Below, in pieces: positions 1 to 64,000 of a DNA stretch of 64,000 nt. Every line of letters begins with the position of its first letter. Positions within the stretch are counted from its first letter, which is position 1. The DNA comes from an uncultured Alphaproteobacteria bacterium. GTDB taxonomy: Bacteria; Pseudomonadota; Alphaproteobacteria; UBA11222. The position numbers and the translations under genes are program-made. The DNA is taken from positions 1 to 64,000 of the forward strand of contig CAMYID010000018.1 in NCBI GenBank assembly GCA_947258435.1, read 5' to 3'. A model generated the notes under the pieces. The model saw only the letters and a list, made by a program, of their open reading frames with translations. It was not told the DNA's origin and did no database searches.

Positions 1-146
1 AAGACCGCAAATCGATCTCGCTCGGTGTGAATGCCACCTATCTGGCAAGCTGGGCCGGTTCGATCAGCTGGACGCATAATTTCGGTCCCGACGCACCGCT
101 TGATGACCGGGACTTTGCCTCCATCAATGTCTCCTACGCTTTCTAG
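1..146 (+). CDS. C-terminal end of an outer-membrane beta-barrel protein (DUF1302-like), truncated by the window edge
   Basis: Only the last 47 codons are visible, read in the frame that starts at base 3 and stops with TAG at 144-146. The peptide has alternating polar and hydrophobic residues typical of beta-strands and ends in SINVSYAF, with a C-terminal aromatic residue as expected for an outer-membrane barrel recognised by BAM. The near-terminal DRDFASINVSYAF resembles the ends of DUF1302-family proteins, which is recognition from memory and not an alignment. The start and most of the protein lie outside the window. A rho-independent terminator follows at 197-224. Confidence 0.55.
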   Translation, partial: DRKSISLGVNATYLASWAGSISWTHNFGPDAPLDDRDFASINVSYAF

Positions 147-162
147 GGCATAAAACAAACAC

Positions 163-184
163 GGCGGCAGCTTGTTTTGCCGCC
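163..184 (+). other. Stem-loop downstream of the barrel gene
   Basis: GGCGGCA at 163-169 can pair with TGCCGCC at 178-184 across an 8-base loop. There is no T-run after it. It sits between the stop at 146 and the stronger terminator at 197, and may protect the 3' end of the upstream mRNA. Confidence 0.4.
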
Positions 185-196
185 TGCAATTCACAA

Positions 197-224
197 GGGC
201 CGCCAGATTTTGGCGGCCCTTTTT
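197..224 (+). terminator. Rho-independent terminator
   Basis: GGGCCGCC (197-204) and GGCGGCCC (212-219) form a perfect 8-bp stem with a 7-base loop, followed directly by TTTTT (220-224). It would end the transcript of the outer-membrane protein gene and insulate the ABC-F gene that starts at 269. Confidence 0.85.
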
Positions 225-268
225 CTTTTGTTCCGGCCGTTTCAACGCCGTGCTACACAGCAGGCGTT

Positions 269-2191
269 ATGCTGCATATCAACGATCTCACCCATCATAT
301 TGCCGGCAAGCCACTATTTGAGCAGTGCACAGCGGCCATTTCCGCGGGCTGGCGTGTCGGACTTGTCGGCCGCAACGGCACAGGCAAGTCAACCTTGTTA
401 CGCCTGATTACAGGGGAACAGTCCGCACTGTCGGGCAGCGTGAATGTGCGCCCGTCCGCCCGGGTCGGCACCGTCGCACAGGAAGCCCCAGACGGCACGC
501 GCAGCCTGATAGATACGGTTCTGGCCGCAGATACAGAACGCGCGCAATTGCTCATCCAGGCTGAAACCGAAACCGATCCCCACAGGATCGCTGAAATCCA
601 TACCCGTCTTGCCGATATCGGTGCCCATGCCGCGCCGGCCCGCGCTGCCGCAATTCTTGCCGGGCTGGGATTTTCAGAAACCCAGCAGCAGCAGCCCTGT
701 CGGGATTTTTCGGGCGGTTGGCGGATGCGGGTTGCGCTTGCGGCAGTGTTATTTTCCGAACCTGACCTTCTGCTGCTTGATGAGCCGACCAACTATCTGG
801 ACCTTGAAGGCACGGTATGGCTTGAATCCTATCTCAGAAACTATCCCTATACAGTTCTGCTTGTCAGCCATGATCGGGACCTTCTGAACAGTGCGGTCGA
901 TCATATTCTGCATCTTGAGAACCGCAAGCTGACCCTTTACGGGGGCGGCTATGATCAGTTCGAGGAAACGCGCAGGCAAAAACTTGCCCAGCAGATGGCT
1001 CTTAAATCGAAACAGGATACGCAAAGGCGCCATCTGCAGCAATTTGTCGACCGGTTTCGCTACAAAGCCTCCAAGGCACGGCAAGCACAAAGCCGGCTTA
1101 AAATTCTTACGCAAATGCAGCCAATTGCAGCGGTCACGGAAAATCAGGTCACGCCGTTCGACTTCCCTGTTCCAGACAGGCTGTCGCCGCCTCTGATCGC
1201 ACTCGAGCAGGGCATCGTCGGTTACCATCCTGACAAGCCCATCCTGCGGCGGCTTGATCTGCGTGTCGACATGGATGACCGCATCGCACTGCTTGGCGCG
1301 AACGGAAACGGCAAATCGACCCTCGCCAAACTGCTCATTGGCAAGCTGCGCCTGCAGGACGGCAGAATGCGGCACTCGAAAAAGCTGCGTATCGGCTATC
1401 TCGCGCAACATCAGATCGATGAACTGAACCCGCAGGAAACACCTTATGACCATTTTCGCGCGGCACTGCCCGAAGAAACCACTGAAGCGCAGCTCAGGGC
1501 GCGGCTGGGCAGTTTCGGATTTGGGATCGACAAGGCCGATACCCAGGTCGCGGATTTATCAGGCGGTGAAAAGACCCGCCTTTTATTCGCGCTGCTCTGC
1601 CTGCCCGAACCGCATCTGTTAATCCTTGATGAGCCGACAAATCATCTGGATGTGGATTCGCGCGCGGCGCTGGCGCGCGGACTCAATGAATATGAGGGGG
1701 CGGTCCTGCTCATCAGTCACGACAGACATCTGGTGAATGCCTGCGCAGACAGGCTCTGGATCGTCGGGGACGGGACGGTTACGCCCTATGAGGGCAGCCT
1801 GGATGACTATCGCACCGAATTGTTGCGTGCGGCGCGGCAGCGCTCAAAAGCCGACAAACCGGACAAACCGGGAGACGGCAAGAACGCCGCAGCCGGCACA
1901 CATACAAAGAGCGGGCAAAAAAACCGCAAACGCGATGCAGCTGAGCGGCGGGCAGCCCTGACACCGCTGAAGCAGGCAGCCCAGCTCGCCGAAGAGCGGC
2001 TGACCGAGCTGCAGAACGCACAGAAAAAGCTGGAGAGTATTCTGGCTCGCCCGAATTTCTTTCGCGACATGCCCGAGAAGGCGCAGGAACTTGCCATAAA
2101 AGGACGTCAGCTCCAGATGCAGATCGCCGCCGCCGAAGATAGCTGGCTCCACGCACAGGAAGCCTATGAAACCGCGCTAACTGAGGAATGA
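269..2191 (+). CDS. yheS: ABC-F family ATPase, YheS-like
   Basis: A soluble twin-ATPase protein of 640 aa with no membrane segments, so a member of the translation-associated ABC-F group and not a transporter. The first cassette has Walker A GRNGTGKST near residue 36, signature FSGGWRMR and Walker B LLLLDEPTNYLDLE. The second has GANGNGKST, LSGGEKTR and LLILDEPTNHLDVD. Between them is the charged linker (about 240-310) that inserts toward the ribosomal P site in this family, and after the second cassette comes a basic, coiled-coil C-terminus. Length (YheS of E. coli is about 637 aa) and the run of motifs match YheS better than EttA or Uup. Family members modulate or rescue ribosomes; the exact role here is not known. 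The Shine-Dalgarno is weak. Confidence 0.88.
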   Translation: MLHINDLTHHIAGKPLFEQCTAAISAGWRVGLVGRNGTGKSTLLRLITGEQSALSGSVNVRPSARVGTVAQEAPDGTRSLIDTVLAADTERAQLLIQAETETDPHRIAEIHTRLADIGAHAAPARAAAILAGLGFSETQQQQPCRDFSGGWRMRVALAAVLFSEPDLLLLDEPTNYLDLEGTVWLESYLRNYPYTVLLVSHDRDLLNSAVDHILHLENRKLTLYGGGYDQFEETRRQKLAQQMALKSKQDTQRRHLQQFVDRFRYKASKARQAQSRLKILTQMQPIAAVTENQVTPFDFPVPDRLSPPLIALEQGIVGYHPDKPILRRLDLRVDMDDRIALLGANGNGKSTLAKLLIGKLRLQDGRMRHSKKLRIGYLAQHQIDELNPQETPYDHFRAALPEETTEAQLRARLGSFGFGIDKADTQVADLSGGEKTRLLFALLCLPEPHLLILDEPTNHLDVDSRAALARGLNEYEGAVLLISHDRHLVNACADRLWIVGDGTVTPYEGSLDDYRTELLRAARQRSKADKPDKPGDGKNAAAGTHTKSGQKNRKRDAAERRAALTPLKQAAQLAEERLTELQNAQKKLESILARPNFFRDMPEKAQELAIKGRQLQMQIAAAEDSWLHAQEAYETALTEE

Positions 2192-2267
2192 GGCGTGCCC
2201 CCGCCTTCCGGCACAGTGCCCCGGTCCAGCGCACCGCCTGTCTGGCCTGGTGGCGCAGACGAAAAAC

Positions 2268-2717
2268 TCAGCCGCCGCGTTCCCATGCGCCCCGCTCTGT
2301 CTGCTGCCAGTAAGTCACCTCAAACCCGGCGGAAACCGCGCGGCGATATCTCTCCCGCGCCGCCTGAGTGGCAGCTTCATCGGTGCCATCAAACAAATCG
2401 ACGCACCGCATGAAGGAAGCGATTTCGGGACAATCGGCACCATCCGTCAGAAACAGCACCTGAGCCTGATTGGGATTGACGAAAGCTGTACTCAGATAAA
2501 CAGGCTGCACTGCCGCATGGCCATCCGCGGCCACCCCATGCGGCAGGAAAGAATCGTCGCGATAGCTCCAAAGATGTGCATTCAGCGCCGCAGTACGTTC
2601 ATCCGAACCGGTCAGAACCACCGCACGCCAGCCGCGCTCAAGACACCGCTCGAGCAAAACCGGCAGCACCTGTTCAAGCGGATGCGCCTGCAAATGATAA
2701 AAAAGCACCTCCGTCAC
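2268..2717 (-). CDS. holC: DNA polymerase III chi subunit
   Basis: A 149-aa protein with the chi fold signature: N-terminal EVLFYHL, then LEQVLPVLLERCLERGWRAVV, a LNAHLWSYRDDSFLPHG segment and the nucleotide-binding-like QVLFLTDGADCP. Chi belongs to the clamp-loader complex and contacts single-strand DNA-binding protein at the replication fork. The start codon is GTG at 2717. It lies 20 bp after pepA on the same strand, the usual alphaproteobacterial pepA-holC pair, so the two are probably co-transcribed. It converges with the ABC-F gene. Confidence 0.87.
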   Translation of the reverse strand: MTEVLFYHLQAHPLEQVLPVLLERCLERGWRAVVLTGSDERTAALNAHLWSYRDDSFLPHGVAADGHAAVQPVYLSTAFVNPNQAQVLFLTDGADCPEIASFMRCVDLFDGTDEAATQAARERYRRAVSAGFEVTYWQQTERGAWERGG

Positions 2718-2737
2718 GATCCGCGCCCCGGAACAAC

Positions 2738-4234
2738 CTATTTTTCGTAATTATCCGCGATGAACCGGTCGAGCAGCCGCACACCGAAACCGGTTCCCCA
2801 GCTTGGTTTGGGCTCACCGCTCAACCAGGCAACCCCCGCAATATCGATATGCGCCCAGGGGGTATCGCCATCGATAAAGCGTTGAATGAATTGCGCGGCG
2901 GTAATTGCGCCACCATGTGGCGAACTGGCAATATTCTGCATATCGGCGAATTTCGATTTGAGCTTCTTGTCATAGGATTCGCCAAGCGGCATGCGCCAGA
3001 CAGGCTCGCCCACCGCCGCGCCCGCGCCGGTCAACTGCTCTGCAAGGCCGTCCTGATTGCAGAACAGGCCCGCATTGGCATCACCCAGCGCCACCATGAT
3101 CGCGCCTGTCAGCGTCGCCAGATCGATAATGACGCGCGGTGCGAATTTCTGTTGCACATAGGTCAGCGCGTCGGCCAGAACAAGCCGCCCCTCCGCATCC
3201 GTATTCAGTACTTCGATCGTCTTGCCCGACATGCTGGTCACGATATCGCCCGGCCGCTGGGCATCGGGTCCGGGCATATTTTCCACACAGCCCAGAATGC
3301 CGACGACATTGACCTTGGCGCGGCGACCGGCCAGCGCGGCCATCAACCCGAACACAGCGGCGGCCCCGCCCATATCGCCTTTCATATCGCCCATTCCGGC
3401 CCCGGGCTTCAGCGAGATACCACCTGAATCAAAGCACACACCCTTGCCAACAACAGCGACCGGCGCGTCCTTTGACTTCGGATCCCCCTTCCAGTTCATG
3501 ACGATCAGCTGACTTTCGCATGCACTGCCGCGCCCGACCCCCAGCAACGCGCCCATGCCAAGCTTTTCCATCTGCTTTTCACTCAGCACCTCGACCTTGA
3601 GCCCGCGCTTCACAAGCGCCTTGGCGCGGGCGGCGAATTCGACCGGGTTGAGGCTGTTTGCCGGCTCGTTCATCAGATCGCGCGCGTCAAACACCCCGTC
3701 AATCACACGATCGAGTGGCAGATAGGCCGTTTTTGCCGCCGGGGCTTTCACGCACATGACCGTGACTTTTGTCAGGCTGGGCCTGTCACGCTCCCCCAGG
3801 GTCGTGCGGTATTTGTCAAACCGGTAAGAAGCCAGTCGCGCACCGCTTCCCACATGCGCGGCGATATCGGCGACCTGCATCGCGGCGTCGGAAAATTCAT
3901 CAACCGCAATCGCGACGGATTTATCCCCCTTCTGCGCAAGCGCATACACCAGCGCCGCCCCCGCTCTTTCGGCGACAAGCGGTTTGATTTCCTTGGACTT
4001 GCCGATTCCGATCAGCAGCACCCGCGCCGCCGTAATACCGTTGGGGGCCAGAACATCCAGCGTTTGCCCCGCCTTACCCTCAAACCGGTCCGCACGGATT
4101 GCGCGCGCCAGCATCCCGCCGGTTTTCTTATCGATATCCTTGCCAACCTTGCCCAGCGCGCCCCCTTCGGCAACCAGAACAGCGACCGCGCCCGAACGCG
4201 GCATGGCGATGTTTGCAAAAACGATATTCATCAC
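2738..4234 (-). CDS. pepA: Leucyl aminopeptidase (M17 family)
   Basis: A 498-aa cytosolic, two-metal exopeptidase that removes N-terminal residues from peptides. The C-terminal catalytic domain carries the M17 hallmark NTDAEGRLVLADAL and upstream metal and base residues in GKGVCFDSGGISLKPGAGM and DMGGAA. The N-terminal third is the variable regulatory or DNA-binding-type domain. Two starts are adjacent: GTG at 4234 and ATG at 4231. GGGGAGGT upstream is 9 nt from the GTG and 12 nt from the ATG, so I kept the GTG, but either is possible. It is divergent from lptF, with 229 bp between, and is followed by holC. Confidence 0.93.
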   Translation of the reverse strand: MMNIVFANIAMPRSGAVAVLVAEGGALGKVGKDIDKKTGGMLARAIRADRFEGKAGQTLDVLAPNGITAARVLLIGIGKSKEIKPLVAERAGAALVYALAQKGDKSVAIAVDEFSDAAMQVADIAAHVGSGARLASYRFDKYRTTLGERDRPSLTKVTVMCVKAPAAKTAYLPLDRVIDGVFDARDLMNEPANSLNPVEFAARAKALVKRGLKVEVLSEKQMEKLGMGALLGVGRGSACESQLIVMNWKGDPKSKDAPVAVVGKGVCFDSGGISLKPGAGMGDMKGDMGGAAAVFGLMAALAGRRAKVNVVGILGCVENMPGPDAQRPGDIVTSMSGKTIEVLNTDAEGRLVLADALTYVQQKFAPRVIIDLATLTGAIMVALGDANAGLFCNQDGLAEQLTGAGAAVGEPVWRMPLGESYDKKLKSKFADMQNIASSPHGGAITAAQFIQRFIDGDTPWAHIDIAGVAWLSGEPKPSWGTGFGVRLLDRFIADNYEK

Positions 4235-4463
4235 TCAGTCACACCTCCCCGAAAGCGGCCAGGAATTTATGTTTTGCCGGCTGCCGCTCCATTTTCAATA
4301 GCTTATGGCATAACCATAAACGAACAGCGGAGCGTTGGCTAACGCGTTAACGTTGAACGAAAAGCCCGCTCAACCTTGCGGAAAGGCCGGCAATCGGCAA
4401 TTCTCCTCACAACTGGCTTCGAATCAGGCAGTTTGGCAACTTCACCGCATTGACCGGCCCCGC

Positions 4464-5612
4464 ATGTCCGCAATCAGCAGATATCTCACCCTGCAAATCG
4501 CAGCGCCACTGGCTTTTTTCGTCCTGACGCTGTCAGGGGTCGTGTGGCTGACACAGTCCCTGCGGATGCTCGATGTCATCATCACCAAGGGCCAGACCGC
4601 ATTCACCTTTATGATTTTCAGCCTGCTGGTTTTTCCCACCGTACTTGTGCTGATTCTGCCCGTGGCGTTCTTTGCGGCGGTTCTTTATGCGCTGCATCGC
4701 ATGCAGGGTGACCATGAGTTGGTGGTTCTGTCTGCGACCGGGCAGAGCCCGTGGGCAATTATCCGCCCCATCATGTGGTTTTCAGGCGCAATGAGTGTCC
4801 TTGTCCTGCTGCTTAATCTCTGGATTACGCCGACCGCACTCAATGAGTTGCGCAGCCGCGTCTTAGAGGTGAGGGCCGATTTCGCCGCCAGCCTGCTGCG
4901 CGAAGGCACATTTTCAACCCCCATGCACGGGTTGACCGTTTATCTGCGCGGGCGCAATTCAGGGGGCGAGATGCTGGGCATTCTCGTGCATGACAATCGC
5001 GACCTTGCCAATCCGGTAACCTATATGGCCGAACGCGGCGCGCTTGTGAAAACCGGTCTCGGCCCGCGGCTGGTTATGGTGAACGGCAATGTGCAACGCC
5101 ATGACGCGGAAACAGGTGGGCTGTCATTGCTTTATTTCGACCGCTATACCTACGATTTGTCTGAGTTTCTGCCCGGCGCCGTCGATCGCTGGAAGGAACC
5201 TGAGGAACGCTATCTGCATGAACTGTTTTTCCCCGAAGGCAGCGCCGGGGATCTGGCACATATTGCGGAATTGCGGATCGAGGGACACCGGCGGCTTTCC
5301 GCCCCCCTTTATGTTCCCGCTTTCGCGCTGATCGCCCTGGCGGTGATGCTCACCGGGCAATTTACCCGACGCGGCTATTTCTGGCGGCTTGGAATGGCGG
5401 TGGTGATCACCGTGCTTGCCCGGCTGGCCGGGCTCGGCCTTGAGACCGTCACGATGCATCATGGCGCTGCGGTGGCGGCAATTTATCTCTGGCCGTTGCT
5501 TGTCTGCGCAGGCTGTCTGATCTACCTGTCCGAAGCCGGACGCACGCAACTGCAACACTGGCTGCTGCGCATACCTATGCAGTTGCCGCAATTCCCAGGC
5601 CGGCAGGGCTGA
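4464..5612 (+). CDS. lptF: LPS export system permease LptF
   Basis: A 382-aa inner-membrane protein starting MSAISRYLTLQ, which matches LptF N-termini. The open frame extends upstream to 4335, but that part is a poor N-terminus. Three transmembrane helices lie in the first 110 residues, followed by a periplasmic beta-jellyroll domain (about 125-270) and three more helices at the C-terminus. With LptG and the LptB ATPase it extracts lipopolysaccharide from the inner membrane and passes it to LptC, LptA and LptD. lptG starts 4 bp after the stop, so the pair is translationally linked. Confidence 0.9.
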   Translation: MSAISRYLTLQIAAPLAFFVLTLSGVVWLTQSLRMLDVIITKGQTAFTFMIFSLLVFPTVLVLILPVAFFAAVLYALHRMQGDHELVVLSATGQSPWAIIRPIMWFSGAMSVLVLLLNLWITPTALNELRSRVLEVRADFAASLLREGTFSTPMHGLTVYLRGRNSGGEMLGILVHDNRDLANPVTYMAERGALVKTGLGPRLVMVNGNVQRHDAETGGLSLLYFDRYTYDLSEFLPGAVDRWKEPEERYLHELFFPEGSAGDLAHIAELRIEGHRRLSAPLYVPAFALIALAVMLTGQFTRRGYFWRLGMAVVITVLARLAGLGLETVTMHHGAAVAAIYLWPLLVCAGCLIYLSEAGRTQLQHWLLRIPMQLPQFPGRQG

Positions 5613-5616
5613 ACCC

Positions 5617-6711
5617 ATGCGGCTTTCCTGGACCCTCAACCGCTATTTCGGGCAGCAGTTGCTGATGAATGTCGCCATTGCATTTGGCGGTTTCATGAGC
5701 GTGGTTCTGATCGGCGCCCTGGTGGAGCTGATGCGCCGCGCCTCGGGCAATGTGGATGTCAATTTCGCGACAATCCTGCAAATGGGTCTGCTGCAAACCC
5801 CCTCGCTGTCGGAACGCGCCTTGCCCTTTGCCGTGCTGTTTGGCGCCCTTTGGACATTTATCAAGCTTGGCCAAAGCGGCGAGCTTGTCGTCACCCGCGC
5901 ATCGGGTGTCTCGATCTGGCAGTTGATTGCCCCCTGTCTGATTGTTTCTGTCCTGGCGGGCGGCTTTATTGTCACCGTCTATAATCCGATTTCAGCCTCG
6001 TTCATCGCGCGCTTTGAACAGATGGAGGCCAAACATCTGCGCGGTCGGCCAAGCCTGCTGGCTGTGTCTTCCTCCGGGCTGTGGCTGCGGCAGGCCCATG
6101 GGGAAGATCAGTCGGTCATCCACTCGCTTGCGGTATCGGGTCAGGGCATGCAGCTTGAAGACGTCATTATTTTCCTTTACGAGGGTCATGACCGCTTCAC
6201 GGGGCGGATTGACGCCGATTGGGCGCGGCTGCATGACGGTTATTGGGAAATCGGCAATGCAACACTGACCGGCCCCAACAAACAGGCTGAGTTTCATCCA
6301 AGCTATGCCCTGCCGACCAGCCTGACCCGTGCCCGCATCCAGGACAGTTTCGCATCGCCCGAGACACTGCCCGTCTGGGATTTGCCGGAATTTATTTCGG
6401 TCCTGGAAGAGGCCGGATTTTCGGCGCTCCGCCACCGGCTGCACTGGCACGCCACATTGGCCCTGCCTTTCCTGCTGGGTGCCATGGTGATGGTCGCGGC
6501 CGCCTTTGCTTTCCGCGCGACCCGTCGCAAGGGGATTGCGATGACAGTGCTTGCAACTGTCTTTACCGGCTTTCTGTTCTTCTTTATCACCGATGTGGCC
6601 CTGGCGCTTGGCCGGTCGGGAAGCCTGCCTGTCATTCTTGCCGCCTGGGCACCGGCCGTGATCAGCGGTCTGGCCGGGATCAGCATGTTGCTGCATTTCG
6701 AAGATGGCTGA
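5617..6711 (+). CDS. lptG: LPS export system permease LptG
   Basis: A 364-aa partner of LptF with the same layout: N-terminal helices, the conserved LSERALPFAVLFGALW segment, a periplasmic jellyroll in the middle and a C-terminal helix bundle. It forms the second half of the LptB2FG exporter. The gene is 4 bp from lptF and its last 8 bases overlap the start of lptD at 6704. The run therefore encodes inner-membrane extraction and outer-membrane insertion of LPS in one transcript. Confidence 0.92.
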   Translation: MRLSWTLNRYFGQQLLMNVAIAFGGFMSVVLIGALVELMRRASGNVDVNFATILQMGLLQTPSLSERALPFAVLFGALWTFIKLGQSGELVVTRASGVSIWQLIAPCLIVSVLAGGFIVTVYNPISASFIARFEQMEAKHLRGRPSLLAVSSSGLWLRQAHGEDQSVIHSLAVSGQGMQLEDVIIFLYEGHDRFTGRIDADWARLHDGYWEIGNATLTGPNKQAEFHPSYALPTSLTRARIQDSFASPETLPVWDLPEFISVLEEAGFSALRHRLHWHATLALPFLLGAMVMVAAAFAFRATRRKGIAMTVLATVFTGFLFFFITDVALALGRSGSLPVILAAWAPAVISGLAGISMLLHFEDG

Positions 6712-8875
6712 ACAGGTGACAGACAGCGTGAAAGTTTCCATGGGATCAACCCTTGCCCGCCTGGCGCTATCGATCCTGCTACTGATTGTGACCGGGCATA
6801 GGGCAAATGCCGCCGACAACGAAGCACCGCCCGAAAAAATACTCTTCCAGGCCGACAATCTGGCCTATGACCAGAATGCGAATGCCATCGTCGCCGAAGG
6901 TCGTGTGGAAGCGGTCTACCAGAACCGCATCCTGTTTGCCGATAAAGTCATCTACGATCAGGATACCGGAACCGTCACGGCATCGGGCAACGTGGTACTG
7001 ACAGACCCTGAAGGCAATACACTGTTTGCCAAACAAGCCCGGCTTGCTGATGATCTGCGCGAAGGAGTGATCCGGGGTATCGGATTGCGGCTTGCAGACG
7101 ATTCGGCGATGGCAGCCAATGAAGCGCGCCGCCGCGACGACCGCTATACCGAGCTGCATTACGCTGTTTACAGCCCGTGCGAAATCTGCCCCGAAAAGGG
7201 CAAGACCGTACCGACCTGGCAATTGAAAGCCCGGCAGGTCACCCATGATCAGGAAGCGCAGCGCATCTACTATAACCACGCTTTTCTGGAAGCCTTTGGC
7301 GTGCCTGTTCTGTATACGCCCTATCTGTCGCATCCCGATCCCGGCGTCAAACGAAAATCCGGTTTTCTGGCTCCCGATTTCGGCAGCTCAAGCGAGCTTG
7401 GCACAAAAGTCGAGGTCCCCTATTACTGGTCGATATCACCCTCGCGGGACCTCACCTTTTCGCCGCTTTATACAAGTCGGGAGGGGCCCGTTCTGAAGGG
7501 GGAGTATCGTGTCTTTACACAATCCGGTCGCTATGAATTTTCCGGCAGCCTGACCCGGGTTGACGAACGCGACGAACAGGATGCGAAAACCGGCGACAAG
7601 ATGACGCGCGGCCATATCTTCGGGCGAGGACTGTTTGCCGCCGACCCGAACACGCTGTGGGGTTTCACTGTCGAACGGTCTACCGACGACACTTATCTGT
7701 CGCGCTATGACCTTACCGATATTGATACGCTTACCAGCCAGCTTTTTGCCGAACGGATCAAGGGCCGCAATTATGGCGGGGTCGACTTTTTCCTGTTTCA
7801 GGGGCTGAACAGAAATGACGATCCCGGCCTGACACCGATGATTTTGCCGCTGCTGCAATATAGCGCGGTGGCAGAGCCGCAACATTATGGCGGCCGGCTG
7901 AGTTTCGATGCCAATGCTCTGATCCTGCGCCGCAGCGACGGGGCGGATACCCATCGGCTGTCCCTGACCGGCGGATGGAAACGCGACTATATCTCGACGG
8001 CGGGCGAGATCTATACCATGTTCGCCAATCTGCGGGGTGATGCCTATTACCTGACCGATCAGGGACCGCAGAATACAGACGAGACCGTGCAGGGACGCGC
8101 CCTGCCGCAAATCGGTATGGAATGGCGCCTGCCGATGGCGCGCCACCATGAAACTGTCAGCCAGATCGTCGAACCGATCGCACAACTGATCTACAGCCCC
8201 TATGGTGGCAACCCCTCCTCGGTGCCCAATGAAGATAGCGGCAGCTTTGAATTCGACGACACCAATCTGTTCAGCACCGCGCGCTTTCCCGGTCTTGACC
8301 GCTGGGAAGGCGGGCCGCGCGCGAATGTCGGTATGCGGTGGGGGGCCTATAGCGCAAGCGGCGGCGCGGCCAGTATCCTTGTCGGGCAGGTCTTCCGCCT
8401 GAAAGAAGATTCGACATTTGCCCCCGAAACCGGACTTGATGATCAACGCTCCGACTATGTGGGCCGGATAAAACTCAGCCCGGGCGACTGGTTCGATCTG
8501 GTACACAGGTTCCGGCTGGACAGGGAAACGCTTGATTACAGCCGCAGCGAAGTTGATCTGGCCGCCGGACCGGAAAATTTCCGTCTGGAAGTAGGCTATG
8601 TCAGGCTGGCGCGCGAGCTGACCAATGCGGCGCTTATCGGGCGCGAGGAAATCTCCGCGAAGCTGAAATTCGAATTGACCGAAAATTGGAGCGCGCGCGC
8701 CTCCACCCGGCGCGACCTGGCGCAGAACTCCACCGTCTCCAACCGCGCGGGCCTGTTTTATTCCGATGAATGCATCGATTTCGGCCTGACCTATGACCGC
8801 AGCTTCACCCGCGATCGCGATGTCGAACCCTCAACCTCCTTCGGATTCAAAATCGCTTTGCGTAACCTGGGCTAG
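6704..8875 (+). CDS. lptD: LPS-assembly outer-membrane protein LptD
   Basis: A 723-aa protein with a signal peptide (hydrophobic LALSILLLIVTGHRANA, cleavage near AANA-D type residues around 36). An OstA/LptA-like domain follows (about 45-160, IVAEGRVEAVYQNRILFADKV), then a long C-terminal beta-barrel ending KIALRNLG. It receives LPS from the LptA bridge and inserts it in the outer leaflet. The start at 6704 overlaps lptG by 8 bases; an alternative ATG is at 6740. The Cys pair in SPCEICPEKGK (about residues 158-161) may help the disulfide pattern of this family. Confidence 0.92.
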   Translation: MAEQVTDSVKVSMGSTLARLALSILLLIVTGHRANAADNEAPPEKILFQADNLAYDQNANAIVAEGRVEAVYQNRILFADKVIYDQDTGTVTASGNVVLTDPEGNTLFAKQARLADDLREGVIRGIGLRLADDSAMAANEARRRDDRYTELHYAVYSPCEICPEKGKTVPTWQLKARQVTHDQEAQRIYYNHAFLEAFGVPVLYTPYLSHPDPGVKRKSGFLAPDFGSSSELGTKVEVPYYWSISPSRDLTFSPLYTSREGPVLKGEYRVFTQSGRYEFSGSLTRVDERDEQDAKTGDKMTRGHIFGRGLFAADPNTLWGFTVERSTDDTYLSRYDLTDIDTLTSQLFAERIKGRNYGGVDFFLFQGLNRNDDPGLTPMILPLLQYSAVAEPQHYGGRLSFDANALILRRSDGADTHRLSLTGGWKRDYISTAGEIYTMFANLRGDAYYLTDQGPQNTDETVQGRALPQIGMEWRLPMARHHETVSQIVEPIAQLIYSPYGGNPSSVPNEDSGSFEFDDTNLFSTARFPGLDRWEGGPRANVGMRWGAYSASGGAASILVGQVFRLKEDSTFAPETGLDDQRSDYVGRIKLSPGDWFDLVHRFRLDRETLDYSRSEVDLAAGPENFRLEVGYVRLARELTNAALIGREEISAKLKFELTENWSARASTRRDLAQNSTVSNRAGLFYSDECIDFGLTYDRSFTRDRDVEPSTSFGFKIALRNLG

Positions 8876-8960
8876 CAAAGACTAATCCTCTTGCCCCTTA
8901 GCCCATATTGACTATCTTGGGAGCAATATAAACTGTGCCGCGCATGCACCCTGAAACGGT

Positions 8961-10277
8961 ATGATGAGATTGAAAAAAGCGATCACGATTTCCCGCCTCG
9001 CCCTGGCTGGCGCACTGCTTTGGCTATGCCTTGCCGGACTGACCGGACCGGCTGCGGCTCAGGATATTCAGCGGATCGCGGCAGTCGTCAATGACGAGGT
9101 GATTTCCGGTTTCGATCTGGAGCAGCGCTTGGCGCTTATTGTCTCTTCCACCGGGGTCGATGCGTCGGGGGAAGCCGGTAAGAGATTGCGTCAGCAGGTG
9201 CTGCGCACCCTGATTGATGAGAAACTGCAACTGCAGGAAGCACGCGAGTTTGACGTCGTTCCCGATCCGCAGGAGGTGGAGGAGACCATTCAGTCGGTCG
9301 CCGAACAAAACCGGATGACGATCGAAGAGCTGGGTGAGACACTGGACAAGAGCGGGGTCAATCTCGATGCGCTCCGCCAGCAGATACGCGCTGAAATCGC
9401 CTGGAGCGATCTTGTGCGCCGCCGCTTCCTGTCGCGCATCGCACCCGGTGACGAACAAATCGATGCCGTAATGGCGCGGATGGAAGCCAATGCCGGGCGC
9501 CCCGAATTTCAGGTATCGGAGATCTTCCTCAGCGTCGAATCCCCCGATGATGAGGAAGAGGTCCGGCGCAGCGCCATGCGCCTTGTCGATCAGCTTCGCC
9601 GTGGCGCGGCATTTCGCGGTGTGGCGCGGCAGTTCAGTCAGGCCGCGACTGCCGCGGTCGGCGGTGATCTTGGCTGGGTACAGGAAGGCCAGCTCAGCGA
9701 GGAACTTGACCGCGCCCTCGGCAATCTGGCTATTGGCGATATTTCCGATCCGATCCGCACGGTTGGCGGCTATTACATTCTCAACCTGCAGGACCGGCGT
9801 ACCGCAACGGCAGGCGGGCTCAGTGGTGTTGTTATGGAAATGCGTCAGTTCATGGTCCCCTATACAAGCGGTATTCTGACACCCATCCCCAATCCGCAGC
9901 TCTCAGACGAACGGGTGGCCAACGCGGTGGCCCGGGCAACCGCGATCGCGGCAAATGTCGATAGCTGCACCGATGTCGAGGAATTACCCGAAAAACATGG
10001 CCGCGAGATTATGGCCGATGGCGGCTCAATCCTGCTGGCGGAAGTTCCGCCGCTGTTCCGCACAACAGCCCAGACGGCGGAACTGAATGTGCCGAGCGAG
10101 CCGATTTTGTCGCCCCAGGGCGCGCATGTGCTGATCATATGCGACCGCAGCATGCATGAATCGACCGTCCCCACCCGCGATGTGATTGAGGCGCGCCTTA
10201 ATCAGGAAACGCTGGCATTGCGGGCGCGACGTTATCTGCGGGATCTGCGCCGCGAGGCAGTGGTCGAATTCCGCTAG
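8961..10277 (+). CDS. surA: Periplasmic chaperone/peptidyl-prolyl isomerase SurA
   Basis: A 438-aa protein with a Sec signal peptide ending near GPAAAQD. The SurA N-terminal chaperone domain (RIAAVVNDEVISGFDLEQRLALI) follows, then a parvulin rotamase domain at about 170-275 (VSEIFLSVESPDDEEEVRRSA, with GGDLGWVQEGQL and DPIRTVGGYYIL), and a second degenerate region before the C-terminus. It escorts unfolded barrel proteins such as LptD across the periplasm, which fits its place directly after lptD (85 bp). Two ATG codons in tandem (8961, 8964) can serve as start. Confidence 0.9.
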   Translation: MMRLKKAITISRLALAGALLWLCLAGLTGPAAAQDIQRIAAVVNDEVISGFDLEQRLALIVSSTGVDASGEAGKRLRQQVLRTLIDEKLQLQEAREFDVVPDPQEVEETIQSVAEQNRMTIEELGETLDKSGVNLDALRQQIRAEIAWSDLVRRRFLSRIAPGDEQIDAVMARMEANAGRPEFQVSEIFLSVESPDDEEEVRRSAMRLVDQLRRGAAFRGVARQFSQAATAAVGGDLGWVQEGQLSEELDRALGNLAIGDISDPIRTVGGYYILNLQDRRTATAGGLSGVVMEMRQFMVPYTSGILTPIPNPQLSDERVANAVARATAIAANVDSCTDVEELPEKHGREIMADGGSILLAEVPPLFRTTAQTAELNVPSEPILSPQGAHVLIICDRSMHESTVPTRDVIEARLNQETLALRARRYLRDLRREAVVEFR

Positions 10278-10335
10278 GCCGGCGCGGGCGGGTGCATGCC
10301 CGGCAAACCCGCCACAGGAAACAGGACCCCTCTGC

Positions 10336-11355
10336 ATGGCAGAACTTCCGATCGCGGTGACAATGGGCGAACCTGCGGGGATTTCGGCGGAAATTACCGC
10401 CAAAGCCTGGGCCGCCCGGGGGCAATATGATCTGCCGCCCTTTTTTGTTGTCGGCGATCCGGCCTGGGCCGCGTCGGGAATGAGCGATCTGCCTGTCGCC
10501 GAAATCGCGCGACCGCGGGATTGCATCGGCGTGTTCGGCGAAGGACTTCCCGTATTGCCGCTGGCGCTTCACGACACACCACGACCTGGCGCTCCCTCCC
10601 CCGCCAATGCCCCCGCGACATTACTGTCAATTGATCGCGCCACAGCATTTGCACAGTCAGGGGATGTGGCTGCCATCGTCACAAATCCGATCCAGAAATC
10701 GGTACTCTATGACGCGGGTTTCAGCCATCCCGGACATACGGAATATCTTGCGCATCTGACCGGGGCAAAAACACCGCCAACGATGCTGCTGTCCTGCCCG
10801 GCTGACGGTGACAGGCCGGGGCTGCGTGTCGCACTCGTCACCATACATCTGCCGCTGTCGCAGGTCGCATCGCAGTTGACGATGGGCGGAATTACCGCCA
10901 CCGCGCGGGCGGTGGCGCAGGCATTGCGGCGTGATTTCGGCATTCCTGTCCCACGGCTTGCCGTGGCTGCCCTCAACCCACATGGCGGTGAGGCCGGTGC
11001 GCTGGGGCGGGAGGAAATGGACGTCATTGCCCCCGCTCTCGCCGGACTACGCGATGAGGGGATCAATGTTGCAGGGCCCCTGCCCGCCGATACCCTGTTC
11101 CATGCAGCCGCACGCAGACACCATGATTGCGTGATCTGCATGTATCACGATCAGGCACTGATCCCGCTCAAGACGATTGACTTTGCGCGCGGGGTGAATA
11201 TCACCCTTGGGCTCGATATCGTGCGAACCTCACCCGACCATGGGGTGGCGCTTGACATTGCGGGACAGGGACGCGCTGATCCGCAAAGCCTGATTACCGC
11301 GATCAATGCCGCGCGTGACATTGCCCGCTGCCGGGCCGCCTATGACGCGCGCTGA
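10336..11355 (+). CDS. pdxA: 4-hydroxythreonine-4-phosphate dehydrogenase
   Basis: A 339-aa NAD-dependent metalloenzyme of the DXP-dependent vitamin B6 pathway. Visible signatures are MGEPAGIS at the N-terminus, the metal-binding GHTEYLAHLTG segment, AALNPHGGEAG and the C-terminal MYHDQALIPLKTIDF...TSPDHGVALDIAG. The longer frame from 10186 overlaps surA and is rejected, because the ATG at 10336 follows a purine-rich site (AGGAAACAGGA) and matches the family N-terminus. It overlaps the next gene, rsmA, by 14 bases, so coupling is likely. Confidence 0.92.
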   Translation: MAELPIAVTMGEPAGISAEITAKAWAARGQYDLPPFFVVGDPAWAASGMSDLPVAEIARPRDCIGVFGEGLPVLPLALHDTPRPGAPSPANAPATLLSIDRATAFAQSGDVAAIVTNPIQKSVLYDAGFSHPGHTEYLAHLTGAKTPPTMLLSCPADGDRPGLRVALVTIHLPLSQVASQLTMGGITATARAVAQALRRDFGIPVPRLAVAALNPHGGEAGALGREEMDVIAPALAGLRDEGINVAGPLPADTLFHAAARRHHDCVICMYHDQALIPLKTIDFARGVNITLGLDIVRTSPDHGVALDIAGQGRADPQSLITAINAARDIARCRAAYDAR

Positions 11356-12199
11356 GCCCGAATTGCCGCCCCTGCGCGAGGTGATCGCAGCTTATGAATT
11401 GCGCGCGCGCAAGTCGCTTGGGCAGAATTTCCTCCTCGATCTCAATCTGACCGGCCGCATTGCCCGCGCCGCGGGGCCCTTGGCTGGCTACCGTGTGATC
11501 GAGATAGGCCCCGGGCCGGGCGGGCTGACCCGCGCGCTGCTCGCAGCCGGGGCGGAGACCGTCATCGCGATTGAAAAGGATACACGCTGTATTGCCGCAC
11601 TTGGTCCGCTTTCTGATGCCTATCGCGGGCGGCTTGATGTCATCCCGGGCGATGCCCTGACCTTCGATGTGGAAACGCTTGGCGGCAAGCCGACAAAGAT
11701 CATTGCAAACCTGCCTTATAATATCGCAACGCCGCTGTTGATCGGCTGGCTGAGTCCGAGGCAGTGGCCCCCCGCCTGGGACAGTCTGACACTGATGTTT
11801 CAGAAGGAAGTTGCGCAACGCATCATCGCCGAACCCGGTGGCAAAGCCTATGGCCGGCTGTCCGTGATCACCCAGTGGCGATGCGAGGCGGAGATTCTGT
11901 TCGATGTGCCGGCAGGGGCTTTCACCCCACCCCCCAAGGTCACCTCGGCAATTGTACAGATCACGCCGCGCGCAGCTCCCCTGGCCGAAATTGACCAGGC
12001 CGATCTGGAGCGGATAACGATGGCCGCCTTCGGCCAGCGGCGCAAAATGCTGCGGCGCAGCCTTTCCGGGCTGGATGTATCCGCCCCCGCGCTGATTGCC
12101 CTTGCGGGCCTTGATCCCACCGCGCGGGCGGAAGAAATTGACGTTGCGGGTTTCTGCGCGCTTGCAAAAGCCTATGCGGAGCTTCGTGAAACCGGCTAA
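11342..12199 (+). CDS. rsmA: 16S rRNA dimethyladenosine transferase RsmA (KsgA)
   Basis: A 285-aa SAM-dependent enzyme that dimethylates two adjacent adenines in the 3' helix of 16S rRNA. Motifs seen are KSLGQNFL, SAM-binding IEIGPGPGGLTRALL and the catalytic NLPYNIATPLL; the C-terminal FGQRRKMLRRSL is also typical. The chosen ATG (11342) lies inside the end of pdxA (14-base overlap), the common pdxA-ksgA arrangement. A frame extension to 11306 is less likely. Confidence 0.92.
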   Translation: MTRAEPELPPLREVIAAYELRARKSLGQNFLLDLNLTGRIARAAGPLAGYRVIEIGPGPGGLTRALLAAGAETVIAIEKDTRCIAALGPLSDAYRGRLDVIPGDALTFDVETLGGKPTKIIANLPYNIATPLLIGWLSPRQWPPAWDSLTLMFQKEVAQRIIAEPGGKAYGRLSVITQWRCEAEILFDVPAGAFTPPPKVTSAIVQITPRAAPLAEIDQADLERITMAAFGQRRKMLRRSLSGLDVSAPALIALAGLDPTARAEEIDVAGFCALAKAYAELRETG

Positions 12200-12296
12200 A
12201 CTGAACCATCTTAAGAAACTAAATGAGCAAGCGGCTGACCCTGCACGATCAGGTCCTTGCCCGCTTTGCCGAAAAATAAATACAGGGAGAATTTGC

Positions 12297-13142
12297 ATGG
12301 AGCCGAAACGGGTCGAATTTGCGGGGCATAACGGGCTTAAACTTGTGGCCGATTCCTATGGCACACCGGGCAATCAGCCGGTGCTGCTCGCCCATGGTGG
12401 CGGACAGACACGCCATGCCTGGGGCGGGGCGGCCAGAACGCTCGCTGAGCAGGGCTGGCATGCGGTTTCGCTCGATCTGCGCGGTCATGGCGACAGCGAA
12501 TGGTGCCCCGATGCCAATTACTCGATCGATGCCTATGCGGAAGATCTGCGCAAGATTGCTGCGACATTCGACAAGAAACCCGCCGCCGTGGGCGCTTCGC
12601 TCGGGGGCAGTTCATCCCTGATTGCCGAGGGGGAGCATCCTGAAAATGTTTTTGCGGCGATCGTGCTTGTGGATATCACCCCCCGGATCGAGGAAGAAGG
12701 GGTACAGAAGATCCGCGGCTTCATGCATGCCAATATGGAAGAAGGCTTCGGCAGCCTTGAGGAAGCGGCAGACGCCATCGCGAAATATCTGCCGCACCGG
12801 CCGCGGCCGAAAAACCTCGACGGGCTGAAGAAAAACCTCCGGCTGCGCGAAAATGGCCGCTATTACTGGCATTGGGACCCGAAATTCAGCACCGGACCCA
12901 GCCGCCCGCGCGATGCACGCCGGCCCGAGCGGATGGAAAATGCAGCGCGCAGCCTCGACATCCCGGCGCTGCTCGTGCGCGGCAAGATGAGTGACCTTGT
13001 CAGCGAGGAAGCCGCACAGGAATTTATGGAGATGGTGCCCCATGCCCAGTTCGTCGATGTATCGGATGCCGGCCATATGGTCGCGGGCGACAAGAACGAC
13101 GTGTTTGCGGATGCGGTCATCAGTTTTCTCAGCCGCCTTTGA
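12297..13142 (+). CDS. Alpha/beta-hydrolase
   Basis: A 281-aa cytosolic hydrolase with a complete fold. The oxyanion-side LLAHGGGQTRHAW is followed by the nucleophile elbow GASLGG (Ser near 101), a lid region, a late acid residue (MSDLVSEE) and the catalytic His in DAGHMVAGD. The ATG at 12297 has AGGGAGA at good spacing. The substrate is not evident. It starts a same-strand run that continues with a crotonase, a CoA transferase and a flavin oxidoreductase, so an esterase, lactonase or thioesterase step in a catabolic route is plausible. Confidence 0.8.
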   Translation: MEPKRVEFAGHNGLKLVADSYGTPGNQPVLLAHGGGQTRHAWGGAARTLAEQGWHAVSLDLRGHGDSEWCPDANYSIDAYAEDLRKIAATFDKKPAAVGASLGGSSSLIAEGEHPENVFAAIVLVDITPRIEEEGVQKIRGFMHANMEEGFGSLEEAADAIAKYLPHRPRPKNLDGLKKNLRLRENGRYYWHWDPKFSTGPSRPRDARRPERMENAARSLDIPALLVRGKMSDLVSEEAAQEFMEMVPHAQFVDVSDAGHMVAGDKNDVFADAVISFLSRL

Positions 13143-13258
13143 TTTACCGAACGCATTTGTGGACGCGCGCAAACGCCGGTCATCAGACACCGTATGCATG
13201 ACCGGATTACTCTCATGCGCCACCCGGCGCGAAACCAATCGACAGCAAGGAGGACATT

Positions 13259-14068
13259 ATGCCGCTCGATACAGAAAAATATCAAAGACTGAAATTCGAC
13301 TGGCCGGCCGAACGGGTCCTGCGGATCACCATTTCCCGCCCCGAACGGCTGAATGCGCTGGATGAGATCGGGCATCGGGAGATTTCCTATATCTGGCCCG
13401 AAATCGACAGCGATCCGCGGATCAACGCGGTCATCCTGACCGGCGAAGGGAAAGCTTTTTCCGCCGGCGGCGATTTCGAAATGATCGAGGAGATCGTCAC
13501 CGACTATCACAAAATGATGGCGGTGTGGAAAGAAGCACGCGATCTTGTTTACAACATCATCAACTGCAACAAGCCGATCATCTCGGCGATCACCGGCCCC
13601 GCCGTGGGCGCGGGGCTGGTCGCGGCGTTGCTGTCCGATATTTCGATCGTGACGAAGAAGGCCAAGATCGTTGATGGGCACACCCGTCTTGGTGTCGCTG
13701 CGGGCGATCATGCGGCGATCGTCTGGCCGCTTTTGTGCGGGCTTGCAAAGTCGAAATATTATCTCATGACCTGCGAGTCGCTTGACGGGGAGGAGGCGGA
13801 ACGGATCGGCCTGGTCTCCAAATGCGTCGCGGAAGACGCGTTGCAGGATGAAGCATTGCGGGTGGCTTCCAACCTCGCTTCGGGGGCACAGGGGGCCATC
13901 CGCTTCACCAAATATGCGCTCAATAACTGGCTGCGTCAGGCGGGGCCGATCTTCGATGCCTCCACCGCCTATGAGATGCTTGGCTTCGCGGGACCCGACG
14001 CAAAGGAAGGCGTTGCCTCACACCGGGAAAAACGCCCACCGGTTTTTAACCCCGATTGCAACGTCTAG
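13259..14068 (+). CDS. Enoyl-CoA hydratase/isomerase (crotonase) family protein
   Basis: A 269-aa crotonase-fold protein with an ideal ribosome site (AAGGAGG, 5 nt before ATG). The first oxyanion-hole strand is AFSAGGDFEMI, and the second is GPAVGAGLVAALLSDISIV. Where hydratases place catalytic acids, this protein has DGHTRLGVAAGDHAAIVW, so hydratase chemistry cannot be assumed; isomerase, hydrolase or decarboxylase activities exist in the same fold. It lies 116 bp after the alpha/beta-hydrolase and upstream of a CaiB/BaiF transferase, which suggests an acyl-CoA substrate. Confidence 0.83.
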   Translation: MPLDTEKYQRLKFDWPAERVLRITISRPERLNALDEIGHREISYIWPEIDSDPRINAVILTGEGKAFSAGGDFEMIEEIVTDYHKMMAVWKEARDLVYNIINCNKPIISAITGPAVGAGLVAALLSDISIVTKKAKIVDGHTRLGVAAGDHAAIVWPLLCGLAKSKYYLMTCESLDGEEAERIGLVSKCVAEDALQDEALRVASNLASGAQGAIRFTKYALNNWLRQAGPIFDASTAYEMLGFAGPDAKEGVASHREKRPPVFNPDCNV

Positions 14069-14150
14069 TCAGCTTTCGGGCCGTCTCAGGACAAACCAGC
14101 CAATCGCGCCGGGCGTATTTCTGCGCCCGGCCGGTACAGGAAGATGATCA

Positions 14151-14585
14151 ATGAGCAAGACTGACCGGGAAAATGGCGGCTGCTTGTGCGGCGCTGTCCG
14201 ATTTGACGTTAACGTGCCGGAAAAGCAATTCGCCATCTGCCACTGCGGCATGTGCCGTAGATGGAGCGCAGGCCCGTTCATGAGTGTGCACTGCTCAGGC
14301 AAGGAAGCACATATTTCTCGGGATACCGGCCTGTGCTGGTATCGCGGTTCTGAATGGGCCGAGCGGGGCTTCTGCAGCAAGTGCGGTACCACCCTGTTCT
14401 GGCGACTGGCGGAAACACCCGAAGAAATGCTGATCGTATCTGTCGAGGCATTCGACAATGCCGACCAATTCAGGCTGGCCGAACATATCTATGTCGATGC
14501 ACAACCTGAGCGTTATGCATTCGCTGATAACTGTCCGCGGCTGACCGAGGCAGAGGTGCTTGCCCAGTTCCAGCAGGAAAGCTGA
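14151..14585 (+). CDS. GFA family (CENP-V/GFA domain) zinc protein
   Basis: A 144-aa protein with the cysteine set of the GFA fold: CLCG near the N-terminus, CHCGMC about 20 residues later and CSKCGT near residue 84. These ligands bind structural and catalytic zinc. The family name comes from glutathione-dependent formaldehyde-activating enzyme, but most members have unproved activity. AGGA lies 10 nt before the ATG. The gene sits in the possible catabolic run between the crotonase and the CoA transferase. Confidence 0.85.
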   Translation: MSKTDRENGGCLCGAVRFDVNVPEKQFAICHCGMCRRWSAGPFMSVHCSGKEAHISRDTGLCWYRGSEWAERGFCSKCGTTLFWRLAETPEEMLIVSVEAFDNADQFRLAEHIYVDAQPERYAFADNCPRLTEAEVLAQFQQES

Positions 14586-14691
14586 ATTATCGTGAACCCG
14601 GGACAACCGGGCCACGGCATATATCGACACATCCCCTGCCTGACGGCTATTCTTTGCAAAAGCCGGAAATTCAGCAGGAAAGGGAGATGCC

Positions 14692-15891
14692 ATGCTCGAA
14701 GGGGTAAAGGTCGTCGAAATGGCGACATATGTGGCCGCGCCATCAGCCGGCGGCATCATGTGCGACTGGGGTGCCGATGTCATCAAGGTGGAGGCCCCGC
14801 GCGGGGACCCGTGGCGGGTCTTTCCCACCCCGACAAAGGGGGAGGATCTGGGCAATCCGCTATTCGACCTCGATAATCGCGGCAAACGCGCCATCACGCT
14901 CGATACGTCAAAGCCCGAGGGGATTGCCGCACTTAAGAAGCTGATCGCCGAGGCAGATGTCTTTATCACCAACACGCGGCCCGGCGCTTTGGAACGGGCG
15001 GGCCTGGATTATGAAAGCCTGAAACGCGAAAATCCCCGACTGATTTATTCGAGTGTGTCAGGCTATGGCATTGTGGGTGAGGAACGCGACCGCCCCGGCT
15101 TCGACATGGCCGCCTTCTGGTCGCGCGCAGGTGCCTGCAACATCATGACACCGGGCGGCGCCGCGCCCTTCCCCCTGCGCACAGCAGCCGGCGACCATGT
15201 CACCGGGCTGTCGACGCTGGGCGGTATTATGGGTGCACTGTACGAGCGGGAGAAGACGGGTAAGGGCCGGCTGGTCGAAACCTCCCTGCTACGCACCGGC
15301 ATATATATGATGAGCTCGGACTATGCGATCCAGCTACGTTTCGGCAAGCTTGCCGCGACCCCGCCGCGCGAACGGGCGGCAACGCCGCTCACCAATTTTT
15401 TCCAGACCGCCGACGGGCAGTGGTTCTGCTATCTGCCGCGCCAGACCGAAGCGGACTGGATCGAACTTGCCCATGCGATCGGGCTTGAGGCTTATGCGCA
15501 GGATGAGCGCTTCGCGACGAAACTCAGCCGGCGCAAGAATTCGGTTGAACTGGTTGCACTGCTCGATGAAACCTTTGCACAGAAGACACTTGCTGAATGG
15601 GGAGCAATTCTGGATGCTGCCGATCTTGTCTGGGCACCGGTTCAGACAAGCGCACAAGTCGTCGAAGACCCGCAAGCGGAGGCAGCCGGCGCCTTTGTCG
15701 AGGTCACCCGCGACAATGGGCAGGTCTATAAATCGGTGGCCACACCGGTCCGCTTCCATGACGGGGAGGATGCCCGTCCGCGCGGCGATACACCGGGTTT
15801 CGGGCAGCATACACATGAGGTCCTTGCCGAACTTGGCTATAGTGAAGACGAACTTGCCGCACTGGCTGAAAAGGGTGTCATCAACGCATAA
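14692..15891 (+). CDS. CaiB/BaiF family CoA-transferase (class III)
   Basis: A 399-aa protein with the class III CoA-transferase fold. Typical N-terminal phrases are VVEMATYVAAPSAGGIMCDWGADVIKVEAP and DLDNRGKRAITLD. The Asp that forms the acyl-enzyme anhydride in the family probably lies in DRPGFDMAAFWSRAG. Such enzymes move CoA between carboxylic acids. The start has AAAGGGAGA at good distance. It is followed 59 bp later by a luciferase-like oxidoreductase on the same strand. Its specific acid partners cannot be read from sequence. Confidence 0.87.
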   Translation: MLEGVKVVEMATYVAAPSAGGIMCDWGADVIKVEAPRGDPWRVFPTPTKGEDLGNPLFDLDNRGKRAITLDTSKPEGIAALKKLIAEADVFITNTRPGALERAGLDYESLKRENPRLIYSSVSGYGIVGEERDRPGFDMAAFWSRAGACNIMTPGGAAPFPLRTAAGDHVTGLSTLGGIMGALYEREKTGKGRLVETSLLRTGIYMMSSDYAIQLRFGKLAATPPRERAATPLTNFFQTADGQWFCYLPRQTEADWIELAHAIGLEAYAQDERFATKLSRRKNSVELVALLDETFAQKTLAEWGAILDAADLVWAPVQTSAQVVEDPQAEAAGAFVEVTRDNGQVYKSVATPVRFHDGEDARPRGDTPGFGQHTHEVLAELGYSEDELAALAEKGVINA

Positions 15892-15950
15892 ACCCACAAT
15901 CAACGCCCCCGGCCAACAAGGGGCGATCATCAGGAAATGGGAGAAGAAAC

Positions 15951-17045
15951 ATGCATGTTGGAATGGCCGCAATATTCCAGAATACCGACAAACACACTAC
16001 CGATCGGGAAGTTTACAAGAACGATCTGCGCTTTGCCTGCATGGCTGAACCGCTTGGCTTTGATTCGGTGTGGGGGGTGGAACATCACTTCACCGACTAC
16101 ACCATGTGTCCCGATGTCTTTCAGTTCCTGTCCTACATGGCCGGCAGGACGGAGAAGATTCAGATCGGCTCGATGGTCTGCGTACTGCCCTGGCACGATC
16201 CGTTGCGCGTGGCTGAGGAGATTTCACAGCTCGACCATCTGAGCGATGGACGGCTTATCCTGGGGATCGGGCGTGGCGCGGGCAAGGTGGAATTTGACGG
16301 CTTCCGCCAGTCGATGGAAGACAGCCGGCCGCGCTTTGTCGAATATGCCGAGATGGTGCTTGAAGGGCTTGAGGCGGGCTATTGCGAATATGACGGCAAA
16401 TTCGCACAGCAGCCGCGCGTGCCCATTCGCCCCGAACCGTTCAAGAGCTTCAAGGGCCGCACCTTTGCGGCCGCGGTTTCCCCCGAATCGGTGCCTATCA
16501 TGGCAAAGCTTGGGGTCGGGTTGCTGATCATCCCGCAAAAGCCCTGGGAACATGTGGAAAAGGAAGTCGGTGAATATCGCAAGCAGTTCATCAATATCCA
16601 TGGCCATGACGCTCCGCCGCCGATTGTGGCGGGCTGGACCTTCTGCGACAAGGATGAGGACCGCGCACGCGAGATGGCGGAAAAATATATTGGCGGCTAC
16701 TGGCAGACCGTGCTCGACCATTACCAGTTCCACGGCGATCATCTGAAGGGCATGAAGGGCTATGAATATTATGGCGGCATGTCGGATAATATCTCCCGAC
16801 ACGGCAAACAGGGCGCCATTGATTTCTTTATGGAACTGCAAATCTGGGGCACGCCCGAGCAATGCTACAACCGCATCGTGGACAATGCGAACCGGCTGGG
16901 CTCGGACGCCTTTTCCGGCGTTTTCTCCTATGCCGGCATGCCCTGGGACATGGCGGAGGCGAATATGAACCTGTTCGCCAAGGAAGTCATGCCGGAGCTG
17001 AAAAGGCTTGCCCCCGTATCGGAACGGATCAAAGTCGCAAGCTGA
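15951..17045 (+). CDS. LLM class flavin-dependent oxidoreductase
   Basis: A 364-aa protein of the bacterial luciferase-like monooxygenase superfamily (TIM barrel using reduced FMN or F420). Recognisable are the N-terminal AAIFQNTDKH, FDSVWGVEHHFTDYTMCPDVFQFLSYMAGRTEKIQIGS-type strand and turn (residues about 36-75), and LGIGRGAGKVEFDGF. A purine-rich AGGAAATGGGAGA precedes the ATG. It ends the gene run that began at 12297, and a 9-bp GC hairpin follows at 17107. The substrate is unknown. Confidence 0.86.
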   Translation: MHVGMAAIFQNTDKHTTDREVYKNDLRFACMAEPLGFDSVWGVEHHFTDYTMCPDVFQFLSYMAGRTEKIQIGSMVCVLPWHDPLRVAEEISQLDHLSDGRLILGIGRGAGKVEFDGFRQSMEDSRPRFVEYAEMVLEGLEAGYCEYDGKFAQQPRVPIRPEPFKSFKGRTFAAAVSPESVPIMAKLGVGLLIIPQKPWEHVEKEVGEYRKQFINIHGHDAPPPIVAGWTFCDKDEDRAREMAEKYIGGYWQTVLDHYQFHGDHLKGMKGYEYYGGMSDNISRHGKQGAIDFFMELQIWGTPEQCYNRIVDNANRLGSDAFSGVFSYAGMPWDMAEANMNLFAKEVMPELKRLAPVSERIKVAS

Positions 17046-17106
17046 CCGTTCTGAGCGCCCTTCCCGGGACTCACAGTCGCGGCGCAATGCGCCGACATCC
17101 CGCAAA

Positions 17107-17130
17107 CCCCGGCCCAAAAGCGGGCCGGGG
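17107..17130 (+). terminator. Hairpin after the oxidoreductase gene (possible terminator without T-run)
   Basis: CCCCGGCCC (17107-17115) pairs perfectly with GGGCCGGGG (17122-17130) around AAAAGC. The stem is strong, but no run of T follows, so termination would be rho-aided or the hairpin only stabilises the 3' end. Confidence 0.5.
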
Positions 17131-17385
17131 GCATATCAGCGCCCGAAACTATTCCCCACCGCTTCATCGGCCCCCCCGCCTCTCTATTGACAAGGTGGCA
17201 TGATAATACGCCTTGCTGATCACAGCGTTTGCAGATTAGTGTATTAAATAGTCATATTTGAGTATAAAACAGACGGATTATACAGGAATTCAGGTTAGTG
17301 GTGGCTTTTATGCGCGCTATGCGGGTTGCGTCCATGGGTCAGGCACTCTTTGCAGAAGATTTCCTGCACCGCCTGTGGGAGGGGA

Positions 17386-17404
17386 CTAACGTTATATTCG
17401 TTAG
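17386..17404 (+). promoter_or_regulatory. Inverted repeat, possible operator
   Basis: CTAACG and CGTTAG are exact reverse complements separated by the 7 bases TTATATT. The element lies 72 bp before the start of the TolB-like gene and downstream of the AT-rich block. Binding by a dimeric regulator is an inference only. Confidence 0.3.
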
Positions 17405-17476
17405 ATACGGTTAAATTCGCGTGCCTGGCTGTGGAAGCAGCACAGCAACGGCGACGCGGAAAAACAGAGGGCAAAA

Positions 17477-18400
17477 ATGCTCCGCTTTGATGTATTTTCA
17501 TGGATTCCGGGGGACAGTCCGGTTTGCATCTCGCCGGGTGACGGATGTTATTTTCAATCCAGCATCCATCCCGATGGCGATCACGCACTTTTCTGGGGCG
17601 GTGCCAGCGGGCCTGCGCGCATCTGGCGGGCCGATCTTGACGGCAATAGCTGCGAACCGCTGACCCCGCAAGATACCGGGGCGCGGCACCCCTCCTATTG
17701 CGCGAATGGCGAACGAATCGTATTCGTGTCGAGCCGGGCGGCCAAACAGAAACCCGAATTGGTCGAGGTGATATTCGGCTACGACACCTCAGGCGCGCCC
17801 CGCCGCGATCTGATGCTGCATATTTTTTCCATGAAGCCAGACGGTTCCGACGTGCGGCAAATCACAGAAGGTCCCGTTCAGGATCAGCGCCCGACCCTGA
17901 GTCCGGATGGGAGGCAGGTTTGTTTCGTATCGATACGGGGCGGTAGCTTCGGCCTGTGGATCGCAGCGGTTGATGGCAGCGAGCCGCCACGCAAACTCGA
18001 AACACCGGTACCGGTCTACCGGCCCGTCTGGTCACAGGATGGGGAACGGATTTACGGATTTGTGGTGGTCAAGGGCGACCGGCATCAGGTGGGCTGGGTT
18101 TCGCTCAGGGACGGGAGCTGGAATCCGCTTGAAAATGACGATCAGGGATCGACGCACGGTCCGTTTCCGGATCCGCACGGTGAAAACCTGCTCATACATT
18201 CGAACCGCCATGGGCGCTGGTCGATGTATGAACTGCCACTTGACGGGCATACCCCGCCGCGGCGGATCATTCCCCCCGGATTTGAAAATGCGCTTTGCGT
18301 TCATCCGACCCGCGCAAAAAACGGGGCAATGACCTTTGATTCAATCCCTGACGGATCCTGGACGCAGTATAATCAGCATAACCGCAGCCTGAACTATTAA
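17477..18400 (+). CDS. TolB-like beta-propeller (PD40) protein
   Basis: A 307-aa protein made of repeated WD40-like beta-propeller blades: HPDGDHALFWGGASGPARIWRADLDG, RHPSYCANGERIVFVSSR, RPTLSPDGRQVCFVS, RPVWSQDGERIYGF. It has no signal peptide, unlike TolB itself, and none of TolB's N-terminal domain, so a cytoplasmic location is inferred. Propellers of this type usually bind proteins or sugars; no catalytic site is visible. It stands alone between an AT-rich leader and a convergent DUF983 gene. Confidence 0.72.
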   Translation: MLRFDVFSWIPGDSPVCISPGDGCYFQSSIHPDGDHALFWGGASGPARIWRADLDGNSCEPLTPQDTGARHPSYCANGERIVFVSSRAAKQKPELVEVIFGYDTSGAPRRDLMLHIFSMKPDGSDVRQITEGPVQDQRPTLSPDGRQVCFVSIRGGSFGLWIAAVDGSEPPRKLETPVPVYRPVWSQDGERIYGFVVVKGDRHQVGWVSLRDGSWNPLENDDQGSTHGPFPDPHGENLLIHSNRHGRWSMYELPLDGHTPPRRIIPPGFENALCVHPTRAKNGAMTFDSIPDGSWTQYNQHNRSLNY

Positions 18401-18422
18401 GGCTTGTGGCTTGCGGCCTGGA

Positions 18423-18884
18423 TCAGGGGTAAGGGTCCTGCTGCGAAAAGCCATGCATCCGCAACGCCCATTGCAACCCCACAAGCGCGCCCTTGACCGA
18501 CGGCAACAGCCCGATTGACAGCAGCAAGGCCAATGCCGGCCAACTTGCCCAATGCACCCACATTGCGGGACTGAATTGCTGCTCAACGATCAGCATCAGG
18601 GGAATCACGATATGACCGACCAGAAACATCGTGAAATAAGGCGGGCCGTCGTCCGCCTGCTGATGATGCAGATCCTCGCAACAAACAGCGCAACTATCGA
18701 AAACCTTGAGATATCCGAAGAGCAGCCGCCCCTCGCCGCATGACGGGCAGCGTTTGCGAAAACCACGAGAGAGCGACAGCCATACCGGCCTTGGCGGCGC
18801 AAGTTCGGTCACAAAGCTGGCGCTGCCCAAGTCGCTGGGGCTGCAAGGTGCGCAGCCATTGGGAAAATCATGTTTTGATGTCAT
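18423..18884 (-). CDS. DUF983 family membrane protein
   Basis: A 153-aa protein with a zinc-ribbon-like start of the family, FRKRCPSCGEGRLLFGYLKVFDSCAVCCEDL (residues about 38-70), followed by two hydrophobic helices (YFTMFLVGHIVIPLMLIVEQ and SWPALALLLSIGLLPSVKGALVGLQW). The start at 18884 (MTSKHDFP) is preferred to a longer frame beginning at 18980. Function is unknown. It lies downstream of topA-rnr on the same strand, an association common in alphaproteobacteria. Confidence 0.82.
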   Translation of the reverse strand: MTSKHDFPNGCAPCSPSDLGSASFVTELAPPRPVWLSLSRGFRKRCPSCGEGRLLFGYLKVFDSCAVCCEDLHHQQADDGPPYFTMFLVGHIVIPLMLIVEQQFSPAMWVHWASWPALALLLSIGLLPSVKGALVGLQWALRMHGFSQQDPYP

Positions 18885-19086
18885 GTACCAAATTCTGTCG
18901 CTGGAATCATCGTCCCTAGGCAGAGCTCTGCCCGACGCCGATCCTGTTCCACAAGACTTGCCCGTCTGTGTCCACATCATGCGTCAACGGTGAGAATAGA
19001 AGATGCGTCGGATCGACCCGATAAGCAACAGGCGGATTGTCGCATCGCCTCCACGCCTGACCGTGAATGATGGCAGGACGCCGTGA

Positions 19087-21381
19087 TCAGCGCTTGCGTG
19101 TCTTTTTCCGTGTCTTGTGCGGCGGTTGCTTTGCTTTTGGTTTGCCCCGGCGCACAGGCGGCTTGCCACGCGCCGATTTGCGCGCATGCCGGGGTCGGGC
19201 GCTCCGCTCGACGGAAACAAGCTCCAACCGCAGTCCACCGGTAACAGGCACCGCCTCCAGAAGCCGCACCGTGACCGCATCGCCCAGATGATAGAATTTC
19301 CCTGTCCGCCGCCCGACAAGCGCGTGCAAAGCCTCGTCATGATCGTAAAAGTCATCCCCAAGGCTGGCGATCGGCACAAGCCCGTCAGCGCCGGTTTCAT
19401 CCAGACTGACGAACAGGCCAAAGCGCGTCACACCCGAAATCACACCTTCAAATTCTGCCCCCACCCGGTCAGAAAGATAGGCTGCAAGATAACGGTCCGC
19501 GCTGTCGCGTTCTGCGGCCATGGAACGTCTTTCGTAGCCTGAAATCTCCTCGCCGATTTCCTTCAGGGCAGCGATATCCTGTGCTGCCGGCAATCCGTCA
19601 TCGCCAAACCTGCAGGCACGGATCAGCCCGCGATGCACAAGGATGTCCGCATAGCGGCGAATGGGGGAAGTGAAATGGGCGTAGCGCGGCAGGGCAAGCC
19701 CGAAATGGCCTTGATTTTCCGGGCTGTAATGGGCCTGGCTCTGCGCGCGCAATATCACCTGATGGAGGACATGCACATGTTCGGTATCTTTTGCCTTGGC
19801 AAGAATACGGTTGAAAATCTCCGGGGTGAGCAACTGGCCGCGCGCCAGCTCATAACCCATCGATTTCAGAAACTCCCGCAGGCTTTCGAGTTTTTCGAGC
19901 GCCGGTTCCTCATGCACCCTGTACATGCAGGGGATATGATGTCGCTCAAGCTCTTCCGCCGCGCAGACATTCGCCGCAATCATGAATTCCTCGATCAGCT
20001 GATGCGCAGCGAGCCTTTCAGCTACCGCGATCGACGCCACATGGCCCTCCGCATCCAGTCTTATGCGCCGCTCCGGCACCTCCAGCGCAAGCGGATGCCG
20101 CGCATCACGCGCCTTGGCAAGGGCGCGATAGGCCCCGAACAACGGCGCAATTACCGTCTCATAGAGCGGCGCGGTCATAGTATCGGGGGTGCCATCCTCG
20201 GCTGCCTGCACCTGCTCATAGGTCAGGCTCGCACGTGAATTGATCAGTGAGCGAATGAATTTATGACGCAACTTGTTGCCTGCCGCATCGAACACCATGC
20301 GCACCGCCATGCAGGCGCGGTCCTCCCCCTCATGCAGGGAACAGAGCCCGCCAGACAGCGCGTCGGGCAGCATCGGCACGACCCGGTCGGGAAAATAGGT
20401 GGAATTGCCGCGTTTGAGCGCATCGCGATCAAGCACGGTACCGGGCTTCACAAAATGGGCGACATCCGCGATTGCCACAAACACAACCCAGCCGCCAGGA
20501 TTATCGGGGTCCTGATCGGCTTCCGCCCAGACGGCATCGTCATGATCGCGGGCATCTGCGGGATCAATCGTGACAAAAGGCACATCGCGCAGATCGGTGC
20601 GATCGCCAAGTGCGGGTTGCCGGGCGGACTCCGCGGCTTCAAGCGCCGCCTCGCTGAATTCCACCGGAATGCCATGCTCATAGATCGCGATCAGACTGAC
20701 CGCGCGCGCATCGGCAACCGAACCGAGCTTTTCAACGACCTTGCCACGCCGCGGACCGGAGGCGCGCCCTGATGATTCCAGGGTGACAAGCACAAGCTCG
20801 CCCGAACGCGCGCCCTGCGCATCCTCATGGGTGATCGCAACCTCCTGGCGCCCCTTTTCAACCGGCTGCACCCGGCCATCCCGGCCAACACGTTGATAAA
20901 CACCAAGAATTTTGCGCACACCAGGAACGGTAAGACGCCGCATGACAGTGGCGAGATAACCATCGTCAGCCGGGGTGAGGCGCGCAAGCACCCGCTCGCC
21001 AACGCCGACCGGCTGCCCCGATTGTTGCGCCTCGGCGGCAACGATAATCTGCGGCGGCGCCACGCGGCGACGCCACCGCAACGGCACCGCCAGCAATTCC
21101 CCGTCAATATCGTGACCGGTGATTTCAAGCACGGTGACAGAGGGCAGTCCGCCCTTTTCCTCAGCCCGCTCCCGCCGGGCAGGTCGCGGCCCCAGCTCGC
21201 CTGCCTCACGCATCTCAACCAGCAGCTTTTTCAGCGCCGGCCGCTCCGCCCCGCTAATATTGAAGGCGCGCGCAATTTCGCGGCGGCCGACCCTGCCGGG
21301 GCTTTCTTCAATAAATTTACGAATGTCGGCCTTGCTCGGCAATCCGGGTGCCGCGCCGCGCCGCCCTGAGCGCTTGCTCAA
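19087..21381 (-). CDS. rnr: Ribonuclease R
   Basis: A 764-aa processive 3'-5' exoribonuclease of the RNase II/RNB family. Domains in order are an N-terminal winged-helix region, cold-shock domains (about 90-240), the RNB catalytic domain from DLRDVPFVTIDPADARDHDDAVW (about 250-600, with the metal-binding Asp cluster), an S1 domain (GAEFEGVISGVTRFGLFVSLDETGADGLV) and a lysine/arginine-rich tail. The tail is typical of RNase R rather than RNase II and helps with structured RNA. The start codon is TTG at 21381, overlapping the topA stop as TTGA, so translation is probably coupled. Confidence 0.93.
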   Translation of the reverse strand: MSKRSGRRGAAPGLPSKADIRKFIEESPGRVGRREIARAFNISGAERPALKKLLVEMREAGELGPRPARRERAEEKGGLPSVTVLEITGHDIDGELLAVPLRWRRRVAPPQIIVAAEAQQSGQPVGVGERVLARLTPADDGYLATVMRRLTVPGVRKILGVYQRVGRDGRVQPVEKGRQEVAITHEDAQGARSGELVLVTLESSGRASGPRRGKVVEKLGSVADARAVSLIAIYEHGIPVEFSEAALEAAESARQPALGDRTDLRDVPFVTIDPADARDHDDAVWAEADQDPDNPGGWVVFVAIADVAHFVKPGTVLDRDALKRGNSTYFPDRVVPMLPDALSGGLCSLHEGEDRACMAVRMVFDAAGNKLRHKFIRSLINSRASLTYEQVQAAEDGTPDTMTAPLYETVIAPLFGAYRALAKARDARHPLALEVPERRIRLDAEGHVASIAVAERLAAHQLIEEFMIAANVCAAEELERHHIPCMYRVHEEPALEKLESLREFLKSMGYELARGQLLTPEIFNRILAKAKDTEHVHVLHQVILRAQSQAHYSPENQGHFGLALPRYAHFTSPIRRYADILVHRGLIRACRFGDDGLPAAQDIAALKEIGEEISGYERRSMAAERDSADRYLAAYLSDRVGAEFEGVISGVTRFGLFVSLDETGADGLVPIASLGDDFYDHDEALHALVGRRTGKFYHLGDAVTVRLLEAVPVTGGLRLELVSVERSARPRHARKSARGKPPVRRGKPKAKQPPHKTRKKTRKR

Positions 21382-24059
21382 GAGGAGGAACCTTCTGCCG
21401 CATCGGCGCTTGCAGTGTCTTTTTTGGCCGGTTTCTTTTTCGCGGGGCTTTTGCTGCTTGCGGTTTTCCGCGTTGCCGTCTTCTTGGCAGCGGTCTTTGC
21501 CGTGCTTTTCTTCTTGGCAGGTTTTTTCTTCGCTGCCGCCTTTTTGCGCGGCCCCTTGGCTGCCTTGGCGTTGACCAGTTCAACCGCCTCTTCCAGCGTC
21601 ACCTCCTGCGGGTCCCTGTCTTTTGGCAAGGTCGCGTTGATCTTGTTCCACTTCACATAAGGCCCGAACCGTCCATCCATCACCCGGATCGCAGCGCCAT
21701 CGTCAGGATGTTCGCCAAGTGCCTTCAATTCCGCCTGGCTGCGCCGGCCGCCCTTGGCCTTGGCTTCGGCAAGCACCGCCACAGCGCGGTTAAGCCCGAT
21801 ACTGAATACATCGTTCCATTCGCCCAGATTGGCGTATTTTCCCTCATGCCGGACATAAGGCCCATAAGGACCGATCGCTGCGGTAATCGGTTTGCCGGTT
21901 TCAGGATGCGCGCCAACTTCCCGTGGCAAACTCAGAAGTTGCAATGCAAGCGGCAGCTCCACACTGTCAGGCTCTACCCCTTTGGGGATGCCCGCGCGTT
22001 TGGGCTTGTCGCCTTTTTCTTCCGCCTCACCCAATTGCAGAAACATCCCGAACCGCCCCTTGCGCAATGTGACTGGCAAACCGGTTTCCGGGTCCTCGCC
22101 CAGCAGTTTGGGCCCCGAATCGACCTCAGACGTATCGCCCAATGTCGACATTTGCCGGGTGTGCTTACAGTCAGGATATTCCGAACAGCCGATAAAGGCA
22201 CCAAAGCGGCCCACCTTGAGGCTCAGCCGCCCTTTTTCACAGGCCGGGCAGCGGCGCGGATCGACCCCGGGTTCGGTTTCGGGGAAAACATGCGGCCCCA
22301 ACACCTCGTTCAGCTTATCGAGGACCTGGGACACCCGCAGATCGGAAATGCTTTCCACCGACAGATTGAAATCGCGCCAGAATTCGGCCAGCACCTGTTT
22401 CCAGGCCATTTTCCCGGCGGAAATTTCGTCAAGCTGCTCTTCAAGCGCGGCGGTGAAATCATATTCCACATAGCGGGAAAAGAAGCTTTCCAGGAATGCT
22501 GTAACAAGCCTGCCCTTATCCTCTGGCACAAAACGCGACTTATCCATGGTGACGTAGGCACGCTCACGCAGCACCGACAGAATGCTGGCATAGGTGGAGG
22601 GGCGGCCAATGCCCAGCTCTTCCATGCGTTTGACAAGGCTTGCTTCGGTAAAGCGCGGCGGCGGTTCGGTGAAATGCTGATCGGGCCGGACAGCATTCAG
22701 CGCCAGCGCCTGTTTCGCGACAACCTTCGGCAGACGACCGGCCTCATCCTCATCGCCGCCGCCATCATCGGTTCCTTCCTGATAAAGTTTCAGGAAGCCA
22801 TCGAACAGCAGCACGGAACCGGTGGCCCGGAAGCCCACCTGCGCGTCTGCGGAAGCGATTTCAATCGTTGTGCGCTCAAGCCGCGCGCTGGCCATTTGAC
22901 TGGCAACCGCGCGTTTCCATATCAGCTCGTAAAGCCGCGCCTGATCCTTATCGAGTGTGTCTGACACCTGTTTGGGGAGTCGCGCCATATCGGTCGGCCG
23001 CACCGCCTCATGCGCTTCCTGCGCATTCTTGGCCTTGCTTGAATAGCTGCGCGGCTGGGCGGGCAGGTAATCTGTGCCATATTCAGTGCCGATCACGTCG
23101 CGGCAGGAACTGATCGCCTCCTGCGCCATCGTGACGCCATCGGTCCGCATATAGGTGATCAACCCGACCGTTTCCCCCTCGATATCCACCCCCTCATACA
23201 GCCTTTGCGCCACCTGCATGGTGCGCGAGGCGCTGAAGCCAAGCTTGCGCGCAGCCTCCTGCTGCAGGGTCGATGTGGTAAAGGGCGGCTGCGGATGACG
23301 CTGTGTCGGTTTGCTTTCGACCTGCGCAACCGCATAATCGCGTGTCAGGATGCGCGCTTTCGCCGCTTCGGCAGCCGCCGCGGAGCCGAGTGTGAATTTT
23401 TCCACCTTCTGACCGTCAAGCCGGGTGAGCCTTGCGGTCAGTGGCTGACTGCCGCCGGTGCCGAAATCGGCCTCGACCGTCCAGTATTCACGGGCAACGA
23501 AGGATTCGATTTCAAGCTCGCGTTCACAGATCAGCCGCAGCGCCACGGATTGCACCCGCCCGGCAGAACGTGAGCCGGGCAGCTTACGCCACAGGACGGG
23601 CGACAGGGTGAAGCCAACAAGATAATCCAGCGCGCGCCGCGCCAGATAGGCTTCAACCAGCGCGGCATCGATCTCGCGCGGGTGAGCGATCGCATCGGTG
23701 ATCGCAGCCTTTGTGATCTCGTTAAAGACCACCCGCTGCACCTGCTTGTCCTTCAGCGCTTTCTTGTCCTGAAGAATTTGCAGCACGTGCCAGGAAATCG
23801 CCTCCCCTTCCCGATCCGGGTCGGTTGCCAGAATCAGCGTATCGGCCTGTTTTGCGGCACGGACGATTTCAGCCATCTGCTTCTTGCCGCGCTCGCCCAC
23901 CTCCCAGACCATGTCGAAATCATCGTCCGGTTTAACAGAGCCGTCTTTCGCAGGCAGATCGCGCACATGACCGTAGCTCGCCAGCACTTCATAGTCGCTG
24001 CCAAGATACTTGTTGATGGTCTTTGCCTTTGCCGGCGATTCAACAATGACAAGTTTCAT
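21378..24059 (-). CDS. topA: DNA topoisomerase I
   Basis: An 893-aa type IA topoisomerase that relaxes negative supercoils. The N-terminal TOPRIM domain starts VIVESPAKAKTINKYLG and has DPDREGEAISW near residue 80. The active-site tyrosine is Tyr303 in GLITYMRTDG. A C-terminal zinc finger is visible at CPACEKGRL...FIGCSEYPDCKHT, followed by degenerate topoisomerase C-terminal repeats and a long Lys/Ala-rich tail of about 70 residues ending GSSS. Such a tail is usual in alphaproteobacteria and may bind DNA nonspecifically. It is co-directional with rnr and divergent from tpiA. Confidence 0.95.
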   Translation of the reverse strand: MKLVIVESPAKAKTINKYLGSDYEVLASYGHVRDLPAKDGSVKPDDDFDMVWEVGERGKKQMAEIVRAAKQADTLILATDPDREGEAISWHVLQILQDKKALKDKQVQRVVFNEITKAAITDAIAHPREIDAALVEAYLARRALDYLVGFTLSPVLWRKLPGSRSAGRVQSVALRLICERELEIESFVAREYWTVEADFGTGGSQPLTARLTRLDGQKVEKFTLGSAAAAEAAKARILTRDYAVAQVESKPTQRHPQPPFTTSTLQQEAARKLGFSASRTMQVAQRLYEGVDIEGETVGLITYMRTDGVTMAQEAISSCRDVIGTEYGTDYLPAQPRSYSSKAKNAQEAHEAVRPTDMARLPKQVSDTLDKDQARLYELIWKRAVASQMASARLERTTIEIASADAQVGFRATGSVLLFDGFLKLYQEGTDDGGGDEDEAGRLPKVVAKQALALNAVRPDQHFTEPPPRFTEASLVKRMEELGIGRPSTYASILSVLRERAYVTMDKSRFVPEDKGRLVTAFLESFFSRYVEYDFTAALEEQLDEISAGKMAWKQVLAEFWRDFNLSVESISDLRVSQVLDKLNEVLGPHVFPETEPGVDPRRCPACEKGRLSLKVGRFGAFIGCSEYPDCKHTRQMSTLGDTSEVDSGPKLLGEDPETGLPVTLRKGRFGMFLQLGEAEEKGDKPKRAGIPKGVEPDSVELPLALQLLSLPREVGAHPETGKPITAAIGPYGPYVRHEGKYANLGEWNDVFSIGLNRAVAVLAEAKAKGGRRSQAELKALGEHPDDGAAIRVMDGRFGPYVKWNKINATLPKDRDPQEVTLEEAVELVNAKAAKGPRKKAAAKKKPAKKKSTAKTAAKKTATRKTASSKSPAKKKPAKKDTASADAAEGSSS

Positions 24060-24245
24060 ATAGGGCCAGTTATCTCGATACGGATTCGTGCGCGGTGAAC
24101 CGGAAAACGTAAAACGTCCTGCAAATAGGTCAATAAGATGGCGCGAGTCAAACCCGCAGACCAGCCCGTTGACTCGCGCCGCTGGTTTTAGGCGCTGCGA
24201 TTTGCTACATCACAGTGAGGTAAATAATTGTTCAAAGGCATTAAA

Positions 24246-25004
24246 ATGCAGGCTCAAGATCCCCGTCCCCTCGTCGCCGGAAACTGGAAAATGAATGGCT
24301 TGTTATCCTCGCTCGATGAGGTGGACAAGCTTGCCGCGGCTGTCGTTGACGGGGCGCGGCCGGCTTGTGATGTCATGCTTTGCCCGCCCGCGCCGCTGCT
24401 ACTGCCGATGCGCGAACGGATTGGCGAGGCGGGAATAGCGGTTGGCGCGCAGGACTGCCACATGCAGGAATCAGGCGCCCATACCGGCGATATCAGCGCC
24501 GAATTGATTGCCGATCTCGGCTGCACAGCCGTAATCGTCGGACATTCCGAACGGCGCACCGATCACGGGGAAAACGACGCAACCGTGCTTGCCAAAGCGT
24601 TGGCCGCCCACCGTGCAGGACTGACAGCCATCGTCTGTGTCGGCGAAACCGAGGCTGAGCGCGACGCAGGCAAAGCGCTCGAAGTGGTTGGGCATCAGGT
24701 GGCAAGTTCGGTCCCTGACGGCATTACCGCAGCCAATCTCGTGGTGGCCTACGAGCCGGTCTGGGCGATCGGCACCGGTCGTACGCCAACCGTGGAAGAG
24801 GTGGGTGACGTGCACAGCTTCATCCGCCGGCAACTGATGGACCGTTTCAGCGATGGCGAGGCGTTTCGCCTGCTTTACGGCGGGTCGGTGAAACCGGCCA
24901 ATGCGGCTGAACTGATGGCGGTGTCGAATGTCGATGGAGCGCTTGTCGGCGGGGCAAGCCTCAAGGCGGAAGATTTTCTGGGGATTCTGGCCGCCTATCG
25001 CTAA
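24246..25004 (+). CDS. tpiA: Triosephosphate isomerase
   Basis: A 252-aa glycolytic and gluconeogenic enzyme that interconverts dihydroxyacetone phosphate and glyceraldehyde 3-phosphate. Catalytic residues are in place: Lys in VAGNWKMNG, His in VIVGHSERR and Glu in [12 protein letters not shown], with the phosphate-binding [13 protein letters not shown] near the end. I chose the ATG at 24246, preceded by AAAGG, over a TTG at 24228. It is divergent from topA, and a strong hairpin follows the stop. Confidence 0.94.
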
Positions 25005-25025
25005 GGCGGCGCAGATGATGTGGAG

Positions 25026-25057
25026 GGTGCGGCCGACATAACCCGTTCGGCCCCACC
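25026..25057. terminator. Hairpin between convergent tpiA and the zeta-subunit gene
   Basis: GGTGCGGCCGA (25026-25036) pairs with TCGGCCCCACC (25047-25057) with one mismatch in 11 and a 10-base loop. It lies just past the tpiA stop and past the end of the opposing gene, so it can act on both strands. There is no T-run. Confidence 0.5.
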
Positions 25058-25151
25058 GAAACCGCCGACAAGCAGGATGTGCGGCAACCTGCAAGCGCAT
25101 CTTTTATTCGCGCATGCCCGTACTCAGTTGCCCGAGCCGTTTGTCAGGCGC

Positions 25152-25475
25152 TTAGCCTTCAGTCTGGATCTGTTTTCTGGCAACTGCCAGCAAACTGTCC
25201 ATTTCACGACGGATCTGATGGTCGGACAGGTCAACGCCCTTCGCTTCAAAATCGCCTTTCAGCTTCCGGAAGACATCGTCATCGCCGGCTTCCTCAAAGT
25301 CGGATTTGATGACCTCCTTGGCATAGGCCTGAGCGGCATCGCCACTCAGCCCCAGCTTTTCCGCCGCCCAAAGTCCAAGCAGCTTGTTACGACGGGCATT
25401 CGCCTTGAATTCCAGCTCTTGGTCATGCGCGAACTTGTTTTCAAAACCTTTTTCGCGATCGTCAAATGTGCTCAT
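25152..25475 (-). CDS. F1-ATPase inhibitor, zeta subunit (DUF1476)
   Basis: A 107-aa, highly charged, helical protein beginning MSTFDDREKGFENKFAHDQELEFKA-type sequence and carrying the family's NKLLGLWAAEKLG segment. The DUF1476 family was shown in Paracoccus-type alphaproteobacteria to be the zeta subunit, whose N-terminus enters F1 and blocks ATP hydrolysis in one direction. That is family knowledge, not shown here. The presence of this gene is a good lineage marker. It converges with tpiA and is divergent from the purine operon. Confidence 0.85.
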   Translation of the reverse strand: MSTFDDREKGFENKFAHDQELEFKANARRNKLLGLWAAEKLGLSGDAAQAYAKEVIKSDFEEAGDDDVFRKLKGDFEAKGVDLSDHQIRREMDSLLAVARKQIQTEG

Positions 25476-25623
25476 GGAACCGGGCAGCTCCTTCTCAACA
25501 AGGGTAAAATCGAGGTTTAGCCATAGCTTGCTACGGGTTGTGAATCAACTGCGATTAAGGTCGCAGCCACACGTATACTCGCGATCTGGCGGCGATGCGC
25601 CGCCTTCTCAATCAGATTGTACT
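25476..25623. other. Divergent promoter region between the zeta gene and the purine operon
   Basis: About 150 bp without a coding signal. It contains TATACT at 25574-25579, a plausible -10 hexamer on the plus strand, but no good -35 at 16-18 bp. A tight hairpin follows: GGCGGCG (25588-25594), ATG loop, CGCCGCC (25598-25604). The hairpin could lie in the purC leader. Confidence 0.4.
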
Positions 25624-25785
25624 ATGGCCTGGTTTAAGATAGGTTTCGCCGCGTACTCTGTGGATCGATGGGTACGGGACTTCATATACGCCAAGCGCAG
25701 AATTGCCGCAGACAAGTTGCGGCGGGATATCCTTTTTCCCGAAGCCGATCCGAAACGGTCCGAAACCAAAGGTCGATTTCCATGA
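25624..25785 (+). CDS. Possible small protein (53 aa) overlapping the purC start
   Basis: ATG at 25624 opens a 53-codon frame, [20 protein letters not shown] at the start, that is amphipathic and basic in the middle ([13 protein letters not shown]). It ends with TGA at 25783-25785 as part of ATGA, so its stop overlaps the purC ATG by 4 bases, the classic coupling arrangement. No strong Shine-Dalgarno is visible and I do not recognise a family. It could instead be untranslated purC leader; the frame is open by chance in GC-rich DNA more often than in AT-rich DNA. Confidence 0.4.
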
Positions 25786-26546
25786 GCCGACGCAAGAAAG
25801 TATACGAAGGCAAGGCTAAAATCCTTTACGAAGGGCCAGAGGCCGGAACGCTGATCCAGTATTTCAAGGATGACGCAACCGCCTTCAATAACAAAAAACA
25901 CGCAACGATCACCGGTAAAGGCGTCCTGAACAACCGGATTTCGGAATATATCATGACGCAACTTGCCGCAATTGGCGTCCCCACGCATTTCATCAAGCGG
26001 CTTAATATGCGCGAGCAGCTGATCCGCGCCGCGGAAATCATCCCTGTCGAGGTGGTCGTGCGGAACGTCGCCGCAGGCTCGATTTCCACACGGCTTGGCA
26101 TTGAGGAAGGAACGCCGCTGCCGCGTTCGATCATCGAATTCTATTATAAGGACGACGCGCTGGGCGATCCGCTCGTCTCCGAAGACCATCTGACCGCCTT
26201 TGGCTGGACCAACCCCCATGAGATCGACGACATGATGGCGTTGGCCCTCAGGACCAATGATTTTCTGACCGGGCTGTTTGCCGGGATCGGGATCCGCCTG
26301 GTCGATTTCAAAATCGAGTTTGGCCGCGTTTATGAGGGCGATCTGATGCGCATCGTGCTGGCCGATGAGATCAGCCCCGATTCATGTCGGCTGTGGGATA
26401 TGCAGACCAACGAAAAGCTGGATAAGGACCGTTTCCGCCGCGATATGGGCGGTGTTTCGGAAGCCTATCAGGAAGTGGCCAGGCGACTGGGTATTGCACC
26501 GGACCTTGAAAGCCGACTACATCAGGAAAGCAATGCAGCGAACTGA
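25782..26546 (+). CDS. purC: Phosphoribosylaminoimidazole-succinocarboxamide synthase
   Basis: A 254-aa SAICAR synthetase joining aspartate to CAIR in purine biosynthesis. Family phrases include [13 protein letters not shown] at the N-terminus, [10 protein letters not shown], the [10 protein letters not shown] strand and [11 protein letters not shown] near residue 200. The ATG at 25782 is the family start; a longer frame to 25668 is rejected. It heads purC-purS-purQ-purL, consecutive parts of one pathway. Confidence 0.94.
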
Positions 26547-26625
26547 GTCTGTATCTGCATCCGGAAATTTTCGCCTGGCCGCGTTTCGGCCGGGCACGCC
26601 GCCACAGCGCGCTGGAGATTGGCGA

Positions 26626-26865
26626 ATGAAAGCCCGAATTCACATCACACTTAAGAACGGTGTTCTCGACCCGCAGGGAAAAGCGATTGAAACGACCCTG
26701 TCGCACCTTGGATTTGCAGGGGTCGGGGATGTCAGGCAAGGCAAATATATCGAGCTGGAGCTTGATGAAACCGACCGGGAGAAGGCGCATGCCACGGTGG
26801 ATGCCATGTGCAGCCAGCTACTGGCCAACACGGTGATTGAAAATTATGCCATCGAGATCGAATAA
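26626..26865 (+). CDS. purS: Phosphoribosylformylglycinamidine synthase subunit PurS
   Basis: A 79-aa small subunit that, with PurQ and PurL, forms the three-part FGAM synthetase found outside gammaproteobacteria. Sequence such as KARIHITLKNGVLDPQGKAIETTL and VRQGKYIELELDE is typical, with the C-terminal LLANTVIENYAIEIE. PurS bridges the glutaminase and synthetase subunits. The ATG at 26626 has GGAG upstream. It lies 79 bp after purC. Confidence 0.92.
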   Translation: MKARIHITLKNGVLDPQGKAIETTLSHLGFAGVGDVRQGKYIELELDETDREKAHATVDAMCSQLLANTVIENYAIEIE

Positions 26866-26885
26866 GCCCTATCAGGCCGTTCTCA

Positions 26886-26921
26886 TCATGACAGGAAAAG
26901 GGCTCATGACTGGAAAAGGGG
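26886..26921 (+). repeat. Tandem duplication of an 18-bp unit in the purS-purQ spacer
   Basis: TCATGACAGGAAAAGGGC (26886-26903) is followed at once by TCATGACTGGAAAAGGGG (26904-26921), 16 of 18 bases identical, then TCAT. Each unit contains an ATG and a GGAAAAGGG purine tract that may mimic a ribosome-binding site. Confidence 0.75.
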
Positions 26922-26935
26922 TCATTTCGGCGTGA
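26888..26935 (+). CDS. Possible 15-aa leader peptide coupled to purQ
   Basis: ATG at 26888 reads [15 protein letters not shown] and stops with TGA at 26933-26935, inside GTGA, so its stop overlaps the GTG start of purQ. The peptide is a direct result of the 18-bp tandem duplication (MTGKG repeated). Coupling would explain how the GTG start of purQ, which has no close Shine-Dalgarno, is loaded. Translation of the peptide is not shown, and it may only be a re-initiation device. Confidence 0.35.
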
Positions 26936-27621
26936 AGGCCAGCGTTATCGTATTTCCCGGATCAAATTGCGACCGCGACGTCGCGGTGTCGCTTGCCGCC
27001 GCCAGCGGCACCTCCCCGCGGATGGTATGGCACGCGGAAACGGATCTGCCGAAAAGCGATCTGATCGTCCTGCCCGGCGGTTTTTCCTTTGGTGATTATC
27101 TGCGCGCCGGTGCGATGGGGGCACGCTCCCCCATCATGCGCGCCGTGATTGACGCCGCACATGCCGGCACGCCGGTACTGGGCATCTGTAACGGCTTCCA
27201 GCTGCTGACCGAAACCGGGTTATTGCCTGGTGCGCTGATGCGCAATGCGGCACTCAAATTCGTCTGCCGCGACGTTTTCCTGCGCGTTACCCAGCCAGAC
27301 AGCCTGTTCACCGCTCGCTATGTACAGGATCAGGTGATCCGCGTTCCGGTTGCCCATCATGACGGCAATTATTTCGCGGATGCCGAGACCGTTGCCCGGC
27401 TTGAAGGGGATGGATGCGTGGCCTTTCGTTATTGCGACGGGGCAGGAAGTGTGGGCGGCGCGGCCAATCCGAACGGCTCGATCAACGACATTGCCGGGGT
27501 CTTTGACCCCGCGCGCAGGATATTGGGACTGATGCCGCACCCCGAACGGCTCGCCGACCCGGCGCTGGGCGGCACGGACGGGCAGCCGATGTTCGCGAGT
27601 TTGGTGGAGTGTCTGTCATGA
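26932..27621 (+). CDS. purQ: Phosphoribosylformylglycinamidine synthase subunit PurQ (glutaminase)
   Basis: A 229-aa class I glutamine amidotransferase that supplies ammonia to PurL. The nucleophile is Cys86 in LGICNGFQ; the His and Glu partners lie in GLMPHPERL near the C-terminus. The N-terminal [12 protein letters not shown] and [15 protein letters not shown] are diagnostic for PurQ. It starts with GTG at 26932, overlapped by the stop of a 15-codon frame. The stop overlaps purL (ATGA at 27618). Confidence 0.93.
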
Positions 27622-29822
27622 GCGCAAACGATGTGGAAATGACAGCGGAGCTGATCGCCGCGCACGGGCTGTCTGATGACGAATTCGCGCAGATCGTGCG
27701 TCTGATCAACCGCCAGCCAAACCTGACCGAGCTTGGCATTTTTTCAGCCATGTGGAACGAGCATTGTTCCTATAAATCGTCGCGTGTCTGGCTGCGCACC
27801 CTGCCGACAGACGGGCCGCAGGTTGTCTGTGGACCGGGTGAAAATGCGGGTATTGTCGATATCGGCGACGGGCAGGTCGCGGTATTCAAAATGGAAAGCC
27901 ATAACCATCCCAGCTTTATCGAACCCTATCAGGGGGCCGCGACAGGCGTCGGCGGCATCATGCGCGACATATTCACCATGGGCGCGCGACCGGTGGCCAA
28001 TCTCAACGCATTGCGCTTCGGCGATCCGGCGCATCCCAAGACACGGCATCTGGTATCCGGCGTGGTGGCAGGGATCGGCGGCTATGGCAACTGCATCGGC
28101 GTGCCGACCGTCGGGGGCGAGGTCAATTTCGATTCCGGCTATAATGGCAATATTCTGGTCAACGCCATGTGCGTGGGCATCGCGGATGCGGACAAGGTGT
28201 TTTATTCGGCCGCCAGCGGCATCGGCAATCCGGTCGTCTATGTCGGCTCGAAAACCGGACGTGACGGCATCCATGGCGCAAGCATGGCGTCGGCCGAATT
28301 CGACGATAAGTCGGAAGAAAAACGCCCCACCGTGCAGGTCGGCGATCCGTTTACCGAAAAGCTGCTGCTTGAGGCCTGTCTTGAGCTGATGGCCGGGGAT
28401 GCGGTGATCGCGATCCAGGATATGGGCGCGGCCGGGCTGACCTGCTCGGCGGTGGAGATGGCTTCAAAAGGCGGGCTTGGCCTGCTGCTCGATCTTGACA
28501 AGGTACCTTGCCGCGAAGCCGGGATGAGCGCCTATGAAATGATGCTGTCCGAAAGTCAGGAGCGGATGCTTATGGTGCTGCATCCCGACCGGACAGAGGC
28601 CGCGCGCGAAATTTTCGCGCGCTGGGAACTGGATTTCGCGATAATCGGCGAAACCACAGATACCCGGCGTTTCGTGATACAACATGGGGGAGAGATTGTC
28701 GCCGATCTGCCCGTTGACGTACTGGCCGAAGACGCCCCGGTCTATCAGCGCCCCTGGACGCCGACGCCCGCAGCCCCTGCAATCGGCAGTGACACGATCG
28801 CTGCGCCTGACGATCTTGCCGCCGCTATCGTGCAACTGGTGGGCGGGCCGCATCTGTGCAGCCGCCGCTGGGTATGGGAACAGTATGATCACATGGTGAT
28901 GGGCGATACGGTGCAACGGCCCGGCGGCGATGCAGCGGTTGTGCGGGTGCATGGCACACGCAAAGGGCTTGCCGCCACAACCGACGTCACCCCACGCTAT
29001 TGTCTTGCCGATCCGAAAGAAGGCGGCAAACAGGCCATCGCCGAAGCCTATCGCAATCTGTCCGCGGTTGGCGCCAAACCGCTTGCCACGACCGATTGCC
29101 TGAATTTCGGCAATCCGGAAAAACCCGAAACAATGGGCCAGTTTGTCGGCTGCATCGAAGGGATCGGCGAAGCATGCCGTGCCCTCGACATGCCGATCGT
29201 GTCGGGTAATGTCTCGCTTTATAACGAAACAAACGGCATCGCCATCCCGCCAACCCCGGCCATCGGCGCGGTCGGCCTGATCGACGATATCGCCCAAATG
29301 ACGACAAGCGCACTGCGCGATGCGGGCGATCTGCTTTTCATCATCGGGGAAACAGGCGGTCATCTGGGGCAATCGCTCTATGCGCGCGAAATCGCCAATG
29401 TGAGCGAAGGTGCCCCCCCACCGGTTCATCTTGCCACCGAAAGGCGGCATGGCGAGTTTGTGCGCGCGCAGATCGCGGCGGAAGGGGTCAATGCGGTTCA
29501 CGATATTTCCGACGGTGGGATGATCGTGGCCGCCATCGAAATGGCGCTGGCAGGCGGGATCGGCTGCACCATAAAGCTCGATACCGGCAATTGCGCGCCG
29601 CATGCGCTGCTGTTCGGGGAAGATCAGGGGCGCTATCTTGTGACGGTGCCCGCAGCCAGGGCCGCACATCTGAGCGCGGCGGCGGCAGAAGCGGCGATTC
29701 CCCTGCAACAGCTTGGGGAGGTGGGCGGCAGCGATATCGTCATTGACGGGATCACGGCGATTCCACTTGCCGAACTTGCGGCCGCCCATGAGAATTGGCT
29801 GCCCGAACTTATGCGACTCTGA
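27618..29822 (+). CDS. purL: Phosphoribosylformylglycinamidine synthase subunit PurL
   Basis: A 734-aa small-type PurL that makes FGAM from FGAR with ATP. Signatures include [12 protein letters not shown] near residue 40, the metal and ATP site [25 protein letters not shown] and the repeat half with [11 protein letters not shown] start it at the ATG overlapping the purQ stop (ATGA), with GGTGGAG upstream; a GTG at 27609 is less likely. It ends the purine set; a BolA-family gene follows after 60 bp. Confidence 0.95.
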
Positions 29823-29882
29823 CAGGCACGCAAAGGCGGGGTAGCCGGCAGGTTGCCCCCGCAACACCAAGGAGTGACGAAG

Positions 29883-30113
29883 ATGGCAATGGATGCAGCG
29901 GAAATCGAACGGCTGATCAAGCAGGCACTGCCCGATGCGCAGGTCACCATCGAGGATTTGCGCGGCGACGGCGATCACTATGCGGCACATGTCATCTCCC
30001 CGGCCTTTGCCGGAAAGACCCGCGTACAACAGCATAAAATGGTCTATGACGCCCTGCAGGGGCGCATGGGCGGGGAATTGCACGCCCTGGCGCTGCAAAC
30101 CTCCGCCAATTGA
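29883..30113 (+). CDS. BolA/IbaG family iron-sulfur regulator
   Basis: A 76-aa BolA-fold protein with an excellent ribosome site (AAGGAGTGACG before ATG). The GDGDHYAAHVISPAFAGKTRVQQHKMVYDAL core resembles IbaG, with the His in GDHYAAHV able to join a [2Fe-2S] ligand set with a monothiol glutaredoxin. That glutaredoxin gene follows 91 bp later, so the pair probably forms the cluster-trafficking heterodimer known for this family. A second, classical BolA is encoded at 36448. Confidence 0.88.
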   Translation: MAMDAAEIERLIKQALPDAQVTIEDLRGDGDHYAAHVISPAFAGKTRVQQHKMVYDALQGRMGGELHALALQTSAN

Positions 30114-30204
30114 CGGGGTCGCGGGCCGCGTCCGCATACGCTCCAACTTGACGATAGGCCGCAGACTGCCTAGTTAGCTGATCAGGAAGAAAAGGAACAT
30201 CACC

Positions 30205-30540
30205 ATGATCGATAGCGAATTGCAGGCCGAATTTCAGATTGCCGTGGACAGCAACGATGTCTTGCTTTTCATGAAAGGCACACCACAGTTTCCACAATGC
30301 GGCTTTTCCTCGACCGTCGTGCAGATCCTGCAACATCTGGAGGTCCCGTTCCGCAGCGTCGATGTACTGCAGAATGAGGAAGTCCGGAACGGCATCAAGG
30401 AATTTTCGAACTGGCCGACAATCCCTCAGCTTTATGTGAAGGGCGAATTTATCGGCGGATGCGATATTGTGCGCGAAATGTTTGAAAGCGGCGAATTGAA
30501 AAGCTATATCGCCGATAAAGGGATTGAGGTTGCCGGCTAA
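30205..30540 (+). CDS. grxD: Monothiol glutaredoxin, Grx4 type
   Basis: A 111-aa single-domain monothiol glutaredoxin with the CGFS active site (Cys32 in PQCGFSSTVVQIL), the GTP-like FMKGTPQ loop and the glutathione-binding WPTIPQLYVKGEFIGGCDIV. CGFS glutaredoxins bind a bridging [2Fe-2S] cluster using glutathione and deliver it to targets, usually with a BolA partner. The neighbouring BolA/IbaG gene fits this role. AGGAAGAAAAGGAA precedes the start. Confidence 0.93.
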   Translation: MIDSELQAEFQIAVDSNDVLLFMKGTPQFPQCGFSSTVVQILQHLEVPFRSVDVLQNEEVRNGIKEFSNWPTIPQLYVKGEFIGGCDIVREMFESGELKSYIADKGIEVAG

Positions 30541-30594
30541 CCCGGAGAACCCGCCGTCGCAACAGGGCCTGCCATCCAGGCAAGAAGGCCTGAT

Positions 30595-31119
30595 ATGATC
30601 GAAATCCGTGCCGCACGCCCCGAAGACGCTGCCGCTATCGCGCGTATTCATACCGATAGCTGGGAGATTGCCTATCGCGGTCTGCTCTCCGCGGAAAATG
30701 ATCTGTTACGCAGCTATGACGGGCGGCTGAAATACTGGAAGCAGCGGCTTGTACACAGCCCGCAGGGCATATTTCTGGCGGAAGATGATGCTTTGGGGCC
30801 GATGGGGTTTGTCGCCTGTGGTACCGCCGATGATCCCGTGCGTACCGACCAGGCCCTGTTTCGGGGCGAAATCCAGGCATTGTTTGTGCGGCCGATTTGC
30901 CAGGGCATGGGGGTCGGGCGGCGCCTGTTCAATGCGGCCATCGCGAATCTGATCGCCGCCGGTTTCAGCCGCGTGCTGATCTGGATCCATGAGGACGGGC
31001 CGGGTATCGGCTTTCTGGAACGTCTGGAAGGTCAGCCCATCGCCGAACGGCTGGCGACCGCGCCGCCAGGTGAGGGCGCACGGCAATATCGCGAAACCGC
31101 CTATGGCTGGGGCGGATAG
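30595..31119 (+). CDS. GNAT family N-acetyltransferase
   Basis: A 174-aa acetyltransferase-fold protein. IRAARPEDAAAIARIHTDSW opens the domain, and the acetyl-CoA pyrophosphate loop is QALFVRPICQGMGVGRRLFNAAI (Q/RxxGxG/A type). The C-terminal strand is RVLIWIHEDGPGIGFLERLE. The acceptor could be a small molecule or a protein N-terminus and cannot be told. A terminator follows at 31211-31235, which separates it from rpmB. Confidence 0.85.
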   Translation: MIEIRAARPEDAAAIARIHTDSWEIAYRGLLSAENDLLRSYDGRLKYWKQRLVHSPQGIFLAEDDALGPMGFVACGTADDPVRTDQALFRGEIQALFVRPICQGMGVGRRLFNAAIANLIAAGFSRVLIWIHEDGPGIGFLERLEGQPIAERLATAPPGEGARQYRETAYGWGG

Positions 31120-31210
31120 CCATTTCCTGCACACACAAGCCTGTACAGCGGAGAAAAGCGTCGCGAAAGACTTGACCGCACGGTCCCGGCGCGATAATCA
31201 TCGCGGCTTG

Positions 31211-31235
31211 AAAACCCGCCACGTGCGGGCTTTTT
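31211..31235 (+). terminator. Rho-independent terminator after the GNAT gene
   Basis: CCCGC (31215-31219) and GCGGG (31225-31229) enclose CACGT, preceded by AAAA and followed by CTTTTT (31230-31235). The stem is short but GC-rich, and the A-run and T-run can extend pairing. It sits 96 bp after the GNAT stop and before rpmB. Confidence 0.6.
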
Positions 31236-31282
31236 CGATAGCATTCACGCATTACGCACAGGAATAGTCAGGGAACAAGCCA

Positions 31283-31576
31283 ATGGCCCGCCGTTGCGAA
31301 CTTACGGGAACCACCGTCCAGACAGGCAATAATGTCAGCCACGCGCAGAATAAGACGCGTCGGCGCTATCTGCCCAATCTGTGCAATGTCTCCCTGACCA
31401 GCGATGCGCTTGGCCGTTCGGTCCGGTTCCGGATCTGCGCCAAAACCCTGCGCAGCGTCGACCATAAGGGCGGGCTGGACAAATTCCTGCTGGCCGCGCG
31501 CGACCGCGATCTTTCCCTGCATGCACAGCGTATTAAACGCGAAATCCGCCGTAAGACGGAAGCAGCGGTAAACTGA
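31283..31576 (+). CDS. rpmB: 50S ribosomal protein L28
   Basis: A 97-aa basic ribosomal protein opening [33 protein letters not shown] in family style, with a lysine- and arginine-rich body (RVSL-type strand replaced by [13 protein letters not shown]). GGGAA is 8 nt before ATG. It stands alone here, after a terminator, and is convergent with the esterase-like gene. Confidence 0.93.
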
Positions 31577-31642
31577 TCTGCCATCATCGCCGCTACCGCC
31601 AGATGAATTAGGCGACCGGCATCATAAGCCCCGGCCCAAGCT

Positions 31643-32677
31643 TCAGGGATCAAGCCGGAACATCAGCAACAGCGTCTTCTGCGCGCTGTTGAAATTATCG
31701 TCCGACATCAGATAGAGCAGCGTTTCACCCGCCTCGGTCTGCCGGACATCAAGCCCCTCCATATTATCGATACCGTTGCGGGCAGTAAGGGTCAGCAAGG
31801 TTTCGCCATCCAGCGGGCCGGGTTGCCCCAGTTTATCGCGCGCGATTCGGCGCAGGCGCATCGCCGCCCCCCCAAGGAGTGTGAAGCGCCGCTCCAGCAG
31901 CAGCAGATCGCCATCCGGCAGCTGCGCCACATCGGTGACGTCGAAATTGTTTTTCCGTGCGATACGAATGGGCTGCGCAGCCTCCCCCTGCCGCTGCAGC
32001 CAGCCTGTCAGATTGCCGTCCCCATCAAGCATCCGTTCGGTAACAAGAAGCGTCCTGCCATCAGCCAGCACAAGCAGCGCCTCGACCCCCTTGTTCGACG
32101 GTGCGTCGGCCAGTTGTTCGGGCACGATCGCAGCGCCGTCCGCCACGATCTCGCCACCCGCTTCATGTCGGTAGCGCAGCACCCGGTGATCGCGCTCGAA
32201 ACTTACAAGCAGATCGCCATAAAAATCCGTCCCCGGCAGGCGTGCAATCGCTTCTGCATCACCTGCCCCCTTACCACGCAGGGCACGCCCCCCCACGTCA
32301 CGCAAGGCAAGGATCTGCGCCCCCCCGACAGCCGTTAGCCGGCCCTCCTTGTAGACAAGATGCGCGCGCAGCCAGTGTCCCGCATCCGAGACAGCCAGAA
32401 CCGATTGTCCATCGCCGCTCACAATCAGCCCCGAATAGCCGCCGAACACCGAACGGTCGCTGCTGATTTCAATGCCCCCGGCATAGGTCAGCGGACCGAA
32501 GGCTATCCGCCTGCGATCATCGGGATCAGGGTAATAGGGCGTGGCCGACAGGGGGAAAGCCGTCTCCCCTGCGGCCGCCTGCTGCAACAGACCGCATATC
32601 AGCAATGCCGCAACAAGCAGGCGGCCCAGCAAGCGGAAATGCGCAAGTCTCCGGTCTGCAAAGGCGCCCATCAACAC
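31643..32677 (-). CDS. Esterase-like activity of phytase family protein (exported)
   Basis: A 344-aa protein with an N-terminal signal sequence (LLVAALLICGLLQQAAAGE). The PF13449-type propeller body is recognised by GGIEISSDRSVFGGYSGLIVSGDGQSVLAVSDAGHW near residue 70 and the C-terminal NIEGLDVR-like DNMEGLDVRQTEAGETLLYLMSDDNFN. Members are periplasmic or exported; esterase or phytase activity is only suggested by the family. GTG (32677) is 6 nt after GGAGG; an ATG at 32671 is an alternative. It follows cobT by 23 bp on the same strand, so it may share that transcript. Confidence 0.78.
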   Translation of the reverse strand: MLMGAFADRRLAHFRLLGRLLVAALLICGLLQQAAAGETAFPLSATPYYPDPDDRRRIAFGPLTYAGGIEISSDRSVFGGYSGLIVSGDGQSVLAVSDAGHWLRAHLVYKEGRLTAVGGAQILALRDVGGRALRGKGAGDAEAIARLPGTDFYGDLLVSFERDHRVLRYRHEAGGEIVADGAAIVPEQLADAPSNKGVEALLVLADGRTLLVTERMLDGDGNLTGWLQRQGEAAQPIRIARKNNFDVTDVAQLPDGDLLLLERRFTLLGGAAMRLRRIARDKLGQPGPLDGETLLTLTARNGIDNMEGLDVRQTEAGETLLYLMSDDNFNSAQKTLLLMFRLDP

Positions 32678-32700
32678 AAGCTTCCTCCAGGGGGGCGAAA

Positions 32701-34608
32701 TTACCGCTGGGCACGCCTTGCGGGTCTGCGTGGGGGCTGACTGCCGCGTTTCAGTTCGGCCTCGAAACGGCGGGCGGCTTCCTCGTCGAAAAGCTCAGCC
32801 AGTTTCTCGGTCATCGCGCCGCCAAGCTGTTCGACATCGACGATGGTAACCGCGCGCTTGTAATAGCGCGTCACATCATGGCCGATCCCGATCGCCAGCA
32901 ACTCAACCGGCGAGCGGGTCTCGATCCACTCGATCACCTCGCGCAGATGCCGCTCCAGATAATTGCCCGGATTGACCGACAATGTGGAATCATCGACCGG
33001 CGCGCCATCGGAAATCACCATCAGAATACGGCGTTGCTCGGGCCGGGCGATCAAGCGCTCATGTGCCCAGGCCAAAGCCTCCCCGTCGATATTTTCCTTC
33101 AGTAGCCCTTCGCGCATCATCAGGCCCAAATTCTTGCGCGCGCGCCGCCAGGGCGAATCGGCCCCCTTGTAAACAATATGGCGCAAATCGTTGAGCCGGC
33201 CCGGATTTGCGGGCTTGCCCTCCGCCAGCCATTTCTCCCGCGCCTGACCGCCCTTCCAGGCGCGTGTGGTGAAGCCCAGAATTTCCACCTTTACCGAACA
33301 GCGCTCCAGCGTGCGCGCCAGAATATCGGCACACATCGCCGCGACCATGATAGGGCGCCCGCGCATCGATCCTGAATTATCAAGCAGCAGCGTCACCACC
33401 GTATCGCGAAACTCCATATCGAGTTCCTGCTTGAACGACAGCGGATGGAACGGATCCATGATGATACGGGGCAGCCTCGCGGCATCCAGCATGCCTTCCT
33501 CGAGGTCGAATTCCCAGGAACGCTCCTGCTGCGCCATCAGTTTGCGCTGCAGCCGGTTGGCAAGCCGCCCGACCACGCTTTGAAACTGCTGCAACTGCTG
33601 ATCGAGATAAAGCCGCAGCCGGGTCAGCTCTTCAGCCTCGCACAGCTCCTCCGCCTCTATCTCCTCATCATATTCGGTGGTAAATGCCATATAGTCGGGC
33701 CGACGCCGGACCACATCATCACCCGCTTCGGGGCGCCAGGGCCTGTCACCTTCGGAATTTTCGTCCGCTTCCAGCCCGTCAATTTCCTCATCCGTCTCGA
33801 CCATGACGGTCTGGCCTTCGCCTTCCTCGCCCTCGCCCTCGACAAATTCCATTTCCTCGGATGTGCTGCCCTCGGGCTGCCCGGCCTCGCCGGCCTCATC
33901 CCCCTGATTTTCATTCTCCGATTCAGAGCCTTCCTCGTCGGAATCCTCCTGATCCTGACTGTCTTCGCCCAGCTCATCGGCCAGTTCGAGCCCGGCGATA
34001 ATCTTACGTGTGAGCCGCGCAAATTTCTGCTGATCGCCAATAAAACCATCAAGCGCCGCCAGGTCCTCGCCAGCGCGGCTTTCGATGAAGGGACGCCACA
34101 GCTCGACGACATTTTCAGCCGATGGCGGGGGCGGCTTGCCGGTCAGTTTCTCACGCACGAGCAGGCCCACCGCATCAGCCAGCGGCGCATCGGCCTTGTC
34201 GTTAACCGTGCTGAAGCCCTTTTCCGCAAAACGATGTTCAAGTGCCGCTTCCAGATTGCGCGCCATACCCTGCATCGCACGCGAACCGATCGCTTCCACC
34301 CGTGCCTGTTCCGCCGCCTCATAAACCTCACGCGCCGTGGGGCCCATGGGCGCATGCCTGCGGTGCAGATTATCGTCGTGATGACGCAGCCGAAGGGAGC
34401 AGGCATCCGCCGCACCGCGGATACGCGCCACCTCGTCAGCCGGCAGATCGCGAGGCGGCAAGGGCAACCGCACCTGATCCCCGCGGACGCCTGTCGGTTC
34501 GGTTCCGAAGTTGACCTGCAACTCCGGCTCCTCCGCGATGCTGCGTACAGCAGATGTCAGCGCGCGTTTAAACGGCTCTACCGGACTTTCGGTATCTTGC
34601 TTGCTCAT
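32701..34608 (-). CDS. cobT: Cobaltochelatase subunit CobT
   Basis: A 635-aa subunit of the aerobic cobaltochelatase that inserts cobalt into hydrogenobyrinic acid diamide. An N-terminal helical region is followed by a very acidic linker (about 215-290, rich in E, D, G and S) and a C-terminal von Willebrand A-type domain with a MIDAS motif DNSGSMRG. It works with the AAA+ partner CobS to drive the CobN subunit, as ChlD does with ChlI. CobN is not in the window. It starts 33 bp after cobS. Confidence 0.93.
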
Positions 34609-34641
34609 GTCCCTGCGCCCGGCGATTGCATCGCCCGGGCC

Positions 34642-35634
34642 CTAGCTCATCGTGATATGGGCTGCTGATTCGGGTAATTCTTCCCCGAAACAACGCTGAT
34701 AGAATTCCGCCACCGTTGCCCGTTCGAGCTCATCGCACTTATTCAGAAAGGTCAAGCGGAACGCAAATCCGACATCGTTGAAAATCGACGCATTCTCCGC
34801 CCAGGTCAGGACGGTTCGCGGGCTCATGACCGTTGAGATATCGCCATTCATGAAGGCGGCACGGGTCAGATCCGCCACCGTCACCATATCTGCAAGCGTC
34901 TTCTTGCCCAATTCGCTGTCATAGGAGGGCGATTTCGACAGCACGATATCGACTTCCGCGTCATGCGGCAGATAGTTCAGCGTCGTCACGATATTCCAGC
35001 GGTCCATCTGCCCCTGATTGATCTGCTGCGTCCCATGGTAAAGGCCCGAAGTATCGCCAAGACCGATCGTATTGGTGGTTGAGAACAGGCGGAAAAAACC
35101 ATGCGGCCTGATCACCTTGTTCTGATCGAGCAGTGTCAGCTTGCCATCCACCTCCAGCACGCGCTGGATGACGAACATCACATCGGGGCGGCCTGCATCA
35201 TATTCATCGAATACAAGCGCACAGGGATGCTGCAATGCCCAGGGCAGAATCCCCTCGCGGAATTCGGTGACCTGTTTGCCCTCCTGCAGCACGATCGCGT
35301 CCTTGCCGATCAGATCGATCCGGCTGATATGGCTATCGAGATTGACCCGGATGCAGGGCCAGTTCAGGCGCGCGGCCACCTGCTCCACATGTGTGGACTT
35401 GCCGGTCCCGTGATAACCCTGGATCATCACGCGGCGATTAAAGGCAAACCCCGCCAGAATGGCCAATGTCGTTTCGCGATCAAACAGATAGGTTTCATCG
35501 CGGTCAGGTACATATTCATTGCCTTCCGAAAAGGCAGGCACCTGCATATCAGAATCGATACCAAACAGATCGCGAACCGAAACCGTGATATCGGGCGCAT
35601 CAATAAACGTACTGGCGGTGGATTCTACCGTCAT
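34642..35634 (-). CDS. cobS: Cobaltochelatase subunit CobS (AAA+ ATPase)
   Basis: A 330-aa MoxR/AAA+ ATPase. Walker A is [10 protein letters not shown] near residue 75, Walker B LVFDEYD, and sensor-type [17 protein letters not shown] follows. It is the ATPase ring that pairs with CobT in aerobic cobalamin synthesis. The gene follows a J-domain gene by 60 bp and precedes cobT, the usual alphaproteobacterial order. No other B12 genes are seen nearby. Confidence 0.93.
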
Positions 35635-35694
35635 TGCAACACTTCCAATCTTGTGCGAAACAACGCCTGTGCGTGCCCGCGGGGTCCCGCAGGT

Positions 35695-36297
35695 TCATTC
35701 AATGCCGCTGGCTTTGAGATGATTATAGGCTTGGATGACTTGCTCCAATCGGCCTTCCATCGTTCTGTCGCCACCATTTGCATCGGGATGGAACCGCTTT
35801 ACTAATTCCTTATACCGCACTCTGACTTCATGCAAGGTCGCGGTCTGCTCAAGTCCCAGACTCTCGAAGGCGGCAACGACTCTCGGTGGGAAACGCCGCC
35901 GCGCGGCAGGACGTGGTCCATCCGCGCGTCCATTGCCCGATGGCTCTCCGAAAATATCAAAGGCATCATCAATGCCCTCACCCCAGCGATCGTCGCCGGG
36001 CACGCCTTTCTGCGCCCCCATCGACCAGGTCGGCCGGTGTCCGGTGGCATTGCCTTTGATATAGCGTCGCACCTCCGATTCGCTCATCCCATCAAAGAAG
36101 TTCCAGCTGCGATTGTAAGCGCGCGCATGCTCCATGCAGAACCAGCGATATTCACGCAGCTGATTTGGTGCTTTGGGCGCGCGATGTTCACCGGCAAGCG
36201 TGCAGCCGTCCCATTCGCACACAGGCGTATCGCGCCGCAATCTCGCCTGGCGGCGCGGTTTTATCCTTATCCGGTCAATGTCACGTATAAACTTCAT
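35695..36297 (-). CDS. J-domain protein upstream of cobS
   Basis: A 200-aa protein with a C-terminal J-domain (about 140-195) carrying the HPD motif in KRFHPDANGGD, preceded by helix LGLEQTATLHEVRVRYKELV. The N-terminal half has a conserved CEWDGC...RWFCMEHARAYNRSWNFFDGMS block with cysteines that might bind metal. It lacks the Gly/Phe and zinc-finger regions of DnaJ. The position just before cobS-cobT is common in alphaproteobacteria and hints at assembly of the chelatase, which is inference. Confidence 0.85.
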   Translation of the reverse strand: MKFIRDIDRIRIKPRRQARLRRDTPVCEWDGCTLAGEHRAPKAPNQLREYRWFCMEHARAYNRSWNFFDGMSESEVRRYIKGNATGHRPTWSMGAQKGVPGDDRWGEGIDDAFDIFGEPSGNGRADGPRPAARRRFPPRVVAAFESLGLEQTATLHEVRVRYKELVKRFHPDANGGDRTMEGRLEQVIQAYNHLKASGIE

Positions 36298-36447
36298 TGC
36301 AAAATGATTATGTTGCCCGGTCGAAGTGATTTCAAGCTATCCCTTGTACTGTCGGGCCGGTGCGGTGAACAGTCGCCAATCTTGGGCGGATCCGGGTAAA
36401 ACTGCTATTAATCCACCGGACGATATATGTCGGAAAGGAAAGAGCCC

Positions 36448-36726
36448 ATGTCTGTTGCAGATGACATTCGCCAGCTTGTCGAGGAACAGTTCGCCCCTGT
36501 TTCATGCGACATCATCAATGAATCCGACAAGCATGCCGGGCATGCGGGCGCCAACGAAACGGGTGAGACACATTTTCACCTGACCATTGTTTCGGAGCGC
36601 TTTTCAGGCCTGCCGCCGGTGGCGCGGCACCGGCTTGTCATGACGACACTGAAGCCGCTGCTGGACGGCCCGGTTCACGCGCTGGCATTGACCACGAAAA
36701 CCCCCGCCGAGACCCCGCAGAGTTGA
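36448..36726 (+). CDS. bolA: BolA family protein (classical BolA type)
   Basis: A 92-aa BolA with the NESDKHAGHAGANETGETHFHLTIVSERFSGLPPVARHRLV core that matches classical BolA (NESxxHxxxxxxETHFKVxxVSxxFxG). The conserved RHRLV helix and late VHALALTTKTP strand complete the fold. The ATG at 36448 lies 8-9 nt after AGGAAAG; an upstream ATG at 36427 is less likely. It is divergent from the J-domain gene and distinct from the IbaG-like copy beside grxD. Confidence 0.85.
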   Translation: MSVADDIRQLVEEQFAPVSCDIINESDKHAGHAGANETGETHFHLTIVSERFSGLPPVARHRLVMTTLKPLLDGPVHALALTTKTPAETPQS

Positions 36727-36827
36727 ACGTTCATATACTCATGGTTGCAGGTATTGAATTAATATATCAAAACGGGTATTCTGCCGTCGCATAGTGAGTT
36801 CAACAGACATAATTTCTTGGGGGAAAG

Positions 36828-37079
36828 ATGTCATCGCTTATTCTGCGAAATGTGACGATCGCGGGTCATCGCACCAGTGTCCGGCTGGAGCCGAGCCTTT
36901 GGCAGGCATTGGAAGAAATCTGCACACGCGAACAAACGGATCTGAACGATCTTTGCTCTGAAATTGCCAATCGTCCGCGGCGCGGCGGCTTCACCTCCGC
37001 CCTGCGGGAATTCATAGTCGGCTACTATCGTGGCAGGGCCGGCGGCGTCACACGCAATTCGGCAATGGCGTTACGCTGA
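36828..37079 (+). CDS. Ribbon-helix-helix domain protein
   Basis: An 83-aa protein with the RHH fold in order: strand HRTSVRLEPSLWQALEEICTREQTDLNDLCSEIANR and a second helix GGFTSALREFIVGYYR. The TSVRLEP strand is the DNA-contacting ribbon in this family (RHH_4 type). It is probably a small dimeric regulator or partner protein; the target is unknown. Its last 55 bases overlap the end of the convergent CorC-like gene at 37025. Confidence 0.77.
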   Translation: MSSLILRNVTIAGHRTSVRLEPSLWQALEEICTREQTDLNDLCSEIANRPRRGGFTSALREFIVGYYRGRAGGVTRNSAMALR

Positions 37080-38314
37080 CGGCGCAACACCTCGAACTTG
37101 AAGCCATAGAAGATAAATGTCTGCTTTTCCTCGGGAATCGCCTGTGCCTCGTGAATGACAAGCCCCGCTATGGTCGTGGCTTCCTCATCGGGCAGGCGCC
37201 AGTCAAATTCCCGGTTGAGATCGCGGATTGCCACCTTGCCATCGACAATCAGGCTACCATCTGCCTGCGGCCTTACCCCGCGCACCGCGACGTCATGCTC
37301 ATCGGCGATCTCGCCAACGATTTCCTCAAGAATATCCTCAAGGGTAACAAGCCCCATCAGCGCCCCATATTCATCCACCACCAGCGCAAAATGATTATGC
37401 TTTGACAGAAAGGCCATCAGCTGTGCGCGCAAGGTGGTCGCTTCGGGGACGAACCAGGGGTCCACCATCACCGACTGCAATTCCAGCGTGGGGCCCACCT
37501 CGTCGGCAATATCAGCCTGTTGTGCCGTCAGGGCACGCAGCAGATCCTTGGCATGCAGCACACCGACAATATTTTCAGAATCTTCCGCATAGACAGGCAC
37601 GCGCGTATAGGGGCTTGAGAGCACCTGGTCGATAATCTCGGCTGTCGGCATCGCATCATCGACCATATGGATATTCCGGCGATGCACCATGACGTCAGCC
37701 ACACTGACCTGATCAAGATCGAGGATCCCGCCGATCATGTCACGCTCGCGCTTGCGCACGGCACCTTCGCGGTGATGCAGATCAACCGCGCCGCGCAGTT
37801 CCTCATGCGCCGAAAAATCAAGCTCCTGCGCATCGGGATCATAGCCCAGCAGCCGCAGGCTGGCCTGCACAATTACCCGGACCGCACGCTCAATCGGCGA
37901 GAACAGCCACACCACCCCGCGCATGACCGGCGCAACGGCAAGTGCTACACGTTCAGGCTGCGCAATCGCATAGGTCTTGGGCAATACCTCCGCAAAGACA
38001 ACGACAAGCGCTGTCATCAACAGCGTGGCGTAAACAACCCCGACTTCGCCGAACAAGCGCAGCATCAGGCTTGTCGCAAGCGCCGAGCCCAGAATATTCA
38101 CAAGATTATTGCCAAGCAGGATTACGCCGATCAGCCGCTCGCGGTTGGCAATCAGCTTTTCCGTCATCTTTGCCTTGCTATTGCCCTGGGTCACCATGCG
38201 GTGAATACGCGGACGCTGTGCCGCGGTCAGTGCGGTTTCAGACCCTGAAAACAGAGCCGAAACAATCAGCAGCAGGCAGATTGCCAATAGCAGCAACCAG
38301 ATTTCTAACGCCAT
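37025..38314 (-). CDS. CNNM/CorC (HlyC/CorC) family transporter-associated protein
   Basis: A 429-aa membrane protein. Domains are a CNNM transmembrane region with three to four helices (about 1-190, ALEIWLLLLAICLLLIVSALFSGSETALTAAQ), paired CBS domains (about 205-335, VMVHRRNIHMVDD and VVDEYGALMGLVTLEDILEEIVGEI) and a C-terminal CorC_HlyC domain. Homologues handle Mg2+ and Co2+ export or homeostasis. I prefer the ATG at 38314 (MALEIW), since the longer frame to 38464 is not family-like. The stop is TAG at 37025-37027, inside the end of the opposing RHH gene. Confidence 0.87.
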   Translation of the reverse strand: MALEIWLLLLAICLLLIVSALFSGSETALTAAQRPRIHRMVTQGNSKAKMTEKLIANRERLIGVILLGNNLVNILGSALATSLMLRLFGEVGVVYATLLMTALVVVFAEVLPKTYAIAQPERVALAVAPVMRGVVWLFSPIERAVRVIVQASLRLLGYDPDAQELDFSAHEELRGAVDLHHREGAVRKRERDMIGGILDLDQVSVADVMVHRRNIHMVDDAMPTAEIIDQVLSSPYTRVPVYAEDSENIVGVLHAKDLLRALTAQQADIADEVGPTLELQSVMVDPWFVPEATTLRAQLMAFLSKHNHFALVVDEYGALMGLVTLEDILEEIVGEIADEHDVAVRGVRPQADGSLIVDGKVAIRDLNREFDWRLPDEEATTIAGLVIHEAQAIPEEKQTFIFYGFKFEVLRRQRNAIAELRVTPPALPR

Positions 38315-38716
38315 GAACTTCCCAATAATCAGCTCAGCAGTGGCAGCAACGCCCCTAATTCCAGGCCAGCGCCCCGCGCCCACGCGACCGGGGCCGAACG
38401 GTAACGGCCCACCATCATAACCGGCAACCGCACGCACATGACCGCATAATGCAGTGCCCGACATCCTTCCTATAGGCAGAAATACACGGTTTGGGAAGCA
38501 GATGCATCGCGCCCGACAGCGGAAGGCATCCCTGCCCGGCTTTTATCCGGCAGGAAGAAAATGCGCTCTTTCCATACGGCAGGCCAAGCCCGCGCAGCTA
38601 CGAACCGGCATGGATGCCCGTGCTTGCAGGATGGATGGCCCGCTTTCGCACCCCGCCTTCCCCGCCTTATCCTGTCAGGCCCGCCAACGCCGCCAGCCGG
38701 CCTGCAACAGGCTCAA
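38315..38716. other. 402-bp intergenic region between phyH and the CorC-like gene
   Basis: No convincing gene on either strand. Both flanking genes are minus strand, so this is upstream of the CorC-like gene and downstream of phyH. A bulged stem pairs CCTGCCCGG (38531-38539) with CCGGCAGG (38547-38554), and a small stem GCCTG-CAA-CAGGC is at 38700-38712 right after the phyH stop. I looked for a cobalamin riboswitch (cobST are close by) and for tmRNA, 6S or RNase P core motifs, without success. Confidence 0.5.
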
Positions 38717-39682
38717 TCAGGCAGCCTGCTGTTGGGGCACGCGCTGCCAGACAACGGGGAAATCAGGTCCGCCCAGCGGGTCGCCATCCTGCGGCTCATA
38801 TTGCAGATGCAGTTGCCTGGGCGCATAGGGCCGCGCACGATAGCGGATATCGTCGCCACAATAGCGCAGGGATGCCGCACGGCGCACCTGATAGCGGCTG
38901 GCATTGCCACTTGTGCCATGGATCGTCTTATAGTGGTGAACAAGCACATCGCCGGGCTCGACATCGAAATGAACGACGTCATACGCATCGAGATTGTTTT
39001 CAATGTCGGGCAATTCAGCGCCCTCCGCACCGGGAAGCGACGCATGGGAGACAAAGGTATTGGGCTGATAATCCTGTGCCTTCCCGTCAATACCCCGGAC
39101 ATAAAGCATCGTCCCTGTCTCGTAACTCGCCGGATCGACGGGCACCCAGACAACACAGCATTGGTCACCTTCTATATTGAAATATGTCGAATCCTGATGA
39201 AAGGCCGTGCGTTCACGGGTGCCGGGCTCCTTGACGAAGACCTGATCGCCGAAGAAATTCACCTTGTCGGAATCAAGAAATGCGGCGGCGATCTCAGGCA
39301 GCACCCCTGACAGGCACAATTTACGAAAATCCCGGATGCGCGCGGCAACGCCGGTGTCAAGCAGGAAGCTCCCCTTTCCCTCTATCGGGTCGAGCAGCAG
39401 CGGTTTATCGGTTGCCTTGATATGCGCAACCATGCCGGCAAGATCATGCTGACCGTCGCTATTGTTCTGCAACGCTTCAAAGTCGCAGGCTTCGGCAGCG
39501 CGGGTTACCTCGCTGACATCATAGCCGGCCGGACTGTCGGCCAGCGATGCGATCGCCTGATCCATCGCGCGCCTGAACCGGTTGACCGTCCGGATATCCA
39601 GGACGCCACGCAGCAGGACAAAACCGGCCCTGTCATAGGTATAGACTTCATCACGCGTAATCGGGCGGGCGAGTTTTGTCAT
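38717..39682 (-). CDS. Phytanoyl-CoA dioxygenase (PhyH) family protein next to luxI
   Basis: A 321-aa Fe(II)/2-oxoglutarate-dependent oxygenase-fold protein. The iron facial triad can be read as His162 and Asp164 in AFHQDSTYF and His255 in KTIHGTSGN, with Arg267 or Arg268 for the 2-oxoglutarate carboxylate. These are assigned by motif, not structure. AAGGGG lies 7 nt before ATG. It starts 50 bp after the luxI stop on the same strand, so the two are probably one operon. Family members hydroxylate CoA esters, free acids or small molecules; the target here is unknown. Confidence 0.85.
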   Translation of the reverse strand: MTKLARPITRDEVYTYDRAGFVLLRGVLDIRTVNRFRRAMDQAIASLADSPAGYDVSEVTRAAEACDFEALQNNSDGQHDLAGMVAHIKATDKPLLLDPIEGKGSFLLDTGVAARIRDFRKLCLSGVLPEIAAAFLDSDKVNFFGDQVFVKEPGTRERTAFHQDSTYFNIEGDQCCVVWVPVDPASYETGTMLYVRGIDGKAQDYQPNTFVSHASLPGAEGAELPDIENNLDAYDVVHFDVEPGDVLVHHYKTIHGTSGNASRYQVRRAASLRYCGDDIRYRARPYAPRQLHLQYEPQDGDPLGGPDFPVVWQRVPQQQAA

Positions 39683-39732
39683 TACTGTACCCCTTGGGTT
39701 ACTGGCGGTTATCTCTTGCTATCGGGTCGCCA

Positions 39733-40356
39733 CTATTCGGCAGCCACCCTTTCGGGAATGCGGGCATATCGCTGAAAATCCTCAAGCACTGCCATCTTCA
39801 CCGGGATCGATACGGCAATCGCAACGCCACCGCCGGGCGCATCATAGCCGCCGCCATAGGCTGTCGGCAGGCCCAGCGGCTCGATCAGCGGGCAGATGGT
39901 CAGAAATTCGGTCAGGATCTCAATATCGGTGACCGCGCGGATGGCCGTCATACCCTCCGCTATCGCCCATTCCAGCATGGCAACAAGAATGGCCGTCTTA
40001 TGTGCCCGTTCATCCACCCCGTGATAGCGGCGGGGCACGACGATATAGCGCGTCAATTCGCAAACCGAGGGATCGGAGAAACTGGCCGTACTCTCGACCA
40101 GGTGAGGGAAACAATCTTCCGTCAGGGCACCCGCGCAAGGCGGTGTAATCCTGAGCGTGGCTTCAATATTTCCCTCACCGTCGAGGGCGATGAAATAAAC
40201 CGTATCGTCGGCATCATATTCATCGATCTCAAGGCCATTGCGGTGAGGCAAAGCCCAACCACGATTGCAAACAAAGGTTTCATATCGCAGCCTGAACATC
40301 TTGTTGAAGAGTTCAGGATATTTCACCCGTTCGCTGCCGCGCACAACAATAGCCAT
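39733..40356 (-). CDS. luxI: Acyl-homoserine-lactone synthase (LuxI family)
   Basis: A 207-aa LuxI-type enzyme that makes an AHL signal from SAM and an acyl-ACP or acyl-CoA. All the invariant residues of the family line up: Arg24, Phe28, Trp34, Asp45, Asp48, Arg69, Phe83, Glu100 and Arg103 (CELTRYIV). The chosen ATG has GGGAG at 9 nt; a longer frame from 40374 has none. luxR lies upstream on the same strand, and a lux-box-like palindrome is 62 bp before the start. The acyl chain cannot be predicted by eye. Confidence 0.92.
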   Translation of the reverse strand: MAIVVRGSERVKYPELFNKMFRLRYETFVCNRGWALPHRNGLEIDEYDADDTVYFIALDGEGNIEATLRITPPCAGALTEDCFPHLVESTASFSDPSVCELTRYIVVPRRYHGVDERAHKTAILVAMLEWAIAEGMTAIRAVTDIEILTEFLTICPLIEPLGLPTAYGGGYDAPGGGVAIAVSIPVKMAVLEDFQRYARIPERVAAE

Positions 40357-40417
40357 TCCCCAAGTCTCCCACATGATTGCGGTCGAAAGGTATGATGGCG
40401 CAAATTTCGGATTTGCT

Positions 40418-40441
40418 GTTATCCTAGGAATCTAGGACAAG
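40418..40441 (-). promoter_or_regulatory. Lux-box-like inverted repeat upstream of luxI
   Basis: The core TCCTAGGAATCTAGGA (40422-40437) is a perfect 6-4-6 inverted repeat. Extending to 10 bases per arm keeps 8 of 10 pairs (GTTATCCTAG versus the complement of CTAGGACAAG). It is centred about 74 bp before the luxI start codon, where a LuxR-type activator would overlap the -35 region. The sequence differs from the canonical ACCTGT-type box, so the call rests on symmetry and place. Confidence 0.55.
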
Positions 40442-40552
40442 AACGCGCGCTCAATAAATTAGTCAATAAAAGCAATCTATTATATCGCTTTTGGGCATCC
40501 GGATTTCTTGCAGAAAAAACAAAAAGCCCGAACCGGCCGCATATGGCATGTG

Positions 40553-41293
40553 CTAGACGACGATTTCACCGAGCCGAATAGCCTCGGCAACCGCAAAGGG
40601 TCTGCGAAACGCATCAAGTTTCTGCATCGCGCGATTGACATGCGTTGCAACCGTGGTTGCCGACAGGGTCAGGATCTGTGCGATTTCATCATCGGTCTTG
40701 CCTGCTGCAACCCATTGCAGGACTTCACGCTCCCGCGGTGACAGCATCCTGCCAGTCCGTTTTTCCCGTCGCGGCGCGACAATGGCACGCTCCAGGGCAT
40801 TATGCGCATAAATGCTGATCAGTTCGATCGCCGCGAGTGCCGAAGGTGAAACATCGGGCTCCCGCCCGCAGGGAGCCACAATCGCAATCGGCCCGCGTGT
40901 GGAAACGATCGGCACGACCGCCCCTTCCACCGCGTCGAATTCAAGACCGCTTTCAAGAACCGTTTGCTCGTCACGGCTGAGCTTACGGCGGCTCCTGACA
41001 TCGGACCATGAATAGGGTTTGAGCGTATGCCGCAATTCCAGCAGGATCGGATCGCGCATTGCGCAATTCTCTTCCTCGTATTTTTCGACGTAGCTTTGCG
41101 GACGACTGTTCATCAGCATGTGAAAGCCGTTACTGCCCGGACGATGTTGCAGATCGAAGACCGATACATTGGAAAAACCGAAACTGGCAAATTCCAACAA
41201 AGTGGTCGCAGCTATTTCATCGGGCGAGGACAGGCCGCGCACCCGTTCGACAAAATCAATTGCGCGCCGACCATAGCTTTCCGTTTCAATCAT
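40553..41293 (-). CDS. luxR: LuxR family autoinducer-binding transcriptional regulator
   Basis: A 246-aa quorum-sensing regulator. In TraR numbering the ligand pocket residues Tyr61, Asp70, Pro71, Trp85 and Gly113 appear at Tyr72, Asp81, Pro82, Trp96 and Gly124. The position of Trp57 is Tyr68, an unusual change. The C-terminal GerE helix-turn-helix (about 182-240) contains LSPREREVLQWVAAGKTDDEIAQIL with the conserved Glu, Leu and Gly. It lies 196 bp upstream of luxI, on the same strand. A weak hairpin with a T-rich tail (minus-strand transcript) follows the stop. Confidence 0.9.
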   Translation of the reverse strand: MIETESYGRRAIDFVERVRGLSSPDEIAATTLLEFASFGFSNVSVFDLQHRPGSNGFHMLMNSRPQSYVEKYEEENCAMRDPILLELRHTLKPYSWSDVRSRRKLSRDEQTVLESGLEFDAVEGAVVPIVSTRGPIAIVAPCGREPDVSPSALAAIELISIYAHNALERAIVAPRREKRTGRMLSPREREVLQWVAAGKTDDEIAQILTLSATTVATHVNRAMQKLDAFRRPFAVAEAIRLGEIVV

Positions 41294-41301
41294 CTAAACA
41301 C

Positions 41302-41327
41302 CGCATGCTAATGTGCCTTGCGCATGC
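41302..41327. repeat. Paired CGCATGC direct repeats upstream of luxR
   Basis: CGCATGC occurs at 41302-41308 and again at 41321-41327, 19 bp apart start to start, about two helical turns. Each contains the palindrome GCATGC. They lie 9-34 bp before the luxR start, so they could be an operator, or chance in GC-rich DNA. Confidence 0.3.
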
Positions 41328-41531
41328 ACCACCCCCCTCAGAAATACGCAACTGATGGCACAAGGGACCCAACGCAATACATTCAAAACCAACACACACC
41401 CGCAGTCCAGCCTGACCTGCATGTCGTGAAAAATCGGTTTCAGAGCTGCAAGTTTATAAATTAGTGACCGGTCGGGGAAATTAAAAGTGATGCGGGGCAG
41501 CAGTTTATACCCCCATCCAATGGCTTATATC

Positions 41532-42506
41532 TCAGTCATATGGCTGTTTTTGCATGACTGTTTCAGCGCCTGTGTCTTGCAATGGCTGCAGCAGCAGCTT
41601 GTCCAGCCATAGATCGCGGCGCCCAGAAAAGCTGCCGATACCAATCCGCATAGATTCATGCCCCTCACGCGGCTGCGCGCGATAGGTAGCAAAAAACCTG
41701 TCCCACCAGGGCAGATTGAAGCCGAAATTACTGTCGGTTTCATCGGGATGGACAGAATGATGCACCCGGTGCATGTCAGGGGTGACAAGAGCCAAACGCA
41801 GCCACCGGTCAACCGGCAGCGGCAGTCGCCCGTTGGCATGATTGAACATGGCGGTGGCATTCAGCATGATTTCGAAGACCAGCACGGCAATGGCAGGTGG
41901 CCCGAACAGGGCAACAAGCAACAGCTTGACCCCCATCGATAACAGGATTTCCAGCGGGTGAAACCGCAAGGCGGTGGTGACATCGAAACCAGGATCGGTA
42001 TGATGCATGCGGTGCAGCCGCCAGAATGCGGGCACCGCATGCAACACCCGATGCTGAAAATAGATCGCCAGATCAAACAGCAGGAATGCCACAAGACCCG
42101 CCAGCCAGCCAGGCATGGCAAGCAGGGGCAAAAGCCCCCAGCCGCGGGCATTGACGTAAACGGCGAATGTCGTGGCAATCAGCGGGAAAACCAACCGCAG
42201 ACACAGACTGTTTACGGCCATGATTGCAAGATTGTTCAGCCAGCGAACCCGGTGCGAATCCGGCTGCACACGGCGCGGCAGGGCGCCCTCCCACCCCCAG
42301 ACGGCAAGAAATATGGCGAGAAAACAACCAAGCCTGAGAAACGCCTCAAGACGCAGGATTGCTTCCGCAGTTAACATTCCAAGATCCCGGCCCGGCCACC
42401 ACATGACGGCAATGCCGCCCATAAAGGCAATCGGGGGTGCGGAAGCGGGTGCGGGCACCGGTCGCGGCGCATCCGCGCGCGATCGTGATGCGCTGCTATC
42501 GGGCAA
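41532..42506 (-). CDS. Sterol desaturase/fatty-acid hydroxylase superfamily protein
   Basis: A 324-aa integral membrane di-iron protein. Four to five hydrophobic segments lie in the first 190 residues. The histidine boxes are HRVLHAVPAFWRLHRMHHTDPGFD (HxxxH and HxxHH) and, later, HRVHHSVHPDETDSNFGF. Members hydroxylate or desaturate sterols, fatty acids, sphingolipids or carotenoids; the substrate is not clear. The frame opens with TTG at 42506, but ATG at 42422 is possible; neither has a strong ribosome site. It lies between the pdh-rodA run and luxR, all minus strand. Confidence 0.83.
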   Translation of the reverse strand: MPDSSASRSRADAPRPVPAPASAPPIAFMGGIAVMWWPGRDLGMLTAEAILRLEAFLRLGCFLAIFLAVWGWEGALPRRVQPDSHRVRWLNNLAIMAVNSLCLRLVFPLIATTFAVYVNARGWGLLPLLAMPGWLAGLVAFLLFDLAIYFQHRVLHAVPAFWRLHRMHHTDPGFDVTTALRFHPLEILLSMGVKLLLVALFGPPAIAVLVFEIMLNATAMFNHANGRLPLPVDRWLRLALVTPDMHRVHHSVHPDETDSNFGFNLPWWDRFFATYRAQPREGHESMRIGIGSFSGRRDLWLDKLLLQPLQDTGAETVMQKQPYD

Positions 42507-42530
42507 GCGCCCGCCGCAGGGTACCTTTGC

Positions 42531-42956
42531 TCAAGGTTGCTCAAGATATCGGTCGCAATCAGCGATATTCACACGATGGCGGCGCAGCATTTCGTCGAGA
42601 TCGTCCCGCAAACCGCCTGACGGCAGGGCAGGAATAATCTCCTCAAGCTTGCGCACGACCCAAGCCTGACCGCGATTGAGAAAGGATAACCGCGCCTCAA
42701 GCCCTTCTTTTGCTGCCACCTTTTCAAAAAAATCGCCGGTCACGTCAGTCGGGTGGCCGCCCAACTCCTCAATCCGCCCGCTCAGCATGCCGCAACACCA
42801 GGCTTCGTCATGATAAACCGTATCGATCAGATTGGCGGCCGTACTGTCGCCATGATCCTTGTGGAACAGACGCGCGGCTTTTGTTCCCGCACGCTCCGCC
42901 TCAAGCAGACTGTTAAGAAATTCGACAAGCTCGGCCTGATCCGGTCTTTCACTCAT
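42531..42956 (-). CDS. DUF6306-type ferritin-like helical protein
   Basis: A 141-aa all-helical protein starting MSERPDQAELVEFLNSLLEAERAGTK, with repeated Glu and His at positions that recall four-helix ferritin-like bundles: EAERAG, the later YHDEAWCCGMLSGRIEELGG and a C-terminal DEMLRRHRVNIADCD. The DUF number is from memory and should be checked. GGGAGG lies about 7 nt before ATG. It lies between rodA and the desaturase gene (24 bp), so co-transcription is likely. The function is unknown. Confidence 0.65.
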   Translation of the reverse strand: MSERPDQAELVEFLNSLLEAERAGTKAARLFHKDHGDSTAANLIDTVYHDEAWCCGMLSGRIEELGGHPTDVTGDFFEKVAAKEGLEARLSFLNRGQAWVVRKLEEIIPALPSGGLRDDLDEMLRRHRVNIADCDRYLEQP

Positions 42957-43021
42957 AAGCAACCTCCCATTTACATGATCCACCCATAAGTAAGGGCTTG
43001 GTATAAGCATACCGGCCGCCA

Positions 43022-44188
43022 TTATAACGGCGCATGCGGGTGAGCGAGAATTGTTACTCCCCGGTGGATAGATGCGCTAAGCAACAGACCAAAACCGAAC
43101 AGCAGGGTCAACATCGCCGTGCCCCCGTAAGAGACGAACGGCATCGGCACGCCAACCACCGGCACAAGCCCCATCACCATGGCCGCATTGATAAACACAT
43201 AGAGGAAGAAGGTGACTGTCACGCCCAGTATGAGAAGGCGGCCGAACTGGTGTCGCACACGGAATGCCAGCAGATAACCATATCCGATGACGAATATATA
43301 AAGGAGCAGCAACCCCAGCGCGCCCAGCATGCCAAACTCTTCCGCAAGCATTGTATAGATAAAGTCGGTCTGCATTTCGGGCAGAAAATCAAGATGACTT
43401 TGCGTACCGGCCATAAAGCCCTTGCCGCTGACACCGCCCGAACCGAATGCGATCTTTGACTGCAGAATGTGATAACCGGCCCCAAGCGGATCGCGTTCGG
43501 GGTCAAGAAAAGTCAGCACCCGGTCTTTCTGGTAGTCGTGCAGGAAGCGCCAGGCGATCGGCAACGCCCCCAAAAGCCCACCCAATGCGAGAGCGAAATA
43601 TTTCCACGATACCCCGGCCAGAAAAAGCACCCCCACCGCGCCGCAGACGATCAGTATCGCCGTGCCAAGGTCAGGCTGACGCAGGACAAGCACTGTCGGC
43701 AATGCCACCAGAGCAAGCGGTACCAGCAATTTTGTCAGACGCGAAGCCTGTCCCGGCTCCAGCCCGTGATAGTAACGCGCCAGCGCCAGCACGAGCGCAA
43801 TCTTCATCAGTTCGGACGGCTGCAACTGAAATACACCGAGATTGATCCAGCGCTGCGCGCCCATGCCGATCTCACCAGCCAGTTCGACCCAGATGATCAG
43901 CGCAAGCGAAAACCAGTAGATCGGATAGGCAAGCCGCATCCAGATTCTGATATCGATCACCGCGACACCGAGCATCAGTACAAGCCCAAACCCGAACCGG
44001 ATCAGATGGCGTGAACTCCAGGGTTCCCATCCGCCGGCCGCAGAATAAAGCATCGCCCCGCCAACGCCCGCGATCGCGGCAAGCATCAGCACGAGCGGCC
44101 AGTTCAGCTCGATCAATTTACGGCCGACCGACATAGGCGGCGGATCGAAACGCGACTGCCCTTGTACGAAATAGTTTTCAAGCGCCAT
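43022..44188 (-). CDS. rodA: Peptidoglycan glycosyltransferase RodA (SEDS family)
   Basis: A 388-aa polytopic membrane protein with about ten helices. SEDS signatures are GAQRWINLGVFQLQPSELMKI, LRQPDLGTAILI, the long loop FLDPERDPLGAGYHILQSKIAFGSGGVSGKGF and the late PFVSYGGTAMLTLLFGFGLLLS. RodA polymerises lateral-wall glycan with a class B PBP in rod-shaped cells. The name RodA rather than FtsW is chosen by overall pattern; no mre or pbp2 genes are here. It follows lpd by 41 bp. Confidence 0.88.
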   Translation of the reverse strand: MALENYFVQGQSRFDPPPMSVGRKLIELNWPLVLMLAAIAGVGGAMLYSAAGGWEPWSSRHLIRFGFGLVLMLGVAVIDIRIWMRLAYPIYWFSLALIIWVELAGEIGMGAQRWINLGVFQLQPSELMKIALVLALARYYHGLEPGQASRLTKLLVPLALVALPTVLVLRQPDLGTAILIVCGAVGVLFLAGVSWKYFALALGGLLGALPIAWRFLHDYQKDRVLTFLDPERDPLGAGYHILQSKIAFGSGGVSGKGFMAGTQSHLDFLPEMQTDFIYTMLAEEFGMLGALGLLLLYIFVIGYGYLLAFRVRHQFGRLLILGVTVTFFLYVFINAAMVMGLVPVVGVPMPFVSYGGTAMLTLLFGFGLLLSASIHRGVTILAHPHAPL

Positions 44189-44229
44189 CGGCTGTTATTC
44201 CGGCCTGTGGAACCCCGCGCCCGGGCAGC

Positions 44230-45633
44230 TCAGAAATGCAGCGCCCGGCCATAGGCATCGAGCACGCTTTCATGCATCATCTCGCTTAACGTGGGATGCG
44301 GAAAAATCGTGTGCATCAGTTCGGCTTCCGTCGTCTCCAGGGTCTTTGCCACACAATATCCCTGAATAAGTTCGGTGACCTCTGCTCCGATCATATGCGC
44401 GCCCAGCAATTCACCTGTTTCTGCATCGAATATCGTCTTGATCAGCCCGTCCGTATCGCCCATGGCAATCGCCTTGCCATTACCGACATAGGGAAAGCGG
44501 CCGACGCGTATCCTGTATCCCTGCTCCTCCGCTGCCGCCTCGGTCAAGCCGACACTCGCGATCTGCGGGGTGCAATAGGTGCAGCCGGGTACGTTAAGCG
44601 GATCAAGCCGATGCAAGGTGCCACCGCCAACAATATGTTCGACGCACAGCACAGCTTCATGGCTTGCCTTATGTGCCAGCCAGGGCGGCCCGGCAACATC
44701 GCCGATGGCATAGACCCCCTTGACCGAGGTAGCGCAGCTTTCATCGGTCACAATATGGCCCCGATCGACCGTAACGCCCGCATCCTCAAGCCCCAGCCCC
44801 TCGATATTGCCGGTGATGCCGACCGCCATGATGACCCGATCAACCGCGAGCGCCTGCTCTTCATCGTCGGAAAAACGGAGCGTTACCTCAACCGCATCCT
44901 CTTTCGGTGTCATCGCCGCGACAGTGGCCCCGGTATGGATTTGCATTCCCTGCTTTTTAAAGGCTTTTGCGGCGAGCGTGGCAATCTCCGCATCTTCGAC
45001 CGGCAGGATTCTGTCGACCATTTCAACGACCGTAACATCGGCCCCCAATGTGCGGTAAAAGCTCGCAAACTCAATGCCGATCGCACCTGAGCCCACAATC
45101 AGAAGCGAATCGGGAATTTCATCAGGCACCATCGCCTCACGATAGGACCAGATCAGCTTTCCATCGGTTTCAAGCCCGGGCAACTGCCGCGCCCGCGCGC
45201 CGGTGGCCAGGATGATATGCGGCGCGGACAGCTCTGCCTTGCCACCATCGGCAAGCGCTACGGCAATCTTGCCCGGCGCGGCCAGTTTCGCTTCGCCCGC
45301 AATGACGCGGACCTTGTTCTTCTTCAGAAGATGCGTGACCCCGGCATTCAGCCTTGCTGCCACATCGCGGCTGCGCTTGACGATTTTACCCGCATCGAAA
45401 TGTATATTTTCAGCAGCAATCCCATAATCGTCCAGATGCTGCGCAAGCTGATAGACTTCGGCCGAGCGCAACAGCGCCTTGGTCGGAATACACCCCCAGT
45501 TGAGACAGATCCCGCCAAGTTCGGCGCGTTCCACAAGCGCGGTATTCAGACCAAGCTGGGCTGCGCGAATGGCCGCGACATAGCCGCCCGGCCCGCCCCC
45601 GATCACCACCAGATCGTATGCTTCCGCTGCCAT
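44230..45633 (-). CDS. lpdA: Dihydrolipoyl dehydrogenase (E3)
   Basis: A 467-aa flavoprotein that reoxidises the lipoyl arm and passes electrons to NAD. The FAD fold is DLVVIGGGPGGYVAAIRAAQLG, the redox disulfide is Cys43 and Cys48 in GGICLNWGCIPTKALL, the NAD site is IVGSGAIGIEFASFY, and the active His-Glu is in HPTLSEMMHESVLDA. It is the last gene of the pyruvate dehydrogenase set, 28 bp after pdhC. Confidence 0.95.
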   Translation of the reverse strand: MAAEAYDLVVIGGGPGGYVAAIRAAQLGLNTALVERAELGGICLNWGCIPTKALLRSAEVYQLAQHLDDYGIAAENIHFDAGKIVKRSRDVAARLNAGVTHLLKKNKVRVIAGEAKLAAPGKIAVALADGGKAELSAPHIILATGARARQLPGLETDGKLIWSYREAMVPDEIPDSLLIVGSGAIGIEFASFYRTLGADVTVVEMVDRILPVEDAEIATLAAKAFKKQGMQIHTGATVAAMTPKEDAVEVTLRFSDDEEQALAVDRVIMAVGITGNIEGLGLEDAGVTVDRGHIVTDESCATSVKGVYAIGDVAGPPWLAHKASHEAVLCVEHIVGGGTLHRLDPLNVPGCTYCTPQIASVGLTEAAAEEQGYRIRVGRFPYVGNGKAIAMGDTDGLIKTIFDAETGELLGAHMIGAEVTELIQGYCVAKTLETTEAELMHTIFPHPTLSEMMHESVLDAYGRALHF

Positions 45634-45661
45634 AAATCCGCTCTCCGCCCGGCCCGCGCTG

Positions 45662-47065
45662 CTATAGCAGCATGGTCACCGGATCCTCAATGAACCCCTT
45701 GAACACCTTCAGAAACTCGGCCCCCAGCGCGCCATCAACCACGCGATGGTCGCAGGACAAGGTGCAATGCATGATCGTTGCAACCGCCACGGCCCCGTCT
45801 TTTATTACCGGTTTCTGCTCAGCCGCGCCGACCGCCAGAATCATGCTGTGCGGCGGATTGATCACCCCTGAGAACTCGCTGATTCCGTACATGCCCAGAT
45901 TGGAAATCGAGAAGGTACCCCCTTCATATTCCTCAGGCTTCAGCTTCCGCTCGCGCGCGCGTGCGGCCAGATCGCGCATCTCGTTGGAAAGTTCGGCAAG
46001 CCCCTTGGTTTCCGCCGCCCGGATGATCGGCGTGATCAGCCCGCCCTCAATCGCCACGGCGACACCGATATCGGCATGTTTGTGGCGCAGCATGGCGCTG
46101 TCGGTCCAGGACGCATTTGCTTCTGGCGTGCGCCGCAGCGCGAGCGCCGAGGCGCGGATGATGAAATCATTGACGCTGAGTTTATAGGCGGGCGCATCCT
46201 CCTCGCGAGGCGCGCGCTCATTGAGATCACGCCTGAGTGCCATGAGCGCATCAAGCTCGCACTCGATGGTGAGATAGAAATGCGGGATCGTCTGTTTCGA
46301 CAGGGTCAGCCGCCGCGCGATCGTCTTGCGCATCGGCGTATGTTTGACTTCCTCGTAACTGCCTTCGGCAAATGGCAGCGGCGCGGCGGCGGCTGCCGCA
46401 GGTTCGGGCGGTCGGGCAGCGGCCGCTTCGGCTTTTTCAGGCTTGGCTGCAACACCGGATTCGCGGGCTGCCTCGACATCGCGCTTCACGATCCTGCCAT
46501 TTGGCCCGCTGCCGTCAATCGCCGCCAGGTCGAGATTATTTTTTTCCGCGATCCGGCGCGCAAGCGGACTTGCAAAAATACGCGTGCCCTTATCGCGCCT
46601 TACGGATGTGGCGGCTTTGGTCGCGGTTTCTTCTTCCGCCCCGCCGGTCGGTCCCTGTGCCCTGCCGGCTTTGTCTGCCGCCGCCTTTGCGCCCTCTGTG
46701 CCGCTCGCCGTCGGCGCGGCGGCAGGTGATGCATCCGCATCGCCATCGCCATCGCCATCGCCATCGCTGGGCGTCACCTGCCCCGGCTGGGGCGTATAGC
46801 CCGATAAGGCATCGTCATCCTCGCCTTCTTCCAGCATCACAGCGATCGGGGTATTGACGGGAATACCCTCTTCCCCGTCCCCGACCAGAAGTTTGCCGAT
46901 GCGCCCCTCATCGACCGCCTCAAATTCCATGGTGGCCTTGTCGGTTTCAATTTCAGCGATGATATCGCCCGCGCGCACCTCGTCACCTTCCTTGACGAGC
47001 CACTTGTTGAGCGCGCCTTCTTCCATCGTCGGCGACAGGGCTGGCATGGTCAGGGTAATCGGCAC
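45662..47065 (-). CDS. pdhC: Pyruvate dehydrogenase E2, dihydrolipoyl acetyltransferase
   Basis: A 467-aa E2. One lipoyl domain at residues 1-80 has Lys43 in [12 protein letters not shown] long linker with GD repeats (about 97-107, encoded by a hexanucleotide repeat) leads to the E3/E1-binding domain [33 protein letters not shown]. The catalytic domain ends in [16 protein letters not shown] with the conserved His-Asp pair. E2 forms the complex core and takes acetyl groups from E1. It is 12 bp after pdhB. Confidence 0.95.
46739..46768. repeat. Hexanucleotide repeat in the pdhC linker
   Basis: ATCGCC is repeated four times exactly and once with one change (ATCGCT) in tandem. On the coding strand it encodes repeated Gly-Asp in the flexible linker of E2. 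The tract could vary in length by slippage in whole-codon steps. Confidence 0.75.
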
Positions 47066-47077
47066 GGGACGGGCTCC

Positions 47078-48535
47078 CTAAACGTAACAGACGGCTTTTG
47101 CGGCCGCGACGATATCGGCTGGCTGCGGCAGCGCCAGTTTTTCAAGATTGGCGGCATAGGGCATCGGCACATCCTTGCCCGCAACCCGGGTGACCGGCGC
47201 GTCCAGATAGTCGAAAGCCTCCTCCATCAAGGCGGCTGCGATTTCCGCGCCGATACCCGATTGCGGCCAGCCTTCCTCAACCGTGACGCAACGATTGGTT
47301 TTCCTGACCGACCCGATGACAGTCGGCATGTCCATGGGCCGCAAGGTCCGCAGATCGATCACTTCCGCCGATATGCCTTCTTCGGCCAGCGCCTCAGCCG
47401 CCTCGAGGCTCTTCGCCACGCCGATCGAAAAGGAAACGATCGTCACATCCGCACCCGGCCGGACGATCCGTGCCTTACCAAGCGGCAGTGTAAAATCCTC
47501 AAGCACCGGCACCTCGGAAGAACGGCCGTAAAGAACCTCATTCTCCAGAAATATCACCGGATTGGGGTTCCGGATCGCGGATTTGAGCAAGCCTTTTGCC
47601 GACCCGGCATCGGAGGGTGAGACAACGATCAGACCGGGCACATGCGCATACCAGGCGGCATAGCATTGCGAATGCTGCGCCGCAACACGCGCAGCGGCGC
47701 CATTCGGACCGCGAAATACGATCTGTGCGCCCATTTGCCCCCCGGACATATACAATGTCTTGGCGGCCGAGTTGATAATCTGGTCAATTGCCTGCATCGC
47801 GAAATTGAATGTCATGAATTCGACAATCGGCTTCAGGCCGGCAAACGCCGCCCCGACCCCGACGCCGGCAAACCCATGTTCGGTAATCGGGGTATCCACG
47901 ACACGCCGCTCGCCAAACTCGTCAAGCAGGTTCTGGCTGATCTTATAAGCCCCCTGATACTGCCCGACCTCTTCACCCATCAGGAAGACATCCTCATCGG
48001 CCCGCATTTCCTCGGCCATCGCATCGCGTAGGGCCTCGCGCATGGTCATGGTGGTAAATTCGGTCCCCTCGGGCACTTCGGATACCTGCGACACATCCGG
48101 CGTTTTACCGGGCTGTTCGTCATCTTCCGTATCGGCATCGGCGGTATCCGCCCCCGCCTGCGGCTGCTTTTTGCCAGCACCCTCCCTATCAGGCCGCGCC
48201 GCCTTTTCCTCATCCGGCGGGGCCTTTGCCCCAGCCACACCTTCCGGCACAAGCGCATCCAGATCGACCGAATCGAGCGCGGTACTGTCTTCCCCTTCCT
48301 CGAGGATCAGCGCAATCGGCGTATTGACGGGAATATTCTCCGTCCCCTCTTCGGCCAGGATCTGGCCCATAACGCCTTCATCCACCGCTTCATATTCCAT
48401 CGTTGCCTTGTCGGTCTCGATCTCGGCAATGATATCGCCGGCGGCGATGGTGTCGCCCTCCTTGACCAACCATTTGGCAATGCTGCCTTCCTCCATGGTC
48501 GGCGACAGGGCCGGCATTAGCAGGGGAATGGGCAT
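47078..48535 (-). CDS. pdhB: Pyruvate dehydrogenase E1 beta with N-terminal lipoyl domain
   Basis: A 485-aa E1-beta of the alphaproteobacterial form. Residues 1-80 are a lipoyl domain with Lys43 in [11 protein letters not shown], followed by an acidic and Ala/Pro-rich linker and a transketolase-type beta domain from about residue 160 ([13 protein letters not shown]...[12 protein letters not shown]). With PdhA it binds ThDP at the subunit interface and decarboxylates pyruvate. The extra lipoyl domain is usual in alphaproteobacteria. Confidence 0.94.
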
Positions 48536-48587
48536 AGTCGTTCAGACTCCGTTTCGCTCGGCAACTGGATGGCCGCACCAGACAGGC

Positions 48588-49628
48588 TCAGCGCAGGACA
48601 TCGGTATATAATTCTTCTTCCGCGGGTTCGGGGGAGGTCTGCGCGAACTCCGCCGCCGCGGCGATAACTTCCTTTACCTCGCGATCAACCGCCTTGAGGG
48701 CATCTTCATCCGCATGCCCCCCTTCAAGCAGCATATGCCGCGCCCTGTCGATCGGATCCTGTTCCGCGCGCACTTTCTGGACTTCTTCCTTGCTGCGATA
48801 TTTGGCGGGATCGGACATGGAATGGCCGCGATAACGATAAGTCATCATTTCCAGAATGATCGGTCCCTTGCCCGCCCGGCAATGGGCAACCGCATCCCGC
48901 GCGGCCGCACGCACCTTCAGCACATCCATCCCATCGACCTGCACACCAGGGATCGCAAAACTCTCACCACGCAAATGCAGATCGGGTTGCCCGCTGGAGC
49001 GGCCGACAGACGTACCCATCGCATACTGATTATTCTCGATCACATAGATGACAGGCAACGCCCAGAGCTGGGCCATATTGAAGCTTTCATAAACCTGCCC
49101 CTGATTGGCGGCGCCATCGCCGAAATAGGTCAGCGCCACCCTGTCATTACCGCGATATTTATTGGCAAAGGCAAGCCCGGTGCCAAGCGACACCTGCGCA
49201 CCGACAATGCCATGCCCGCCGAAAAAATCCTTCTCGCGGCTGAACATATGCATTGAACCGCCCTTGCCCTTGGACAGCCCGCCCTCGCGGCCGGTCAGCT
49301 CCGCCATCACCCCCTCGGGTTGCATGCCCGCGGCCAGCATATGGCCGTGATCGCGATAGCCCGTAATCACCTGATCGCCCGGTTCGATGGCCGCCTGCAT
49401 ACCGACAACGACCGCTTCCTGCCCGATATAAAGGTGGCAGAACCCGCCGATCAGCCCCATACCATACATCTGCCCGGCCTTTTCCTCGAACCGCCGGATC
49501 AGCAGCATCTCCCGGTAAAATTCCAGCAATGTCTCGCCATCGGCCTTGTCGGCAGCCCCACGCCGGCGACGCACAGCTTTGCCGGACCCCGTTTTCTTAC
49601 CCGATGTCTGTGGTCTAGCGGCCGCCAT
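48588..49628 (-). CDS. pdhA: Pyruvate dehydrogenase E1 alpha
   Basis: A 346-aa E1-alpha with the ThDP motif GDGAANQGQVYESFNMAQLWALPVIYVIENNQYAMGTS and phosphorylation-loop-like TYRYRGHSMSDPAKYRS. The N-terminus is basic (QTSGKKTGSGKAVRRRRGAADK). ATG at 49628 has AAAAGGG upstream and is preferred to a GTG at 49646. It begins the pdh set after ftsB (53 bp) and is followed 52 bp later by pdhB. Confidence 0.94.
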   Translation of the reverse strand: MAAARPQTSGKKTGSGKAVRRRRGAADKADGETLLEFYREMLLIRRFEEKAGQMYGMGLIGGFCHLYIGQEAVVVGMQAAIEPGDQVITGYRDHGHMLAAGMQPEGVMAELTGREGGLSKGKGGSMHMFSREKDFFGGHGIVGAQVSLGTGLAFANKYRGNDRVALTYFGDGAANQGQVYESFNMAQLWALPVIYVIENNQYAMGTSVGRSSGQPDLHLRGESFAIPGVQVDGMDVLKVRAAARDAVAHCRAGKGPIILEMMTYRYRGHSMSDPAKYRSKEEVQKVRAEQDPIDRARHMLLEGGHADEDALKAVDREVKEVIAAAAEFAQTSPEPAEEELYTDVLR

Positions 49629-49681
49629 TCCTCTGCCCTTTTTCACTTCGCAGGCAACGCATCACGTCGATGACCTGTCCG

Positions 49682-49993
49682 CTATTCCGTATAAATCAAA
49701 CGGTCACGCGGATGCGCCAAACCGAGTAATGCCCGCGCGCGCTCTTCAAGAATATCAAGATCAAGGCTTTGCCGGCGCAATCCGGCAACTCTGACTTCAA
49801 GCTGTTCGCGTTCGCCCAGCCGTGTCTGATAGGTCTGCGCCAGAGCTGCATTTTCCTGATTGAGCCGGACAAAAGCCGCCACGCCATGATCGCCCTGAAC
49901 CGCGTGAAACGCAAAATAGGCGATACCGCAAACGCATATCAGCGGCACGAAGGCAGGGCGCAACCGACGGCGCAGCTCGTAACGAACATCCAT
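49682..49993 (-). CDS. ftsB: FtsB-like septum formation initiator
   Basis: A 103-aa protein in the FtsB/DivIC family: short cytoplasmic start (MDVRYELRRRLR), one transmembrane helix (AFVPLICVCGIAYFAFHAV, about 12-30), then a periplasmic coiled coil (about 37-75) and ILEERARALLGLAHPRDRLIY. FtsB joins FtsL and FtsQ at the divisome. ATG at 49993 is chosen; a frame extension to 50020 exists. It precedes the pdh operon, as often in alphaproteobacteria. Confidence 0.82.
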   Translation of the reverse strand: MDVRYELRRRLRPAFVPLICVCGIAYFAFHAVQGDHGVAAFVRLNQENAALAQTYQTRLGEREQLEVRVAGLRRQSLDLDILEERARALLGLAHPRDRLIYTE

Positions 49994-50041
49994 AGTTAAA
50001 GGAATCTCATATAAGCACACCGACCGTCAAGCAATTGCCCG

Positions 50042-50072
50042 CTGACAATACATTGATTTAACTTGCTATATT
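50042..50072 (+). promoter_or_regulatory. Putative promoter for coaA
   Basis: CTGACA (50042-50047) resembles a -35 box and TATATT (50067-50072), preceded by TTGC, an extended -10. The spacer is 19 bp, slightly long. The site is in the AT-rich divergent region between ftsB and coaA, 74 bp before the coaA start. Sigma-factor use is inferred. Confidence 0.35.
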
Positions 50073-50145
50073 GGCATGATTAATGGTTGACCAAGTCTTA
50101 ATGGACTGATTTTTATTTACCTGGGCGCATCAGAGGTCTGAATTC

Positions 50146-51060
50146 ATGGCCGACAACAAAAACAGCTATGCCCGACATGACCGGCAGGCACTGGCGCAAA
50201 TGGCGGCGAATTTGCCGGCAGCCAGCGACGCGACGGACGACACGGTTGACATTCCCGGCAGCCGCGTGGAGTTCGAGGAAGCGATCCTGCCCATCGCTGA
50301 CATCATCAACCGCCATATTGCAATCAAACGCCGCCAGATGACCGCATCAGGGGACACAGCAGCCAGACCTGACAGGCAAATCCCGTTTATTATCGGCCTG
50401 GTCGGCAGTGTCGCCGCCGGCAAGAGCACCCTGGCCGAACTGCTGCGGCATGCGCTGCACCGCGCCACCGGGAAACCGCAAATCGCGCTTGTGCCGAGCG
50501 ACGGGTTTCTGTTCCCCAATGCCGAGCTTGAAGCGCGCGGATTACTTGAACGTAAAGGTTTTCCGGAAAGTTTTGACACTGAAAAGCTGATCGGCTTCCT
50601 GAAACAATTGCAGCAGGGCCGGCAGAGGGTCGAAGCACCGATCTATTCGCATTTTTATTATGACATCATGCCGGACCAGACCATGACCATTACCGCGCCT
50701 GATATCATCATCCTGGAAGGGGTCAATCTGCTGCAGCCAGGTAACAGCGAATTGGGCGAAAACCCTGCCGATTTCATCGATTTTGCCATCTATATCGATG
50801 CCGATGAGGAAGATATAAAAGGCTGGTTCACCGACCGCTTCCTCATCTTGTGCGACGAGGCGCGGTCGACGCCGGACACGTTCCTGCACCGCTTTGCGGC
50901 GCTGAATGAGGAACAGCTGCGTGATGTTGCGCAATTTGTGTGGTCGACGATCAATGGAAAAAACCTGGCTGAGCATATTCAGCCAACCAAGGCTCTTGCG
51001 GATCTGATCATCCACAAAGCATCCGATCACCGGATAAACTATATCGAACTGCGCCGCTAG
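50146..51060 (+). CDS. coaA: Pantothenate kinase type I
   Basis: A 304-aa kinase for the first step of CoA synthesis. The P-loop is GLVGSVAAGKST (residues 84-95), with the family phrases VPSDGFLFPNAEL, RKGFPESFD, IYSHFYYDIMPD and the late FLHRFAAL and VWSTINGKNLAEHI. The length fits bacterial PanK-I. AGAGGT is 8 nt before ATG. It is regulated by CoA feedback in known enzymes. It is divergent from ftsB. Confidence 0.94.
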   Translation: MADNKNSYARHDRQALAQMAANLPAASDATDDTVDIPGSRVEFEEAILPIADIINRHIAIKRRQMTASGDTAARPDRQIPFIIGLVGSVAAGKSTLAELLRHALHRATGKPQIALVPSDGFLFPNAELEARGLLERKGFPESFDTEKLIGFLKQLQQGRQRVEAPIYSHFYYDIMPDQTMTITAPDIIILEGVNLLQPGNSELGENPADFIDFAIYIDADEEDIKGWFTDRFLILCDEARSTPDTFLHRFAALNEEQLRDVAQFVWSTINGKNLAEHIQPTKALADLIIHKASDHRINYIELRR

Positions 51061-51136
51061 GCCGATAATCACTTCGCAACAGACCATCCCTGCTGCGGCA
51101 CGGCGGCTGAATGCTTGCCAAACAAGCCTATTCGCC

Positions 51137-51156
51137 GTAGGTCTCGGTAGGTCTCG
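51137..51156 (+). repeat. Tandem 10-bp repeat
   Basis: GTAGGTCTCG occurs twice in immediate succession (51137-51146, 51147-51156), 31 bp before the likely start of the EamA transporter gene. It may be a replication slip or an activator site; no function is evident. Confidence 0.6.
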
Positions 51157-51187
51157 ATCCAGGGCGGTTCTCGCCCGCATCAGAAAA

Positions 51188-52108
51188 TTGCCAGCCGGAA
51201 CCGCACGCGTTTTGTCCGACAACCGATTGCAGCACTATCTTCCCGCCATAGCGGCGGGCACCGCCGGCACGCTTGGCGGCGCGATGGTTGTCGCGACACG
51301 CTATGTTGTTGGTGAGGTTGATCCCACGACCCTGTCGATTTTGCGGTACGGCCTTGCCACCGCCTGCCTTGTCCCCGCGGCCTGGTGGTTTGCGAGCGGG
51401 CGGATCCCCTGGCGCGATGTCACGCCGATCGGCGTTTTGGGGCTGCTCTATTTTACATTCTATCCGATCGTATTCGCCGCAAGCCTGCAATTCACAACCG
51501 CAGCACGCGGGGCGCTGATCCTGTCGACGACACCGATGGCGACACTGCTGATCGGCATGCTGCTGCGCCGCGAACCGGTTACCTTGTACAAGGCCGCCGG
51601 CGTCAGCCTGACGGTTGCCGGAGTTGCTATGGCATTGGGGGAAAGCCTGCTGGACAGCGGGCAGAACTCCCTGCTGGGCGACGCGATCATGGGGATCGGC
51701 GTCTTTCTGGGCGCGGGTTATAATGTGATTGGCAAGCCATATTTTCAGCGCAACTCGCAACTGCGCGTCACGGCACTTGCCATGTTCCTGGGATGGCTGG
51801 TACTGGCACTGGGTGCAACGGGCAGCGGATTTGTGCCGCTCAGCTGGCCGGACTTGTCGGGTCCGGCCTGGGCAACAATCATATTCCTCGGCACCGTGGC
51901 CGGCGCGTTTCCGATTTACATTTATTCATGGGCGCTCGGACACGCCTCACCTACCCAGGTCGCGGTTGGAATCGGGATGAATCCGATTATCGCCATTCTG
52001 CTCGGATCGCTTCTGCTTGCCGAAATCCCTGCCTGGCCGACAATATTGGGCCTTGGGGCCGTATTGTGCGGGATCGCGCTCGCCAATCGCCGCCACCCGA
52101 ACGGTTAG
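51188..52108 (+). CDS. EamA/DMT family transporter
   Basis: A 306-aa membrane protein with ten predicted hydrophobic segments in two EamA repeats, typical of drug/metabolite transporters (AAGTAGTLGGAMVVATRYVVG, LLYFTFYPIVFAASLQFTTAARGALI, and late GIGMNPIIAILLGSLLLAEIPAWPTILGLGAVLCG). No ATG opens the frame; TTG at 51188 or TTG at 51212 may serve. The transported compound is unknown. It lies 127 bp after coaA. Confidence 0.82.
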   Translation: MPAGTARVLSDNRLQHYLPAIAAGTAGTLGGAMVVATRYVVGEVDPTTLSILRYGLATACLVPAAWWFASGRIPWRDVTPIGVLGLLYFTFYPIVFAASLQFTTAARGALILSTTPMATLLIGMLLRREPVTLYKAAGVSLTVAGVAMALGESLLDSGQNSLLGDAIMGIGVFLGAGYNVIGKPYFQRNSQLRVTALAMFLGWLVLALGATGSGFVPLSWPDLSGPAWATIIFLGTVAGAFPIYIYSWALGHASPTQVAVGIGMNPIIAILLGSLLLAEIPAWPTILGLGAVLCGIALANRRHPNG

Positions 52109-52242
52109 CGCCGCACCCTGTAGCGGCGGAAAAATTTCACCCTTCTTAACGATTTGTTGCCCCTTTGGCAGATACAAACTGTCAGAAGCGTATTTTTAAC
52201 TGACCATTTTATTCAATTTTTTGACGTAGACGGTGCAGGCGG

Positions 52243-54090
52243 GTGAAAGCGTACAAAAAAGTACTGGATAAGCAGAGCGGCGATCTGACCGCGGCACAGA
52301 GTATAATCGCTGGTGCCCCGGACTTTGCCTGCATTTGCCAGGACACCCACATTGTGCTGATGAATGACCCGGGGCTCAGAATGCTCAGCGGCAAACCCGG
52401 AACCGCACACGACCCGGCTGGCCAGCCTCTGGCATCACTTATACATCCCGACGATCGCTGGATCCTGGAATCCTGGTGGCAGCCGACCGCCAACCAGCCG
52501 ACAGCGAAACTTGGCATACGCCGCTATTGCCGTGTGGGAACGGCGCGCGCAGGCTATCACTATCTGGAACTGACGCGGGCAGAGCATGCGGTTGGCGACA
52601 TAAGCTACGATCTGATTTTCGGACGCCGCATTGAAGATCTACGCGCCGTGATACAGGAGTTGCAGCAAACCCGCAAACAACTTGAACATCATTCAGGAAA
52701 ATTGCGTCGCGAGCGGAACAAGCGGCGCTCAGCCGAGCGTAGCGTACGCCGGCTGACATTCGAGGATCAGCTGACACGCTTGGCCAATCGCGCGCAGTTT
52801 CAGCGGCGGCTGGAAAGCGCGCTGCGGCATGCCTCCAGAACCCAGAAGAAAGTGGTTCTGCTATTTATCGATCTCAACAAATTCAAGGAGGTCAACGATG
52901 CGCATGGTCACGCCACCGGTGATGCACTGCTGCGCCATGTGGCCCACAGGCTGTTGTCCTGCACCCGCAACACCGATGTTGTCGCGCGTTTCGGCAGCGA
53001 TGAATTTGCCATCATCGCCAATCACGTCGAGCAGACAAGTGATGTAGATACCCTTGCCAAAAAAGTGCTCGATACGATCGAACAACCACTCCAGATCGAC
53101 ATGCATCGCATCCATATCACCTGCAGCATTGGCATCAGCGTCTACCCCGACAACGGCACCGATGCCGATACTCTGCAGAAAAACGCGGCCCTAGCGCTGC
53201 AGCGGGCCAAGACCATCGGCGAAGGGGCTTATCAGAATTTCAACGCGGCGATGACTGCGCAAGTGCGCCGCCGCAAACGGATCGAGCGCGAGCTGGGCCG
53301 CGCGATCGAACAGGACGAGCTTGTCTGCTATTACCAGCCGCAGGTCGACATCACGACCCGCGCCGTAAAGGGTATTGAAGCACTGATCCGGTGGGAGCAT
53401 CCGACCGACGGGCTGATACCGCCGTCTGATTTCATTCAAATCGCAGAATCGTCAGGCCTTATTCAGCCCCTTACAGAATGGGTCATGCAGCGCGCCTGCA
53501 GCGATCTGAAACAATGTCACGCGCTTGGCCTGCATATCGAACATGTGTCTGTTAACCTTTCAGCCAACCTGCTGCGCGACGACCGGCTGCTGCGAATGGT
53601 CAAACGGGTTCTGAAAGAAACCGATCTTGCACCCGAATATCTGGAAGTTGAGATCACAGAAAGCATGGTGCCCGAAAATATTTCAGCCGCCCGGCAACTT
53701 CTGATGGAAATCGCCGGACTTGGCGTCGGCGTTGCCCTGGACGATTTCGGGACCGGCTATTCCTCACTTACCCATCTGCGCCAGTTTCCGCTTACAAGCC
53801 TTAAGATCGACCGCTCATTCGTGACGGAAATGTCCGCGAATGCGGACGATATCGCCATTGTCCGCTCGGTCATCACGCTTGCCCACAGCCTGGGGCTGCG
53901 CGTCATCGCCGAAGGTGTGGAAGAAACCGAACAGCTTGATATTCTGCAAAGCGAAGCCTGCGATGAGGTGCAGGGCTATTATTACAGCCCGCCACTGCCC
54001 TATCACGCGCTCATCAAATGGTGCGATACGCATCAACAGATCAAGAATGCGGCGGCAAGCGGCCTGCCCGCTGTCCGGCCAATGCCCTGA
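52243..54090 (+). CDS. GGDEF/EAL cyclic-di-GMP protein
   Basis: A 615-aa cytosolic protein. A PAS-like sensor is at about 10-130, followed by a coiled stretch rich in charged residues (about 130-170), then a GGDEF domain (about 172-335) with GSDEF at 251-255 in place of GGDEF and an RxxD inhibitory site at 242-245. The EAL domain from about 350 has EAL at 379-381 and the catalytic set VNLSANLL, EITES, DDFGTGYSSL, IDRSFV and EGVEE. Diguanylate cyclase activity is doubtful, phosphodiesterase activity likely. The start codon is GTG. Its end overlaps gluQ by 50 bp. Confidence 0.9.
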   Translation: MKAYKKVLDKQSGDLTAAQSIIAGAPDFACICQDTHIVLMNDPGLRMLSGKPGTAHDPAGQPLASLIHPDDRWILESWWQPTANQPTAKLGIRRYCRVGTARAGYHYLELTRAEHAVGDISYDLIFGRRIEDLRAVIQELQQTRKQLEHHSGKLRRERNKRRSAERSVRRLTFEDQLTRLANRAQFQRRLESALRHASRTQKKVVLLFIDLNKFKEVNDAHGHATGDALLRHVAHRLLSCTRNTDVVARFGSDEFAIIANHVEQTSDVDTLAKKVLDTIEQPLQIDMHRIHITCSIGISVYPDNGTDADTLQKNAALALQRAKTIGEGAYQNFNAAMTAQVRRRKRIERELGRAIEQDELVCYYQPQVDITTRAVKGIEALIRWEHPTDGLIPPSDFIQIAESSGLIQPLTEWVMQRACSDLKQCHALGLHIEHVSVNLSANLLRDDRLLRMVKRVLKETDLAPEYLEVEITESMVPENISAARQLLMEIAGLGVGVALDDFGTGYSSLTHLRQFPLTSLKIDRSFVTEMSANADDIAIVRSVITLAHSLGLRVIAEGVEETEQLDILQSEACDEVQGYYYSPPLPYHALIKWCDTHQQIKNAAASGLPAVRPMP

Positions 54091-54949
54091 CCGCAGCGGG
54101 GCTCATCCCCTGCGCGCGCAATTCCCGCAGGGACAAAGCCGCATCGCGCTTGGCCAGCCGTCGCCCCGCCGCATCGCGCACCAGCGGATGATGCGCATAG
54201 TCGGGCCGCGGCAAGTCAAGCAACGCCTGCAGCAACACATGCATGTGCGTCGCATGAAACAGATCGCAACCACGGGTAACGAGGTTCACGCCCTGTGCCG
54301 CATCATCCACGGTGACAGCCAGATGATAGCTTGTGCCGATGTCACGCCGCGCAAGCACTACATCTCCCAGTAATTCCGGCTGCGCCGCCATCACACCGCA
54401 CTGTCCCTCAGATCCAGCGCCGCATTCGCGAAATTCAGGCTGACCGTCAATTGCGGCAAGCGCCTTTGCCACATCGATTCGCGTCGCGAAAGACTGGCCC
54501 GCCGCAATCCGTTGCTGCCGCTCATCCGCATCGAGCCGCCGGCAGGTGCCGGGATAAAGATGCCCCTCCGGGCCGTGTGGCGCATCGCCGATGCGGCCAA
54601 TCTCGTCGCGTATTTCCTTCCTTGTGCAGAAGCACGGGTAAAGCACCTCCAGCTTCTCAAGCCGGGCCAATGCAGATCGATACGCATTCAGATGATCTGA
54701 CTGCCGATAAACCGGCTCTTCCCACCCAAGGCCAAGCCATCTCAGATCCTCGTAAATTGCCGCCTCGAACTCTGCCCTGCAGCGGTCGCGGTCAATATCA
54801 TCGATCCGCAGCAGAAAAACACCGCCTGCCCGTTCCGCAGCTTCCGCAGCAACAAGTGCGGCATAGGCATGCCCAAGATGCAGCAGACCCGTCGGGCTTG
54901 GCGCAAAGCGGGTTACCGGTCCATGATGGGATGACGCAATATCACTCAT
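54041..54949 (-). CDS. gluQ: Glutamyl-Q tRNA(Asp) synthetase
   Basis: A 302-aa truncated glutamyl-tRNA synthetase paralogue (no anticodon domain) that attaches glutamate to queuosine of tRNA-Asp. The HIGH-type motif is RFAPSPTGLLHLGHAYAAL, and the zinc ligands are Cys in CFCTRKE with a Cys in YPGTCRRL (CxC...YxxxC). The C-terminal KMSKS equivalent is degenerate (RRLAKRDAALSL). It converges with the c-di-GMP gene (50-bp overlap) and abuts the next gene head to head. Confidence 0.9.
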   Translation of the reverse strand: MSDIASSHHGPVTRFAPSPTGLLHLGHAYAALVAAEAAERAGGVFLLRIDDIDRDRCRAEFEAAIYEDLRWLGLGWEEPVYRQSDHLNAYRSALARLEKLEVLYPCFCTRKEIRDEIGRIGDAPHGPEGHLYPGTCRRLDADERQQRIAAGQSFATRIDVAKALAAIDGQPEFRECGAGSEGQCGVMAAQPELLGDVVLARRDIGTSYHLAVTVDDAAQGVNLVTRGCDLFHATHMHVLLQALLDLPRPDYAHHPLVRDAAGRRLAKRDAALSLRELRAQGMSPAAVRALAGQRAGRLPPHS

Positions 54950-54988
54950 ATGCGCCTTGTCGCAGCAGAACGGAAATATGTTTCAGGC

Positions 54989-55633
54989 ATGCATCTCATT
55001 CGCGGGCAGACAGATCTTGATCGGGGGCTTGGCGCATTGTGCCGCGCCGACCCCGAGATTGCACGCATCACAGCGGCGGGCGCAAGGCCCGGATTAAGAT
55101 TGCGACCACCTGGTTTTGCCGCCCTGCTTTGGATCATCGTCGGGCAGCAACTGTCGGTGGCCAGCGCCGATGCTATCTGGCAGCGCCTGACCGTTGCGGT
55201 TCAACCGCTGACCCCTGAGAATTTTCTGGCACAATCAGAAGACCATCTGCGCGCAACAGGACTGGGGCGCGCAAAACTGGGCTATGCACGCGGTCTTGCC
55301 ATATCGGTTCTGGACGGCACTGTCGACCTCGGCGCCGTTGCGCGCATGCAGGCCGCTGAGGCGATCGCTCATCTGACAACGCAGAAAGGCGTCGGCCCCT
55401 GGACCGCAGAGATCTATCTGCTGTTCGCAACCGGCCATCCTGATATCTTCCCTACCGGCGATCTTGCCCTGCGCGAGGCGCTACGGCTCTTGCATAACCG
55501 CGATGCGCGCCCTGACAGTGCCGAGGCGGCCGCACTCAGCGCGCGCTGGACCCCATGGCGCGGGGTGGCGGCACGGTTGCTGTGGGATTACTATCGGTTG
55601 CGTAAATCAGGACGCGCGGCCATACCGGCCTGA
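54989..55633 (+). CDS. DNA-3-methyladenine glycosylase (AlkA/HhH-GPD type)
   Basis: A 214-aa base-excision glycosylase. The helix-hairpin-helix and catalytic region is TTQKGVGPWTAEIYLLFATGHPDIFPTGDLAL, with the catalytic Asp in FPTGDLA. An N-terminal LWIIVGQQLSVASADAIW helix is typical of AlkA-type enzymes. Likely function is removal of alkylated purines. A frame opening at 54950 touches the gluQ start, but ATG at 54989 matches the family N-terminus (HLIRGQTDLDRGL). Both starts are possible. Confidence 0.83.
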   Translation: MHLIRGQTDLDRGLGALCRADPEIARITAAGARPGLRLRPPGFAALLWIIVGQQLSVASADAIWQRLTVAVQPLTPENFLAQSEDHLRATGLGRAKLGYARGLAISVLDGTVDLGAVARMQAAEAIAHLTTQKGVGPWTAEIYLLFATGHPDIFPTGDLALREALRLLHNRDARPDSAEAAALSARWTPWRGVAARLLWDYYRLRKSGRAAIPA

Positions 55634-55666
55634 GTCATCGCCCCTATCCGGAAAGGAAACCCGATC

Positions 55667-56338
55667 ATGTCCGCAGTTGAAATCGACGGCCCGCGCGTCG
55701 CCCCCGCCAATGGCGGCAAGCCTGAATATCTCGTCATCCTCAGCCATGGTTACGGGGCGGACGGCAACGATCTGATCGCGCTTGCCCCCTATTGGCAGCA
55801 ATTGCTGCCTGGCGCAGCCTTCGTTGCGCCCAACGCGCCCGAACGGTGCGAGATGTCGCCCATTGGCTATCAGTGGTTCGGCATAACAGGGCTTGATCCG
55901 GATACGCTTTATCAGGGTGTGACCCGCGCGGCGCCGACACTTGATGCCTTCATCGACCGCGAACTGGAACGCGCAGGGCTTGACGAAAGCCGGCTTGCGC
56001 TTGTCGGGTTCAGTCAGGGCACGATGATGTCACTGCATGTCGGGCTGCGCCGTGCCAGAACGCCCGCAGCGATTCTTGGATTTTCGGGCGCACTTGCCGG
56101 GCCGGAACAGCTTGGTGCGGAACTGCGTGTGAAGCCGCCCATCATGATGATCCATGGCGATTCAGATGACATGCTGCCTGTCGAGATGATGCATAATGCG
56201 GTGCAGGCGCTGGGTCAGGCCGGGCTGGAAGTGCAGTGGCATGTCTCGCCCGGTATCGGCCATGGCATCGGGCCTGACGGGCTGCAGCTCGGTGGCGCAT
56301 TCGTCAGCGATGCCCTGTTGCGCGGCGCCGCCACCTGA
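55667..56338 (+). CDS. Phospholipase/carboxylesterase family serine hydrolase
   Basis: A 223-aa small alpha/beta-hydrolase of the PF02230 type. The nucleophile is Ser116 in GFSQGTM, the acid is in HGDSDDMLPVEMM and the His in GIGHGIGPDGLQL. The N-terminal ILSHGYGADGNDLIALAPYW is a family mark. Members hydrolyse lysophospholipids or short acyl esters. The RBS AAAGGAAA is a few nt before ATG. It follows the glycosylase by 33 bp. Confidence 0.87.
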   Translation: MSAVEIDGPRVAPANGGKPEYLVILSHGYGADGNDLIALAPYWQQLLPGAAFVAPNAPERCEMSPIGYQWFGITGLDPDTLYQGVTRAAPTLDAFIDRELERAGLDESRLALVGFSQGTMMSLHVGLRRARTPAAILGFSGALAGPEQLGAELRVKPPIMMIHGDSDDMLPVEMMHNAVQALGQAGLEVQWHVSPGIGHGIGPDGLQLGGAFVSDALLRGAAT

Positions 56339-56388
56339 CCGAAATGCCCGCCGCGCAACCGCACACCCCTTCCGAGCGGCCAGCCGGT

Positions 56389-56559
56389 GTGAAGCGTTTC
56401 TGCATGTTCGTTATCATCGGCTGTCTGGCGCTGTCGGCCTGCGGAAGGATCAAACCGATCCTGTCAGGCGGGAGCGAGGGCGAATTCGACTATGGGGCGG
56501 GAGTTGAGTTCCTTACCCCGGACGCCGACTGTAACAGGGCTGTCGCAAATTGCCGATAA
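56389..56559 (+). CDS. Small putative lipoprotein
   Basis: A 56-aa frame starting with GTG at 56389 (VKRFCMFVIIGCLALSACGRIKPI region) that has a lipoprotein signal: a short basic head, a hydrophobic run and the lipobox LSAC-G. The mature part is only about 38 residues and Gly-rich (SGGSEGEFDYGAG). An upstream ATG at 56344 would add 15 residues. I do not recognise a family. It is close behind the esterase gene and may be co-transcribed. Confidence 0.5.
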   Translation: MKRFCMFVIIGCLALSACGRIKPILSGGSEGEFDYGAGVEFLTPDADCNRAVANCR

Positions 56560-56673
56560 CAAGAAGAAATGATTGCCTTCTGGTAATCCGCAGCGATGGT
56601 TTCCTCATGCGTATTAACCCTATGCAGTAAGGAAACTTATCCGGTATATTCGATAGGCAATTCGGGAATCGGT

Positions 56674-57240
56674 ATGCTTGCACACAATACCAAAACCCTG
56701 GCGGAGGCAAGTCCTGCACTTGTTCTGAATGCGGATTACCGACCGCTCAGCTATTTCCCCTTGTCGCTCTGGTGTTGGCAGGATGCGATCAAGGCAGTGT
56801 TTCTCGACCGTGTGAATATTGTGTCGGAATATGATCGCACGGTGCGTAGCCCGACCGCGGAAATCAAATTACCCAGCGTCGTCTCCCTCAAGACCTATGT
56901 CAGACCGGCACGCTATCCTGCCTTTACCCGGTTCAACCTGTTCCTGCGCGATAATTTCAGTTGCCAATATTGCGGCGCCACGGAAGAGCTGACCTTCGAC
57001 CATCTGATCCCGCGTTCGCGCGGCGGGCGCACAACATGGGACAATGTGCTTGCAGCCTGCGCAACCTGCAATCTGCGCAAGGGGGCAATGCTCGAAGCGG
57101 ATTGCGGCATGCACCCCGCACGCCGGCCCTTCCGTCCCACGACACAGGATCTGCAGAATCGCGGTCGCGCCTTCCCGCCCAATTATCTGCATGAAAGCTG
57201 GTCGGACTTCCTCTACTGGGATTGCGAACTCGATCCCTGA
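56674..57240 (+). CDS. HNH endonuclease family protein
   Basis: A 188-aa protein with a standard HNH site: CQYCGATEELTFDHLIPRSRGGRTTWDNVLAACATCNLRKG, containing the zinc cysteines and the His of the motif. The N-terminal ALVLNADYRPLSYFPLSLWCWQDAIKAVFLDR is the conserved HNH-protein leader of alphaproteobacteria. Chosen ATG at 56674 has GGGAA before it. Function is unproved; these genes are chromosomal and not clearly mobile. Confidence 0.85.
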   Translation: MLAHNTKTLAEASPALVLNADYRPLSYFPLSLWCWQDAIKAVFLDRVNIVSEYDRTVRSPTAEIKLPSVVSLKTYVRPARYPAFTRFNLFLRDNFSCQYCGATEELTFDHLIPRSRGGRTTWDNVLAACATCNLRKGAMLEADCGMHPARRPFRPTTQDLQNRGRAFPPNYLHESWSDFLYWDCELDP

Positions 57241-57372
57241 GCCTGCCCGCGCGGCACCACCCCATATCCGGTTCCGCCCCGCCTTGCATGACCACTGATT
57301 GCCTTGCCCATTGCGGCAGGCCGAATTTTTGTGACAAGCTTTCTGAAATAGAAATTCAGAGGGGAAAAGCTC

Positions 57373-58914
57373 ATGGGCACAGCGAACCGGGCACTGGCCG
57401 AAACCCGTTGCGGCACGCTGCAAGGGGTCGAGGAAGCGGGTATTTATTCATTCAGGGGCATTCCATATGCAGCGCCCCCTGTCGGGGAGCGGCGCTGGAT
57501 GCCGCCCGAAGACCCCGCACCCTGGGCCGGCACCCGCGATGCCAGCGCCTATGGCTTCTGGGCCCATCAGAACAAATCCGACATGGACGCGGTGATGGGA
57601 GCCGAAACCGGTGAAAAATCCGAAGACTGCCTGTTTCTCAATGTCTGGACCCCGGGGCTTGACGATGCACGCCGCCCGGTCATGGTATGGATCCATGGGG
57701 GCGGCTTCACGATCGGTGCGGGCAGCCAGGGTGTCTATGAAGGACGTAGCCTCGCGCGGCTTGGCGATGTCGTCGTCGTGACCATCAATTACCGGCTTGG
57801 GACACTGGGCTTTGTCAATCTGGCCGAAGCAACCGGCGGCGCAATCCCTTCAACCGGCAATGAAGGGTTGCTCGATCAGGTCAAGGCGCTGGAATGGGTG
57901 CGCGACAATATCGCGGTATTTGGCGGCGATCCGGGCAATGTCACGATTTTCGGGGAATCGGCGGGCGGTATGAGCACAGGCTCCCTGCTTGCCCTGCCCG
58001 CCGCGCGGGGGCTGTTTCACAAGGCGATCCCGCAATCGGGCGCGTGCCATACCGCCGCCCCGCGCGAGACCGGCATCCTGGTCGGCGAGGCGCTGCTGAA
58101 AATCTCCGAACTCGACGCGGACGGGCTGCGCAAGGCGGATGCCCAAACCCTGATGAAGGCGCAACGCCGGATCGAGGGTGGCCGGGTGGAGGGGTATCCG
58201 CTGTCACGCATTGGCGGCCTGCCGCTCCGGCCTGTGGTGGACGGATCGGTTCTGCCCGCCAATCCCATCGACGCGGTATCGGGCGGGATTGCCGCTGATA
58301 TTCCGATCATGGCGGGCAGTACGCTTGATGAATGGAAACTGTTCGGGGCCATGCAGCCCGCGATCATGGAACTTGACGAGGAAAGCATGACCAAGCGGCT
58401 TGCCTTTCTTGTGGATGAGGCGCAAATCTCCCCACTTATTGCCGCCTATAAAGACGGGCTTTCCGCGCGCGGTATTGAACCGACAGCGCCCGAAATCTTC
58501 ATGGCGATCCAGACCGACCGCATTTTCCGGATGCCCGCGCTGCGTCTGCTGGAAGAGCAGGCCCCGCATAACGATCAGGTCTATTGCTATCTGTTTGACT
58601 GGCAATCGCCTGCGGCGCGCGGCGCACTGGGCGCATGCCACGCGGTCGAGCTTGCATTCGTATTCGGTACGGTGACAAAGCCGGGATCGGCCAAATTCTA
58701 TGGTTCGGGCCCTGCTGCGGAAGCCCTTGCCAAGACAACGATGCAGGCCTGGGCGAATTTCGCGCGAACCGGTAATCCGGGCTGGGCAGCCTATGACAAG
58801 ACGGCGCGTGCGACGCAAATTCTTGGGGAAAACTGCCGCACGGAGAATGCCCCCCTTGAAACCGAGCGTGCGGCATGGGATGGAGTGGCGGACCGGTATC
58901 TCGGCTCGCTCTAG
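57373..58914 (+). CDS. Type B carboxylesterase
   Basis: A 513-aa serine esterase of the cholinesterase-like fold. The oxyanion hole is WIHGGGF (106-112), the nucleophile is Ser196 in FGESAGG, and the catalytic His is expected in GACHAVELAFVFG. It starts MGTANRALAETRCGTLQGVEE with AGAGGGG upstream. There is no signal peptide, so it is cytosolic. The next genes are glcE and glcF, so a role in making a 2-hydroxy acid from an ester is possible but unproven. Confidence 0.88.
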   Translation: MGTANRALAETRCGTLQGVEEAGIYSFRGIPYAAPPVGERRWMPPEDPAPWAGTRDASAYGFWAHQNKSDMDAVMGAETGEKSEDCLFLNVWTPGLDDARRPVMVWIHGGGFTIGAGSQGVYEGRSLARLGDVVVVTINYRLGTLGFVNLAEATGGAIPSTGNEGLLDQVKALEWVRDNIAVFGGDPGNVTIFGESAGGMSTGSLLALPAARGLFHKAIPQSGACHTAAPRETGILVGEALLKISELDADGLRKADAQTLMKAQRRIEGGRVEGYPLSRIGGLPLRPVVDGSVLPANPIDAVSGGIAADIPIMAGSTLDEWKLFGAMQPAIMELDEESMTKRLAFLVDEAQISPLIAAYKDGLSARGIEPTAPEIFMAIQTDRIFRMPALRLLEEQAPHNDQVYCYLFDWQSPAARGALGACHAVELAFVFGTVTKPGSAKFYGSGPAAEALAKTTMQAWANFARTGNPGWAAYDKTARATQILGENCRTENAPLETERAAWDGVADRYLGSL

Positions 58915-59007
58915 CGTCGTCACACCGCGAGCCTGAATCAATAGCCGGCGGGGTGCGGGTGGCAAGCGCCCCTTCCCCGTACCGGCAGCGCAACCCCGAT
59001 CGCATCC

Positions 59008-60198
59008 ATGCCCGAAACTCTTATCACCCCGCAGAATTCAGCCCAGATCGAAGAAGCGGTGCAATGGGCGCTTGCCACCCGCACCCCGCTTGCCATTTCG
59101 GGCACCGACAGCAAAGGGGGCCTTGGCCATGCCACCGGCTGCGCCCATCGCCTGTCGCTTGGCGGACTGTCGGGAGTTGTCAGCTACGCGCCCGATGAAC
59201 TGGTGATAACCCTGCGCCCGGGCACGCCAATGGCCGAGCTGGCGGGGATATTGTCAGAAGCCGGGCAATATCTTGCCTTCGAACCGCCTGATTGGGGCCC
59301 GCTCTATGGCTTGCCTGGGGGGGGCGGAACCATTGGCGGCATCCTGTCCTGCAATGCCTCGGGCCCGCGCCGCTTCAAAACCGGTGCCGCGCGCGATCAC
59401 TTTCTGGGTGTGAGCGCGGTCAGCGGACGCGGTGAAACCTTCAAGGCAGGCGGCAAGGTAGTGAAAAATGTAACCGGCTATGACCTGTGTAAATTGCTTG
59501 CCGGTGCCTATGGCACCCTTGCGGTCATCACCGAACTGACGCTCAAGACCCTGCCCCGCCCGATTGCAACCGAAACCCTCATACTTCACGATCTTGACGA
59601 TGCGGCGGGGCTTTCGGCGTTACGCCGCGCCGCACAAAGCCCGCTTGAACTGTCGGGCCTTGCGCATCTGCCCGGCACAGTCTCGGCAAGCGGTCGCGCG
59701 GAAAGCTGGTTCCGCGCCGAAGGGCCAAGCGAATCGGTTCGTGAGCGGATTAACACCCTGGAAAGGATTCTCGGTCCGGGAACCGAGACGACGCGGCTGG
59801 AAGCGCAGGAGTCAGAAGCGGGCTGGCGTGCGATAGGCGATGTCGCGCCGCTACGCGATAAAGACACTCATCTGTGGCGGCTCTCCCTCCCTCCTGCGGC
59901 GGCCGCGCATGTTGCGGCAGTCGCGGGGGCGGATGACTGGTATTACGACTGGGGCGGCGGACTGATCTGGCTTGCGGGCGGCGATGCCACGCCAATCCGG
60001 GACGCACTCTCCTCATGCGGCGGGCACGCTACCTTGTTCCGGGCATCCGCGGCGATGCGTGAGCGGGTACCGGTGTTTCAACCGCAACCTGCGCCCCTTG
60101 CCGCCCTTGAGGAACGGGTGCGCAAAGGCTTTGATCCCGAAGGGATTCTTAATCCGGGGCGCATGCATCGCCGCCCTGCGACGACGGCAACGCCCTGA
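59008..60198 (+). CDS. glcE: Glycolate oxidase FAD-binding subunit GlcE
   Basis: A 396-aa FAD-type (PCMH-fold) subunit. The FAD loop is PLAISGTDSKGGLGH near the N-terminus, with LYGLPGGGGTIGGILSCNASGPRRF and the pocket phrase GGKVVKNVTGYDLCKLLAGAYGTL. GlcE works with GlcD and GlcF to oxidise glycolate (or D-lactate) to the oxo acid. No glcD is adjacent; the gene upstream is a carboxylesterase. The stop shares one base with the glcF start. Confidence 0.9.
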   Translation: MPETLITPQNSAQIEEAVQWALATRTPLAISGTDSKGGLGHATGCAHRLSLGGLSGVVSYAPDELVITLRPGTPMAELAGILSEAGQYLAFEPPDWGPLYGLPGGGGTIGGILSCNASGPRRFKTGAARDHFLGVSAVSGRGETFKAGGKVVKNVTGYDLCKLLAGAYGTLAVITELTLKTLPRPIATETLILHDLDDAAGLSALRRAAQSPLELSGLAHLPGTVSASGRAESWFRAEGPSESVRERINTLERILGPGTETTRLEAQESEAGWRAIGDVAPLRDKDTHLWRLSLPPAAAAHVAAVAGADDWYYDWGGGLIWLAGGDATPIRDALSSCGGHATLFRASAAMRERVPVFQPQPAPLAALEERVRKGFDPEGILNPGRMHRRPATTATP

Positions 60199-61496
60199 TG
60201 CGGACGCAATTTACACAAGACCAGCTTGCCGACCCGGCGCTGGCGCGGTCTGAGAAAATTTTGCGCAATTGCGTGCATTGCGGCTTTTGCAACGCGACCT
60301 GCCCGACCTATATGCTGCTTGGCGATGAGCTGGACAGTCCGCGCGGCCGCATTTATCAGATCCGCGATATGCTGGAACAAGGCGGTTCCCCCGATCCCGA
60401 TACAGTCACGCATATCGACCGATGCCTTTCCTGCCTGGGTTGCATGACGACCTGCCCCTCGGGTGTCGATTACATGCATCTTGTCGATCATGCGCGCAGC
60501 CATATCGCCAGCCATCACACCCGCCCAAAACACATAAGGGCCCTGCGCAAAGCACTGCGTCTGCTGACAGACAGCGAACCCCTGTTCCGCCGGGCTGTGG
60601 GTCTTGGGCGTCTCGCCCGACCGTTCGCTCCCATTCTGCCCGCCCCATTGCAGCGCATGCTGCGCGTTGCAGGGGAAGGCGGAATATGGCCCCCCGCACC
60701 GCCACGCGGCCGGTTTCGCGCCGATGGCCAAACCCGAATGCGGGTGATCCTGTTGTCAGGGTGCGTCCAGCCCGCACTGGCGCCCGAGATCAATGCCGCA
60801 ACCATCCGAATACTGAACCGTTTCGGGGTCGAGGTTATCGTGCCGGAATCGGCGGGTTGCTGCGGCGCGCTTGGCCACCATCTTGGCGAAGAGGAAGCAG
60901 GCAAAAGCCAGGCAGCCACAAATATCGCCGCCTGGACGGCCTCCGCCGTCCGCCATGGCCCGATCGACCATATCGTCACAAATATTTCAGGCTGCGGCAG
61001 CCATATCGGCGACTACGGACATCTTTTCAGCGATGACCCGGCATATGCGGATCAGGCATCGGAGATTGCGGCGCGCAGCATCGATATCGCCGATCTTCTT
61101 GCAAGCCTGCCCCTGCGGCGCGGCGCGGCTGTGCAGACCAGCCTGCGCGTTGCCTATCACGCCCCCTGCTCCCTGCAACATGGGCAGCGGCGCAAGGGGG
61201 TTGCTGAATCCTTGCTGCAGGAAATGGGCTTTACCGTGCTGCTGCCCCGTGAAAGTCATGTCTGCTGTGGCGCGGCAGGCAGCTATACCCTGCTGCAACC
61301 GGAACTGAGCGATCGGCTACGCACACGCAAGCAGGATCACCTGCGCGCCCTGACACCCGATCTTGTGGCGACAGGCAATGTCGGCTGCCAGACGCATCTG
61401 GCGGATGGGCTGGCAGTGCCTGGCCTGCATATCGTGCAGCTTCTGGATTGGGCAAGTGGCGGGCCGCGCCCACCCGAACTGGCTAACCGCTGCTGA
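60198..61496 (+). CDS. glcF: Glycolate oxidase iron-sulfur subunit GlcF
   Basis: A 432-aa protein with two [4Fe-4S] motifs, CVHCGFCNATCPTY (residues about 30-43) and CLSCLGCMTTCPSGV (about 76-90), followed by two CCG domains, with cysteine sets GCVQP...SAGCCGALGHHLG and CCGAAGSYTLLQ. It relays electrons from the flavin subunits to the quinone pool. Overlap with glcE by one base shows one operon. A strong terminator lies 25 bp after the stop. Confidence 0.92.
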   Translation: MRTQFTQDQLADPALARSEKILRNCVHCGFCNATCPTYMLLGDELDSPRGRIYQIRDMLEQGGSPDPDTVTHIDRCLSCLGCMTTCPSGVDYMHLVDHARSHIASHHTRPKHIRALRKALRLLTDSEPLFRRAVGLGRLARPFAPILPAPLQRMLRVAGEGGIWPPAPPRGRFRADGQTRMRVILLSGCVQPALAPEINAATIRILNRFGVEVIVPESAGCCGALGHHLGEEEAGKSQAATNIAAWTASAVRHGPIDHIVTNISGCGSHIGDYGHLFSDDPAYADQASEIAARSIDIADLLASLPLRRGAAVQTSLRVAYHAPCSLQHGQRRKGVAESLLQEMGFTVLLPRESHVCCGAAGSYTLLQPELSDRLRTRKQDHLRALTPDLVATGNVGCQTHLADGLAVPGLHIVQLLDWASGGPRPPELANRC

Positions 61497-61520
61497 GCGC
61501 AGAAAGCCGGCGACAGAAGG

Positions 61521-61553
61521 GGGCCGCGCGAACGGTTCGCACGGCCCGGTTTT
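61521..61553 (+). terminator. Rho-independent terminator after glcF
   Basis: GGGCCGCGCGAA (61521-61532) pairs with TTCGCACGGCCC (61536-61547) with one mismatch in 12 and a 3-base loop. TTTT at 61550-61553 follows. It closes the carboxylesterase-glcE-glcF unit. Confidence 0.75.
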
Positions 61554-61619
61554 CAATTTGACCAGGAGGCCCCTAATCTGCCCCGGAAGCCCGGTGCAAT
61601 GCCTCAGGGGCATCTGTCA

Positions 61620-62726
61620 TCAATTATACATGATGACCGAGCGCGCGCCCTCGCCGCGCCCCATTTCCTCAAAGGCCTGATTGACATCCTCAAGCGCGAT
61701 GCGCTTGGTGATCATCTCATCAAGCTTGAGTTCACCATTCAGATACCAGTCAACAAAGCGCGGGATATCGCGTTTCGGTATAGCCGAGCCATAGCCTGAG
61801 CCCTTGATCCGCTTTTCGCCGAACAGACCGGTGGTGCCCAACCTGATCTTCTCGCTCTGATTGGTCATGCCGACAATGATAGCCCGTCCCGCCGGCCGCG
61901 CCATGCCCCAGCATTGCTCGGTCGTGTCGATCCGCCCCAGCGCTTCAAATGCGTAATGCACGCCAAGTCCGCCGGTCAGTTGCTTGACCTGCTTGATCGG
62001 GCCACCCTCTGCAAACGGATCAACGCCATGGGTCGCACCAAGCTGCATGGCGAGGTCGCGTTTTTCGGGCACAGGGTCAACCGCGATGATCTGGCTTGCA
62101 CCATTGATGCGCGCGCCCTGGATAATCGAGAGCCCGACGCCACCGCAACCAACGACCGCAACGGTTGAACCTTTATGCACATTTGCGGTATTGACCGCCG
62201 CACCCACGCCCGTGGTTACGCCGCAACCGACAAGACAAACCGTATCAAGCGGCGCATTATCGCCGATCCTGACCGCCGATCCTGCCTGGATTACCGAACG
62301 TTCGGAAAAAGTACCAAGCGCGCCCATATGAAAGACCGGCGTGCCATTCCTGCTAAACCGCGTGCTGCCGTCAAGCATCCGGCCGGTCGCCATCAGCTTG
62401 CCCATCTGGCTGCACATGAAGGGTTTGTCCTCCTCGCACATGACGCATTTGCCACAACTTGGGGTCAGCACCGCAATCACATGGTCGCCGGGCTTGAGAT
62501 CGGTGACCCCGGGCCCCACCTCCTCGATGATGCCGGCCCCTTCATGTCCGAGTACCATCGGCGTACGGCCACCCATCACCCCGTGCAGAATGGAATAGTC
62601 GCTGTGGCAAATGCCACTTGCGCTGTATTTGATAAGAACCTCACCCTCCTTGGGGCCTTCAAGATCCAGTTCCTCGATGACCAGAGGCTTGTTCGCCTCA
62701 TACATCACTGCCGCTTTCGTTTTCAT
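61620..62726 (-). CDS. Zinc-dependent alcohol dehydrogenase (MDR), copy 1
   Basis: A 368-aa medium-chain dehydrogenase. Catalytic zinc ligands are in GICHSDYS, GHEGAG and VGCGVTTG; structural zinc cysteines are in SCGKCVMCEEDKPFMC. The NAD-binding site is VAVVGCGGVGLSIIQGA. The chosen ATG at 62726 has GGGGAGGAAA upstream. It follows copy 2 by 32 bp, and the two match closely throughout, so they arose by duplication. The substrate is not clear. Confidence 0.88.
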   Translation of the reverse strand: MKTKAAVMYEANKPLVIEELDLEGPKEGEVLIKYSASGICHSDYSILHGVMGGRTPMVLGHEGAGIIEEVGPGVTDLKPGDHVIAVLTPSCGKCVMCEEDKPFMCSQMGKLMATGRMLDGSTRFSRNGTPVFHMGALGTFSERSVIQAGSAVRIGDNAPLDTVCLVGCGVTTGVGAAVNTANVHKGSTVAVVGCGGVGLSIIQGARINGASQIIAVDPVPEKRDLAMQLGATHGVDPFAEGGPIKQVKQLTGGLGVHYAFEALGRIDTTEQCWGMARPAGRAIIVGMTNQSEKIRLGTTGLFGEKRIKGSGYGSAIPKRDIPRFVDWYLNGELKLDEMITKRIALEDVNQAFEEMGRGEGARSVIMYN

Positions 62727-62758
62727 TGAATTTCCTCCCCCTGCATCGTCGCGCAGGA

Positions 62759-63859
62759 TCAATCGAACATGATGACCGAGCGCGCGCCTTCGCCACGGCT
62801 CATTTCCTCGAACGCCTGATTGACATCTTCGAGGCGGATGCGTTTTGTGATCATCTCGTCGAGTTTCAATTCGCCATCCATATACCAGTCAACAAACAAG
62901 GGCAGATCGCGCGTCGGCCGGGACGAGCCATAGACCGAACCGCGCAACTCCTTCTCCGCAAACAGATTGGCGACAGGCAATTCATATTTTTCCCGCAGAT
63001 TGGGCACGCCGACGATAATCGCCTCCCCCGTCGGGCGCAGGATCGAATAGGCATCGTCGATCGTCTTCATCGAACCAAGCGCCTCGAAAGCAAAATGCAC
63101 GCCCTTGCCGGTAATTTCCTTCACTGTCTTCTTCAGATCCTCATTGAACGGATCGATAGTGTGTGTCGCACCAAGCGACATTGCCAGTTCGCGCTTTTCG
63201 GGCACCGGGTCAACCGCGATCAGCGGGTTCGCCCCCTTGATGCGCGCGCCCTGCAGGATGGACAGCCCGACACCGCCGCAACCGATTACCGCGACACTGT
63301 CGCCGGATTGGATATCAGCGGTATTGACCGCCGCACCGGTACCCGTTGTCACGCCACAGCCGATCAGGCAGCAGCTTTCAAGCGGCGCATCGTCGCGCAC
63401 TTTGACCGCACAGCCCGCCGGGATCACCATCTTTTCGGCAAATGAGCCGATCGCGAGCAGCTGATAAACGGTTTCATCACCATTCTTGAGCCGGGTCGTC
63501 CCATCCATCATGCACGACCCGCCCGAGGCCTTGGACATATCCATGCAGAGATATTCGCGCTCCTCAAGGCACATGGGGCATTTGCCGCAGCTCGGCGACA
63601 GGGAGACCACCACATGGTCACCGGGCTTCACATTGGTGACACCTGGGCCCACCTCCTCGACAATGCCGGCCCCCTCATGACCAAGCACCGCAGGCATCGG
63701 TGTACGCAGAATGCCGTGCAGCACCGAATAATCGCTGTGGCAGATACCGCTCGCCACAGTTTTGATCAGCACCTCATTTTCCTTGGGTGGTGCGATATCG
63801 ATTTCCTCGACGGTCATCGGCCCGCCGACCTCACGCATTACGGCTGCCTTGATTTTCAT
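62759..63859 (-). CDS. Zinc-dependent alcohol dehydrogenase (MDR), copy 2
   Basis: A 366-aa paralogue of the gene downstream. Zinc sets are GICHSDYSVLHG, GHEGAGIVEEVGPGVT and SCGKCPMCLEEREYLC, the cofactor site is VAVIGCGGVGLSILQGA, and the ending is EEMSRGEGARSVIMFD (copy 1 has EEMGRGEGARSVIMYN). A GGGAGG site precedes ATG. The upstream intergenic region runs to the window end, so the promoter may lie near or beyond 63860-64000, where I see no gene. Confidence 0.88.
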   Translation of the reverse strand: MKIKAAVMREVGGPMTVEEIDIAPPKENEVLIKTVASGICHSDYSVLHGILRTPMPAVLGHEGAGIVEEVGPGVTNVKPGDHVVVSLSPSCGKCPMCLEEREYLCMDMSKASGGSCMMDGTTRLKNGDETVYQLLAIGSFAEKMVIPAGCAVKVRDDAPLESCCLIGCGVTTGTGAAVNTADIQSGDSVAVIGCGGVGLSILQGARIKGANPLIAVDPVPEKRELAMSLGATHTIDPFNEDLKKTVKEITGKGVHFAFEALGSMKTIDDAYSILRPTGEAIIVGVPNLREKYELPVANLFAEKELRGSVYGSSRPTRDLPLFVDWYMDGELKLDEMITKRIRLEDVNQAFEEMSRGEGARSVIMFD

Positions 63860-64000
63860 GATGCTGGTCCTCCCTCCCCCCGGGCATGCGCAAATGCCGC
63901 CCGCTATTGTTGGTTATGTTGCCATCATTATGAAGAGCCGCAAACGCCCATGCAATATCGCGCGCGCTGATCGGGGCTTTTCTTTCGGGCAATTGTGATC

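Follow-up and report, generated by a model that had tools for sequence, protein, structure and literature searches.

A 64,000-nucleotide stretch of DNA (the window, positions 1 to 64,000 of CAMYID010000018.1) carries a luxR-luxI-phyH module at 38717-41293, with all three open reading frames (ORFs) on the minus strand. Judged from its sequence, the module is real, conserved and under selection, and its arrangement represents the known luxI-phyH theme with a second, separate PhyH clade; the function of PhyH is a prediction. In the reading that we favour, with somewhat better than even confidence, the three genes form a self-contained quorum-sensing circuit in which PhyH would oxidise the acyl-homoserine lactone (AHL) or its acyl-CoA donor to yield an oxidised active signal.

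Reports of a link between luxI and phyH in sphingomonads go back to at least 2013 and assign no function to it. A second PhyH clade with an equally strict link, together with cytochrome P450 genes adjoining luxI or fused with it, makes this a pattern in which AHL circuits have taken up oxygenases repeatedly. Should the signals be oxidised, they may escape the AHL bioreporters and targeted LC-MS lists in current use, and if the enzyme alters the signal, a new kind of bacterial message becomes testable.

The luxR-luxI-phyH module in the window

The module consists of the following features.

luxR, 40553-41293, minus strand: 246 aa, LuxR-type receptor/regulator; the position of TraR W57 is Tyr68 (codon 41090-41092)
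Lux-box-like palindrome TGTCCTAGATTCCTAGGATA, 20 bp, 40420-40439, minus strand: between luxR and luxI, upstream of luxI; likely LuxR operator
luxI, 39733-40374, minus strand: 213 aa from the first ATG, AHL synthase; probable start 40356
LuxI GGG..GGG motif (residues 174-183), 39826-39855, minus strand: in the model, the turn that joins two strands of a hairpin
Shine-Dalgarno AAGGGG of phyH, 39690-39695, minus strand: seven bases before the phyH ATG
phyH, 38717-39682, minus strand: 321 aa, Fe(II)/2-oxoglutarate oxygenase of the PhyH superfamily
PhyH residues H162 (39197-39199), D164 (39191-39193), H255 (38918-38920) and R267 (38882-38884), minus strand: iron triad and 2-oxoglutarate arginine

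The assignments of luxR, luxI and phyH made in an earlier note on this DNA hold, as the ORFs are in place and all Pfam matches exceed the curated cut-offs. By its domains (Autoind_bind PF03472, E 2.9e-20, 72.7 bits; GerE PF00196, E 7.3e-17, 61.2 bits), the luxR product is a LuxR AHL receptor. The luxI product is a LuxI AHL synthase according to its match to Autoind_synth (PF00765, E 5.8e-18, 65.5 bits against a cut-off of 24), and its catalytic set (R30, F34, W40, D51, D54, R75, E106 and R109) is invariant in 17 related LuxI proteins of the type defined below. Alignment indicates that translation of luxI probably starts at the ATG at 40356, six codons past the mechanical start. The third protein belongs by sequence to the PhyH superfamily of Fe(II)/2-oxoglutarate oxygenases (PF05721, E 3.9e-23, 83.3 bits), in agreement with the fold of its model; the H162-x-D164...H255 triad and the 2-oxoglutarate-binding R267 are invariant across 19 orthologues. 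All three genes are under purifying selection, with dN/dS values of 0.037 for phyH, 0.055 for luxR and 0.105 for luxI, with PhyH evolving more slowly than the other two. The gene content of the genome includes one LuxI, one LuxR with an AHL-binding domain and three PhyH-family genes.

luxI and phyH are separated by 50 bp on the same strand. This gap reads ...CCCAAGGGGTACAGTAATG and contains a good Shine-Dalgarno sequence. The earlier operon reading is upheld in its layout, and the operon-like spacing suggests that the two genes are co-transcribed. Scans for sigma-70 and terminator consensus sequences gave no informative signal. The palindrome at 40420-40439 is a likely operator to which LuxR would bind. 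Similar palindromes occur at a comparable place in most related loci; about 6 of 18 such sites are not distinguishable from shuffles. Counting perfect copies, the site before luxI is the sole occurrence of TCCTAGNNNNCTAGGA in the genome. Hence, beyond luxI-phyH, LuxR may directly control few genes; degenerate sites are possible in addition to the perfect ones counted.

A gene of the fatty-acid hydroxylase family (window 41532-42506; OlsE-like, below cut-off) precedes luxR in the same orientation. It was considered as a fourth member of the module and rejected, because it adjoins luxR in the sister species only; in three Methyloceanibacter-like loci (L159, L160 and L165) the homologues lie about 5 kb from the module on the other strand.

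Distribution of the module and separate PhyH clades

Here, type A denotes the clade of the window PhyH and type S the luxI-linked PhyH of sphingomonads. When 84,980 species genomes were scanned with a profile, 18 type-A loci besides the window came up, one in the sister species and 17 in Hyphomicrobiales or genomes without finer taxonomy (56-64% identity), as well as three more distant actinobacterial matches without luxI. luxI lies directly upstream of phyH in all 20 distinct type-A loci (19 and the deep paralogue L183), including a locus at a contig edge (L153), where the LuxI C-terminus with its GGG motif is readable upstream of phyH. Finding luxI upstream in 19 of 19 type-A loci and in the deep paralogue argues that the pairing is not due to chance. 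Those core loci that are readable have luxI-phyH gaps between -1 and 55 bp, and the pairwise identities of LuxR, LuxI and PhyH across loci correlate at 0.80-0.86.

A second survey covered 342 genomes of G363's family and yielded eight matches. As these are mostly the same loci as in the first scan (identical tree rows), the two surveys are not independent. The second one added the luxI-linked deep paralogue L183, and its weakest match, L176, lacks luxI and is placed outside type A. In neither the 84,980 species genomes nor the 342 family genomes was a type-A PhyH orthologue found without luxI. The earlier note had tied its case to conservation of the neighbourhood outside close relatives, and the luxI-phyH pair is conserved beyond them, in Hyphomicrobiales.

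Clustering of the ORFs around the type-A loci, with read-through ORFs overlapping the module set aside, revealed no further gene family common to most loci and thereby no conserved metabolite cluster around the module. Viral contigs contained no relative, and the plasmid matches of the window LuxI (Phenylobacterium, Roseibium) have no adjoining phyH. One type-A locus (L163:2693-6816) has two tandem luxR-luxI pairs with phyH behind the second only.

The sphingomonad link that the earlier note had mentioned is published: in Novosphingobium, phyH follows luxI in four of five loci, the arrangement is also found in other sphingomonads, and the reaction of PhyH in bacteria is not described according to these papers (PMC3704786, PMC4288048, PMC5012321). 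Named plasmid examples that we re-read are Sphingobium SYK-6 pSLPG, Sphingomonas paeninsulae, Novosphingobium ES2-1 and Sphingobium EP60837. The novR-novI-phyH loci of Sphingomonadaceae resemble the window in gene order, strand, the short luxI-phyH gap and the PhyH superfamily. In contrast to the window, they encode a PhyH of another clade, their LuxR keeps W57 and their LuxI lacks GGG..GGG; some are located on conjugative plasmids beside virB genes. The description of the pairing as a known theme is therefore correct for the gene arrangement, while the window enzyme itself is of a different clade.

This separation is evident from the low identity of the window PhyH to two luxI-linked sphingomonad-type PhyH proteins (18-21%) and from a PhyH tree of 78 rows, a quick tree with SH-aLRT support only, in which types A and S form separate clades (SH-aLRT 99 each) with many luxI-unlinked PhyH between them. 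Placement of the window PhyH in the sphingomonad clade is ruled out on these grounds. By sequence, PhyH has been recruited by luxI at least twice, or the enzyme has been replaced. A sphingomonad identity of the window organism is likewise not supported, no sphingomonad locus with type A having been found; the order of the window genome is represented in the collection by six genomes of two genera.

On a Sphingomonas paeninsulae plasmid (L179:4046-8843), luxR-luxI-phyH-gntR stands directly ahead of a lasso-peptide cluster. A Methylocystis plasmid (L182:3597-4966) carries a type-S phyH behind a truncated luxI remnant, beside an IS21 element. L093:4051-9123 shows a tandem luxR-luxI-phyH(type S)-luxR-luxI arrangement with a type III polyketide synthase gene behind it.

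Synthase, receptor and oxygenase of type A

The model of the window LuxI (pLDDT 83.4) matches the CoA-dependent synthases RpaI, MesI and BjaI best (Z 24.3, 23.3 and 22.4), followed at small intervals by LasI, TofI and EsaI (Z 21.0, 20.4 and 17.9). Type-A LuxI is also most like RpaI, MesI and BjaI in sequence and shares their conserved catalytic residues. The LuxI tree lacks resolution at the level of the CoA-dependent clade and does not place type A as its sister. The nearness in sequence and model makes a CoA donor probable for type-A LuxI. Type A differs from these synthases in its overall sequence (about 28% identity) and in having the GGG..GGG hairpin, which in the model forms the turn between strands 165-173 and 183-191. 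Of 27 type-A LuxI rows, 25 have this motif, whereas all 80 other LuxI lack it. L183 apart, type-A LuxI forms one clade (SH-aLRT 99).

The receptor deviates at a single position of a known motif. The window LuxR reads YYDPWG against WYDPWG and thus does not conform to the canonical motif: Tyr occupies the W57 position and the other five residues are kept. All 25 readable type-A LuxR rows have Tyr or Phe at this position, against Trp in 64 other and six sphingomonad-type rows. The tryptophan contacts the lactone. W57 is one of six conserved residues of the LuxR signal pocket (PMC4414361). PluR, PauR and the plant-associated LuxR solos have an altered WYDPWG motif too, with a change at the W57 position (PMC4414361); in type A, W57 alone is consistently changed, to Tyr or Phe, and a LuxI partner accompanies the receptor.

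The type-A LuxI and LuxR rows are related, include duplicates and belong to one clade, and the GGG and W57 changes are therefore counted as one event each. The deepest type-A member, L183, has the canonical W57 and no GGG, so that the phyH link came before the changes in receptor and synthase. Since W57 is kept in L183 and in sphingomonad-type LuxR, a luxI-phyH circuit does not require the receptor change. The matched changes in receptor and synthase offer directly testable residues.

The PhyH model (pLDDT 90.9) finds its best structural match in MysH (9c9n, 9ci4; Z 29.1, 2.0 A over 238 residues), the nearest solved structure, with about 30% identity and the iron triad in common. SnoK and SnoN follow (both Z 25), and human PHYH ranks below these three (Z 20.3, 16% identity). 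Compared to MysH, type-A PhyH is about 50 residues longer, has extra sequence near residues 50-115 and forms its own luxI-linked clade (SH-aLRT 99).

Possible roles of PhyH and oxygenases beside other luxI genes

In the mechanism that we favour, signal-bound LuxR would activate the luxI-phyH operon via the palindrome. LuxI would make an AHL, and PhyH, produced in step, would oxidise either this AHL once it is complete or the acyl-CoA donor, in a reaction that uses Fe(II), O2 and 2-oxoglutarate. The simplest such oxidation is a hydroxylation, and the active signal would then be an oxidised AHL. Later changes in the receptor pocket (W57Y/F) and in the synthase hairpin (GGG..GGG), both within one lineage, may be adaptations to this signal.

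The signal or its precursor is proposed as the substrate on several grounds. The recurrence of the three-gene unit across several alphaproteobacterial groups suggests that the enzyme alters the signal itself. The strictness of this unit, the matching changes in synthase and receptor, the probable use of CoA and the presence of oxygenases at other luxI loci together favour signal tailoring, and the lack of any other neighbour conserved in most loci argues against a metabolite gene cluster. Among the substrates suggested earlier (the AHL, a CoA ester feeding LuxI or a secreted metabolite), the AHL or the CoA ester is the best supported, because only three genes are conserved together and LuxI looks CoA-dependent.

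The main rival, which we regard as unlikely, is an effector role outside the signal: PhyH would oxidise some small molecule, cellular or secreted, that has no relation to the AHL, and be placed in the luxI operon only for control by cell density. The PhyH superfamily is broad, and its closest solved members, MysH, SnoK and SnoN (Z 25-29), act on natural products and not on acyl chains. The substrate of MysH is a mycosporine-type compound rather than an acyl chain, which counts against signal tailoring. So does the conservation of PhyH, which is higher (mean identity among type-A loci 65%) than that of LuxR (52%) and LuxI (47%); together with its lowest dN/dS this slow evolution suggests a fixed substrate, which might be an unrelated metabolite. 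A further point against tailoring is the Methyloceanibacter methanicus locus L165:4443-7017, in which luxR and luxI each read as frameshifted while phyH is open, due to either decay or a sequence error. However, an effector role is at odds with the absence of another biosynthetic gene conserved beside the module in relatives and of a PhyH orthologue without luxI in the surveys, and it leaves the matching LuxI and LuxR changes and the P450-LuxI fusion described below without explanation. Under signal tailoring, a fixed substrate might, as a speculation, be the lactone or amide end that is common to all AHLs.

Oxygenases other than type-A PhyH are also found with luxI. An even sample of Alphaproteobacteria comprised 76 other luxI-like loci. 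Nine of them, spread over several lineages, have a P450 gene directly downstream of luxI in the same orientation (L074, L076, L078, L092, L099, L105, L108, L125 and L129), with gaps between the ORFs of -80 to 296 bp. At L121:4669-6726 (G152:C61:190669-192726), a 686-aa ORF fuses a P450 (30-457) to an AHL synthase (481-628), with luxR divergent from it; a second species has a 96% identical copy (L192). With the two type-S PhyH loci (L127, L093), 12 of the 76 sampled loci combine luxI with an oxygenase (9 P450, 1 P450 fusion, 2 type-S PhyH). Seven genomes were checked for further P450 genes; in four, none was found besides the luxI-linked one. A literature search, with most subscription journals outside its reach, returned no relevant paper on luxI-P450 operons, and no named plasmid examples were found. 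The receptors of two luxI-P450 loci (L125, L129) carry Phe at W57; no other receptor of the sample outside type A has an aromatic residue in place of this Trp. This is suggestive, not significant.

The fusion also bears on a second, distinctly improbable alternative, in which PhyH acts as an oxidative brake that inactivates accumulating signal, either as negative feedback or to prevent a response to foreign AHLs. Co-expression with luxI would suit such feedback, and Bacillus megaterium CYP102A1 is reported to oxidise AHLs (reference cited in PMC5479921). However, a brake predicts neither a changed receptor pocket nor a changed synthase motif, and a synthase fused to an oxygenase, as with the P450, would destroy each product once made. 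Least probable is a role in acyl-donor supply, in which PhyH would alpha-oxidise branched or long acyl-CoA like human PHYH and never touch the AHL: LuxI resembles CoA-dependent synthases and the classic PHYH substrate is an acyl-CoA (PMC3704786), but human PHYH is distant (16% identity, Z 20.3 versus 29.1 for MysH) and no lyase or ligase for the remainder of alpha-oxidation is conserved nearby.

Precedents exist for the tailoring of AHL signals that we favour. Polyhydroxylated AHLs are known and a P450 step has been proposed for them (PMC5479921). In Mesorhizobium japonicum, the linked genes R1-I1-crotonase (mlr5637-5638-5639) place an enzyme gene after luxI as in the window, and this third gene is required for the unusual signal 2E,4E-C12:2-HSL (PMC10470506). 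There, the third enzyme is a crotonase rather than an Fe(II)/2-oxoglutarate oxygenase, and its role was tested by experiment, whereas that of PhyH is deduced. As a tentative extension, which we consider doubtful, PhyH might oxidise the AHL at or near the homoserine lactone head, to be read by a receptor without the lactone-contacting Trp. Type-A circuits would then exemplify a broader class of luxI-oxygenase circuits, as yet undescribed (PhyH A, PhyH S, P450 and P450-LuxI fusion), that make oxidised signals. Another candidate third gene is found at L131:4828-6386, where a luxI of the BjaI clade is followed or overlapped by a MaoC-type dehydratase ORF.
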